Assembly (NCBI RefSeq): GCF_000760695.4
Contig: NZ_JHEG04000001.1
Span: 586,295-635,588, forward strand
Length of the DNA stretch: 49,294 nucleotides
DNA from: Tolypothrix bouteillei VB521301
GTDB lineage: Bacteria > Cyanobacteriota > Cyanobacteriia > Cyanobacteriales > Nostocaceae
Direction: 5' to 3'
Position 1 is the first letter of the stretch; every line of letters begins with the position of its first letter. The notes beneath the pieces were generated by a model that had not been told where the DNA came from, did not search any database, and saw only the letters and a program-made list of their open reading frames with translations. A program made the translations under genes and the position numbers. Below, piece by piece: positions 1-49,294 of this stretch.

Positions 1-224
1 CCCTTTCGCTCACCACTACTGAGGGAATCTCTATTGATTTCTTTTCCTCCAGCTACTAAGATGTTTCAATTCACTGGGTTCGCTCTTTCGTTATTGGGTT
101 GCCCCATTCGGACATCTCCGGCTCACTGCATGCTTCCTGCTCCCCGGAGCTTTTCGTTGGTAACCACGTCCTTCTTCGCCTCTGTGTGCCTAGGTATCCA
201 CCATGAGCCCTTCTTCTCTTGACC
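1..224 (-). rRNA. 23S ribosomal RNA, 5' end (partial)
   Basis: Read on the minus strand, the sequence from 224 downward matches the conserved bacterial 23S 5' end (GGTCAAGAG, then CATGGTGGATACC, then GGCGAAGAAGGACGTGG). The 5' end was placed at the GGTCAAG motif by analogy with other cyanobacterial 23S genes. The gene runs off the window at position 1. It lies downstream of the 16S gene in the same rRNA operon. Confidence 0.95.
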
Positions 225-260
225 ACTATTGCTGAATGCTAACTGCTCATCGCTAATTTC

Positions 261-281
261 CATTAGCCATTAGCTATTAGC
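261..281. repeat. ATTAGCC-type heptamer repeat
   Basis: Three near-identical heptamers (ATTAGCC, ATTAGCT, ATTAGC) lie in tandem just upstream of the 23S. The same heptamer family recurs at 38981-39015, so it is an interspersed short tandem repeat of this genome rather than an rRNA signal. Confidence 0.7.
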
Positions 282-330
282 TTTTCGCTTTTAGTTACTT
301 TCGCTTTTCTATGCAGTTTTCAAGGTTCTG

Positions 331-347
331 GCTGGAACATTTCCAGC
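331..347 (-). other. ITS box B hairpin
   Basis: GCTGGAA and TTCCAGC form a 7-bp stem with a 3-nt loop. It lies immediately upstream (in transcription direction) of the box A-like GAACCTTGAAAACTG. The position and order fit the box B/box A antitermination region of cyanobacterial rRNA spacers. Confidence 0.65.
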
Positions 348-481
348 AGTCTTGTTCCCTTGCGGTTTCAAGTTGCTGAATTTCTTCTATTGATAAGTGC
401 CCAAATCATCAATGCTTTGGCATTTTTTTCCGAACCCACACTAGTTTGAAAGCCAATTTTCTTTACCTCGCACGACCTAGG

Positions 482-556
482 ATTTCTGAATTATGAATTC
501 TGAATTATGAAGTGTGAATTGTGAATTTCATCATTCATAATTTATCATTCATAATT
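482..556. repeat. ATTATGAATTC-type short tandem repeats
   Basis: A run of imperfect direct and inverted copies of GAATTATGAATTCTGAATTA, TCATTCATAATTTATCATTC and similar words lies directly downstream of the 16S. It is typical cyanobacterial short tandemly repeated repetitive sequence. It can fold but shows no conserved ITS element. Confidence 0.7.
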
Positions 557-571
557 TAGTTGGTCTCCCTA

Positions 572-2060
<1,489 letters not shown>

Positions 2061-2752
2061 GAAGTGTTCTTGCTCCGACACACTCAAAGTGCATCCGAGC
2101 CTCTTGGCTTATTATTTTTGTTTGAGTTTTGGGTTTTCACCCGCCACTTAATTTTTTGACGAGGTTTTTAATTGCTTGGCTTTCAAACTATTGCTTTATC
2201 TTGGTTCGGTTGTGTTGGCGCTTTTCTCTCTCGCTTCACACTTTATCTAGAGTAACAACCCGATTTTGCTTTGTCAAGGGTTTTTCAAAAGTTTTTTTGA
2301 ACTTCCAGATAAATTTGTTTCTAACCCTTGCTGGACAAGCTTTTCAAGGCTTTCGAAATTTGTAGGCTTTCAAACTTATCTATATATTGATACTGTGTGT
2401 TGGTTCGGCGTTGCTAAGTTAATTGTTTTTTAGCACTACTCTGTAAGTATAGCCACAATATTGAGATTAAGCCATCTCCTGAACGACCGTAGGACTTACG
2501 GAATAATTTTTCTTAAAGGGGGGGGCTACGAAGATGGGGGGAGCTGCAACGCATAAAATCCTCAAAATATCGTTGAGGTTGTGTAAGTCCTGTAAGAGAC
2601 TGGCTGATTCTACTTACGTACTGCTGGACGAGGAGGAGAAAAAAGTTGACTGGAAAAAATTGGCTTTATTTTAGAAGTCTCTTAAAACCATTTATAGAAA
2701 CGTAAAAATAGTACAGAATAAGCCAATAAAAACTTGCAACGAGGTGCATAAA
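2061..2752. other. rRNA operon leader / murE upstream region
   Basis: About 690 bases between the divergent 16S gene and murE. The part near the 16S (2061-2400) is T-rich on this strand and probably holds the rRNA leader and promoters, but I cannot place -10/-35 boxes with confidence. A short element with inverted ends occupies 2491-2591. A GAGG sequence (2741-2744) serves as the likely ribosome binding site of murE. Confidence 0.5.
2491..2591. repeat. Candidate MITE-like element with AGGACTTAC ends
   Basis: The 9-bp ends AGGACTTAC (2491-2499) and GTAAGTCCT (2583-2591) are perfect inverted repeats around about 83 bases. The interior includes a G-run and a CCTCAA...TTGAGG hairpin. From memory, (GT)AGGACTTACGCA-type ends are common on small transposon-derived elements in Nostocales. 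No coding capacity is present. This could also be a chance pair of short words; other genomic copies were not available to compare. Confidence 0.4.
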
Positions 2753-4258
2753 GTGAAACTGAGAGAATTATTAGCAACTGTCGATAATGTCGTACTACCA
2801 TCCGAACACCCTGCATTAGATTTGGAGATCCGGGGCTTGAAAACAAATTCCCACGCTTGCGGTGCGGGAGATTTATTTATTGGAATGCCTGGAACACGGG
2901 TGGATGGTGGAGATTTTTGGCAAAGTGCGATCGCCTCAGGTGCTGTAGCTGCGGTGATTTCACCGCAAGCTATACAAAAGCATCCACCCACAGCAGAAGC
3001 TTGCGTTATTGCGGCTGAAGACATGATTCAAGCTTGCGCTCAGCTAGCCAGTAGTTTTTATGATTACCCCGGACAAAAACTCAAACTTGTGGGTGTTACG
3101 GGTACAAATGGCAAAACCACAACAACTCACCTAGTAGAACATTTCCTAAATCAAGCCAATTTTCCTACAGCGTTAATGGGTACACTGTATACTCGTTGGA
3201 AAGATTTTTTACAAACCGCAGTTCACACAACACCTTTTGCTGTGGAACTGCAACAGCAATTAGCCGCTGCTATAGATGCTGGAAACGATTATGGAGTGAT
3301 GGAAGTGAGTTCCCACGCTCTCGCCCAAGGTCGAGTGATGGGTTGTCAGTTTGAGGTAGGAGTGTTTACGAATTTGACTCAAGACCATCTAGACTTCCAT
3401 CGAGACATGGAAGATTACTTTGGAGCCAAAGCTTTATTATTTAGCCCAAACTATCTTAAGGGTCGAGCAGTCATCAATGCTGACGATCCTTACGGTCAAA
3501 GATTAATTGCATCACTCAATTCAGAACAAGTTTGGAGTTACAGTGTTAGCGATCGCAATGCAAACCTGTGGATGAGTAACCTGAACTATAAACCTGATGG
3601 AGTAAGTGGTATGCTGCATACACCAAAAGGTGAAGTCGCTTTTCGTTCACCACTTGTCGGTCAATTTAATTTAGAAAATTTATTAGCAGCTGTTGGAGCA
3701 GGTTTACACTTGGGGTTAGATTTACAACTAATAGCGTCAGCAATAAATGAGTTTCCTGGAGTTCCGGGAAGAATGGAAAGAGTACAAATAAGTTCTATGC
3801 AGGACATTAGCGTAATTGTCGATTATGCCCATACTCCAGATAGTTTGGAGAACTTGTTGAAAGCTTCACGTCCCTTCATTCCTGGTAAAATGATTTGCGT
3901 TTTTGGGTGTGGGGGAGATCGCGATCGCACCAAGCGTCCAAAAATGGGTAAAATTGCTGCCGATCTATCTGATGTACCAATAGTAACCTCAGATAATCCC
4001 CGAACTGAAGATCCAGAAAAGATTTTACAGGATATTTTGGTAGGGATTCCAGAAACAGCGAACCCAATCGTCATAGGCGATCGAGCAACTGCAATTAGGA
4101 GTGCTATTTTACAAGCACAATCGGGAGACGGGGTTTTACTTGCTGGTAAAGGTCATGAAGATTACCAAATTTTGGGAACCGAAAAAATTCACTTCGATGA
4201 CAGAGAACACGCACGCAATGCTTTACAAGAAAGGATGAAAACAAAGAGTGAAGAATAA
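2753..4258 (+). CDS. murE: UDP-N-acetylmuramoyl-tripeptide synthetase MurE
   Basis: Cytoplasmic peptidoglycan ligase that adds the third residue (meso-diaminopimelate expected) to UDP-MurNAc-L-Ala-D-Glu, using ATP. The P-loop GVTGTNGKTTT is near residue 115. The motif DNPRTEDP near residue 413 is the DNPR signature of diaminopimelate-adding enzymes. GRMER and the C-terminal GKGHEDYQ segment are also typical. Length of about 502 aa is normal. The frame opens at GTG 2744, but I prefer GTG 2753, which gives MKLRELL as in other cyanobacterial MurE and is preceded by GAGG at good spacing. It stands alone; the following kinase starts 126 bases downstream. Confidence 0.95.
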   Translation: MKLRELLATVDNVVLPSEHPALDLEIRGLKTNSHACGAGDLFIGMPGTRVDGGDFWQSAIASGAVAAVISPQAIQKHPPTAEACVIAAEDMIQACAQLASSFYDYPGQKLKLVGVTGTNGKTTTTHLVEHFLNQANFPTALMGTLYTRWKDFLQTAVHTTPFAVELQQQLAAAIDAGNDYGVMEVSSHALAQGRVMGCQFEVGVFTNLTQDHLDFHRDMEDYFGAKALLFSPNYLKGRAVINADDPYGQRLIASLNSEQVWSYSVSDRNANLWMSNLNYKPDGVSGMLHTPKGEVAFRSPLVGQFNLENLLAAVGAGLHLGLDLQLIASAINEFPGVPGRMERVQISSMQDISVIVDYAHTPDSLENLLKASRPFIPGKMICVFGCGGDRDRTKRPKMGKIAADLSDVPIVTSDNPRTEDPEKILQDILVGIPETANPIVIGDRATAIRSAILQAQSGDGVLLAGKGHEDYQILGTEKIHFDDREHARNALQERMKTKSEE

Positions 4259-4384
4259 AGGATAAGGACTGAGAATGAAGAGCAGGAAATATCCTATACT
4301 TCATTCAGACTTAATAAAAATGTCCTTACTTTACCTTAAACTTTATTGTTTTTGCCTTCAGTTCATCCTTAAAAGGCTTTACTC

Positions 4385-5833
4385 ATGAATGTTTCTTTAC
4401 CTCAGGATCTGTCTGTATATCAGTTGGCTTTAAGTGTGGAAGGACCGCCCCAACCACTGTCTCTCGGTCTTGGGACTTTACTATCAATGATCAGGTCACA
4501 AATTGATTTGCTAATTGAACAGCAGATTGCAGCTACATTATGGGTAAAGCTACCACCAGGAAAAATTTGGCACTCAGAAATTCAACGTTATTATGAACAA
4601 AGAACATCTAATACCATATCTACCGCTCAAAGTGAACTGATAGATAGAAAAGACGTTACGGAGACAAGCTATATTGAGGATCGGCTCTCCACGTTTTCTG
4701 AATCCTCCTCTTCTTATATTCAAGTAGAAAGCTTACCAAATAGTAAGCTGCGGCGAGAATACTTTGTCATGGTGTTATCGCCCAATTTCTGTAGTTTAAT
4801 TTTAGCTTATCGACCTTTAAAAAGACGGAAAAACAAGACACAAGGAAAGGCAAATAGCCGAAAAAATCTTCTCTTACCTGCCATAACTTCCTTTGATGGA
4901 AAAGTCATTCAACAAATATTAAATAGATTACGATCATCCCTATTAGATACCTCAAAATCAATAGATTTAACCGATCTGATTTGTCCACCAATTTCCGATC
5001 CAAATCTCATTAATCAACTTTTGACAAAACAGATCCAGTATCAAGATAGAATGAATCGTCAAATAACAGCAAAACGTCTGGTTAAAGTAAAACAACAGAA
5101 TCGAAAACTTTATGAAACCGCGCAACTCAAAGATGAATACTTGAGCCATGTTTGTCAAGAGTTACGTACACCGATAACACATATGAAAACGGCGCTCTCG
5201 CTTTTAAATTCCCCCAATTTAAAAGCCCCCCAGCGACAGCGTTATTTACAGATGCTTAATACTCAATGCGATCGCCAAAATGCTTTAATATGTGGTGTAT
5301 TAGACTTAGTACAGCTAGAACGCCAATTGGAGCGATTGCCACTAGAACCAGTACGTCTTGCAGAACTCATTCCAGGAGTTGTAAGTACTTATCAACCTAT
5401 AGCTAAAGAAAAAGGTATTATGTTAGCTTACACCGTACCTACAGACATTCCACCTGTTTGGTGCGTTAGTGGTGGGTTAAGACAAATCACAATTAACTTA
5501 CTTTCCAACAGTATTAAATTTACTGCCAACGGAGGAGAAGTTTGGGTAAGAGCACGAGTTCACAACGAGTACGTTCAATTAGAATTTCGCGATACGGGTA
5601 TTGGTATTGCCGAAAGTGAAATTCCTAGCATTTTTGAACGCTTTTACCGAGTCCGCTCAGCCGGTATAGATGATTCTAATGGAGTTGGTTTAGGTTTAAC
5701 AATTGTACAACTATTGCTATGGCGTAGTGGTGGTTCTATTTCTGTCAAAAGTAAACTGTATGAAGGTTCTACTTTTACAGTGCAGTTTGCTATTGCTTCT
5801 GAAAACAATCAGTTAATAACTCCCATTGCTTGA
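4385..5833 (+). CDS. Sensor histidine kinase-like protein lacking the phosphoacceptor His
   Basis: 482 aa, no membrane segment. Residues 1-230 form a soluble sensory region (possibly DICT-like; uncertain), including a REYFVMVLSPNFCSLILAY stretch also found in the neighbouring kinase. The dimerisation/phosphotransfer helix follows from about 245 and a complete HATPase domain from about 340. ATPase motifs are intact: NLLSNSIKF (N), DTGIGI (G1), FERFYR (F), GVGLGLTIV (G2). The H-box reads CQELRTPIT, so Gln258 (CAA, 5156-5158) occupies the usual phospho-His position; a His lies three residues earlier (His255). It should bind ATP but may not autophosphorylate normally. Its 3' end overlaps the convergent kinase by 25 bases. 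Confidence 0.85.
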   Translation: MNVSLPQDLSVYQLALSVEGPPQPLSLGLGTLLSMIRSQIDLLIEQQIAATLWVKLPPGKIWHSEIQRYYEQRTSNTISTAQSELIDRKDVTETSYIEDRLSTFSESSSSYIQVESLPNSKLRREYFVMVLSPNFCSLILAYRPLKRRKNKTQGKANSRKNLLLPAITSFDGKVIQQILNRLRSSLLDTSKSIDLTDLICPPISDPNLINQLLTKQIQYQDRMNRQITAKRLVKVKQQNRKLYETAQLKDEYLSHVCQELRTPITHMKTALSLLNSPNLKAPQRQRYLQMLNTQCDRQNALICGVLDLVQLERQLERLPLEPVRLAELIPGVVSTYQPIAKEKGIMLAYTVPTDIPPVWCVSGGLRQITINLLSNSIKFTANGGEVWVRARVHNEYVQLEFRDTGIGIAESEIPSIFERFYRVRSAGIDDSNGVGLGLTIVQLLLWRSGGSISVKSKLYEGSTFTVQFAIASENNQLITPIA

Positions 5834-7278
5834 CAGGGGGAACGAGGAGGAGTGTGTTGATTGTTGTTGACTTCCAATGGTAGAAAGATGGTCAAAACTT
5901 CACCATGACGGGGACGTTCGCGGACAATCAATTTACCACCAATAGCTTGAAACAAATGCTTGGTTGCATGGAGGTTAAGACTAATAGTACCTGTTTCCGG
6001 TTGGAACATCAGCAGTTGACCGAGTGCTTTTCGGATCGGTGGAGTACATGGGGAAGTGGAAGCTTTATCATTATTTGCCATCAGGGGTAGAGGTAATAAT
6101 TGCAACTTTAATTGGTCGCCGGCTGGAATCACCTGTACTTGAATATGGCTACCTGCAGGTAAGCTGCGGGTAAAGTTTTCCATTAATCCTGTCAGCACCC
6201 GATCCAACATATTAGGATTGCTAACCACCATTGGTAGTTCTTGAGGTAGGACAACATCCAAAGTTAAGTTTCTCCTGTCTGCAGCTTGTTGCCAACGGGG
6301 GATACTTTGCTGCAAGACTCGATCCAAAGACATTGCAGTGAGCTGGGCATTAGTGGATTTTTCAGAAGCAGATGTTTCTAGTTCTGCTGCTCTAAACAAT
6401 AATTCCATGCGATCGATTTGCTCGGTACATTCGCGATCGATCAGTTCTAAACGCTTGATAACGTTAGGAGGTAAATTGCGTTGTTTCAACAACAGACGAG
6501 TTGTGGTGCGAATGGTTGTTAGCGGTGTACGGACTTCATGAGCAAATGCTTGCAACAATTCTACATCGCTACGGTGAGAAGCAGAAGGAGCGGGAGACGG
6601 GGAGATAGGGAGAGGCTGAGAAACACTTTCTACCTGTTCTTGTGGTTCTGGTAAATGTGTTAACAACAAGCGGCTAAACTCCATCACCATGTGATAGTCC
6701 GGCTGGCTTGGATAATATTTTTGTACTACTTCTTCTAAGTCAGCAAACAAGTCAGGATTGCTTAACATAACTCGCGCACCTAACGCTCGCCATGCTTGTT
6801 CGACAACTTCAGAATCAAATGAAAAACAAAAAGTTTTATTACCGTTTTTATATTCTGCTAAAACCAGCACAAGTCTAAAATTTTCTGTAAAAACTAGGCA
6901 AAACTGCTCTCCAGTGAGCGGATCTGCTTCTAATAAAGGTAATATAGTTTCTTGAGAAGCAATTTCATCTACTACAGCAATAGCACCGGGCATTTCAAAT
7001 GGCATGAGGGCCAAAGGATTAAACGGCTTTGCTGTAAAAGTAACTGTCTGCAAGCTTTGAGCTAGCTTGGGATCGCTAAGTATGGGTGCTGGTCCTGATA
7101 ACACTAATCCTTGGCTAATTTCAGGTGAAATTGTTGCCAAACTTTTTGACAGCAGTTGTTCTGTAGCTGCTATGCTCACGCGCCACTGCTGTTCGGCTTT
7201 GGCAGAAGAGCATTCAGTCGCACTGGGTTGACTGTTGACTAATATTTCGCTCAGACTCGGCAATATCCATTGGTACAC
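5809..7278 (-). CDS. Histidine kinase-like protein with degenerate ATPase domain
   Basis: 489 aa, GTG start, no membrane segment. The N-terminal part contains EQFCLVFTENFRLVLVLAEY (about 124-143), resembling the matching region of the convergent kinase, so the two share an input module. A Ser/Pro-rich linker (about 219-236) precedes a good H-box, FAHEVRTPLTTIRT, with His247. The HATPase part is degenerate. An Asn of the N-box can be placed (LMENFTRSL), but no DxGxG is seen and the G2 position reads TGTISLNLHATKHL instead of GxGLGL. It may be phosphorylated in trans or act as a scaffold. It overlaps the 3' end of the kinase on the other strand. Confidence 0.8.
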   Translation of the reverse strand: MYQWILPSLSEILVNSQPSATECSSAKAEQQWRVSIAATEQLLSKSLATISPEISQGLVLSGPAPILSDPKLAQSLQTVTFTAKPFNPLALMPFEMPGAIAVVDEIASQETILPLLEADPLTGEQFCLVFTENFRLVLVLAEYKNGNKTFCFSFDSEVVEQAWRALGARVMLSNPDLFADLEEVVQKYYPSQPDYHMVMEFSRLLLTHLPEPQEQVESVSQPLPISPSPAPSASHRSDVELLQAFAHEVRTPLTTIRTTTRLLLKQRNLPPNVIKRLELIDRECTEQIDRMELLFRAAELETSASEKSTNAQLTAMSLDRVLQQSIPRWQQAADRRNLTLDVVLPQELPMVVSNPNMLDRVLTGLMENFTRSLPAGSHIQVQVIPAGDQLKLQLLPLPLMANNDKASTSPCTPPIRKALGQLLMFQPETGTISLNLHATKHLFQAIGGKLIVRERPRHGEVLTIFLPLEVNNNQHTPPRSPCQAMGVIN

Positions 7279-8031
7279 AAGTTTTCACCCCTTTCAAGAG
7301 CCACTGACACATATTAGGGCTGGCATTGACTACTACCTATGAGGTTATACTCATTTGTATATTGATGAAAGTCGTATAACCGAACAACTTAGGGGCAATT
7401 TCCAATCATGATGCAACATTAATTTAGGAATCTTCCCTTATAATGCCCTTCTTCCTAGGCAAAAGCTTCCCACCCCGTAGGATAATTTTTATTTGGTGTC
7501 TGTAGTAAAGGCAACTTGGAGCTTGCACTTTTCAACGTAAGTTGTATTGCGATCGCTAAAATTCCGAATATGTATTAAAAAATACATAGATCGAGTCTTG
7601 ATTTATACTGACAAAATAAGATAAGAAATGCCAAGTTTGTTTTCCATATCAGTTACATTATCAAGAAAGACAGAGGGCAGATTCGCTAGAGGCATTTATG
7701 GAATACTGGCTTTTGCAAGGCGACCCGTGAGCGAATGTTCAAAAGCTTGAAGATAAAAGAGACTTGTATAAGTGATTTAGGATGACTATATTTTCTTAGC
7801 AGAAGTTAGTGAAATTATCTGAAAAGTAAGCAATTTTAAATATAAAAGATTTCTCGGTAAAACTTAATAAATAAAATTTAAGTTGATTTGAAGGTAAAAG
7901 TAGAAAGTCTTGAAAAGTCACGTGTAACCATTAAGATTAATCTATATTGAACTTTACTACTTTTACCTCTAAACGTAAGCAAGCCACATAACAACACCTG
8001 ATAACCTAAGTAAGCAATATTACTAAATAAT
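7279..8031. other. Intergenic region, no gene recognised
   Basis: About 750 AT-rich bases upstream of the minus-strand kinase and downstream of the PEP-CTERM gene. A short minus-strand frame (7878-8075) overlaps the end of the PEP-CTERM gene and looks non-coding. I see no RNA gene or strong hairpin. Confidence 0.5.
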
Positions 8032-9285
8032 TTAACCTTTTGCTTGTGTACGCCACTGTTTTTGAGTGAAAACAAACATGATGATAGCTAGCAATACATA
8101 AGGTGTTACTGTTGACGGTTCTGGTACTGACTTCACATCAGGAGGTGAGGTTCCTACAGGTGGGGTTCCTACAGGTGGGGTTCCTACAGGTGGAGTTCCT
8201 ACAGGTGGGGTTCCTACAGGTGGTTGGCTAATATCCGGTGTGGGAATGGGATTAGGAGGTGTTCCAGAAGAGCTATCTCCATCGCCCCCCAACAAGAAGG
8301 GAAGTAGAGCTAACAACCCAAGTAAATAGGTGTAATTAAAACCGCCACCACCCTTTGTAACAACTTCTCCTGCTGAGAGGTAAGAAACAACTTCTCCTCC
8401 CATATCTGGCTCTAATGTCAATACCGAAGACTCCAAGTCAAAAACGTCTCCCAAAAGACCTTCCCCTTTAAGATAGTCATCAGCAACTTGTAAATTTGGA
8501 CGCCCCATATTTTCGCCACCACCTTCTCCAAAGAAAGGCATGGAGAGAACTTGAAGAAGGTTTTGTTGGAGCTGGTCTTCATCTCCACTATTTAAGGCAT
8601 GCATTGCACGAGTAATGTGCGACCAGTAATAATTTTCTGCTTGTGGTTCTAGCCCTAAAGCTTTAAACTGCTGTTTGAGATTCGGGATTTTAGCGGCTTC
8701 CTCCATCAGCAAACGCCCGTAGGACTGTTTGAGATTCAACAATCCGTTGCGAGGACTTAAAGAATCACCTTTTCCCTGCAAGGGTGCCCAGTAAAATTTC
8801 TGAGTAATTTGTCCCAAACCCTTTACTGGTTCTCTGCTAGCTGCATATCCTAAAACATATCGATGTCCATCCATGATGAAAGGGTTATCATCTTGCCAGA
8901 ATGAGGCGTAGGGAATCCGTTCAAGACGTTCGGGCTTGTTGCCATAATAACTTGCAAATAGACGGAAATTCTCTTCTCCCCCAGCTGCACGTATCAGCAA
9001 TTGGTGAGCGTTAGGTCCGTTATTCGATTCCACTAATTGCTGGAGTATGGCTCCCGTCTTGTTGCAAGAAGGACCAAACCCTACACTACATTCAGCAATA
9101 CCTCGCATTTGGTCTAAATTCTGTCCGGAAAGCTGATATTGGAGATAATTCCCTTCTAAACCATTTTGAATTCCATAGGGTCCAACGTTCAGTTGAGCTG
9201 AAGCTTCTTGGGGAGCAGTCATGACTGCTGCTAACGATGAGGCTGCAAAAGCGATTGATTTAACTGTTGATTTTTTCAAGGACAT
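8032..9285 (-). CDS. Exported protein with PEP-CTERM anchor and PVGTP repeats
   Basis: 417 aa. The N-terminal signal peptide ends near ASA-QLN (about residue 30). A large region (about 31-320) of unknown fold follows, then a hydrophobic stretch YTYLLGLLALLPFLLGG (about 319-335). After it come five PVGTP units and the C-terminal signature VPEPST, a hydrophobic helix and a final basic KQWR cluster. That ending is the PEP-CTERM sorting signal, thought to be handled by an exosortase during delivery to the surface or matrix. GGAGGT lies just before the ATG. It is 22 bases downstream of another exported protein gene on the same strand, so the two are probably co-transcribed. Function unknown. Confidence 0.8.
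   Translation of the reverse strand: MSLKKSTVKSIAFAASSLAAVMTAPQEASAQLNVGPYGIQNGLEGNYLQYQLSGQNLDQMRGIAECSVGFGPSCNKTGAILQQLVESNNGPNAHQLLIRAAGGEENFRLFASYYGNKPERLERIPYASFWQDDNPFIMDGHRYVLGYAASREPVKGLGQITQKFYWAPLQGKGDSLSPRNGLLNLKQSYGRLLMEEAAKIPNLKQQFKALGLEPQAENYYWSHITRAMHALNSGDEDQLQQNLLQVLSMPFFGEGGGENMGRPNLQVADDYLKGEGLLGDVFDLESSVLTLEPDMGGEVVSYLSAGEVVTKGGGGFNYTYLLGLLALLPFLLGGDGDSSSGTPPNPIPTPDISQPPVGTPPVGTPPVGTPPVGTPPVGTSPPDVKSVPEPSTVTPYVLLAIIMFVFTQKQWRTQAKG
8150..8224 (-). repeat. Five tandem 15-bp repeats encoding PVGTP
   Basis: Five head-to-tail copies of GTTCCTACAGGTGGG (plus strand), almost identical to one another (one copy ends differently; one has A for G). They encode the Pro-rich stalk between the hydrophobic segment and the PEP-CTERM anchor. 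Near-identity suggests copy number can change by slippage, altering stalk length. Confidence 0.9.
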
Positions 9286-9307
9286 TCACCTCCATTTAAT
9301 GATGTGA

Positions 9308-9958
9308 TTACAAACCAGTTGAAGAAATTGTGGAAGAATTTAAGTTTTGAGGAGAATTGATATTGATTGTAATTCCCGAACCCTTAAGTTTTTCCCCTTT
9401 AACAGGGTGGAATAGAACAAATGCACGATTGGGTTGATCGAAGAGATATCCACGAGGAGAGGCTTGTACCTTACCTTCTTTAACCAAAGAGATAAAAGTC
9501 TCTAGATACCTCTGTATGCTCTGAAGATTGCTCGGCTTCGCTTTCGTATGATTCTGAAGGAGGAGCATAAACAGTTCCAAACTGCGGTTTTCTTGTCCCT
9601 CCATGAGACTACCTTCTTCTAAAAAGGAAGTGGCTACTAGCTTCCCTTCTACTTGCTGAACTTTTAAGAGCGTGTAATAGCGCCCTTGCTTTCTAGGATC
9701 GCTTGCATAACAAGACCAAGAACCATCTGCGTTCTCTGTAAAGCCCTGTTGAGCAAGGTAACCAAGAGAGGATGGGTTTTGCTGGTTTTGTATGGGAGGC
9801 AATAAATTTTCTACCGTATCAAAAGCACAAATCTTTTCTGCTGTTTTTTCTTGAGGAACTACTGTAGCCTCTTGTGCTATTGAGACATTAGACATAACAG
9901 CTAACGTAGATATTGAAAAAACAAATGTACTAAACAGATGAACAAGCATATTATTCAT
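9308..9958 (-). CDS. Exported protein of unknown function
   Basis: 216 aa with a signal peptide (hydrophobic residues 6-25, probable cleavage near SIA-QEA). The mature part has two Cys residues (in KICAFDTV and SWSCYASD) that could form a disulfide, and no domain I recognise. AAGGA lies about 10 bases before the ATG. It is the first gene of a two-gene unit with the PEP-CTERM protein, 22 bases downstream. The two may work together at the cell surface. A CRP-type palindrome sits about 530 bases upstream, too far to assign to it with confidence. Confidence 0.7.
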   Translation of the reverse strand: MNNMLVHLFSTFVFSISTLAVMSNVSIAQEATVVPQEKTAEKICAFDTVENLLPPIQNQQNPSSLGYLAQQGFTENADGSWSCYASDPRKQGRYYTLLKVQQVEGKLVATSFLEEGSLMEGQENRSLELFMLLLQNHTKAKPSNLQSIQRYLETFISLVKEGKVQASPRGYLFDQPNRAFVLFHPVKGEKLKGSGITININSPQNLNSSTISSTGL

Positions 9959-10606
9959 GTGTTTTTTTTCCTTATAAATAAATTATTTGCAGATAACCTG
10001 CTGTTTTTTTTGAGTAAGTGTTCATATTTGGTTTCACATTTATTGATTCAATTATGCATATACTATTTCCGGATTTACATGAATTTCCATATAAATCTTT
10101 AAAAGAATGTATAAAATCAAGCTACCTTCACAAAGTAGCTGTAGCATTTTTAATATTGTCTAACCGTATAAAAACAAATTTTTTTTCTAAAAATTTAAAT
10201 ATTCTTTATAGAAATTCCTCCTGATAAACTAAATATTGAGGTTGTCAAGCTTTTTTCTTTACAAAACTTCTTAAGAACTTTAACGAATAAAGTACTAATA
10301 CTTAAAATTTTAAGGTAAAAATAGTACTGCGTATTTTTTGAAATTGAAGTGCCAATTGTAAAGCTAATTTTGAACTACTGATATCAAGTTTAAAGTTAAC
10401 TTTATAAATAATTTCTCAAAAAGCTTTTTAAAAAAGCTAATAATATTGCTGTCATTTCCTTGATAGAAAAAGATTATATTTAAGTGTGATTTCAATCACA
10501 GCAGCGAGGAAATTTATTTGTTCAAAAAATGCCTTTCTATTTTCGATAAATATCTTTTTTAATAGAAAAATAGAGAAGTTGGGGGTTAGAAAGGAGTGAC
10601 GTCAGA
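9959..10606. other. AT-rich intergenic region
   Basis: About 650 very AT-rich bases. A 68-codon plus-strand frame (10018-10224) has no plausible ribosome binding site and an A/T-driven composition; I regard it as non-coding. The notable element is the palindrome at 10485-10500. Confidence 0.5.
10485..10500. promoter_or_regulatory. Perfect CRP-type operator palindrome
   Basis: TGTGATTTCAATCACA is a perfect 16-bp inverted repeat that fits TGTGA-N6-TCACA, the consensus of CRP-family proteins (SyCRP1 in cyanobacteria). It lacks the GTA-N8-TAC of NtcA. It is 107 bases upstream of a short plus-strand ORF with a good ribosome binding site, and about 530 bases upstream of the divergent exported-protein gene. 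Confidence 0.5.
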
Positions 10607-10660
10607 ATGAAGCTAGCTATGCTGAAAGCAGAGGACAGCTTGCTAACTTATCAGTCATGA
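10607..10660 (+). CDS. Tiny ORF with strong ribosome binding site (candidate leader peptide)
   Basis: A 17-codon frame, MKLAMLKAEDSLLTYQS, is preceded by AAAGGAG at about 9 bases, one of the better ribosome binding sites in the window. Its TGA overlaps the ATG of a second tiny frame (ATGA), suggesting translational coupling. No family is recognised. Alternatives are a frameshifted small gene or an untranslated RNA. Weak evidence. Confidence 0.25.
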   Translation: MKLAMLKAEDSLLTYQS

Positions 10661-10731
10661 ATTACTGGTGGTTACCGATCGCTGGTGAATCGAGTCCGAC
10701 AGACAAATCTTTTGCACTCTGGGAACCATAG
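10657..10731 (+). CDS. Tiny coupled ORF, Trp-rich
   Basis: A 24-codon frame beginning MNYWWLPIAG and ending SFALWEP, coupled by ATGA to the preceding frame. After the TAG stop the same frame runs on with PAAVRKRL to a TAA at 10756-10758, so a longer ancestor may have been interrupted. Composition is unlike random AT-rich spacer (three Trp, few Lys/Ile/Asn). It could be a small-protein gene remnant. Weak evidence. Confidence 0.2.
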   Translation: MNYWWLPIAGESSPTDKSFALWEP

Positions 10732-10773
10732 CCTGCAGCAGTGCGAAAGCGTCTTTAATAGGAGATAGGGTTA

Positions 10774-11943
10774 TCAATCCCCGAGCGCCGTCAAAGCTTC
10801 TACTAATTTCTGAATATGTTCGAGTTTGTGAGTAGCCATCACAGAAATCCGTATCCGACTGGTGGGAACGGTAGGGGGACGAATAGCAGGAGCAAAAATG
10901 CCATAAGATTTAAGATGCTCTCCCACTTTTAGAGCATCGCCTGCATTTGACAATTGAAAGCACAAGATGGGTGACTCAGAAGGTAGCAATTTCAAATTGG
11001 GTAGGTGTCGTTGCACTTCTTGTTTAAGGTAAGCAACGTTTTGCCATAATTGGATACGACGTGGGGGTTCCTCCAAAACTATTTTTAGTGCGGCTAGCGC
11101 TGCTGCAGTATCAGCAGGTGACAGTGCTGTAGTATAAATCCAACTAGGGGCGCGGTTTCTCAAGTAATCTATTAAAGTTGCACTTCCTGCTACATAGCCG
11201 CCCAAACTACCCAAGGCTTTACTTAAAGTGCCAATTTGAATTAACTGTTTTCCCCCACACCCAAAATGTTCAACGCAACCCGCACCAGTTTCTCCAAGCA
11301 CTCCAGTTGCATGGGCTTCATCTAAAAGCAACATACAACCAAATTGGTCAGCTAGCTCTAAAAGTGCAGGTAAAGGACACAAATCGCCATCCATGCTAAA
11401 GACACTATCGCTGAGAATTAGGCAACGTCGGTAGTTTTGGCGAGATTGACTCAATTGAATTTTTAAATCTTCAACATTACAGTGGCGGTATTCTATGATG
11501 GCAGCACCACTGAGACTTGCTCCATTTTTTAGGCTCGAATGGTTGTATTGATCCGATAAAATTAAATCTCGCTTGCCCACGAGTGCATTGATAACACCCA
11601 AGTTTGTTAAATAACCCGAACTGAAAACGACTGCATCTTCTGTTTGTTTGAGGAATGCGATCGCTTCTTCTAAATCTCGATGTAGTTGGCGATGTCCGCT
11701 CAGTAACCTCGAACCAGTGCTACCAGTACCAAATTCTTTCAATGCTGCTGCTGCTGCCATCACGAGGCGTTCATCACCAGCTAGCCCTAAATAATCATTA
11801 CTGGCAAAATTTATTACCTCTCGTCCTTCTAGAACAACTGTGGCACCGGGGCGACTTTGAATAGTTTGTACGGTACGATACCAGTCAGCACGGTGAATAG
11901 TTTCTAGAGATTGTTCCAACCACGAATAGGGGTTACCAGACAT
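10774..11943 (-). CDS. bioF: 8-amino-7-oxononanoate synthase (BioF)
   Basis: PLP-dependent enzyme that condenses pimeloyl-ACP/CoA with L-alanine in biotin synthesis. Seen: the PLP-lysine segment [17 protein letters not shown], the aspartate motif [29 protein letters not shown] near the N-terminus and STGSRLLSG. From the ATG at 11943 ([13 protein letters not shown]) the protein is 389 aa, the usual size. The open frame extends upstream to 12057, but that extra 38-residue stretch does not resemble the family. Close relatives (2-amino-3-ketobutyrate ligase, serine palmitoyltransferase) share the fold, but BioF fits best. No other bio gene is adjacent. Confidence 0.88.
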
Positions 11944-12085
11944 ACTAAACAGAGGGGTGTTTGTTTTCCCCTCCAAGATAAAATAAGATTGGTGCAAACT
12001 ACGACACAAAACGTCGTTCCTAAGTGTTTTAACAACAAAAAACTTCAGTAAAACCAACTGAGGTCATTGGGAGCGTCTCACCGAC

Positions 12086-12117
12086 GGCGATTGCCTCCGG
12101 CACGCTTCGCGAACGCC
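12086..12117. repeat. Interspersed GC-rich cyanobacterial repeat
   Basis: GGCGATTGCCTCCGGCACGC followed by TTCGCGAACGCC is a GC-rich island in an AT-rich spacer. It resembles the palindromic GCGATCGCC...GCGAACGCC repeats scattered in Nostocales genomes. The GCGTTCGC/GCGAAC words give it self-complementarity. Confidence 0.55.
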
Positions 12118-12200
12118 ACTCGTTACGAATAAAACAAACAAGTAAAATTTCCTTTCTTTGTGCCCATTTGAACGTAAAGACTTGAAGCATGACCTTGGAA

Positions 12201-12590
12201 TCAAGCCAGAGTTGGAGGACAGTAGCCCAACCCATTGATAAATTGTTCTCGAAATGCTCTAATATCCTCAGGTTGTGGGCTGCCATGAGAAACGACAGCA
12301 ACTTGGTATCGATGCATAACTTCAACCGGATGATATCCAACTTCCAAACTTTCCAAAGCCATGCTGACGCGCTTTGATGGGGAGTGAGGAGTTCCTATTT
12401 CATTCAAGAAAGCCTTGAGATCTCCATCTAACTGAGGAGGGATAGAAGATCTTAGTTTAATTTTAATAACCCAGCCATCAATTTGACTGATTACAGTAAT
12501 AAAGCTAACAGAGATTTGCGGTTTCCCACGTAGGAATTCAACGAGCCTCAGTGTGAGGGTAGTATTCGCTAAATAGTAAAGGTATTCCAT
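12201..12590 (-). CDS. Conserved hypothetical protein
   Basis: 129 aa from ATG 12590 (MEYLYYLANTTLTLRLVEFL). The frame is open from a TTG at 12614, but the ATG is more convincing. It is soluble, with no signal or membrane segment. The composition and a patterned sequence (SFITVISQIDGWVIKIKL, SMALESLEVGYHPVEVMHRY) look like a genuine globular protein. I recall similar cyanobacterial hypothetical proteins but can name no function. It lies upstream of bioF on the same strand, separated by about 257 bases and a repeat, so probably not in its operon. Confidence 0.65.
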   Translation of the reverse strand: MEYLYYLANTTLTLRLVEFLRGKPQISVSFITVISQIDGWVIKIKLRSSIPPQLDGDLKAFLNEIGTPHSPSKRVSMALESLEVGYHPVEVMHRYQVAVVSHGSPQPEDIRAFREQFINGLGYCPPTLA

Positions 12591-12776
12591 AACAGTGCCC
12601 GGTAAAGAAACCAATTCGCCGTTTTGAATTGGGGTTGGTTAACTTTAAAATTAGGAAAACAATTTGAGGAACTTGTGGGGATCTCGCATTCTCGAGTAGA
12701 AGGATTGTGATTCTTGAACCCACCGTGTAAACAGCTTTCCTTGTAAAGGGAACTGATGTACTACTATAAGCTGATA

Positions 12777-12819
12777 AGCGCAAAGACGGTATGTGCTCAA
12801 CACGTACCGTCTTTGCGCT
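12777..12819. other. Strong 15-bp stem-loop
   Basis: AGCGCAAAGACGGTA (12777-12791) and TACCGTCTTTGCGCT (12805-12819) are perfect inverted repeats around a 13-nt loop that can add GTG/CAC pairs. There is no T-run on either side, so it is not a typical intrinsic terminator. It lies between two minus-strand genes (36 bases after the end of the small membrane protein gene) and could act as a 3' stabiliser, attenuator or protein site. Confidence 0.6.
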
Positions 12820-12855
12820 AACTGTAGCATTCGGCAAAGTATCGCGTACCTGTAA

Positions 12856-13146
12856 TTAATTTTCTATTTCATGTTGTTGAGAATTTTGAAGAGCGGGAGA
12901 ATTAGGGGAGATGGAATAAGGGTACTCAAGTGATGAATCTAAGTGGGCTTGGGGAGTCTGTTCTAAAGTTGCTTCACCAATAGCACAACTGAAGTATGAT
13001 TCAAAAAGTTTGTCGTAGTTGGATGCAACCGCTAAAAATGCTCCCCCCAAAATATATATAGGTAAAGGTAACTGAAATTCTTTGATCCAGTCAAAAAACT
13101 CTGCTAGAGCAAACAGTACTAAAAAGCAAGCCAACCAGACTCTCAT
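12856..13146 (-). CDS. Small membrane protein, unknown function
   Basis: 96 aa. There are two hydrophobic segments: residues 1-16 (MRVWLACFLVLFALAE) and about 26-43 (LPLPIYILGGAFLAVASN). A polar C-terminal tail ends SQQHEIEN. The ATG is clear and the frame is uninterrupted. No family recognised with certainty; it resembles small cyanobacterial membrane proteins of unknown role. It is followed by a strong stem-loop. Confidence 0.6.
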   Translation of the reverse strand: MRVWLACFLVLFALAEFFDWIKEFQLPLPIYILGGAFLAVASNYDKLFESYFSCAIGEATLEQTPQAHLDSSLEYPYSISPNSPALQNSQQHEIEN

Positions 13147-13341
13147 GCCTCTATCCTAGAATTACAACAACTTCACTTATTGTAATTGAGGCTTAATAAA
13201 CACATCCGACAAGCCGAGTCAAAAAATAGGAACTTTGTTTTAGGTTAATTTTTCTTGCAGTTTATAGAATGATTACCGTATAGTGGTATACACAAAATAC
13301 AGAGTGCGAGATGTAGAATCTATAAGCCTATAAAACTTGGC

Positions 13342-13611
13342 TCACGTAAGTGCAAGACTAAACACAGAAACCATAACAAGAACGGGAATAACCGTACTAA
13401 ACTTGAGTTTCCTTGTCTTAAGCATTTCAACACAATGCACCGGGATAACAAAAGGCCATAGAGCGGTTGTGATGATAAATATAATGAACGATAAGAACTT
13501 ATCTTCTGGAGAAGAATGGGGATGGCGGAGACTGAACTTTAACCAACTCATAAAAAAATAGGCTGTCATTAAAAGGTAACCAATAACTATTGCAAGTTGC
13601 ATCTTGTTCAC
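13342..13611 (-). CDS. Small membrane protein, unknown function
   Basis: About 89 aa. Hydrophobic stretches lie near the N-terminus (MQLAIVIGYLLMTAYFFMSWL), in the middle (FLSFIIFIITTALWPFVIPV) and at the C-terminus (FSTVIPVLVMVSVFSLAL), giving three probable membrane helices. The frame opens with GTG at 13620, but GGAG is spaced properly (8 bases) for the GTG at 13611, so I place the start there; ATG 13602 is possible. A plus-strand frame over the same bases looks like a shadow. Function unknown. Confidence 0.55.
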   Translation of the reverse strand: MNKMQLAIVIGYLLMTAYFFMSWLKFSLRHPHSSPEDKFLSFIIFIITTALWPFVIPVHCVEMLKTRKLKFSTVIPVLVMVSVFSLALT

Positions 13612-13620
13612 TGCTGGCAC

Positions 13621-14462
13621 TCCTTTAGTTGTACAGGATTCAGAAATAAAAAGTTAACTCTGCTATTAGAGAGACTGATGCTAGAAGTTAGCAAATAAGG
13701 GATATACGTCAGAATTAAGCGCTGACTATTTACTTATTATTCATCTAAATATTAATATATCGATTGAAACCTCTCAAACCGTAGTTACACTTATTTTTCA
13801 GACTTTTCCTGGGTTTCCGGAATTTTACTGATTCATCATCACAACCTGATTTTTGTATTTTTATTTATTAAACGGATATTATAGTTAATCGTAACAATCT
13901 TATTTGTGTTGTTATCTATATTTTTAAAATTTTCTAAAGAAAATTCATATATCGTAAGTTAAGTAGAGGTAAACTCCTCAGACTTAAGAGATAAGTTTTA
14001 ACAGTATTGGGCGAGCGGCGAACTGTACTGAACGACTCCCTTTTCGCTCTAAAATTACTGATTTTTGTGGCGTGGGCGATAACTACCGAGCCCTATAAAG
14101 CCTTATATTAAGCCCGGTTAAAGACTTATTATAAAGACCGCAGCTTTGTAGGGTGTAGGGTGCAGGGAGAAAGAAGATTTTAAGCTTTTGCACATATCTC
14201 CTTTTTTATAACTAATTACCCGGACATGATATGACAGGTCATCTTCTGATAGGAAGGGAGGAGTATAAAGCTTTTAGTATAATCCATGACTAATTTACCA
14301 AAACTTATTAAAACCCGGTTTTTTAAAAAACCAGGTTTTGCAAAGCAGCACGTTTTATGTTTAATGATGTCTTTTCACTTAAAACAAAGGAGATATGTTA
14401 GCTGTTTCTCGCTAAATAACAGAAAACAGTCAAAAGGTGTGAGATCTGCTACAAACGGGAAC
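13621..14462. other. Intergenic region, no gene recognised
   Basis: About 840 bases, mostly AT-rich, with no convincing ORF. A plus-strand frame at 14286-14480 is interrupted by a palindrome and lacks a ribosome binding site. It contains the long inverted repeat at 14310-14339. Confidence 0.5.
14310..14339. terminator. Palindromic stem, possible terminator of the NYN gene
   Basis: AAAACCCGGTTTTTT and AAAAAACCAGGTTTT form a 15-bp stem with one C/A mismatch and essentially no loop. The T-tracts fall within the arms. It lies 124 bases past the stop of the minus-strand NYN-domain gene and could terminate it; no plus-strand gene precedes it. Confidence 0.4.
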
Positions 14463-15137
14463 TCAAAAATTAGAATTTGATAACGGGCGGTAGCTATAGC
14501 AAGAATTGGTGTCTTTCTGTATGTATTGTTTGAGATGCTCTATGTCAACAAAGTAGTCAGCAACATCAATTAAACTATCGCTTGTCATTGCTCGTATGCT
14601 AACAACTTCAACTCGAATTCCCTGATAAGTCAGAGCATTGACAGCATATGCTAAATCTCCATCACCACTCACTAACACCGCAGTATCGTAATAAGGAGCT
14701 AAATTTAGCATATCTACAGCAATTTCTACGTCCAAATTAGCTTTTTTGGAACCATCGGGAAGTAAAATGAGATCTTTACTGACTACACGATAACCATTTC
14801 GTCGCATCCACAGCAAAAAACCCTGTTGTTTCTCGTTATTGCGATCCATACCAGTGTAGAAAAAAGCACGCAAAAGCCTTGCATTCTCTGTTAAACAACA
14901 AAGCAATTTTGCATAATCAATTTCAATGTTAAGTTGTAAACCTGCATGGAATAAGTTGGAACCATCTATAAAAATAGCAACTCGACCGCGATCGGAATTA
15001 CCAAAAATGTATTTATCAAATGTCATATCTGAAAATTTGAGATCGTTCTCTTTATTATCACTTTGCCAATTTGATTTGTCTTTTTCTTTGATTAATCGGT
15101 ATTGATTTTTTTCTTTGTTAAAAGCTGATATATTCAT
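14463..15137 (-). CDS. NYN domain protein (LabA/DUF88 family)
   Basis: 224 aa, soluble. The NYN/PIN-like ribonuclease fold spans about 50-210. VAIFIDGSNLFHAG carries the first acidic residue (Asp58). KKANLDVEIAVDML and LVSGDGDLAYAV carry the other conserved acidic residues, so the metal-binding site appears complete. LabA, the best-known cyanobacterial relative, acts in clock output in Synechococcus; whether this paralogue does so is unknown. The N-terminal 50 residues are polar and variable. GAGG lies about 8 bases before the ATG. It stands alone between two long spacers. Confidence 0.82.
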   Translation of the reverse strand: MNISAFNKEKNQYRLIKEKDKSNWQSDNKENDLKFSDMTFDKYIFGNSDRGRVAIFIDGSNLFHAGLQLNIEIDYAKLLCCLTENARLLRAFFYTGMDRNNEKQQGFLLWMRRNGYRVVSKDLILLPDGSKKANLDVEIAVDMLNLAPYYDTAVLVSGDGDLAYAVNALTYQGIRVEVVSIRAMTSDSLIDVADYFVDIEHLKQYIQKDTNSCYSYRPLSNSNF

Positions 15138-16095
15138 TTATACCTCGTAATTACCAATTTGATAAATTTCTCAGAAATGTTCATTTTGAGTGCAAGGTAA
15201 AAGTAATAAGTAGGACATGAAACTTAAAGTATTTTATCCTTCTTCTACATTTTACCTCTTTTTTCTTATTTGCCTCGGTTTCCTTTAGGCTTTATATAGA
15301 TAGCTGCTTTCTACTCAAGCCACTTGTCCGTTTACCCAATCTTATTGGCGATTCCTCTTGCTCTAATTTTATTTTAAGAAATCAGCTATTCTGAATGTCA
15401 GAAGGTATTTGTGCTGTTTCTAGTGAAAGTCGGAAAAAAGCTAATAGAGTTACTACGCCTTCCTTTTATTTTTCGACCTCAGTAAACTCTAGAGGCTACT
15501 TTATGGTATCGCAAAGTACACATATACTTGTTTTTGTATTAAAAGCTTACAAGATTGACTGCTCATCTCTGTCTTTCTACGGTAAGTGACAGACTACTGT
15601 CAATAGTCTTTTGTAGAAAGGTTTCAACTAGAAAAAACTACTTAGTAAAGCTTTTACTAACTAGAAATTTTTCTACATTTGTCTGTATCTAAATAAAGTA
15701 TTTAATTCATTGTTAGCAAATAACTCAAGCACATTTTTTATATGTCATAATTTTTATTTCCCTAATTTTTTAGTTAAATCTTTTAAACAACTTCTTCAAA
15801 ATTATTAATAAAACGAGGTTTATGTAAAGAGTTTCGGAGTGTAGCATTTCTCCTTTTCTTGCAATTGGTTTGCAATTGATGGAGTAGAAACCGCAAATTC
15901 TGTATCTTGAGGGGGCATTTAAATTATGCCTTAGAATAAAGTAGCAGACCACAAAAGATAGGGAAAGTACCTACTCTAATCAATAATGTGCGTCAAACGA
16001 GTGTTAAAAATACTCATTCATTGCAAAGGTTGCCTAAATTGTATCAAACCTTTCTTCAATGTCAACTAAAATTCAAAAAGAACTATTAGTAAAGC
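15138..16095. other. Intergenic region, no gene recognised
   Basis: About 960 AT-rich bases between the NYN gene and the kinase gene. Short frames at 15395-15589 (+) and 15770-15952 (-) have no ribosome binding site or recognisable sequence. No clear hairpin, tRNA or repeat was seen. Confidence 0.5.
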
Positions 16096-17610
16096 TTATC
16101 TTGTTGGCAAACGCAAAGTAAAAGCAGTCTGACCGACTGGTGTTGGGTCAAGAGTTAAGTCCCCACCGTGATATCTCGCAATTTCCCTCGCTAGACTCAG
16201 CCCCAATCCTACACCATCAACTTTACGCGTTCTGGCAGGATCGCCGCGATAGAAACGGTCAAAAATTCGTTCGCGATCGCCAGGTAGGATGTTTTGAGAG
16301 GAATTGCTAATCGTGACAAACACAGTTCCAGCTTGCTGGTAACCGTGAATTTTTATCCAACCTTCTGGAAGATTGTATTTGATAGCGTTACTGAGGAGGT
16401 TTTGTAAACTTTGAGTGAGTAAATCGCGATCGCCCCAAGCACGCAATTCAGGGGGAAATGATGTTTGAACGTGTAAGTGCGGTGCAAGCAATTCTATATC
16501 TTCCGTCATTTCAATTAAGAGTTGAGATATATCTACCTCTACTTGATGCAAACTCATTTGCCCGGTATCAGCTAGAGACAGCAGTAACAGTTTACGCACG
16601 ATCCCGCTAAAACGCTGTACCTCGTCTAACAAATTACTCAAATTTTGTTGGATTTGAGAACCAGGTTCTGCTTGTTGCAAAGTTTGTTCTAACTCGCCTT
16701 GCAAGATAGCGAGTGGGGTTTTCAATTCGTGAGCAGCGTCCGCACTAAAACGAGACGCTTGTTTAAAACTGCGTTCGAGGCGTTCCAACATCTGGTTAAA
16801 CACTTCAATCAACTTGACAAATTCAACATCAGTTGTACCAAGAGGAACCCTTTGATCCAGCCCTTTGACAGTTACCTGCTCAATGGCTTTATTGAGTCTC
16901 CGAATGGAATGCAAGGTACTACCAGATATCAACCATGCACCTCCGGCGACTAAAAGAAGCGCACCAGGTATTGACACGAGGAAGATGTTGCGGATCGCAA
17001 CCATTTCTCGATCGACAGCGTTTAAGCTGACTGCGATCGCAACTAAGGTATGCGGAAAAGTGACTGCACCAATACGCCAGGTTCCCTCTGTTGTTTGTTG
17101 GGTGACAAATCGTGGAGGGGGAGGTGGTTCACCTAAAGAACGACGATAACGCCGTGGCGGGAAAGCGCCCGCCTTTGGCGATCGCGATTCTTCTGGTGGA
17201 GGTTGTTGTTCTCTTTGTGGAGATAGAGGATTTTCCCTATCTGGCGGTGGAGGTACGCGAAAAAAATGGGGACGAGGAGACCACAAGTTGTTGGTTTTCA
17301 ATCCAACCGACCAGGAATGAGATTGGTAAAGGATGGAACCATTTCTGTCCATTACTAAAAGTGCAACAGGCGTTTCTGCATCAGTTTTCAATTCGCGTTG
17401 TATAAAACTTTCATAAGACTGCCACCGATGGTAAAATCGCGGGCTAGCTACTAGAAATAGGCGATTTTCTAATTGTGCATCAAGGCGGCTGCGTTTGGCA
17501 TCAGAAATTTGCCACCAAGCAGTTACCCCAAATCCAATGAGGGTACTGCCAGCAAGGGCGGCAGATAATAGAGCAATTCGGAGACGAAACGAACGAAGTT
17601 GCACGATCAA
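16096..17610 (-). CDS. Two-component sensor histidine kinase
   Basis: 504 aa membrane kinase. TM1 is at about 12-34 (IALLSAALAGSTLIGFGVTAWW). A periplasmic domain of about 170 aa contains an unusual Pro-rich stretch (118-167, RVPPPPD to EPPPPPRF). TM2 is at about 208-231, followed by HAMP, HisKA with FSADAAHELKTPLAI (His294), and HATPase with NLLSNAIKY, FDRFYR and GVGLGLSLAREI. The G1 box is weak (ISNSSQNILPGDRERIF lacks DxGxG), a variation seen in some OmpR-type kinases. TTG 17610 overlaps the regulator stop codon; GTG 17604 is an alternative start. Partner of the response regulator immediately upstream. Layout resembles cyanobacterial metal/redox systems (NrsRS/RppAB-like); the ligand is unknown. 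Confidence 0.88.
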   Translation of the reverse strand: MIVQLRSFRLRIALLSAALAGSTLIGFGVTAWWQISDAKRSRLDAQLENRLFLVASPRFYHRWQSYESFIQRELKTDAETPVALLVMDRNGSILYQSHSWSVGLKTNNLWSPRPHFFRVPPPPDRENPLSPQREQQPPPEESRSPKAGAFPPRRYRRSLGEPPPPPRFVTQQTTEGTWRIGAVTFPHTLVAIAVSLNAVDREMVAIRNIFLVSIPGALLLVAGGAWLISGSTLHSIRRLNKAIEQVTVKGLDQRVPLGTTDVEFVKLIEVFNQMLERLERSFKQASRFSADAAHELKTPLAILQGELEQTLQQAEPGSQIQQNLSNLLDEVQRFSGIVRKLLLLSLADTGQMSLHQVEVDISQLLIEMTEDIELLAPHLHVQTSFPPELRAWGDRDLLTQSLQNLLSNAIKYNLPEGWIKIHGYQQAGTVFVTISNSSQNILPGDRERIFDRFYRGDPARTRKVDGVGLGLSLAREIARYHGGDLTLDPTPVGQTAFTLRLPTR

Positions 17611-18284
17611 GACTCTGGCTTACAAAAACGATACCCAACTCCCCGCACACTTTCAATCCCATCCGAGCCGCCAATCAAGTCTATTTTTTTGCGGATTCTT
17701 TGAATACATACATCAACTACATTTGTATTGGGGTTAAAATCATATCCCCAAACATGTTCTAAAATTTGCGTGCGAGTAAGAACTCTTCCGGGAGAACGCA
17801 TCAAGTATTCCAAAAGGTTGAACTCGCGAGTCGTGAGTTCCACAACCTGCTGATTGCAGGTGACTTCTCGCGTAATGCGATCCAATTTAATTGAACCGAC
17901 GCAAAGTAGGTTTTGGCGATCGCCAGTACTTCGACGGATCACAGCATGAATGCGAGCAACCAACTCTTCCACAAAAAAGGGTTTGGCAATGTAGTCATCG
18001 GCTCCAAGGTTAAGCCCTTCAAGTCGGTCATCTAGTTCATTACGAGCTGTCAGTAAAATGACTGGTACATTCCGCCCTGCGCGACGCAAATGTTTAAGGA
18101 TAGAAAGCCCATCCTTACCCGGTACCATAATATCCAGTATGAGGGCATCGTACTGATTCTCCATGGCGCGAATATATCCCTCATCACCATTATCACAGTA
18201 ATCTACAACAAATCCCTGTTCTTTCAACCCAGCTTGAACAAAATTGGCAATTTTTGACTCATCTTCAACAAACAGGACGTTCAT
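17607..18284 (-). CDS. OmpR/PhoB-family response regulator
   Basis: 225 aa. Complete receiver with FVEDE acidic pair (Glu7/Asp8), phosphoacceptor Asp51 (LILDIMVPG), Thr79 and Lys101 (YIAKPF), then a winged-helix DNA-binding domain ending in ESVRGVGYRF. First gene of a two-gene operon with the overlapping kinase. Upstream on the minus strand, two copies of TAAGAAT lie 16 bases apart (18323-18345), and TAAGAAATTCTTA (18317-18329) is palindromic. These are candidate self-regulation sites but unproven. It is divergent from the lipoprotein-HlyD genes, which are its most likely targets. Confidence 0.93.
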   Translation of the reverse strand: MNVLFVEDESKIANFVQAGLKEQGFVVDYCDNGDEGYIRAMENQYDALILDIMVPGKDGLSILKHLRRAGRNVPVILLTARNELDDRLEGLNLGADDYIAKPFFVEELVARIHAVIRRSTGDRQNLLCVGSIKLDRITREVTCNQQVVELTTREFNLLEYLMRSPGRVLTRTQILEHVWGYDFNPNTNVVDVCIQRIRKKIDLIGGSDGIESVRGVGYRFCKPES

Positions 18285-18699
18285 ATAATTTAAATTTTAG
18301 ATTTTAAATATTACATTAAGAAATTCTTATTTTCTCTGATTCTTACCTAAATAGCTGTCAACTTTTTTCGGATCGATCTAACCTTCTAGCACACTTTTAT
18401 TACCTATTGAAATTACAAAACTGTAATTTAGATGTGCGGGAAGCTGTCATTTAAGGCTGGCTCAATACAAATATCACCACATCCAGTAGGGATACGAGCA
18501 ACGGGGTAAGGGAAATCTTTCTCTTCCCCGATTACCTAGCAACGCCAATTGTCTTCCTCTTACATTCTAAGAAACGATTGTGTACTCCCATACAGCAGAA
18601 ACGATCGACTTGAGGACTGGGGATTGAATGCGAGGCATTAATCACCAACCTTAAATCCCTGAATTTGTTAACTTTACATTTCTTGAAAAATTAACTTTT
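18285..18699. other. Divergent promoter region
   Basis: About 415 bases between the minus-strand regulator/kinase operon and the plus-strand lipoprotein gene. Direct repeats of ATTCTTA at 18323 and 18339 are plausible regulator sites. No ORF or RNA gene was seen. Confidence 0.5.
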
Positions 18700-19272
18700 A
18701 TGAAAATTCATCGCTTGTTAGTTATAGCGGCTGTTCCTATTTTGATTAGTGCTTGCAGTTTGGCAGGTGCTGGCAGTTCGACAGCAAATAATTCGGATCG
18801 CATAGCACAGGATTCATCTCAACCGGGCGAACAACGAGGGTGGAGAGGACGACGACGCCTAAATTTTGCTGAAGCTGCTCAAAAGTTAGGAGTCACTGAA
18901 GCAAAGTTAAAAGAAGCTTTAGGTGTGCCATCTACCGATACTGAGACGAACGAAAATGGGCGTCCGCGCCGTCCTCGGTTGGATATTAGGGGCGCTGCTG
19001 CAAAGTTGGGTGTCACGGAAGAACAGTTGGTTAACGCATTGGGGCTACCACCGCGTCCAAATTTTGCAGCAGCAGCCAAGAAATTGGGAGTAACAGAAGA
19101 AAAGTTGAAGGAAGCTGTAGGAGTTCCCACCAATGCCACAGATTCATCAAACCAAGATCGACCCCGTCGCCCGCGCGTTGATATCAAAGGGGGTGCTGCA
19201 AAGTTGGGCGTGACTGAGGAAGAATTAACCAATGCATTAGGGATTCCGCCACGTCCTCCCTCTCAACAGTAG
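18700..19272 (+). CDS. Lipoprotein with four KLGVTE repeats
   Basis: 190 aa. Type II signal peptide with lipobox LISAC (Cys19), so it is probably membrane-anchored on the periplasmic side. After a polar/Arg-rich linker come four copies of a roughly 25-residue unit of the form (A)AxKLGVTEexLxxALGxP, at about 53-76, 94-117, 122-145 and 164-187. They are separated by Arg/Pro-rich linkers (RPRRPR, twice). Units 1/3 and 2/4 resemble each other most, suggesting duplication of a two-unit block. The unit looks helix-turn-helix-like, but I know no assigned function. It is 17 bases upstream of the HlyD gene and divergent from a two-component system. Confidence 0.8.
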   Translation: MKIHRLLVIAAVPILISACSLAGAGSSTANNSDRIAQDSSQPGEQRGWRGRRRLNFAEAAQKLGVTEAKLKEALGVPSTDTETNENGRPRRPRLDIRGAAAKLGVTEEQLVNALGLPPRPNFAAAAKKLGVTEEKLKEAVGVPTNATDSSNQDRPRRPRVDIKGGAAKLGVTEEELTNALGIPPRPPSQQ

Positions 19273-19289
19273 GGACAAGAGAAACTCAT

Positions 19290-20870
19290 ATGGCATTTGA
19301 TTCAATCCAGCCTGGAACCTCCACGCCTTTTAAAAAAGCTCCTGTAAACCAATGGTTAACAAAATGGCTAATTGGTTTACTCATTTTAACGACTTTAGGG
19401 GGAGGAACCTACCTTGCTTACAATCAATTGGTTGCGGTTCAACGCCAAGAAGCGCGACGCAAATTACAAACCGTTTCTGTCGAGAGAGCCAGTTTACCCA
19501 TCGCGATCGCCGCTAACGGTACTATTCAACCCAAACAATCAACTAATGTTAGCCCTAAAAGTTCGGGGCGACTCAAGAAATTACTGGTAGAAGAGGGGGA
19601 TTTTGTTAAAGAAGGGCAAATTTTAGCATACATGGATGACTCCAACTTCCAAGGACAGCTACTGCAAGCTAAGGGGCAACTGACTTCTGCTCAAGCAAAC
19701 CTTAAAAAAGTCATGGCAGGCAATCGCCCCCAAGAAATTGCCCAAGCACGAGCACGCTTGCGCGAAGCACAAGCGAACTTAAAACGTTTAGAAGCAGGTA
19801 ATCGTCCGGAAGACATTGCCAAAGCCCAAGCGGAAGTTAGGAAAAATGAAGCGCTGATAGCGCAAGCCCAGTCCCGACTCGATTTGGCACAAGCACGGGT
19901 AAAGCGGTTGCAAAGCCCTTTTCAAGAGGGTGCTGTCTCTCGCGACACTTATGATGAAGCTGTGGCAGAAGAGCGCAATGCAAAAGATAATCTAGAGCAA
20001 ACCAAAGCAAGTTTAGCTGTGGCAAAACAAGACTTTGCCAAGCAAAACAATGGATATCAGGCAGAGGAAGTCGATCAAGCGCGTGCTCAAGTTGAAGAGG
20101 CACAACAAGCTCTAGCTCTTTCTCAAGCAGGAAGTCGCCAAGAAGATATCGAGCAAGCTCGCGCTCAAGTGGTTCAAGCACAGGGTACACTTCGAGATGT
20201 TCAAACACAAATAGAAGACACGATCGTTCGTGCTCCCTTTAGCGGAATTGTGACTAAAAAGTATGCCGATCCGGGCGACTTTGTGACTCCAACAACTTCG
20301 GGAAGTGATGTTTCTTCAGCCACTTCTTCCTCAATTTTATCACTTGCATCTACCTATCAAGTTGTAGCAAATGTAGCTGAAACTGATATCGCCAAGATTC
20401 GTGTAGGACAGTCTGTCACCATTAAAGCTGATGCCTTCAAAGGACAAACTTTTAAAGGAAAAGTTGCTCAAACTGCTGCTTTAGCAACTGTAACATCAAA
20501 CGTCACCAGCATAGAAGTGAGAGCGGATATCCTTCAGAACTCTCAAAAACTTCTTCCGGGAATGAATGTTGATGTGGAGTTCAACGTTGGTAAATTAAAT
20601 AACGCACTCGTAATACCAACAGTTGCGCTCGTGCGCCAAGACAATGGAACGGGCGTGCTGGTTTTGAGGGAGAATGGCAGACCCAGGTTCACACCCATCG
20701 ATCCGGGTGTGACTGTCAATAACAAAACTGAAGTTCGTTCGGGATTGCAGGGTGATGAGAAAGTTGTGATTAGTACTCCACGCAGATCTCAGACAGGAAA
20801 TCCCTCAGTTTTACCTGGATTGGGTTTTGGCGGAGGAATGGGAGGTGGTCGTAGGGGCGGTTTTCGCTAA
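19290..20870 (+). CDS. HlyD/MacA-family periplasmic adaptor protein
   Basis: 526 aa membrane-fusion protein. TM segment at about 27-45 (LIGLLILTTLGGGTYLAYNQL), then a lipoyl half-motif (VEEGDFVKEGQILAYMDD). A long coiled-coil hairpin (about 120-300) contains internal repeats (AGNRPQEIAQARARLREA, AGNRPEDIAKAQAEVRKN). The second lipoyl half (IVRAPFSGIVTKKYADPGDFV) and beta-barrel domains follow. The C-terminus is Gly-rich. Such adaptors link an inner-membrane ABC (MacB-type) or RND pump to an outer-membrane channel, but no pump gene is adjacent here. Probably co-transcribed with the lipoprotein before it and perhaps with the small periplasmic protein after it. Confidence 0.9.
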   Translation: MAFDSIQPGTSTPFKKAPVNQWLTKWLIGLLILTTLGGGTYLAYNQLVAVQRQEARRKLQTVSVERASLPIAIAANGTIQPKQSTNVSPKSSGRLKKLLVEEGDFVKEGQILAYMDDSNFQGQLLQAKGQLTSAQANLKKVMAGNRPQEIAQARARLREAQANLKRLEAGNRPEDIAKAQAEVRKNEALIAQAQSRLDLAQARVKRLQSPFQEGAVSRDTYDEAVAEERNAKDNLEQTKASLAVAKQDFAKQNNGYQAEEVDQARAQVEEAQQALALSQAGSRQEDIEQARAQVVQAQGTLRDVQTQIEDTIVRAPFSGIVTKKYADPGDFVTPTTSGSDVSSATSSSILSLASTYQVVANVAETDIAKIRVGQSVTIKADAFKGQTFKGKVAQTAALATVTSNVTSIEVRADILQNSQKLLPGMNVDVEFNVGKLNNALVIPTVALVRQDNGTGVLVLRENGRPRFTPIDPGVTVNNKTEVRSGLQGDEKVVISTPRRSQTGNPSVLPGLGFGGGMGGGRRGGFR

Positions 20871-20922
20871 TTCTCAAAACTGGTTTTCTTGATGGAAATA
20901 AATACAAAAAGAGGATTAACAG

Positions 20923-21237
20923 ATGAAGAAACAGTTGACTTTTGCAGCTCTATGCATTGCTACAATTGTCTTTCCCACCATAGCCTCTGCTGGAGAGATT
21001 TACAATCGCAGAGATTCTTATCCGCAACAATATAATCGCAATATTAGAGTTGAAAATGTAAGATATACCGCAATAAATCGTTCAGAACAAAGAGATATTC
21101 AGCGTCAACGAGTAGCTCTTGAAGCTACAAAAAGACGCTTTCTCCGAGATGGGAGACTCACTCGTCAAGAAAGACAACAACTAGAAAGAATGGAACAGCA
21201 ACTTGCTCGTAGCATACGTAGTGCCCAACGAGACTAG
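20923..21237 (+). CDS. Small periplasmic Arg/Gln-rich helical protein
   Basis: 104 aa. Signal peptide with cleavage expected after IASA (about residue 23). The mature part has a Tyr/Asn/Arg-rich start and a long charged helix (SEQRDIQRQRVALEATKRRF, then LTRQERQQLERMEQQLARSI). The shape recalls small periplasmic stress proteins such as Spy/CpxP, but I do not see their LTxxQ motifs clearly. It is 52 bases after the HlyD gene with AGAGGA before the ATG, so likely in the same transcript. Function unknown. Confidence 0.7.
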   Translation: MKKQLTFAALCIATIVFPTIASAGEIYNRRDSYPQQYNRNIRVENVRYTAINRSEQRDIQRQRVALEATKRRFLRDGRLTRQERQQLERMEQQLARSIRSAQRD

Positions 21238-21259
21238 TTATCTACCACATCATCGCTCG

Positions 21260-21294
21260 AAATCCCTGACTTTTTTTAAGAAGTTGGGGATTTT
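21260..21294 (+). terminator. Probable intrinsic terminator
   Basis: AAATCCCTGACTT and AAGTTGGGGATTT form a 13-bp stem with two mismatches, followed by TTTT. It lies 23 bases after the stop codon of the small periplasmic protein gene, ending the lipoprotein-HlyD cluster. Confidence 0.5.
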
Positions 21295-21365
21295 GTAGTA
21301 AGGAACGAGAATAGAAATTATCCGAGTTTGTCTCATTCTTAATACCCATTGCCTTGTTCTTGCAC

Positions 21366-21896
21366 TTAAGAAGAAACTGTGTTGCACACTTCAGTTTCTT
21401 CTGTCGTATTGTGAACGGGTCCTTGAACTATAAGAACAGAGCAAGAAGCGTTGTGCAATACATAATTACTGACACTACCAAGGAACAGCTCGCTTAACCC
21501 CCTACGACCGCGCCGACCTACTAAAATTAAGTCAGCGTCCCAGCTGCGTGCGACTTCACAAATTGTGCGACCGGGATCGCCTAAATTCTGAGAAATTTCT
21601 GCTCGAACACCTATTTTGTTGGCTTTTTGAGCAAATGAAAACAGCATATTTAGCCTCTCTTGCTTGAGATCTTCCCACTGCTGCATGTATTTATTGACAG
21701 CTTCTGTATGTAGTGTTGGGTAAACACTACTAGGTTGCAGCAATACAGGGTTGAGATATCCCGTTCCATCAAAGGGAGAGAGAACGTGCAGTAACATAAG
21801 ATTTCCATTCACTGCTTTTGTCAAAGTCACTGCTTCATCAAAAACATGTTGTCCAATTTCAGATGTATCAATTGCAACTAAAATTTTGTGGAACAT
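21366..21896 (-). CDS. Universal stress protein family protein
   Basis: 176 aa from ATG 21896 (MFHKILVAIDTSEIGQHVF). The frame is open to 21989, but those 31 residues are low-complexity spacer-like sequence. A single USP domain has the ATP-binding signature GRRGRRGLSELFLGSVSNYV (G-2x-G-9x-G-S/T type) and ends CSVLIVQG. USPs bind ATP/AMP and help in stress survival; the exact role is unknown. It is transcribed alone, convergent with the HlyD cluster. Confidence 0.85.
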   Translation of the reverse strand: MFHKILVAIDTSEIGQHVFDEAVTLTKAVNGNLMLLHVLSPFDGTGYLNPVLLQPSSVYPTLHTEAVNKYMQQWEDLKQERLNMLFSFAQKANKIGVRAEISQNLGDPGRTICEVARSWDADLILVGRRGRRGLSELFLGSVSNYVLHNASCSVLIVQGPVHNTTEETEVCNTVSS

Positions 21897-22289
21897 AGAG
21901 CTATTTAGGGATAAGGGATAAGGGGCAATGGGAATTGGGGATTCATTATGAGTACTTCTTTCTTGTCCTTTTTTCCGTTTGTCCCGCATTTATAGTTTTA
22001 AATAAAGAAGTTGAGGATTTTGTGAGGAGGTAAGTAGAGGCGCAAGGCATGGCGTCTCTCAAGTCATTGATGGAATTTGGAAGGTTTTCAATATGTCAGT
22101 GTTATTACATAACTCTATCTTGTCTGTACTTAAGTAAGAATTCTCAATTAAGTAATATTTAGAAGTACAAAGTTTTTCGGAAAATTATCGAATTTCTATC
22201 CTAATTTTAAGATCGTAACGCCATACTTATATGGAGAGTATTTCAATCAGCAACTAAAAAGTTTCTTAAATTTTAATTAATTTTTAATC
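21897..22289. other. Intergenic region, no gene recognised
   Basis: About 390 AT-rich bases between the universal stress protein gene and a small Cys-rich protein gene, which are divergent; it should hold both promoters. No hairpin or ORF stood out. Confidence 0.5.
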
Positions 22290-22490
22290 ATGACAACCTT
22301 AAAATCTTGTGTTTCATCTTGTCGGTACTGTCGTTATTACACACCACAAGGGTTGCGTGGGGGTACGTGTGGATTGCTGAATGTATCAGTAAAATCAGAG
22401 TGGAAAGCTTGCTCTTTATCTGCTCCATCTTTTGGGTATAGAAATCAACAAGAGGCTGAAAAATTGGTGCTGGTAACTGCAAAAGCTTAA
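22290..22490 (+). CDS. Small Cys-rich conserved protein, putative metal binding
   Basis: 66 aa with Cys residues in SCVSSCRYCRYY, GGTCGLLN and WKACSLSAP. The C-x3-C-x2-C...C...C pattern (Cys at about 7, 11, 14, 27 and 41) suggests zinc or iron-sulfur binding. I recall similar short proteins in many cyanobacteria (CR.CR.Y...GLRGG.C motif), but no function. No clear ribosome binding site before the ATG. It lies 150 bases upstream of rplU on the same strand. The minus-strand frame over it is a shadow. Confidence 0.7.
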   Translation: MTTLKSCVSSCRYCRYYTPQGLRGGTCGLLNVSVKSEWKACSLSAPSFGYRNQQEAEKLVLVTAKA

Positions 22491-22640
22491 TTTAATTGCA
22501 ATAAAGAATTTATTAAGCTACAATTACGGATTGTCTGTCTAACTTCCTGCTCGGATCAGGTAGAAGACGATATAAAAGCTGGGCAGCTTGTCAACACCCT
22601 GTAGCTCAGCTACCTGTACGGCAACTTCAAGGACAATTCC

Positions 22641-23075
22641 ATGACCTACGCAATTATTGAAACTGGCGGCAAACAAATAAAAGTCGAGCCAGGACGCTTT
22701 TACGATATTGAATTGCTTTCTGCTCAACCAGATGAAAAAGTCACGATAGACAAGGTTTTGTTGGTGCAGCACAATGGAGAATTGAGCATTGGACAGCCAC
22801 TTGTGACAGGAGCAAAGGTAGAAGGAACGGTATTGCGACATCTGAGAGGTCGCAAAGTCCTGGTGTATAAAATGAAGCCGAAAAAGAAAACCCGTAAAAA
22901 GCGGGGACACCGCCAGGAAATCACCAGATTAATGATTGATTCTATCAGTCTTAATGGTTCAGTGTTGGCTACAGAAGCAACTGCAGCCGATGGATCTCAG
23001 GCTCCAGTTAGTGAAGTAGCTAGCGATGCGGGAACTGTTCCACCTTCAGAAGCGCCAGAAACCAGTGCAGAATAA
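22641..23075 (+). CDS. rplU: 50S ribosomal protein L21
   Basis: 144 aa. Starts [18 protein letters not shown], the L21 signature, and includes [23 protein letters not shown], which contacts 23S rRNA. A C-terminal extension of about 35 residues rich in Ala/Glu/Ser ([13 protein letters not shown] to ETSAE) exceeds the usual bacterial length of about 103; such tails are known in cyanobacteria. It is followed by rpmA 122 bases later. The 150-base leader could carry an autoregulatory structure; I could not define one. Confidence 0.96.
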
Positions 23076-23197
23076 TTAGAGGATAGAGTTGCTAGAAAAA
23101 CATCTGCAACAACTGAAGCGTAAAAAGCTACAGCCCGTGGTTGGCAACTTAGCTCCCAATTAGATAAATACAAGAGAAAGAGACACAAGAGGAAATC

Positions 23198-23491
23198 ATG
23201 GCTCATAAGAAAGGAACGGGTAGTACGCGCAACGGTCGTGACTCTAATGCTCAACGACTGGGCGTTAAGCGTTACGGTGGTCAAGCTGTTCGGGCGGGAA
23301 ATATTCTCGTGCGTCAGCGCGGCACAAAATTTCATCCTGGTAACAACGTTGGTATCGGTAGTGATGATACTCTGTATGCCCTCATTGATGGTGTAGTTAC
23401 CTTTGAACGTAAAGGCAAAACTCGCAAGAAAGTGAGTGTGTACGCACCAGCTGCTGCAACTGAAGCACCAGCAACAGCTGTCGCTTCATAA
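23198..23491 (+). CDS. rpmA: 50S ribosomal protein L27
   Basis: 97 aa. [20 protein letters not shown] is the classic L27 N-terminus, which reaches the peptidyl transferase centre; [20 protein letters not shown] is the core. There is a short Ala/Thr/Pro-rich tail. GAGG precedes the ATG. Second gene of the rplU-rpmA operon, closed by the terminator at 23573. Confidence 0.97.
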
Positions 23492-23572
23492 GGATTTATG
23501 GTCATCTCGCCTATATTTGCCAATCTCACAAAAACTAGGCGGCTAAAATGACAGCCATATAAACATATAAAA

Positions 23573-23598
23573 AAGCCCGCAAAAGCGGGCTTTTTTTT
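23573..23598 (+). terminator. Intrinsic terminator of rplU-rpmA
   Basis: AAGCCCGC-AAAA-GCGGGCTT followed by a T-run; a textbook GC stem with U-tract about 80 bases after the rpmA stop codon. The preceding A-run means it could also work on the other strand. Confidence 0.92.
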
Positions 23599-23779
23599 GC
23601 TTTCATCACATTGTTAGCGGAATAAACATTACTTACGGAAGAAGAAAATTAGGGAATGGTGAAGTAGATTACTCAAGATTTATATATCACTCAGTCCCAA
23701 AGCAGGCTAAGTGTAGACGCTGTTACCACATATACTTCTCTAGCAAAATTTGACAAGAAAACACTCAAGCCCACAAGTT

Positions 23780-24460
23780 ATGTCAGTACAAGAACACAAG
23801 GTTTATCTAGTTGCACCTGTCCAACCGTCTTTACGCATACCGCGAGTCACAGAGTTAACTGTCATTAATCTTTTAGGGGGGATTCCTCGTCCGCTTGGCA
23901 ATCTACTACGTCGGATAACTTATCGTTTACTATTTGCCAAAATGGGTCGAGGCGTTGATATTCAGACAGGGGTTGAGTTAATTGGAGCTAATTCTATTGA
24001 AGTTGGGGATGAGGTAAAAATTCTTTGGCATACACGTTTGGAAATTAAACACGCAAATTGCCTATTACGTATTGGCAACAGAGTTTGTTTAGATCGCGGT
24101 GTTGATATTAAAGCATCAAGTTCTGATTGTTTGATTGAGATCGGTGACGATTCTTACTTAGGACCTTATGTGTGTATGGCTGGTCCCGGTCATATCAAAA
24201 TTGGCAAGGAATGCCTTATAGCATCGCATTCAAGCCTTTATGCCAACAATCATAGGGCATATGGAGTCAGTCGTGAAGGAATTGAAATTCAGGATAATTG
24301 CTGGCTGGGTACAGGTGTCAGAGTTTTAGATGGAGTCACTATTGGTAAGGGATGTGTCATTGGTGCAGGAGCCGTTGTTACCAAGAATATTCCTCCCTAC
24401 TCTGTAGCAGTTGGAGTACCTGCAAAAGTGATTGGAGCTAGTAAGGGGGGTGTTGTTTAA
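23780..24460 (+). CDS. Hexapeptide-repeat acyltransferase (LbetaH family)
   Basis: 226 aa from ATG 23780 ([13 protein letters not shown]); the frame is open from TTG 23750. The left-handed beta-helix is visible as repeated [I/V]GxxxxI turns ([40 protein letters not shown]). It is followed by the CysE/LacA/WcaF-type end: [45 protein letters not shown]. The probable catalytic His is in ANNHRAYG. It likely acetylates a sugar of a surface polysaccharide, but the substrate is unknown and no other glycan genes are nearby. Confidence 0.85.
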
Positions 24461-24515
24461 AGCGGCAGTCATTAGCCTATCAATTGTTATTGTTTGCTAA
24501 CAATTGATAGCTAAA

Positions 24516-24836
24516 TTAATGGGATGCAACCAGCCTGAGACCTAATACACCTGCAATAATCAAGCCAACGCAAGCCATACGACGAAATTCAACGGGTTCT
24601 TGAAACAAAATTATACCCAGCAAAACTGTGCCAACAGCTCCTATACCAGTCCAAACAGCATAAGCAGTACCGACTGGTAGTGTACGGAGTGCAACCGACA
24701 ATAAAGCAAAACTGAGTATCATACAACCAACAGTGACAACACTGGGAAGGGGTTCAGTAAACCCTGCTGTGTATTTCAGCCCAATAGCCCATCCAACTTC
24801 TAGCAACCCGGCAATAAAAAGATACACCCATTCCAT
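24516..24836 (-). CDS. SMR-family transporter, Gdx/SugE type (guanidinium exporter)
   Basis: 106 aa from ATG 24836 ([20 protein letters not shown]) with GGGGAG as ribosome binding site. Four membrane helices. Glu14 in the first helix is the conserved proton/substrate carboxylate. GLKYT and [20 protein letters not shown] match the SugE/Gdx branch, whose characterised members export guanidinium in exchange for protons, rather than the EmrE branch. No guanidine riboswitch (ykkC or ACGR-loop mini-ykkC) could be seen in the short upstream region. Confidence 0.88.
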
Positions 24837-24991
24837 GAATATGCTCCCCAGAGCGTCGTAATATCTTGTCATCTTTTAGATTGTTATTTTAACTTTTAAA
24901 GCAACGTAGATTAATCGAACTGAGGTCGGACTCAGCAAAAATCTTCAACTGACTGGATAATTAAAGTTAGGTGTTTTCTTTACAAAACTTT

Positions 24992-25780
24992 ATGTACTTA
25001 ACTTGGTTAGACAGTAATTCGTGGTTAGTTGAGATTGGCGGAAAACAAATACTTATCGATCCTTGGCTCGTTGGTTCCCTAACTTTTGGCAATTTGGATT
25101 GGTTTTTTAAAGGTTTTCGGACTCAAGAACGTACCATACCAGAAAAAATTGACTTGATTTTGCTGTCTCAAGGTTTGGAAGACCATGCTCACACACCGAC
25201 ACTCAAGCAACTCGATCGCAACATTCCCGTTGTGGCGTCTCCCAATGCAGCCAAAGTAGTCACGCAGTTAAATTACAACCGGGTCACAGCACTCGCTCAT
25301 GGCGAGACATTTGATTTGGATCGGAGTGTCGCTATTACAGCAACTCCCGGTTCTTCAATCGGTCCAACTTTGGTTGAGAACGGTTACATTCTAAAAGAGT
25401 TGGAAACTGGCTTCAGTTTGTATTACGAACCTCACGGGTATCATTCTCCCTCACTCAAGCAAGCTGCTCCCATAGATGTTGTGATTGCACCACAGTTTGA
25501 CTTGGGTTTACCTTTAGTGGGATCGATTATTAGGGGCAGAAAATACGCTTTAGAAGTCGCTCAATGGTTGCAGCCACAAGTGATGATTCATACAGCGGCT
25601 GGTGGTGATGTGGTTTTTGAAGGATTGCTAAACTCTTTGCTTCAAATAACTGGTAGTATTGCGGAGTTTCGGGCGTTGCTTGCAGACAATCATCTTTCAG
25701 TACAGGTGATTGAACCAACCCCTGGCGATCGCTTTGAAGTGCAATTACAACAACGGGCTGCGATCGGCAATCGGCGGTGA
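24992..25780 (+). CDS. MBL-fold hydrolase-like protein
   Basis: 262 aa from ATG 24992 (MYLTWLDSNSWLVEIGG); the frame opens at GTG 24971. UlaG-like metallo-beta-lactamase fold: LIDPWLVG, then LILLSQGLEDHAHTPTLK at the position of the HxHxDH metal motif. There Gln replaces the first His, while DH and a further His remain. Later YYEPHGYHSP and MIHTAAGGDV supply other His residues. The metal site is therefore partly altered, so activity cannot be assumed. Function unknown. Divergent from the Gdx gene, convergent with the phosphorylase gene. Confidence 0.8.
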   Translation: MYLTWLDSNSWLVEIGGKQILIDPWLVGSLTFGNLDWFFKGFRTQERTIPEKIDLILLSQGLEDHAHTPTLKQLDRNIPVVASPNAAKVVTQLNYNRVTALAHGETFDLDRSVAITATPGSSIGPTLVENGYILKELETGFSLYYEPHGYHSPSLKQAAPIDVVIAPQFDLGLPLVGSIIRGRKYALEVAQWLQPQVMIHTAAGGDVVFEGLLNSLLQITGSIAEFRALLADNHLSVQVIEPTPGDRFEVQLQQRAAIGNRR

Positions 25781-25797
25781 GTCATCGGTTAGTCCCG

Positions 25798-26580
25798 TTA
25801 CTGATAAGGTTCTTCCCATTGTTCTGCTGCTTTGATAGCGATCTGAATGGCATTGTCAATAGCGGTATTTTTTTCTGCTAACACAATGTCTTCCTTCACA
25901 GTGCGCTGGGCGACAACACCGCAAACGCAACCTGCTCGAAAACCGTAAACACTTGCCATCTTTAATAAAGTACCGCTCTCCATTTCATAGTTCAGTATAT
26001 TTAAAGAGCGATACTCTTCCGTAATTCCACGTAAGTACCGCAACAGAGGTCGTTGAACTGACTGCGTTCGCTCTTGTCCCTCATAAAAAGTATCAACTGA
26101 TGCCGTAATGCCGACATGATACTTAACATTAAGAGTGTTGGCTGCATGAGCTAGGGCTACTGTCACAAAAGGATCTGCGGCAGCAGGATATTCTATAGGT
26201 GCAATGTCATTGGCTGCTCCTTGACGGCATAAAGCAGCACTGGTAATCACCGTGCTACCAACGGCGACGTGTTCTCGTATGGAACCACAACTGCCAACCC
26301 GTATGATAAGCCGAATACCAACTTGTACTAACTCATGAACAACAATACTCGTAGATGATGCACCCATACCGCTGGTTGCACATAAAAGCGATCGCCCGTT
26401 GGGTAAAAGACCCGCATAACTATTCAGTCCGCGATTTTCCGACAAAAGACGCACCGAATGCAAGTAGGAATGGGCAATTAACTTTGCCCGTTCCGGATCG
26501 CCAGACAAAAGAGCGATGCTTGGTGGAGTCTCCCCAAAATCATCTCGTCCAAACCCAATGTGATACAACTTGGCGTTCAT
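25798..26580 (-). CDS. Nucleoside phosphorylase (uridine phosphorylase-like)
   Basis: 260 aa, PNP/UDP family. Motifs: LLSGDPERAKLIA (phosphate binding), CATSGMGASSTSIVVHEL, IRVGSCGSIREHVAVGS, and NYEMESGTLLKMA (ribose-binding Met-Glu). These fit uridine phosphorylase: nucleoside + phosphate to base + ribose-1-phosphate for pyrimidine salvage. Specificity for uridine rather than purine nucleosides is by resemblance only. Its ATG overlaps the stop codon of the S9 peptidase gene (ATGA), so the two are translationally coupled. Confidence 0.87.
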   Translation of the reverse strand: MNAKLYHIGFGRDDFGETPPSIALLSGDPERAKLIAHSYLHSVRLLSENRGLNSYAGLLPNGRSLLCATSGMGASSTSIVVHELVQVGIRLIIRVGSCGSIREHVAVGSTVITSAALCRQGAANDIAPIEYPAAADPFVTVALAHAANTLNVKYHVGITASVDTFYEGQERTQSVQRPLLRYLRGITEEYRSLNILNYEMESGTLLKMASVYGFRAGCVCGVVAQRTVKEDIVLAEKNTAIDNAIQIAIKAAEQWEEPYQ

Positions 26581-28943
26581 GATTTCAAATACTTATCACA
26601 CCAGTTCACCATTTCCCAAAGTACATGACCGACTGCTTCACGAGAGTAATAGCCGTGGTCTTCTAATGGTAATATGACACTGCGAACAGTTGCTCCCAAT
26701 CCTTTTAATGCTTCATACAATCTTTCTGTTTGGAGAGGATAAGTACCGGGATTGCTATCTTTTTCTCCATGAATAAGTAAAAGTGGGGCTGTGATTTTAG
26801 CCGCATGAGTAAAGGGAGACATATTAATGTAAGTTTCTGTTGCTTCCCAAAAATGGCGCTGCTCTTGTTGAAAGCCAAAAGGAGTCAGGGTTCGATTATA
26901 TGCTCCACTCCTAGCGATACCCATACAAAATAAATCTGTATGTGCTAATAAATTTACCGTAGTAAACGCACCATAAGAATGACCGCTAATACCAATACGA
27001 TCGGGATCGGCAACACCTCGCTCAACGACACAATCAATAGCTGCTTTTGCCCCTGCAATCAATTGTTCCACGTAAGAATCATTTGGTTCTGCATTATCTT
27101 CACCAATAATTGGCATTGTTGGACCTGAGAGAACTGCATAACCTTGAGTTAGCAAAAATAAAACAGACGCATAACTTGGACGGCTGAAGGTATTTTCAGA
27201 ACTATTAATTTGCCCTGCAAATTCTTTGTCTTTAAATTCTTGTGGATACACCCAAAATAAAATTGGCAGAGTACCATCACGAGTGGCATCATAACCGGGA
27301 GGTAAGTAGAGTTTTGCTGAGAGTTGCACGCCATCTGCACGTTGATATTTGACTAACTCACTTTGCAATCCTGCTAACTGAGGTGCGGGGTCTTGGTAAT
27401 GAGTGAGCGCTTGAGGAATTTGGTCATGAGCCCGATTAAACAAAAAATAATTGGGTGGCTCAGTTTTGGATTGGCGGTGAGAGATTAAAGTGTGCGCTTC
27501 ATCATCTAGCACATAGGAGATATCTTCAAAATAAGGGTCTTGACATTGCCACAGGCGTTGTGTGTGCCCAGTTTCTAAATCCAGACTATCCAAAAATGGG
27601 TGAACACCATTAGGAGATGCTCCACGACCGCTGAGATAAATAGTATTGCTTTGTGGTGCAAAGCGTAAAACTCGGTATCTCTGAAACCTCAAGGTTGTCA
27701 TTGGCGATCCCGGATCGGTGTACTTATCTTCGTAACTGCGGTCAAATAATAATTGTGGGGGTGAGTCGGGTGTTTGTGGATAAATGCGCCAAATTCGCTC
27801 TTTTCGCGTATCGTACCATCTTTCCCACACAAGGGCTACATCTTCTTTGCCCCAAATAATATGGTGAAAGCGATATTCAGATTGCCAAAGTTGTTTTGGC
27901 GCATCTGTAAAAGGTGCAACTAATTCATATAAAGTATCTCGTTTGGCAACATCATGAGTAGGATTGCCTTCGTCTAAAGCTTCTACCCAGTGCAATGTCG
28001 CGTCAGTATCATTCCGCCAAGATATTTCCCTTCTTCCTGTCCGCACTTCATCAAATTTTGTGGTACGGCGCATAAACAATGGCACATCAGCAACTTCATA
28101 AATCAAGTTGCCTGTATTATCTATTACCCGAACAGTTTTTGGAAAAAATGAGGCTGGTAGTTGATACGAAAATGGTCGGTGCAGCTGAGTCAGTAGAAGA
28201 TATTTGCTATTGGGGGAGGGTACAGCTTCATGAATCAGGCTTTCTGATACTAGTAGGGTACGGTGACCATCTAAAGTCACTTTTTCTAAATTTGCGGTTA
28301 AGTAGTATTCAAATAACGCTTCATCATGAGGGTTTTTCAAAAGATTCGTGTAGGTACGACTTGGACTCTTACCGCTAAAGTTTTCTTGAATGATAGGTCC
28401 TAAAGGAATGTTTGGTTTGGCTGGTGGTTCTCCTCGATGGCTCGGAATGAATTTGCAAATCAGTGCTTCATCAGACAGCCAACGGTATGGTTCTCCATAA
28501 GCAGCATTCAGTGTTGGCTCGGTTAATTTTTGTGCGGTGAGACTATCGACATCGACAACCCAAAGTTCGAGTCCCGTGTCTTGAGTGAGGGTAAAGGCTA
28601 GTTTTTGACTGTTGGGTGACCACTTAACATAGCCAATCTGGGGACTGTTGGGTAGGGCTACTGTTCGATCGCCCTCACCTGCACTGACTGCCCTAATCTT
28701 TAAATTTTGGTAGAATGACAGGCGGGAAAGTGTGTTAGTTTTGGGATTTAACAGCAACCCTGCTAATGGTATTTCTGGCTCTGCATAGTGAGCGATCGCC
28801 TGTAAAGATGGTTTTTCTAACTCTACCATCCACTGACGGTTGGGAGAGAGCAGGATTGTGGGAGGAGATGGAGCATTCAGAATTTGGGCGATCGGTTCTG
28901 GAGGAGACTGCCAGATTTGCTCTGTATTTGAGGGGTTATCCAT
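26577..28943 (-). CDS. S9-family serine peptidase (prolyl oligopeptidase/glutamyl endopeptidase-like)
   Basis: 788 aa, no signal peptide, so cytoplasmic. The N-terminal two thirds form a beta-propeller-like region with WSPNSQKLAFTL and similar blades. The C-terminal alpha/beta hydrolase has the nucleophile GISGHSYGAFTTVNLLAH (Ser in GHSYG), the Asp region LLIHGEKDSNPGTYP and the His in LPLEDHGYYSRE. The arrangement resembles plant chloroplast glutamyl endopeptidase and its cyanobacterial homologues. Precise specificity is not visible. First gene of a coupled pair with the nucleoside phosphorylase. Confidence 0.9.
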   Translation of the reverse strand: MDNPSNTEQIWQSPPEPIAQILNAPSPPTILLSPNRQWMVELEKPSLQAIAHYAEPEIPLAGLLLNPKTNTLSRLSFYQNLKIRAVSAGEGDRTVALPNSPQIGYVKWSPNSQKLAFTLTQDTGLELWVVDVDSLTAQKLTEPTLNAAYGEPYRWLSDEALICKFIPSHRGEPPAKPNIPLGPIIQENFSGKSPSRTYTNLLKNPHDEALFEYYLTANLEKVTLDGHRTLLVSESLIHEAVPSPNSKYLLLTQLHRPFSYQLPASFFPKTVRVIDNTGNLIYEVADVPLFMRRTTKFDEVRTGRREISWRNDTDATLHWVEALDEGNPTHDVAKRDTLYELVAPFTDAPKQLWQSEYRFHHIIWGKEDVALVWERWYDTRKERIWRIYPQTPDSPPQLLFDRSYEDKYTDPGSPMTTLRFQRYRVLRFAPQSNTIYLSGRGASPNGVHPFLDSLDLETGHTQRLWQCQDPYFEDISYVLDDEAHTLISHRQSKTEPPNYFLFNRAHDQIPQALTHYQDPAPQLAGLQSELVKYQRADGVQLSAKLYLPPGYDATRDGTLPILFWVYPQEFKDKEFAGQINSSENTFSRPSYASVLFLLTQGYAVLSGPTMPIIGEDNAEPNDSYVEQLIAGAKAAIDCVVERGVADPDRIGISGHSYGAFTTVNLLAHTDLFCMGIARSGAYNRTLTPFGFQQEQRHFWEATETYINMSPFTHAAKITAPLLLIHGEKDSNPGTYPLQTERLYEALKGLGATVRSVILPLEDHGYYSREAVGHVLWEMVNWCDKYLKS

Positions 28944-29791
28944 TTTACGTCAATAATGCTGCCTGTAATTTCAAAGTAACAACATTTTACGGGCTTTTCT
29001 ATATTTAATTGATGATTTTCTCAACACGCAAACATAAAAAGGTAAGCCCGAGAAACCCATAAAACTAAGCTTCTGGGTGACAAGCAATCTTCAATTAAAT
29101 TGAGTTGCTCTTTTTAGTTAAAATAGAAGTTCTGTAAATTTATTAATTTTTTTAAATTTTTAGAAGAAATCATAGATCCCTATAGGAGCCCTATCACAAT
29201 CCTATTTGAGGTCCAAACAAGGGGGACAAGGGAGAGGTGATTATTGTAACTCCCACACGGACTGAATCTTTAAGAAAAGTTTAAAAATATCTTTGATATA
29301 TAAAATTTTTTTTTGATAATTCTTCAAAAAATATGTTATAAGTCTATGATAGGGTCGTATTCCTACAAATTTTTTAGTTGCGGTTTATTTTTAGCTAAAT
29401 GCTAAAGTTTTTAGAATTTCCTTTAAGCATTTGGTGGCGATGTCAGTGAAACTTATTGTTTTAATCAAAGAATTTTAAACTGTGTTCTCGATGATGACAA
29501 AGATGTTACTTTTTCGCACTCAAGTCATAGCTAAATTTATCAATGTCTTTTATAAAAATATTTTCATTTTGCCAGTTTTGAACACTCAGGAAACCTCTTC
29601 TTCAAAAGAATTAAATATTTTCAATCATTATGTTTTTGTGAAATTAAGAGTTTTACAAATAATATTTATGATTGGATGAGTCAGTATTTGTCATTTCAAA
29701 CCTGAAGGTCAAAGAACACTCTTTAGACCTGAAGGAACGCTGATTTCTTCTTTCCAAAAAAAGTGAATGCTTTCCCATGGGAGAACTTGAA
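28944..29791. other. Intergenic region, no gene recognised
   Basis: About 850 AT-rich bases. A plus-strand frame at 29482-29679 is Phe/Ile/Lys-rich and looks non-coding. The stretch around 29190-29250 (AATCCTATTTGAGGTCCAAACAAGGGGGACAAGGGAG, given in overlapping parts) is similar to 39938-39982, so a degenerate interspersed repeat may be present. ACCTGAAGG occurs twice at about 29700-29740. Confidence 0.45.
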
Positions 29792-30505
29792 ATGAAGATT
29801 CTTTTATTAGAAAATAACAAATATAATCATACACTTCTTACCAAAAAATTAAAGAATTATAACTATTAAGTCGAGACGGTAGAAGAGACTCAGAAAGCTC
29901 TTGAGTTGGTGAGAGCATTTAATTATGACTTACTATTATTAAATCTAATCTTCTCTCAACTAGATACCATTAGCCTCTGTCGCCAGATTCGCTTAGAAGG
30001 CTACCAAATGCCCGTGATAATAATGGCTGTAGACGATTGTGACGAGTTCCGTCTCCAAGGTTTGGTATCAGGTGCAGATGACTATATTGTCAAGCCAATT
30101 AAAATGGAAGAGTTGATAGCTCGGGTTCAGATGTTGCTGCGACGAGCCAAATCAGCCTTACCTGTAGTATTAACTTGGGAAAAGTTGCAGTTTGATACCA
30201 GTACTAGAGAAGTGTCCTACAAGGGGAAGCGATTGCATCTTACTCCCAAAGAGTATGGTTTACTAGAGCTGTTTCTACACAAGCCGCGCAAGATATTTAG
30301 CCGAAGCGACCTACTTAACAGCGTTTGGTTATCTTTTGAGTCACCAGGCGAAGAAGCAGTGACAACCCAAATTAGAGGGCTGCGTCAAAAACTCAAAGCA
30401 GCAGGTATGGCTGTAGATTTGATTGAGACAGTGTATGGAGTCGGCTATCGTCTTAAAGAAGAAGATAAGACGATTAACTCAGATTTGTCACAAGTAAAAT
30501 CTTGA
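29792..30505 (+). pseudogene. Degenerate OmpR-type response regulator with in-frame stop
   Basis: The receiver should start at ATG 29792 (MKILLLENN), but codon 26 is TAA (29867-29869). The same frame then continues VETVEETQKALELVRAF, a normal receiver sequence, through to a complete winged-helix domain ending ETVYGVGYRL. The phosphoacceptor Asp is Asn (LLLLNLIF, 29942-29944), the conserved Thr/Ser is Ala (IIMAVDD), and the acidic pair reads ENN; the Lys (IVKPI) remains. Translation could restart at TTG 29906 (199 aa), giving a DNA-binding protein without beta-strand 1. Either a pseudogene or a phosphorylation-independent regulator. Confidence 0.7.
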
Positions 30506-30623
30506 GCATACTCAGAATTTCCTTATGATTGATTGCTTAAATAAATAATCAATTCCTTGGTGAAATAGTCCGTGCATTTAAAATGCTCTAACTAACCAGC
30601 GCGACGAAAAAGGACGTGCCGGA

Positions 30624-30881
30624 ATGACTATGAGAAAAAAAATTTTGGACTGTTTGATAGATGATCCCTGCCAGTGGATTTCCGATCTAGAAGCTAAATT
30701 CATGATTTGGAATTCAGAAAAAAACATCAATGAAGTTAATCCAAATTTTTGGATTGTACTTCAGCAGTTACGAGATGAGGGTATTGTTACAGTGGAAAGT
30801 TACGCTGAGTGGAAGGGGGTAACTCGTATTATAAAAACACAAGTAAGATTAGCCGAGCGAGAACATGGAGAAGCAAAATGA
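30624..30881 (+). CDS. Small protein, possible winged-helix fold
   Basis: 85 aa, soluble. MRKKILDCLIDDPCQWISDL, then FWIVLQQLRDEGIVTVESYAEWKGV, suggest helix-helix-beta-hairpin order as in small winged-helix DNA-binding proteins. I recognise no family. ATG 30624 is used; an ATG two codons later is also possible. It follows the degenerate response regulator by about 120 bases on the same strand. Confidence 0.5.
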   Translation: MTMRKKILDCLIDDPCQWISDLEAKFMIWNSEKNINEVNPNFWIVLQQLRDEGIVTVESYAEWKGVTRIIKTQVRLAEREHGEAK

Positions 30882-30931
30882 GCTAAGCCCTTGCTCTTGG
30901 CTATAATGTCCGGATAGACTTATAACTCTGT

Positions 30932-31630
30932 ATGCAGTTTGCTCCGCTTTTCCCAATCTTTTACAGCATTCTCAAACCAACATTCCCGAATTGCCTTTGG
31001 TGCGGGGATGCCAATTCCAAATCGATCGCTCTGACCTTTGACGATGGTCCCCATCCTCAGTACACGCCACAACTGTTGAAAGTTTTGGATCGTTACAGTA
31101 TCACAGCTAGTTTCTTTTGGCTGGGTGCTTGTGTCAATAGATCGCCTCAAATAGCGCAAGAAATCTTCGCTCGCGGTCACTGGATTGGATTGCATGGCTA
31201 CGATCATAAAAATTTCCCCATGCTATCACCATCAGAACTCAAGCACAGTTTGGAGAAAACCCAAGCAGCTATTTATGATGCTTGTCGGTTAGAACCCAAA
31301 CGAGTACGGGATGTCCGTCCTCCAAATGGTTTATTTACACCTGCAACATTAAATTTACTACAGCAGTGGAATTATCGCCCCGTTATGTGGAGTGTTGTTC
31401 CAGAAGACTGGGTGCGTCCGGGTATCAATACCGTGACGCAGCGAGTTTTGAAGCAGGTGTGTAATGGCTCGCTGATTGTTTTGCATGATGGTGCTTGTGG
31501 TGGACAAGATGTTGCCGAAACAGCAGCAATTTTAATACCCAGATTAATAGAACAAGGTTACCAATTTGTAACTATAGATAAATTGTGGGAATGTAAGACA
31601 GGCGTCTCGCCTGTCATTGCTAGTAGTTAG
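30932..31630 (+). CDS. Polysaccharide deacetylase family protein
   Basis: 232 aa, NodB homology domain (carbohydrate esterase 4). The motifs are complete: TFDDGPHP (catalytic and metal Asp), HGYDHKNF (H-x3-H metal ligands), RPPNG and VLHDG. These enzymes remove N-acetyl groups from peptidoglycan or chitin-like oligomers. A hydrophobic start (MQFAPLFPIFYSILKP) may be a weak membrane anchor. The last residues (CKTGVSPVIASS) are encoded by a palindromic repeat (31597-31615), so the C-terminal tail was probably added by repeat insertion. Convergent with mltA. Confidence 0.87.
   Translation: MQFAPLFPIFYSILKPTFPNCLWCGDANSKSIALTFDDGPHPQYTPQLLKVLDRYSITASFFWLGACVNRSPQIAQEIFARGHWIGLHGYDHKNFPMLSPSELKHSLEKTQAAIYDACRLEPKRVRDVRPPNGLFTPATLNLLQQWNYRPVMWSVVPEDWVRPGINTVTQRVLKQVCNGSLIVLHDGACGGQDVAETAAILIPRLIEQGYQFVTIDKLWECKTGVSPVIASS
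31597..31615. repeat. GACAGGCG palindromic repeat
   Basis: GACAGGCG-TCT-CGCCTGTC is an 8-bp stem with 3-nt loop, a common cyanobacterial interspersed palindrome. It lies inside the last codons of the deacetylase gene and ahead of the convergent mltA end, where it could also serve as a bidirectional terminator. Confidence 0.6.
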
Positions 31631-31657
31631 TCGTTAGTACTAGTGACAAATACCCAC

Positions 31658-32953
31658 TCACAACTTTAATAGCAAATAGTACAATTGACCGGGACTGACT
31701 GTGACACCAGCACGATCGCCCGCCACTTGACCGGTACCAAGAAAATAATCGACTCTACCTGCGCCTTTGATTGCACCTCCGGTGTCTTGATCGAGAACGT
31801 AACGACTTACAATCCGGTGTTCCATGTTTCCGGTAGCCCGATCGACAAATGGAAAAGGTGCTCTAATGAACGCCAAAGCACCGGGGGGCATTAGGGATTT
31901 ATCCGTTGCTATTGAACGCTCGGCTGTTAGTGCTACACCAATAGAACCTCGTGCGGGTGCTCCGTGGTTCTCTTGAAAAAACACAAAGCTGCGATCGCGA
32001 GGAATATAAATATTTAATTCTTGCGGATATTTCCGGAAATAGTCCAAAATAGTTGGCATAGTCATTCCTTCAAGTGGAAGCTTGCCATCTTCTGCTAAAG
32101 ATTTTCCAATACTTTTATAGTTATAGGCAGTATTACCAGCGTACCCTATAGTTGTTTGCTTTCCATCAGGAAACTGCAGTCGAGCGGAACCCTGTATTTG
32201 TGCTAAATATGGTTCTAGGCGATCGCGAAACCAAAACAACTCCAATCCCTGCAATTTTCCTTTTGCGGCTTGCAACCCATCAGCACCTTCTAATTCCAAG
32301 CGTGTAGGATGGGGTCTTGACCAAGATTGTAAATCTTGAGGTAAACGATAAACAGGATAGCGGTACTCTGCTGTGGGAACGCGACTGGCTGCATAAACTG
32401 GTTCGTAGTAGGCAGTAAATAAAACGGAACCTTTACTGTCACTTCCTACCGATTGGTAAAAAACAAATTCTTTTGCGATCGCAGTGTTAAGTTCTGTAGC
32501 TGATTTGGACTTTAGCAGAAGTTCGCGAAACCTTTGTAAACTTTTAATAACACGTTCTCGTGTAATTCCCTCTACTTGATATCTCTGGTAATCCGTAGCA
32601 GCATTATTGGAAGACAAATATTGCAGGCTGCGATCGACAGATGTTAACAACGCTTTTTTGTCTGGTAATTGATTGTTTTCGCCCCACAATTGATTATCCA
32701 AACAAGAGATATCATCTTTGCAACAGGGAAAAGGCGACTGTTGAATGGGTACAAGTGGCGGTGTAACAGACTTTTGATCTGTGAGATTTTGAAGTTGATT
32801 TTGAGAGTTGACGGGTAATTCCCACTTTGCCACCCTACATTCCGGCGGGCTCAGTTGGTTTTGTGCCACTTGTTGCACGGGTACTAATGCAATTAAAGGA
32901 GTAACGGGAAAGCCAATGGCTATAGCAGCAAGTGCTTTTCTCTTCCGGAACAT
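31658..32953 (-). CDS. mltA: Membrane-bound lytic murein transglycosylase A (MltA)
   Basis: 431 aa. N-terminal signal/anchor (ALAAIAIGFPVTPLIALVPV). A linker with CCKDDISCL carries Cys pairs. The MltA domain (LFTAYYEPVYAASRVPT, then GYAGNTAYNYKSIGKSL) and the C-terminal 3D domain are complete; the latter contains the catalytic Asp region RYVLDQDTGGAIKGAGRVDY with FLGTG. It cleaves the MurNAc-GlcNAc bond of peptidoglycan in the periplasm, forming 1,6-anhydro ends. Convergent with the deacetylase gene; both act on wall glycans, but they are on opposite strands. Confidence 0.92.
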   Translation of the reverse strand: MFRKRKALAAIAIGFPVTPLIALVPVQQVAQNQLSPPECRVAKWELPVNSQNQLQNLTDQKSVTPPLVPIQQSPFPCCKDDISCLDNQLWGENNQLPDKKALLTSVDRSLQYLSSNNAATDYQRYQVEGITRERVIKSLQRFRELLLKSKSATELNTAIAKEFVFYQSVGSDSKGSVLFTAYYEPVYAASRVPTAEYRYPVYRLPQDLQSWSRPHPTRLELEGADGLQAAKGKLQGLELFWFRDRLEPYLAQIQGSARLQFPDGKQTTIGYAGNTAYNYKSIGKSLAEDGKLPLEGMTMPTILDYFRKYPQELNIYIPRDRSFVFFQENHGAPARGSIGVALTAERSIATDKSLMPPGALAFIRAPFPFVDRATGNMEHRIVSRYVLDQDTGGAIKGAGRVDYFLGTGQVAGDRAGVTVSPGQLYYLLLKL

Positions 32954-33019
32954 AGGGCTGAAACATTCAAGGAGGTGTCAAGTGTGTAGTATTTTAACCA
33001 CTACCTCCCTCAATTGTCA

Positions 33020-33211
33020 TTAGAGAAATAAATCAATTATAATAATCGCCAAACCTCCCAAAACGTGTAACACAGCAAAGATAAATGTGATGCGCCCCTT
33101 TGTTGTTTTAAGATTTAGTTCGAGGTTAGCAACTCTCAGAGTACCACCAATCCAAGCAACTACACCAATTACTGCAATTATCAGCCCAATTAGAGTCGGA
33201 GTACTTAGCAT
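33020..33211 (-). CDS. Small two-helix membrane protein
   Basis: 63 aa with two membrane helices: about 6-26 (TLIGLIIAVIGVVAWIGGTL) and about 41-63 (ITFIFAVLHVLGGLAIIIID). A short charged loop (NLELNLKTTKGR) lies between. The frame is clean and begins with ATG. No function known. It lies 66 bases upstream of mltA on the same strand. Confidence 0.55.
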   Translation of the reverse strand: MLSTPTLIGLIIAVIGVVAWIGGTLRVANLELNLKTTKGRITFIFAVLHVLGGLAIIIIDLFL

Positions 33212-33364
33212 CCGATCAAACCCTCCTAATCTGAATAGAGTTGGTTCTAGGATTGTATGATTTTTAGATAAAAAATCATAATCACATTATTCAGAATTAT
33301 TAATAGCTTCCTTTTCGTCCTAAAATTCCACTCATTTTGTGAGAGACTACCTCGCACACCTACA

Positions 33365-34900
33365 TTAGTTACTGATTTGGATGATACTGGTTGTCTGTTT
33401 TTGATTGTTGACTACTTTTTGCTGATACTGATAGACAATAAATCCTCCTAAGAGGCAAGTTTTCAAGAAAGCGAGACTTAATGTCATAATCAGTAACCGT
33501 TGTGCTTGAGCAGTTTTCTTTTCTTGTGCTAAACGTCTTTGTTCCTCTGTCAGGCGGGCTTCAACTTCTTTAAGTCGCTCTGCTTCCAATACTTGTTGCA
33601 TTTCTCGCCGATCTAATTGGTTAGAAGCAGCTAAAAACTGATAATCTAAGTCACTTAAGCTTTTGCCTTGCGACCAAATCTGAGCATCAATTAATGCTTG
33701 TCCGCGCAATAGTCTTGAAGAATCTGTTTGCTTTGACGCAATCCAAGCATCGAAAGCTTGAGAATAGGGACGCAAAAATCCAAATTGCTTGTCTACCCAA
33801 TCTACGTTGAAGACTTCTTGATAAATCCGGTTTTTCACTTGAAGATAACCTTTTTGTCTGACAACCAAACCCGATAGCAGAAGTTCAATTTGCTCGCGAC
33901 TATCATCTGTTGGTACTTTCAAGCCCTGCAAAATTTGTTGATATATGCCAAGCAATCTTCCTGCACGCTGGGAATTTGCTAGAATGCGATCGCGAATTGT
34001 TCGCAAATGTTCTGGATCGTCTTGAGATTCCCATTGAGCGATCAGCCTTTCTCTAACAACCCTTTCTACCCAAAATGCTTCTGTCCCAGGGAAGATAGAT
34101 ACGCCTGTTGTTTTAGAGCCCTGAATAAAAGTAACAACTAGCTGGCACAATTTTTGCGTGAGAAAAGGTTGTCCGCCAGTCCAGTCCAATATTTCTTTCA
34201 AAATTGCTTGGGGTTGGTTCACTGGTATGGCGGACAATCCTTTGACTAATGGTTGTGCTTCTTCTAATCGAAATCCGTGAATTTCTATAGCTTTTCCTAT
34301 ATTAAATGGAGTACAGTTCCTATCTTGAATTAAATCTGATGGGGTTGCTACTCCAAAAATTGCAAAAGTAATACGATTGTATTCGGGATCTATAGCCCGT
34401 TGATTGTAACAGTAGCGAATTAAGGCAAAAAAATCGTCTACTGAAAAGTCTAGACTGAGAATACTATCAATCTCGTCTATAAAGATAAAAAGTTTTTCAT
34501 GAGGAAATTCTACCAACAGGACTTCAGATATAAAGCGGCTTAATTTTTGCAGTAGCGAGATTCCTTCTTGCTCGCTCCACCAAGCCTTAAAGTTAATTTT
34601 CTTATACAGCTTAAAACCCGAACACAATTCGGCAACGACTCCCTTATACCACTGCAATGGAGTAATGTTTTCACTACCGATATTAGTCATGTCTATCGTA
34701 GCGCATTTAAAACCTTGCTCCTGCAAGCGCTGACGAGTTTTTACCATCAGAGAGGATTTGCCCACCTGTCTTGAGTTGAGGACATAACAAAACTCTCCTT
34801 CTTTCAAGGCATTGTACAATTCCAAATCTGCTTTTCGTTCGACGTAACTTGGTGCATCAGTAGTGAGGCTACCACCAATTTGGTATTGGTAGAGGGTCAT
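33365..34900 (-). CDS. AAA-like NTPase with C-terminal membrane helix
   Basis: 511 aa. AAA-like (AAA_35-type) P-loop domain over about 1-350: starts YQYQIGGSLTTDAPSYVERK, Walker A RQVGKSSL, Walker B LFIFIDEIDSIL, then [17 protein letters not shown] and [15 protein letters not shown]. After a winged-helix-like part and a coiled coil (RREMQQVLEAERLKEVEARL) comes one hydrophobic helix (LSLAFLKTCLLGGFIVYQY). Closely related to the NTPase half of the divergent gene at 36079, so the two arose by duplication. In cyanobacteria this module usually precedes CHASE2, WD40 or kinase outputs; here the output is only a membrane helix. Role unknown, probably signalling. Confidence 0.82.
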   Translation of the reverse strand: MTLYQYQIGGSLTTDAPSYVERKADLELYNALKEGEFCYVLNSRQVGKSSLMVKTRQRLQEQGFKCATIDMTNIGSENITPLQWYKGVVAELCSGFKLYKKINFKAWWSEQEGISLLQKLSRFISEVLLVEFPHEKLFIFIDEIDSILSLDFSVDDFFALIRYCYNQRAIDPEYNRITFAIFGVATPSDLIQDRNCTPFNIGKAIEIHGFRLEEAQPLVKGLSAIPVNQPQAILKEILDWTGGQPFLTQKLCQLVVTFIQGSKTTGVSIFPGTEAFWVERVVRERLIAQWESQDDPEHLRTIRDRILANSQRAGRLLGIYQQILQGLKVPTDDSREQIELLLSGLVVRQKGYLQVKNRIYQEVFNVDWVDKQFGFLRPYSQAFDAWIASKQTDSSRLLRGQALIDAQIWSQGKSLSDLDYQFLAASNQLDRREMQQVLEAERLKEVEARLTEEQRRLAQEKKTAQAQRLLIMTLSLAFLKTCLLGGFIVYQYQQKVVNNQKQTTSIIQISN

Positions 34901-36078
34901 TGTTTTTAACGATATCTGTATTAGATAATACCACTTTAATCAAAAAATGCCAATGTCATTTTCTAACAATAGAAGTTAGAGATCGCTAAGGAAGTAGATA
35001 TGGGGTTACACGCTAGGATTGCTACAGATAGAATTTCTCAATTAACCTCTAATGAATCAATACATTTCTGACTTTTACCACTTTCAATACTTGTTTTTTC
35101 CGACTATTTTCTCTATTAGTTTCCTGATTTTCCTTCTTTTCCTACAATCCAAATCCTTACTAAATTCACTCTCAAAACAGTATAATAATTGAAAAGCAAA
35201 TGCTTGTGACTACGTAAAGATAATATTATCAATTCACTGTCCGGTCAGTGTCTGTTTTACTAGCCCTTATTTTCAGCTGGTTCTAACCTGGTAGAAATGT
35301 GGGAGAAGGCACTAACTGAATTAGTTGCTTGATATCAAGAGGTTGCCATGAATGATGAAAGACAAAAAGCACACTTTCTCTTTTTTTAAGAAAAGGATTC
35401 ATTCATATTTGGAACCTTAACTCAGTTATTACCCTTTGGAGGTTAAGTATATTACACACAAGCGGAAATAAGGCAACCATATATCAACAGACAAAAAACG
35501 TTTTATTGCAAGCTTTTGTGATTTCTACCCTCTGGTGGAGGTGTTTCTGACGATTAGTACTGGGAAGGCAGAATGCGATCGCTAACTGCTAAAATTTACA
35601 TCTTGTTTCCTTGTAAATTGTTATTCTTACCCATTCCTGGTAAAATTTCTACAATTTAAAAATACTTTAAGGGCTTAAGTATAGACTCTGATACAAGGGG
35701 GGATTAGTAACACTTATGTAAATTTTAATTTTTGCCATTAGCTCCAATGGCAACCATTGATAAGAGCACCATAGTTCTTTGTAATTGACAGGATTAATTC
35801 AATATGTAATTGAAAACAGTTTCTTAGAGGATGTTGTAAAAGTTGTGGCCGAGGTATGTACAGCTTTAGCTCGTTCTTAACGCTTCTTAAAAAAGAGGAC
35901 TTTGAGAAAGTTATTCCTCTCTCAGCAATGAGGGTTAGGGGATCTTGATACAAGAGTGGGCTTTACAAACATCCTTTACAATTCAAGGAACTCTTTAATA
36001 TAGAAAGAGGAGAAATAAGACTGAGTAGACGCGGATGTCAAACAGTGCAAAATTTATAGTAATTAATTAAGTTGTGTA
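34901..36078. other. Divergent intergenic region between the two AAA-like genes
   Basis: About 1.18 kb, AT-rich, no convincing gene; a 71-codon minus-strand frame at 35738-35953 has neither ribosome binding site nor recognisable sequence. It should contain the promoters of both NTPase genes. Confidence 0.5.
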
Positions 36079-38847
36079 ATGAGTTTCTACGTGTATCAAG
36101 TAGGTGGTAGTCTGAGAAGTGATGCTCCGAGTTATATGGAGCGACAGGCGGATGAGGAACTCTATAAAGCGCTTAAGAATGGTGAATTTTGCTATGTCCT
36201 CAACACTAGGCAAATGGGCAAATCTTCCCTATTAGTGAGAACCAAGCACCGTTTGCAACAACAAGGGTTCCAATGTACAAGTATTGACATGACAAATATT
36301 GGCAGTGAAACTGTGACTCCTGCTCAATGGTACAAGGGAATTGTGGGCGAGTTATGGTCTGGTTTTAAGCTTTCAAAAAAACTTAATTTGAAAACCTGGT
36401 GGCTAGAACACGAAAGTGTTTCTTTACCCCAAAGACTCAGTAAGTTTATTTCTGATATTCTGCTTGTCCAAATACCAGAAAGATTAGTTGTTTTTATTGA
36501 TGAGGTGGATAGCATTCTCAGTCTTGATTTTCCAGTAGATGATTTTTTTGCCCTGATTCGTTTTTGCTACAATCAACGAGCTATCGATCCAAAATATCAA
36601 CGCATTACCTTTGCTTTGTTTGGAGTGGCAACACCTTCAGATTTGATCCAAGATAAAAAGCGCACTCCGTTTAATCTTGGTAGAGCTATAGAACTGCAAG
36701 ATCTTTCTCTGGAGCAAGTTCAACCTTTAGCAAAGGGATTGCTTGTAGAGGAAATAGCTGGGGAATCTGTACAAGTGCCTGTCATTCTTAAAGAAATTTT
36801 AGCTTGGACCGGAGGTCAGCCCTTTCTTACACAAAAATTGTGTCATATAATACAGAATTACATCCAAGATGCTGTTAGTGGTGGTTTAACGATCCCACTT
36901 GGTGGAGAGGCTTTTTGGGTAGAAAGTATTGTTAAGTCACGGATCGTTGATAGATGGGAATTTCAAGATGAACCTCAACATTTTAGGACTATTCGCGATC
37001 GCCTTTTAGCTGATGAAAAAATAGCAGGACAGCTCTTAAGTATATATCAACAAATACTTGCGGGAGATCGTGTACCAAATGAGGACAGCCGAGAACATAT
37101 AGAACTACAACTATCAGGTTTAGTTGTCCGCAAACAGGGAAAACTGAAAGTCAAAAACCCTATTTACAAAGCCATTTTTAATCAGGAATGGGTTGGCAAA
37201 CAACTAGAGAGTATGCGTCCTTATGCACAAAATCTAAAAGCTTGGATTGCTTCATCACAACAAGACAAGTCACAACTTCTGCAAGGTCACGCATTACAAG
37301 AAGCACTCGCTTGGTCTGAAGATAAAAAGCTTAGCGATATAGACTATCGTTTTTTAGCTGCCAGTCAAGAACTAGTAAAACAAGAACTAGAAAAATCTCT
37401 TGCTTTAGAGAAACGAGCAAGACAAATTGAGCGAGAAAAAGCACAATTTGCACTGCAAGCTGCAAGACAAGCTTATCATATCTTGGCTGATGCACGACAA
37501 GTTGCCAGACAGTATGCCCAAAATATAAATTTACGGAAAGCATGGATTGCCAGAATTGCAGGAGGTGTTGCAGGCTCAGTCATTCTGTTGCGTTTGTCAG
37601 GTTTGCTACAAGGTATGGAATGGGCAGCACTAGATAATTTTTTCCAAGCGCGTTCTCCTGCGGCAATCGATCCCCGTGTTGTCATAATTGCAATTGATGA
37701 GCCAGATATTAAGGCAGTAGGTCAGTATCCAATTTCAGATCTGCGACTCGCTCAAGCACTCCAAACTTTAAAAAGCTATAAGCCCAGAGCTATTGGGCTG
37801 GATGTGTATAGAGATTTACCCGTGGAACCAGGTCATCAAGAGTTAGTCAAACTGTATAAAACGACTCCAAATTTAATTGGTATTGAGAAAGTTGTAGGAA
37901 GTCAAGTCGATCCACCTCCTGTTTTGTCAAAGTTAGGTCAGGTGGGAATGTCAGATCAGGTGTTGGATGGAGATGGCAAAGTTCGTCGTGCCTTACTTTC
38001 AGTTCGCTCTCAAAAAGTAGGATTGCGTTTCAATTTGGGTTTGCGACTGGCATTACTGTATTTAAAAGTTGAAGGAATCACGCCCAAACCGCTTTCCACA
38101 TTACCACACCACATTCAGTTGGGAAAAACTGTGCTTGTTCCCTTTAGACCCAATTATGGTGGCTACGTCCGCAGTGATGCAGGCGGTTATCAAATCTTAC
38201 TTAACTTTCATGGAACTGAAAAACAATTCCAAATGTTTTCCTTAACAGATTTGTTGGCAAAGCGCATTCCACAAGACAAAATTTACAATCGGGTTGTGCT
38301 AATTGGCTTAACAGCAGAAAGCACGAATGATATGTTTCAAACACCTTACAGCACTCACCTATTCGATCCCCCGTCTAGGATGGCTGGAGTCACATTACAC
38401 GCAAATATTGCCAGTCAAATTCTAAGCGCCGCTTTAGATGGGCGACCGATGCTAAAAGTTTGGTCTGAACCAATTGAGTGGTTGTGGATTCTTTTATGGT
38501 CTGGACTCGGAGCAGCATTGAGTTGGCAGGCTAAAACATTTAAAAATATACTATTTCTTCTTGCGATCGCGAGTGGAGGAATAATAGGAATTAGTTTCCT
38601 CGCCTTTTTAAAAGGTTGGTGGATTCCTATCATCCCTCCACTGATTGGAGTCGTCTGTGCAGCCGTTTTCGTACAGATTTGTGTTAGCAAATACTTGGAG
38701 AAGATACAACTGCGGGAAACAGTAAAGTTATTAGTTAACCTCGCCAAGGATCAACCAGCCGAAGGACAAATTGCTATTGAGTATCTCAAGCAAGCAGAAA
38801 GTAAAGACAATCAAGCTTTTATTGAGAAAATTATTAGAAATTTGTAA
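36079..38847 (+). CDS. AAA-like NTPase fused to CHASE2 sensor domain
   Basis: 922 aa. N-terminal AAA-like NTPase (about 1-350): Walker [10 protein letters not shown], Walker [27 protein letters not shown] and [12 protein letters not shown] helical/coiled-coil linker follows to about 490. A TM helix at about 493-510 precedes an extracytoplasmic CHASE2 domain ([20 protein letters not shown], then [16 protein letters not shown], and [15 protein letters not shown] with TPYS). Three more TM helices ([50 protein letters not shown]) come before a short cytoplasmic tail. CHASE2 usually senses an external ligand and feeds a kinase or cyclase; here an NTPase stands on the other side of the membrane. 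Divergent from its shorter paralogue. Confidence 0.9.
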
Positions 38848-38904
38848 AATGGCTTATTGCTAAATGGTCTTCATTTGTTTCGATTGCCATTAGTCCCATC
38901 CCTT

Positions 38905-39015
38905 CGGCATAGTATGCCGTGGCGTAAGCTATAGCCGATGCCCGCAGTACCGATCCCACTGCCTGCTTTCTTCAGTCTCACCATTAGCAATTAGCCATTA
39001 GCAATTAGCCATTAA
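38905..39015. repeat. Interspersed palindrome and ATTAGCC/ATTAGCA heptamer array
   Basis: CGGCAT-AGT-ATGCCG (38905-38919) is a short palindrome followed by GGCGTAAGCTATAGCC. Then from 38981, 4.5 heptamers alternate ATTAGCA and ATTAGCC. The heptamers match the family in the rRNA spacer (261-281). Both are typical intergenic cyanobacterial repeats and may terminate the preceding gene. Confidence 0.65.
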
Positions 39016-39035
39016 CACCTTCCCACCCAATTTTA

Positions 39036-39374
39036 CTACTGTAAATTCTGGCTGCAGATATGCTGCAACATAATAAAGGCTTGAATAGGCTGTTCGTTTT
39101 GAGTATACCTCAACCCCTTGCGCGAACCAGCACCAGAAGTATCTTTTGGTTCTCCATCCCCTGGAGGTTCAAAACTCTCTTGAAACAAAATATGCTTTTG
39201 CAGATTGTTGTTGCTAAACCCTAATTTTGTTTGAGAAAAAGTAGCAAAACTCAAGCCCAAAAGAATATGCACGAATAAACTCAAGGGCATATATCCTAAC
39301 AGAAAATATTGTTGCATGATTTGGCAAGGAGGAATGATATGGTTGTCTTCACGTGAAGTCAATGTAAATCTCAT
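39036..39374 (-). CDS. Short exported protein, possible truncated DUF928-like
   Basis: 112 aa; an internal ATG at 39317 (MQQYFLLGYMPLSLFVHILL) would begin directly with a signal-peptide-like stretch and give 93 aa. The mature part holds FEPPGDGEPKDTSGAGSR. This resembles the Pro/Gly motif at the start of DUF928 exported proteins, which I recall near CHASE2 genes in cyanobacteria. After it the sequence loses similarity, so this may be a truncated relic. Low-to-moderate support that it is expressed. Confidence 0.45.
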   Translation of the reverse strand: MRFTLTSREDNHIIPPCQIMQQYFLLGYMPLSLFVHILLGLSFATFSQTKLGFSNNNLQKHILFQESFEPPGDGEPKDTSGAGSRKGLRYTQNEQPIQAFIMLQHICSQNLQ

Positions 39375-40172
39375 GGGGTAGACAAATTTTCCACCCCAAT
39401 TGGGTGGTTTCTTAATTCCACCCCTAAACCAATATATTGGAGACTAGTTGAACAGTTTGTTTGCTCGATTACTGTATTTATAGTAACCATTTAACAAACT
39501 TAAGGTCTTTAGACTCAAGTAATTGAAACTAAAGAGTACTTTGTCATCTTCCTCAAACACGGACAAAGCAGGCAAAATGCCTGGAAACACTTATATTTGT
39601 TAACAGACAAATTATTAGGGGGTACTAAGGTAAGCTGCCCCAGCTTACTTTAATGTTTGTCCTTGTTAGAGAAGCTAACTCATAAGGTTACCTGCTCACA
39701 ATTTATAGCAGAGTTCAGATTTAATAAGCATGAACCCTTAATGAAGAATTTATGAAATCTCATTTTCAAGTTAGATGCAACGGTTTCTTTCCTCCTATTT
39801 CCAACGATTTAAACTTTTTCAGGCAAAATTTATAAATTAATATTTCAAAATCTGGAAAAGCTTAGTGTTTCACTATTGCGATCGCATTTTTCTGCTATAG
39901 AACGGCTATTTACAGTGAATAACAGATGTACTATAGCAGTCCCATTTGAGCCAAACAAGGAAGATAAGGGAGACAAGGAAGAAGTGTTTGTAACTCACTC
40001 AGAACTGCTATCTATAATTTTTTAGGAAATAATTTTTATTCTATGCATAGGAATCATCAATGACTTCTGAAAAATTTTAAGTATTGTAAGTGGGCATCGC
40101 CTAGCAAGAAAATAAAACTTACTGAGATTTGATATAATCAAAAGAAAAATATCAAATAAAAACAGGGCTATA
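39375..40172. other. Intergenic region, no gene recognised
   Basis: About 800 AT-rich bases. CCACCCCAATTGGGTGG (39401-39417) is a near-palindrome. A stretch at about 39938-39982 (ATTTGAGCCAAACAAGG and following) resembles one at 29190-29235, suggesting a degenerate dispersed repeat. No ORF stood out. Confidence 0.45.
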
Positions 40173-40695
40173 TTGGGTCAAGCAGAGCCTAAGTCTCTGG
40201 CATTCACGGGTTATTTTTTAGCAGTAGTTGCCACTGTCATCTGGGCAGGTAACTTCATAGTTGGTAGAGTTTTTTATATGGATATACTTCCAGTGGCTTT
40301 AGCCTTCTGGAGATGGACGATCGCTGTCGTAACCTTGATGCCATTTGCTATGCGGACAACAATCGACCACTGGAAACTGGTTAAAAAACATCTTCCCTAC
40401 TTGTCCGTATCAGCGTTGTTAGGCGTGACTGCTTTTAACACCTCGATCTATATTGCGGGTTACACAAGCAATGAACCTGGCATTAATTGCTGCTTCTTCC
40501 CCCATTTTGATCGTGCTCATGTCTCTTCTCTTTTACGGCGAGCAGATCTCCTTGACACGCGCCACGGGTATGGTGGTTACCGTGAGTGGTGTCGTATTGT
40601 TAATTACGGGAGGCTCCTTAGAGAAACTGCTGAGCATTTCCTTCGCAATCGGCTCCCTCAAATGTTCAATCCTTGGCGAAAGACACAAAAGGTGA
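40173..40695 (+). pseudogene. DMT-family (EamA) transporter, frameshifted and truncated
   Basis: The first frame (TTG 40173) encodes GYFLAVVATVIWAGNFIVGR and following EamA helices up to NTSIYIAG. Around 40455-40462 the frame breaks. The matching continuation (TQAMNLALIAASSPILIVLM, then GEQISLTRATGMVVTVSGVV and LLITGGSLEKLLSISFAIG) lies in another frame ending at 40695. Only the first of two EamA domains exists; similarity is lost right after FAIG. One frameshift plus loss of the 3' half makes a functional transporter unlikely. Confidence 0.82.
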
Positions 40696-40798
40696 AGTAA
40701 CATTACCTAGATGTGTTGATTGGCAAGGCTCAGAATACAGTCAGTGGCAATCTTTTACATTAGGTGACTTTTGTCAAGAAGCTTGTTATCAAATCTAA
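40679..40798 (+). pseudogene. Orphan C-terminal gene fragment
   Basis: A frame of 39 codons reads KDTKGEVTLPRCVDWQGSEY, then SQWQSFTLGDFCQEACYQI, and ends in TAA. It has no start codon. Its protein-like composition (four Trp/Cys-containing segments) directly follows the broken transporter, suggesting the 3' end of another gene joined by deletion. Parent family not recognised. Confidence 0.3.
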
Positions 40799-40879
40799 CT
40801 TTCAAGGTTTCTGTTAAATGATAGCAACATCAAGATATAATGAGCGCGAAGTATTTTTATTCAAAAAAGCTCAATAAAA

Positions 40880-41110
40880 ATGGAGATTGAAGACTTAGAA
40901 GTCAGTGTAGAAGAGTATCTTGCAGGATTAGAAAAAGGAGTAGACGTTTTAGAATTAAAGCGGTTAGTCCTATCGGGAATTCCAGAGAACTTAGCGTTAG
41001 AGGTGATGGAAATTGTTAAACGAATCACCAACGGTACCGCAACGCCTGAAGAAGTCGTCAGAGGATTGATGATTTTAACACCGTCACTGAGAGACAAACT
41101 AGATAATTAA
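40880..41110 (+). CDS. Small acidic hypothetical protein
   Basis: 76 aa, soluble and helical, acidic: MEIEDLEVSVEEYLAGLEKG and then LVLSGIPENLALEVMEIVKR. No Shine-Dalgarno is visible before the ATG. The frame over the opposite strand looks like a shadow. Unrecognised; the size would fit an antitoxin or adaptor, but no partner gene is next to it. Confidence 0.45.
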   Translation: MEIEDLEVSVEEYLAGLEKGVDVLELKRLVLSGIPENLALEVMEIVKRITNGTATPEEVVRGLMILTPSLRDKLDN

Positions 41111-41134
41111 CTTTCGCTACTCGGAACACCGACA

Positions 41135-42085
41135 TTAGCCTTTCCCAAGAGTTTCACCAATCGCAAAAATTAACTCCACAGGATCTACAGGCTTGGTTAA
41201 GTGTTTTTGAAAACCAGCTGATAGCGCTTGTTGGTGGTTGGTTTCTCCAGCATAAGCAGTCAACGCGATCGCGGGCAAAAACCTATCTTGTTCTGTAGGT
41301 AGATCTCGCAACTTCTGAATGAACGTGTAACCATCCATTTCTGGCATTCCTATATCGCTCAGTAGTAAATCGGGTTGCCATTGTGCGAGGATAGAAAGAG
41401 CTTCTCGAGATGAACTTACAGCACGCACCTCCACACCATACTGTTCCAGGGTAAAGGTAATTAACTCCAGATTGTCAGGCTCATCATCCACAACCAGTAC
41501 CCGCACACCTTCTACAATTGGGAAGTTATGGCGAATGCGATTCTCTTCAGCGCTCGTTTGTACGCTCCTCATGAGGGGAATTGTGACAGTAAACGTTGCG
41601 CCCATTCCCTCTCCCAAGCTTTCTGCTTTGACCAAACCACCATGAAGTTCCACCAAATGGCGAGCGATCGCTAGCCCCAGTCCCAACCCCCCAAAGGCTC
41701 TTGTCGTTGTGCTGTTTTCTTGACGGAAGTAATCAAACACATAAGGGATAAAATGGGGGCTAATACCTTTGCCTGTATCCCGAATGATAACTTGAGCATT
41801 ACCATGCTCGCCTTGAAGTCGAACTTCTACGCACCCACCTTCCGGTGTAAACTTCACAGCATTTGAGAGGAGATTCCAAAAAAATCACTCCAATAATATT
41901 GGAATCAACCAAACGTCGAAACTTCGCTTCACTTACTTGCAGTTTTCGCAAATTCAGTTGAGTGCGTTTTTGAGATGTGCGTAACGCGCCGGACAAGACA
42001 CTAATGAAAACACCTTCCCAAACAAATATGAAGACTCGTGTACTGCCAAATAGGGTAAAATCAAGTCGATCGGGTAAACCTATCA
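41135..42085 (-). pseudogene. Hybrid histidine kinase remnant with internal deletion
   Basis: The N-terminal piece (minus strand from about 42085) encodes RLDFTLFGSTRVFIFVWEGV, ISVLSGALRTSQKRTQ and a PAS start KFRRLVDSNIIGVIF. At a T7 run near 41877-41883 it jumps, out of frame, to WNLLSNAVKFTPEGG. From there the ATPase domain is intact (DTGKGI, FDYFRQ, GLGLGLAIARHL) and is followed by a complete receiver (VLVVDDEPDN, LLLSDIGMPEMDG, LTKPV). The rest of PAS and all of HisKA with its His are missing, and the 5' end is cut by the IS200/IS605-type element. The distal frame from 41857 could still make an ATPase-receiver fragment. Confidence 0.82.
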
Positions 42086-42107
42086 AAACATAGTGGGAGC
42101 GCGAGAA

Positions 42108-42162
42108 CCCCTGTGTTTTTAACCAGGGGATGAAGCGCGACGCAACAGGTTTTAACCTGTTG
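42108..42162 (-). repeat. Subterminal hairpins of the IS element
   Basis: Two imperfectly spaced stems: CCCCTG...CAGGGG (42108-42129) and CAACAGGTT-TT-AACCTGTTG (42143-42162), just past the tnpA stop codon. IS200/IS605 ends are recognised by TnpA as such single-strand hairpins; which one is used is not certain. Confidence 0.55.
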
Positions 42163-42165
42163 TCT

Positions 42166-42579
42166 TCATTTCCCACGCTGATTTTCAATGTATTTTTTAA
42201 CTACCTCTGTGCTTACTTGACCTGTTGACGCTACAAAGTAGGTCGGTGTCCACAAAGCAGGTAGTTTTTTTAAAGAAGGAAATTCTTTTCTTAAGTGATG
42301 AGATGCGCGACCTTTGACCCATTTAGCGATTTGGGAGGGTGCTTCATCTGTAGGTGCATTGATGAACATATGTACGTGGTCGGGTTGAATTTCTAATGCA
42401 ATAAGTCTCCAGTTATGTTCTTGCACCAATTCAAAGATAATTTCTTGCAGTCTTCTGGCAATATCAGTGACTAAAACGGGTCTTCTACGTTTGGGGACAA
42501 ATACAAAATGATAATTGATTGAGGATACGGAATTTTCCGTTCTTCTGTAGTCATGGTCATCCTGAGAAAGTTTTGCCAT
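42166..42579 (-). CDS. tnpA: IS200/IS605-family Y1 transposase TnpA
   Basis: 137 aa, full length. HUH nuclease motif in QPDHVHMFINAP (His68, His70) and the catalytic Tyr130 in EVVKKYIENQ. It excises and inserts the element as single-stranded DNA using terminal hairpins. NYHFVFVPKRRRPVL and WVKGRASHHLRKEFP are characteristic. The protein appears intact and could act in trans on related elements even though its own element lost one end. Confidence 0.93.
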   Translation of the reverse strand: MAKLSQDDHDYRRTENSVSSINYHFVFVPKRRRPVLVTDIARRLQEIIFELVQEHNWRLIALEIQPDHVHMFINAPTDEAPSQIAKWVKGRASHHLRKEFPSLKKLPALWTPTYFVASTGQVSTEVVKKYIENQRGK

Positions 42580-42644
42580 ACTCCTGATTTTAGTTGCTAA
42601 AGTATGTAGTATCTAATATAATCAACAACAGAAGGTGAGGACAA

Positions 42645-43196
42645 GTGTATAAAACTTTGCCAGTAAAAGCAAGGTTTACAGATATTGAAGAAGCATTTTG
42701 GCTCGACCAATGCCAACACGCCAACAGTTTGATTAATTGTGCTCTTTATCATGTTCGTCAAACTCATTATTCAAGACTAGAAGAGTCAGGCAATGCTTTC
42801 ACAATCTACTGGAAAGGTGATGAGTTACGGCATGGTTGGAAGACATATAAATGTTTCACGACTTATCCCGAACTCGATAAAATTCTTAAGGACAATCCAC
42901 ATTACAAGGCTCTTGCCGCACAAGCCGTACAGCAAACATTGAAATCTGTAGGTGAGTCAATTACCTCGTACAACGGATTGGTAAATGCCTACTACAGAGG
43001 TGAAGTAGATAAACCATCTTTACCACAATATAGAAAAAGTGGTGGACTTGCAGCAGTTACGTTCCCACGACAAGCACTTACTTACAAAGATGGTTGTTTT
43101 TATCCATCAATCAGTAGAGAAACTACAATTGAAAAAGGTGAGATCCATACCGCTCGATCGATTTTAACGCCGAGAAAATTCGATAACATTTCCTAA
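42645..43196 (+). pseudogene. Truncated TnpB (OrfB) nuclease
   Basis: 183 codons (GTG start), of which about 160 are TnpB-like: MYKTLPVKARFTDIEEAFWL, SLINCALYHVRQTHYS and SITSYNGLVNAYYRGEVDKP. Intact TnpB is about 400 aa; the RuvC catalytic residues and zinc finger, which lie in the C-terminal half, are missing. The last about 20 codons run into the 3' end of the convergent aspartyl protease gene. No RNA-guided nuclease activity is expected. Confidence 0.82.
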
Positions 43197-43703
43197 AATT
43201 TTGACATCATAGTTATCGAAGAAATTATGACCTAACAGTCCAATACCCGCTTTTGGAGCGATCGCAACTTCAACATTATTCACCACAGCGCCACCAACAG
43301 CAATGGAATTCACTTGACTCAGAGAAAATTTGACTTGACTACCATCAGCAATTTCTGCTTGCATGTTACCTGTGGGCTTAAGCTTTAGAGTATTTGCCAT
43401 GTTTGAGGTGATTAGAGTTATGCTAGCACCCGTATCAACAATCATTTCAAAAGTTTTATGCCCGTTAAACGTAACGTCCACAACTGGTGTTTTTCCCATA
43501 CGGCGTTTGATGGGAATCCGAAAAACCCCTTTATCTGAAGGTGTAACACCGCATAATTTTCCCAAACTTATGGCTCTACCAGAAGTCGTTACCATGTAGC
43601 AGGCTCCCATGTCTTGAGCAGTTATTCTCTCTGAGGATGCCAAAAACACCAAAGTGGAGACCAATGCAATTGTTTTTATCCATCTACCCACAACCCTTTT
43701 CAT
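43164..43703 (-). CDS. Retropepsin-like aspartyl protease, exported
   Basis: 179 aa with an N-terminal signal peptide (IKTIALVSTLVFLASS). The aspartyl protease signature MIVDTGASITLIT (Asp90) and the second hydrophobic motif GLLGHNFFDNYDV are as in TIGR02281/retropepsin-like proteins, which act as homodimers. CYMVTTSGRAISLGKLCG before the domain contains two Cys. The end EFSRR-stop looks natural, so the gene seems intact even though its 3' end abuts the truncated tnpB. Substrate unknown; location periplasmic or membrane. Confidence 0.82.
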   Translation of the reverse strand: MKRVVGRWIKTIALVSTLVFLASSERITAQDMGACYMVTTSGRAISLGKLCGVTPSDKGVFRIPIKRRMGKTPVVDVTFNGHKTFEMIVDTGASITLITSNMANTLKLKPTGNMQAEIADGSQVKFSLSQVNSIAVGGAVVNNVEVAIAPKAGIGLLGHNFFDNYDVKILGNVIEFSRR

Positions 43704-44299
43704 CCAATTCTCCCAATCCTCATGCTTACCTGCCTATAACTAATTTACCCAGAGGAGCAGAGAAACAAACAGCCAACTGTCACAGAGCAATGAGCGGATG
43801 AGCGTGCTACGCACAAGGGAACGCACTGGTCTCACCGCTTGCGGTTAAAGCACTTTACCAAGGTGTTTGGTCGCGAGCGGTTATTATATTGCAAAATATA
43901 AACTTCTTTACAGGCTTAACTACTGGTATGCTTTGGTTGTGTTAACGAGATTCAATCCCACGCAAAAGCAGTACAAACCATCATTGTCAGGGAGCCTCTA
44001 TGCGGTTTTTACTTTGCACGTTTCTAACTTTCTCATGAGAAATTACGAATGACGAACATCTTGCCTCTGTTCCCATTCGAGATATTCCTCAGCAGTCATT
44101 TTTTGGGGTTGTTGGGTAATGGCTACCATAATCTTTGAACACCTTGACTTTTTTGTGGCTCTGGTTTGATTGTAGCGTTCTGGGTGAAGGTGAAAGTTAG
44201 TCAGAACTCTGATTCAGAGTTCTCTTGCCAACTTTCTCTTAACCCCATATTCTGTCTAATATGTCAACTTGTAGGTATTAAACCTTTCTCCAAGTGTTT
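43704..44299. other. Intergenic region with a Uma2 relic
   Basis: About 600 bases between the protease and the CHAT/NB-ARC gene. A 61-codon plus-strand frame (43867-44052) looks non-coding. The only coding trace is the minus-strand Uma2 start at 44043-44129. It should contain the promoter of the large gene; no clear -10/-35 or ribosome binding site was placed. Confidence 0.5.
44043..44129 (-). pseudogene. N-terminal remnant of a Uma2-family endonuclease
   Basis: 28 codons on the minus strand: MVAITQQPQKMTAEEYLEWE, then QRQDVRHS and TAA. This matches the usual start of Uma2 (DUF820) restriction-endonuclease-fold proteins (MTAEEYLxWE...RHEYIDGE). The sequence breaks exactly at the RHEYIDG position; the catalytic domain is absent. 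A relic of a common cyanobacterial family. Confidence 0.7.
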
Positions 44300-47200
44300 A
44301 TGAGTCACGGCCCGCGTATCAAAACAATTCTGATTCTGGCTGCCATTCCCCACGGACTACGCTTGGACAAGGAAATTCGTTCAATTGAAGAAGCTATCCG
44401 CCGTGCTGCAAAGCGGGATGTCTTCGAGATTAAGATTAGAACTGCTGTCCGCACTCAGGATATTCGCCACGCTCTTGCAGAAGAACAACCCCAAATTGTT
44501 CATTTTTGCGGACACGGGCTAGAAGATGGTAGCTTGCTATTAGAAGATGACTCAGGAGAAAACAAGCCCGTTCCAGCAAAAGGGCTAGCATCACTGTTTC
44601 AGTTGCACGCAGATTATGTGGAATGCGTACTGCTTAATGTCTGTCATTCTGACAAACAAGCTACTGCAATTAGCAAACACGTCAATTACGCGATCGGGAT
44701 GAATCAGCCCATTGGAGATAAGGCAGCGATCGCATTTGCTATTGGATTTTACGATGGATTGGGCTACGCAACTTCAAATAATCTTGATGTGTTTCAAAGG
44801 GCTTTTGAGGAAGGTTTGGTTGCAATTCAATTAGAACATCCGAACGAAGGGCAAATTCCAGTTTTGCAAAGAAAAGCCAGTATAGATAAACATATCTATA
44901 AAAACCGTTTCCCTCAAGGTAGAAATTTTCAAGCACCACCCCTACCCGCTCACTTTGTAGACCGCCCAGAGTACAGCCAAGATTTAAAGAATCTTCTCCT
45001 TAAAAAATCATTAGATAATCGCACTTTAGCAGTGACCGCCATTCACGGTTTAGGTTCTGTGGGCAAATCGACCATTACAGCTGCTTTAGCACATGACGAA
45101 GATATACAAGTTCATTTTTGTGATGGCATTCTTTGGGCAACTCTGGGTCAGCAACCCGATGTCCTTTCCCTACTGAGTGGTTGGGTACAGGCTTTGGGCG
45201 ACTATAACTTTAAGCCAACCAGTACAGACGCCGCTACCAATCATCTCCGTACCCTGTTATATGACAAAGCTGTGCTGTTGGTTGTAGATGATGCCTGGGA
45301 TACAAAGCACGCACAAGCATTTAATGTAGGTGGTTCTAAGTGTCAGGTACTGGTTACAACTCGGGAGGGTGCGATCGCTAAAGTGTTAGGAGCGAGTATC
45401 TATAGCTTAGATGTGATGAAACCATCCCAGGCTATAGAACTGCTGACAAAGAAGTTAGGACGTGACATGATAGGGACAGAGTGTCAGGAAGCTGAAACCT
45501 TAGCAAAAGAGGTTGGGTATCTCCCCCTAGCACTGGAATTGGCAGCAGCCCAGATTGCAAGTGGTACGTCTTGGGCAATCTTATTACAAGATATTCAACT
45601 TGAAATTGCTCGGTTAAAAACTTTTGATGACCCTGAAGCTCGTGATATGACTGATGAAGCTTCCTTAAAACGTCTTAGCTTAAGAGCATCATTAAATTTA
45701 AGCGTACAGCGATTGCCAGAAGAAGAAAGGCAAAATTTTATTTGGCTCGGGGTGTTACCAGAGGATGCAACCATTACTCACTCAATGACGGTAACACTTT
45801 GGAATCTAGAGGATGAGCGCGATGCAACTGATACATTGGAATACTTACAAAGTAAGGCGCTGCTATTACCTGGTGAGACTTTACTTAACGGTACATCCAC
45901 TTACCGTTTGCACGACTTATTTCATGACTTAGCTCGTAATTTGTTAACTGCTCCTGAAAAACCAAAACGTTATGGTGATTTGCCTGGATTGGGTTTGAAG
46001 TTGAGTGATGCTCACTGCCAGTTTTTGGAGCGGTACCGAGAAAAAACCGAAAATGGTTTATGGCATACCCTACCAAGTGATGGTTATATATATCAGCGTC
46101 TTGTTTGGCATTTAGAAAAGGCGGGTAAAAAAGAGGAAATTCACAAATTGTTACAGGAGGAAACTCCGTTAGGACGCAATGGGTGGTATGAGGCGTGTGC
46201 GAGCAATGGGCAAAATGCCATTTTTGTGACTGACATAGCACGCGCTTGGTTTTTAGCTGAAGAAATGTTTCACGAAGAACCTTCGCAGTCAATAGCACTA
46301 CAGTGCCGTTATGCTCTGATGACTGCATCCCTGAATAGTCTCACAGCTAATGTACCAGTAGAATTGCTGCAAGCATTAGTGAAAAAAAATGTGTGGACTC
46401 CAGAACAAGGATTAGCTTATACCCTGCAAAGCTCGAATTCAGAGCTAAAAGCACGATTGCTTGCGGAGCTAGTCAATTGTTTGCCATCAAACGCAAAAGA
46501 ATTAGCACTCTCAAAAGCTCTTGCTGTCGCCAAAGAAATTCAGGATGAGTCTCGTCGCGCTCTAGCCTTGAGTACCTTAGCGGACAAATTGCCACCACAA
46601 TTATTACCCGAAGCTCTTGCTGCCGTCAGAGCGATTCAGGATAAGTTGAGCCGCGCCTCTGCCCTGGGTTCCTTAGCTGGCAAATTGCCCGAGGTGTTAC
46701 CAGAAGCTCTTGCTGTCGCCAGAGAAATTCAGGATGAGTCTCGTCGTACCTCTGCTCTAAGTACCTTAGCGGACAAATTGCCACCACAATTATTACCAGA
46801 AGCTCTTGCTGTCGCCAGAGAAATTCAGGATGAGTGGAGCCGCGCCTCTGTCCTGAGTGCCTTAGCGGACAAATTGCCACCACAATTATTACCAGAAGCT
46901 CTTGCTACCGCCAAAGAAATTCAGAATGAGTGGAGCCGCGCTTCTACCCTGAGTGCCTTAGCTAATAAACTGCCACCACAATTATTACCAGAGGCTCTCG
47001 CTGCTGTCAGAGCGATTCAGGATAAGTTGAGCCGCGCCTCTGCCCTGGGTTCTTTAGCTCACAAACTGCCGGAGGTGTTACCAGAAGCTCTTACTGCCGC
47101 TAGAGAAATTCCGTCTGAGACTCGTCGCGCCGATATCCTGAGTGCGTTAGTTGACAAATTGCCACCACAATTATTACCAGAAGCTCTTGCGATCGCTAGA

Positions 47201-49153
47201 GAGATTCAAGATGAGTCTTATCGCGTCTGTGCCCTGAGTGCTTTAGCTGACAAACTGCCGAAGGTGCTACCAGAAGCTCTTGCCATAGCCAGAGTAATTG
47301 CATCTGAGCGGCATCGTGCCTCTGCCCTGAGTGCCTTAGCGGACAAATTGCCACCACAATTATTACCAGAAGCTCTTGCTCTCACCAAAGAGATTCTGTC
47401 TGAGTGGCATCGTGCCTCTGCCCTGATTTCTTTAGCTGACAAACTGCCACCACAATTATTACCAGAAGCTCTTGCCATAGCCAGAGAGATTCAAGATCGA
47501 TCTTGTCGTGCCTCTGCCCTGAGTTCCTTAGCTGACAAATTGTCGCCACAATTATTACCAGAAACTCTCGCTATAGCCAGAGCAATTCAGGATGAGGAGT
47601 ATTGCGCCGATGCCCTGGGTGCTTTAGCTGAGAAACTACCTTCAATGTTAACATTAGCTCTGGCTATAGCCAGAAAGATTCCGTCTGAGTGGCGTCGCGC
47701 CTCTGCCCTGAGTTCCTTAGCTGACAAACTGCCGCAGGTCTTACCAGAAGCTCTCGATGCTGCTAGAGAGATTCCGTCTGAGTGGCGTCGCGCCTCTGCC
47801 CTGAGTTCCTTAGCTGACAAACTGCCGCAGGTCTTACCAGAAGCCCTCGCTGCTGCCAGAGAGATTCCGTCTGAGTGGCGTCGCGCCTCTGCCCTGAGTT
47901 CCTTAGCGGGTAAACTGTCACCAGAATTATTACCAGAAGCTCTTGCCATAGCCAAAGAGATTCAGGGTGAGTCTCCTCGCGCTGATGCCCTGAGTTCCTT
48001 AGCGGGTAAACTGCCACCAGAATTATTACCAGAAGCTCTTACCATAGCTAAAGAGATTCAGGGTGAGTCTCCTCGCGCTGATGCCCTGAGTTCCTTAGCT
48101 GACAAACTGCCACCAGAATTATTACCAGAAGCTCTTGCCATAGCCAAACAGTTTCAATCTGAGTGGCGTCGCGCCGATGCCTTAAGTACCTTAGCTGATA
48201 AACTGCCGCAGGTCTTACCAGAAGCTCTCGCCACAGCCAGAGAGATTCCGTCTAAATCTCGTCGCGCCGATGCCTTGGGTGCCTTAGCTGATAAACTGCC
48301 CTCAGTGTTACCAGAAGCTCTCGCCATAGCCAGAGAGATTCAGAGTGAGTCTCCTCGTGCCTCTGCCCTGAGTTCATTAGCTGATAAACTGCCACCAGAA
48401 TTATTACTAGAAGCACTTGCCATAGCCAAAGAAATTCAGGATGAGTGGAGCCGCGCCAATGCCCTCAGTGCCTTAGCTAATAAACTGACACCAGAATTAC
48501 TACCAGAAGCTCTCGCCATAGCCAGAGAGATTCAGAGTGAGTCTCCTCGTGCATCTGCCCTGAGTTCATTAGCTGATAAACTGCCACCAGAATTATTACT
48601 AGAAGCACTTGCCATAACCAGAGACATTCAGGATGAGTGGAACCGTGCCAATACCTTGAGTGCCTTAGCTGATAAACTGCTACCAGAATTATTACCAGAA
48701 GCACTTGCCATAGCCAGAGACATTCAGGATGAGTCTCCTCGCGCCTCTGTCCTAAGTTCTTTAGCTACCAAACTGCCCTCAGTGTTACCAGAAGTACTTG
48801 CCATAGCCAGAGACATTCCGTCTGAGGAGCATCGCGCCTATACCCTAAGTGCCTTAGCTGACAAATGGCCCCCACAGCTATTACTAGAAGCACTTGCCAT
48901 AACCGGAGAGATTCCATCTGAGGAGTATCGCGCCCATACCTTAAGTGCCTTAGCTCTCCCTTTGTCAAAGATACCAACGACTTTACTTTTTCCTGTCTGG
49001 GGGCAGACACTTCATGAGTTATCTCTTCGTACTCGTCAAAATTTATTGAGAGATATAAAAACACTAGTTCCAGTTATTTTTGCATTAGGAGGTCAGGGGG
49101 CAATAGCAGAAGCGAGTTGTGCTATCTCAAATGTGGCACGATGGTGGCAATAA
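44300..49153 (+). CDS. CHAT protease - NB-ARC STAND NTPase with about 26 helical repeats
   Basis: 1617 aa from ATG 44300 (GTG 44294 is possible; residue numbers here count from it). Residues 10-200: CHAT caspase-like domain with catalytic His74 in VHFCGHG and Cys117 in LLNVCHSD. Residues 220-550: NB-ARC with Walker A GLGSVGKST (252-260), Walker B LLVVDD (328-333), VLVTTRE (352-358), GLPLAL-like GYLPLAL (408-414) and an MHD-like LHDLFHDLA (539-547). After a helical linker, about 26 repeats of 31/32 residues (about 736-1555) of the form LPPxLLPEALAxAxEI are followed by a distinct tail ending ISNVARWWQ. This is an NLR-like plan: sensor repeats, nucleotide switch, protease effector. Probably a defence or programmed-death protein; no dedicated substrate gene is adjacent. 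Confidence 0.9.
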   Translation: MSHGPRIKTILILAAIPHGLRLDKEIRSIEEAIRRAAKRDVFEIKIRTAVRTQDIRHALAEEQPQIVHFCGHGLEDGSLLLEDDSGENKPVPAKGLASLFQLHADYVECVLLNVCHSDKQATAISKHVNYAIGMNQPIGDKAAIAFAIGFYDGLGYATSNNLDVFQRAFEEGLVAIQLEHPNEGQIPVLQRKASIDKHIYKNRFPQGRNFQAPPLPAHFVDRPEYSQDLKNLLLKKSLDNRTLAVTAIHGLGSVGKSTITAALAHDEDIQVHFCDGILWATLGQQPDVLSLLSGWVQALGDYNFKPTSTDAATNHLRTLLYDKAVLLVVDDAWDTKHAQAFNVGGSKCQVLVTTREGAIAKVLGASIYSLDVMKPSQAIELLTKKLGRDMIGTECQEAETLAKEVGYLPLALELAAAQIASGTSWAILLQDIQLEIARLKTFDDPEARDMTDEASLKRLSLRASLNLSVQRLPEEERQNFIWLGVLPEDATITHSMTVTLWNLEDERDATDTLEYLQSKALLLPGETLLNGTSTYRLHDLFHDLARNLLTAPEKPKRYGDLPGLGLKLSDAHCQFLERYREKTENGLWHTLPSDGYIYQRLVWHLEKAGKKEEIHKLLQEETPLGRNGWYEACASNGQNAIFVTDIARAWFLAEEMFHEEPSQSIALQCRYALMTASLNSLTANVPVELLQALVKKNVWTPEQGLAYTLQSSNSELKARLLAELVNCLPSNAKELALSKALAVAKEIQDESRRALALSTLADKLPPQLLPEALAAVRAIQDKLSRASALGSLAGKLPEVLPEALAVAREIQDESRRTSALSTLADKLPPQLLPEALAVAREIQDEWSRASVLSALADKLPPQLLPEALATAKEIQNEWSRASTLSALANKLPPQLLPEALAAVRAIQDKLSRASALGSLAHKLPEVLPEALTAAREIPSETRRADILSALVDKLPPQLLPEALAIAREIQDESYRVCALSALADKLPKVLPEALAIARVIASERHRASALSALADKLPPQLLPEALALTKEILSEWHRASALISLADKLPPQLLPEALAIAREIQDRSCRASALSSLADKLSPQLLPETLAIARAIQDEEYCADALGALAEKLPSMLTLALAIARKIPSEWRRASALSSLADKLPQVLPEALDAAREIPSEWRRASALSSLADKLPQVLPEALAAAREIPSEWRRASALSSLAGKLSPELLPEALAIAKEIQGESPRADALSSLAGKLPPELLPEALTIAKEIQGESPRADALSSLADKLPPELLPEALAIAKQFQSEWRRADALSTLADKLPQVLPEALATAREIPSKSRRADALGALADKLPSVLPEALAIAREIQSESPRASALSSLADKLPPELLLEALAIAKEIQDEWSRANALSALANKLTPELLPEALAIAREIQSESPRASALSSLADKLPPELLLEALAITRDIQDEWNRANTLSALADKLLPELLPEALAIARDIQDESPRASVLSSLATKLPSVLPEVLAIARDIPSEEHRAYTLSALADKWPPQLLLEALAITGEIPSEEYRAHTLSALALPLSKIPTTLLFPVWGQTLHELSLRTRQNLLRDIKTLVPVIFALGGQGAIAEASCAISNVARWWQ
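46500..48958 (+). repeat. Array of about 26 tandem 93/96-bp coding repeats
   Basis: In-frame repeats inside the CHAT/NB-ARC gene. Two unit lengths exist: 32 residues (LPPQLLPEAL or LPPELLPEAL start) and 31 residues (LPxVLPEAL start). Each ends (A/D)ALSxLADK. Several units are almost identical in DNA (for example around 47690-47910, three successive units; 48310-48640, a repeated two-unit block), showing recent duplication. Predicted to form an alpha solenoid, two helices per unit. Confidence 0.93.
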
Positions 49154-49294
49154 CTACTCTGGGCGTATTAATAATAAGTAGGTCAGTATTAAAAATTATC
49201 GTCATGACAAGGCAGATGGCAGAGGGCAGATGGCAGAAGGGAAGAGGTTTTTAGGCAACTTTACTTTTCGTTACATACTTCGGTTTTTTTGCGC
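49154..49294. other. Downstream spacer with short direct repeats
   Basis: GGCAGATGGCAGA occurs twice (49211-49238), a common cyanobacterial spacer pattern. No gene begins before the window ends. Confidence 0.5.

Follow-up and report, generated by a model that had tools for sequence, protein, structure and literature searches.

Those bacterial STAND proteins whose antiviral action has been characterised are described as binding conserved proteins of tailed phages, and sensors diversified by retroelements have also been described (PMC10907252; like the other papers, cited here for its available sections). In bacterial amyloid signalling, a receptor is paired with an effector and CHAT is among the named partners (PMC7889193); CHAT is also named among the BASS-linked domains (PMC7159879, PMC8195603, PMC7889193). 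In Trichodesmium, one protein combines a NACHT domain with nine repeats of the HEAT_PBS type and a metacaspase domain (PMC3501461). Among repeat proteins, the highly repetitive WD40 proteins, enriched in some cyanobacteria, combine uniform repeats with diverse interaction hot spots (PMC5587647), and the HEAT-like alphaRep library consists of man-made binders with variable positions 18, 19, 22, 23, 26 and 30 (PMC3754942).

The gene described here lies in a stretch of 49,294 nucleotides of the genome of Tolypothrix bouteillei VB521301 (the window). We propose, with a probability of about 0.7, that it encodes a bacterial NLR in which the repeat array binds a ligand by a stripe of four residues per unit, the NB-ARC domain switches and the CHAT domain cuts, the array being renewed and the output module swapped. 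In the available sections of the open-access literature we found no earlier report of codon-focused diversification in a HEAT-like NB-ARC family; its novelty is provisional because most subscription papers lie outside that scope.

Protein architecture

The gene occupies positions 44300..49153 of the forward strand (an alternative GTG start at 44294 is possible) and encodes a protein of 1617 residues. On the same strand follow, in order, the regions for a CHAT caspase-like domain (residues 6-192; 44315..44875), an NB-ARC domain (Pfam PF00931, E 1.6e-20; residues 235-420; 45002..45559), an APAF1_C-like helical segment (residues 568-618; 46001..46153; Pfam PF17908, E 4.7e-5, 23.8 bits against a cut-off of 22.8), an array of 26 units of 31 or 32 residues, the first one partial, forming a HEAT-like alpha-solenoid (46502..48940), and a helical cap at the C-terminus (48941..49150) that is common to most homologues seen in full. 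The sequence-only reading had noticed CHAT, NB-ARC, about 26 repeats and a separate tail in one polypeptide, and this observation is confirmed. The order of effector, switch and repeat sensor is that of STAND/NLR proteins, and both the Walker A (GLGSVGKST, residues 250-258; 45047..45073) and the Walker B (LLVVDDAW) motifs of NB-ARC were located. The PADLOC models that matched the receptor at E<=0.01 were chat and SAVED_CHAT only; the protein has no SAVED match in Pfam and no CRISPR part, and no EAD or amyloid-like motif was seen in it.

The CHAT domain was matched by PF12770 in the genome scan (32.8 bits, curated cut-off 24) and missed by hmmscan of the whole protein at E<=10. Fold matches to this region bear out the caspase-like fold that had been expected at the N-terminus, and the expected His/Cys dyad is present as well: the putative catalytic His72 (in GHG; 44513..44515) and Cys115 (in LLNVC; 44642..44644) align with the His and Cys of PDB 8tl0 and are kept in all rows compared (19/19 and 8/8).

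The genome of the window holds 39 CHAT matches, all above the family cut-off, and the small CHAT of the window's type is found in it on two other sensors (87% and 81% identity). The first is carried by a different NB-ARC protein with TPR (G000:C1, 1634196 onwards; L012:1501-3579), which probably reflects recent effector shuffling within one genome. The second belongs to a protein of 304 residues in which it is fused to a cyanovirin-type lectin domain, CVNH (G000:C2, 224329-224913; L013:1171-2085; reverse strand). The sharing of this CHAT by two other sensors suggests a substrate that is common to them and located elsewhere, as had been supposed from the lack of an adjacent target gene. No target gene was seen among the ten upstream ORFs (Pfam) or the downstream ORFs (by eye), and no defence gene was recognised by Pfam among the same ten upstream ORFs.

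The surroundings also contain a small gene for a retropepsin-like aspartyl protease just upstream of the receptor (window 43164-43703, reverse strand), histidine kinase remnants (HATPase_c and receiver) beside an IS200-like Y1 transposase gene (window 41135-42579), where the kinase gene looks interrupted, an AAA_35 protein (window 33365-34900) and an AAA_35-CHASE2 protein (window 36079-38847). A whole 16S and the start of a 23S rRNA gene lie at window 1-2060 on the reverse strand.

The repeat array and its hypervariable positions

In DNA, the array is a tandem repeat of 96 bp. Between its 25 full units, mean identity is 67.5% for residues and 76% for bases, and in 90 homologues with at least eight units the mean residue identity of units is 69% (range 44-90%). 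The receptor has neither a TPR nor a HEAT match in Pfam at E<=10 (filters drop most matches above 0.1); among homologues, the HEAT family PF13646 is listed for P0052 and P0104, and P0024 has a HEAT_2 match of E 8e-5, below the cut-off. A HEAT-like alpha-solenoid was matched for the array. In the sequence-only reading, the repeat family had matched neither the TPR nor the WD40 consensus. As a single sequence against solved structures, the repeats gave one match (E 0.093), and the repeat-only profile A3 had TON_1535 as its best match (E 5.1e-7). A sequence kinship with alphaRep was considered and set aside: it is weak, the matches of profile A2 were not repeated with A3, and the parallel is one of design only.

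We numbered the columns of the unit from the L of LSxLADKL, units of 31 residues lacking column 9. In the window array, pN reached 0.54, 0.52, 0.52 and 0.48 at columns 25, 27, 28 and 31, followed by 0.41 at column 19, with an overall value of 0.19. These four columns, hereafter hypervariable, were fixed on the window array alone and then tested on relatives, pN and pS being counting estimates made without a tree. The first set (20 loci and the window) yielded 22 arrays of at least four units, two of the relatives' loci (L071 and L072) having none of that length; the second set, fetched later, comprised 22 loci and 19 arrays of at least eight units, and there L088 and L089 had no array of at least four units. 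Four of 42 arrays were shorter than eight units and were dropped from the pooled set of 38. A query of contigs with one protein led to two loci, neither with an array of at least four units.

All 22 arrays of the first set, that of the window among them, had a pN/pS above 1 at the four columns (pS was zero in two) and under 1 over the remaining 28, although array counts are not independent, because the genomes are related and the units share ancestry. Ranked against all 35,960 possible sets of four columns, the chosen set came within the top 1% for 15 of the 18 arrays of at least eight units other than the window's, and within the top 0.1% for 12 of them, the exceptions to the top 1% being L081 (P 0.28), L082 (0.019) and L074 (0.012). 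In the second set, pN/pS exceeded 1 at the four columns in 17/19 arrays and stayed below 1 at the others in 18/19 (in L108 it was just above 1 there); the chosen columns reached the top 1% in 14/19 and the top 0.1% in only 6/19, and their pN surpassed the pS of the rest in only 14/19. When the 38 arrays (843 units) are pooled, the highest of the 32 columns are 27, 31, 28 and 25 (0.49, 0.43, 0.37 and 0.35; fifth-highest, 0.25), and the residues most used at these positions are D (23%), Y (20%), S (16%) and N (10%).

Of these tests, a comparison of codon bases was the clearest. The mean diversity in these 38 arrays was 0.433 at the first two bases of the hypervariable codons, 0.267 at their third base and 0.245 at fourfold sites of the same units. 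The first two bases exceeded the fourfold sites in 37/38 arrays, L081 being without the effect (0.42 against 0.48), and the third base was below the fourfold level in 17/38. Relaxed constraint does not explain this excess, because unconstrained positions would match the fourfold level, and neither does a local mutation hot spot, since the third base would rise too. By these counting tests, a few positions per unit are under positive selection. That the array varies mainly at four residues per unit, in the manner of fungal self/non-self receptors, suggests a recognition surface that may evolve by the swapping and diversification of repeats.

In the model of the array, one helix spans columns 26-32 and 1-5 and the other columns 10-21. 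Column 25 is predicted to cap the first helix, because the modelled helix starts at column 26, and columns 27, 28 and 31 would lie in its first turns; a reading of the helix register places these three opposite the conserved R29, A32, L1 and L4. A match with PP2A-A (9j5i_A) aligns 104-571 of the model with 12-582 of the chain, and several other PP2A matches end in the opposite register. The end points of the 9j5i_A match, taken with the helix limits of PR65, and an alphaRep-like spacing of variable positions suggest that the face may be concave. The excess change and the position of the residues together argue that the face would serve for binding.

Turnover of units and exchange of N-terminal modules

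In L078 and L068, the units are nearly identical DNA save for switches of whole codons, mostly at hypervariable positions. Over 142 pairs of units that differ by no more than one base in the remaining 28 codons, pN was 0.33 at the hypervariable columns and 0.0035 in the rest, a contrast conditioned on few differences outside those columns, and hence not our main evidence, and carried by few arrays (75 pairs from L078 and 29 from L068). The second set gave 17 such pairs, with 0.055 and 0.0039, and in 13 of them no hypervariable residue differed. Two Nostoc proteins of 1262 residues (P0081 and P0082) differ at four residues, all within columns 24-27 (column 25 of unit 3; columns 24, 26 and 27 of unit 16), and P0003 and P0004, from two Scytonema strains, are 95% alike over the 500 residues that begin with NB-ARC, with arrays of 4 and 22 units that have no hypervariable four-letter word in common; array lengths and single differences can reflect assembly, those of the Nostoc pair included. 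A change in repeat number is thus seen between related proteins. For 48% of 1416 units the nearest unit was in the same protein, against about 1% by chance, and a DNA search of the own genome outside the array found no donor cassettes. We infer that recombination renews the array.

Homologues were drawn from 8000 candidates sharing most words, which were scored; 808 were found among them, of which 120 were listed. Neither the N-terminus count nor the tree includes the twelve of these 120 that lacked the motif of the chassis start. When the remaining 108 listed homologues were split at the chassis start, their N-termini comprised 48 of an EAD4 cluster, 17 CHAT (8 small, 9 large), 4 TIR, 3 EAD1 and 2 trypsin-like ones, the rest being short, other or none. 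The EAD4 cluster, the commonest, was identified by Pfam PF19959 in two members checked, and the one trypsin-like member checked was below the Pfam cut-off. A quick NB-ARC tree of 74 rows with clear labels required 17 changes among six labels, the least possible being 5, or 15 changes if both CHAT types are merged. This count replaces one of 35 changes over ten labels (least 9), which included 'none', 'short' and 'other', some of them annotation effects; P0010, for example, was labelled 'none' and is probably the gene of L068, which begins with CHAT. One chassis carries different output modules, exchanged at its N-terminus.

In two relatives, another ORF lies directly beside the chassis ORF. 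In G047, an ORF for an EAD1-CHAT protein (L080:6105-7463, reverse strand) ends 32 bases before the chassis ORF; it has ISGKDNVVQNSTGNNNKSIGKVHG near its end, and the chassis has ISGYENVLQNTDGHSNILVGAVGG near its start. CHAT may therefore also act in trans, because the amyloid-like end motif of the EAD1-CHAT protein resembles the start motif of the receptor. The stretch between the domains and the motif looks BELL-type by eye. In G057 (contig C408), an ORF of 149 residues with a similar motif near its end (L073:3717-4163, forward strand) stands directly before a zinc-ribbon/amyloid-like chassis gene, whose ORF has such a motif near its start. With BELL-like, BASS-like and amyloid-like labels assigned by eye after PMC7889193, not by profile, both pairs resemble the receptor/effector pairing of bacterial amyloid signalling.

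The chassis, counted as a match to the NB-ARC segment at E <= 1e-120 and not as an array, is present in 63 of 217 genomes of the family, which belong to 24 of 56 genera, and in 44 of 388 genomes sampled from the order; both counts include the own genome. The idea of several chassis copies in the own genome was rejected: it has one copy and one array, and beyond them a weak NB-ARC match of 28% identity.

Discussion

We propose that the HEAT-like array would bind its ligand via the four hypervariable residues of each unit, the N-cap and three first-turn positions, the 26 units together forming one long combinatorial binding face. Ligand binding would release and oligomerise the NB-ARC-APAF1_C core, and the CHAT domains so brought together would cut, by way of His72 and Cys115, one or more cell proteins, such that the cell is killed or arrested. 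Unequal recombination or conversion would renew the number of units and the face, with selection at the four positions, and the N-terminal output module would be exchanged on the same chassis. The ligand, the oligomerisation, the proteolysis, the cell death and an invader as the selecting agent are parts of this scheme that we infer. The sensor, switch and cutter logic of the sequence-only reading gains support from the fold matches, the N-terminal swaps and, above all, the excess change on one stripe of the repeats. Its abortive infection and phage trigger are conjectural, and allorecognition fits the same data.

Allorecognition would make the array a receptor for kin discrimination that detects protein variants of conspecifics, like the fungal het NLRs. 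It agrees with the turnover of arrays between close relatives, with the patchy distribution of the NB-ARC chassis in the family and with a precedent in fungi, whose heterokaryon incompatibility involves hypervariable repeats (PMC4986451; PMC12222747, in their available sections), and the present data do not separate a phage ligand from a self ligand. We regard this explanation as unlikely. To our knowledge, no fungal-type cell fusion is established in filamentous cyanobacteria. A regulatory role is more doubtful: NB-ARC signalling of the AfsR kind, with CHAT processing a normal substrate and the array binding a variable host partner. AfsR is the nearest solved structure to the NB-ARC region by sequence (E 1.1e-24) and was also matched there in NCBIfam (115.8 bits, cut-off 1430). 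However, a Pfam search of the whole protein found no DNA-binding domain, EAD1, EAD4, TIR and trypsin-like modules are among the N-termini exchanged on the chassis, and a conserved partner would not give excess change at four exposed positions.

Neutral evolution of a minisatellite, in which slippage makes the array grow and shrink and the variable columns are no more than surface positions free of constraint, draws on the fact that the units are true DNA tandem repeats and on the predicted exposure of those columns. The excess of the first two hypervariable bases over fourfold sites speaks against it, as do L078 and L068, where codons are replaced whole in units whose DNA is otherwise nearly identical, and we find it very improbable. 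A diversity-generating retroelement leaves codons with a fixed third base and variable first two bases. Targeted mutagenesis by such an element could have written the hypervariable codons, and columns 25 and 28 often do show this pattern (NNT-like). Yet a search of the own genome, G007 and G006 found no template-like copy of a unit other than in chassis arrays (the remaining unit matches of G006 belong to the array of a second chassis gene), the adenines elsewhere in the unit are mostly invariant in L078 and L068, and the third-base diversity of the hypervariable codons is near background, such that we give this mechanism hardly any credence.

Returning to the NLR that we favour, it predicts that the four columns bind the ligand, that swaps of arrays move specificity and that CHAT is the output. 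A wider and tentative proposal, which we hold at somewhat less than even odds, is that multicellular cyanobacteria own a heritable, protein-coded repertoire of receptors, for sensing phages or for telling kin from non-kin, in which recombination reshuffles the array of one NLR chassis and four codons of each unit diversify anew, giving a lineage-specific combinatorial face, with exchangeable outputs (CHAT, TIR, trypsin-like, and EAD- or amyloid-coupled).

Comparison with known systems

In Apaf-1, the protease is recruited through a CARD. Unlike Apaf-1, CED-4 and the plant NB-ARC NLRs, the protein described here has a caspase-like protease fused at its N-terminus and a HEAT-like array where they have WD40 or LRR. 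It shares the CHAT fold and the aligned His/Cys pair with the SAVED-CHAT protease (PDB 8tl0), and the fold with the TPR-CHAT of Craspase (see PMC9729208). Each of these is a sensor-activated protease, and here the sensor would be a repeat array with a proposed NB-ARC switch. With regard to the EAD and BASS conflict systems (PMC7159879, PMC8195603, PMC7889193), the chassis of relatives carries EAD1, EAD4 and amyloid-like N-termini, whereas the CHAT of the window is fused directly; repeat diversification at fixed codons is not described in the available sections of those papers. The WD40 proteins (PMC5587647) have another repeat fold, and the available sections describe no DNA-level test for them.

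The variable positions of alphaRep have offsets of 0, 1, 4, 5, 8 and 12, and the most variable helix columns of the present arrays, 27, 28, 31, 3 and 6, have 0, 1, 4, 8 and 11; column 25 has no counterpart in the available description of the library, and the residue at offset 5 is in our arrays a conserved Ala (PMC3754942). A lineage-specific binding face, if true, would be a natural counterpart of that library.

The fungal NLRs (HET-D/E/R of the hnwd family; the NB-ARC/TPR and NACHT/ANK proteins of Podospora) are likewise tripartite with swappable N-terminal effectors (PMC4986451, PMC12222747; see also PMC2873952), and they also have concerted tandem repeats that change in number (PMC4986451, PMC12222747). 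Their positively selected positions lie on the binding face, and those of the present protein are predicted to form such a face; the unit identity of the window array (67.5%) is below the 85% bound given for fungal NLRs of high internal conservation. The present protein differs in being bacterial and known from sequence, with a CHAT effector and HEAT-like units of 31 or 32 residues in place of WD40, ANK or TPR. If our reading is true, evolution in the style of the fungal het receptors, with concerted repeats, few selected positions and swapped effectors, would also take place in multicellular bacteria.
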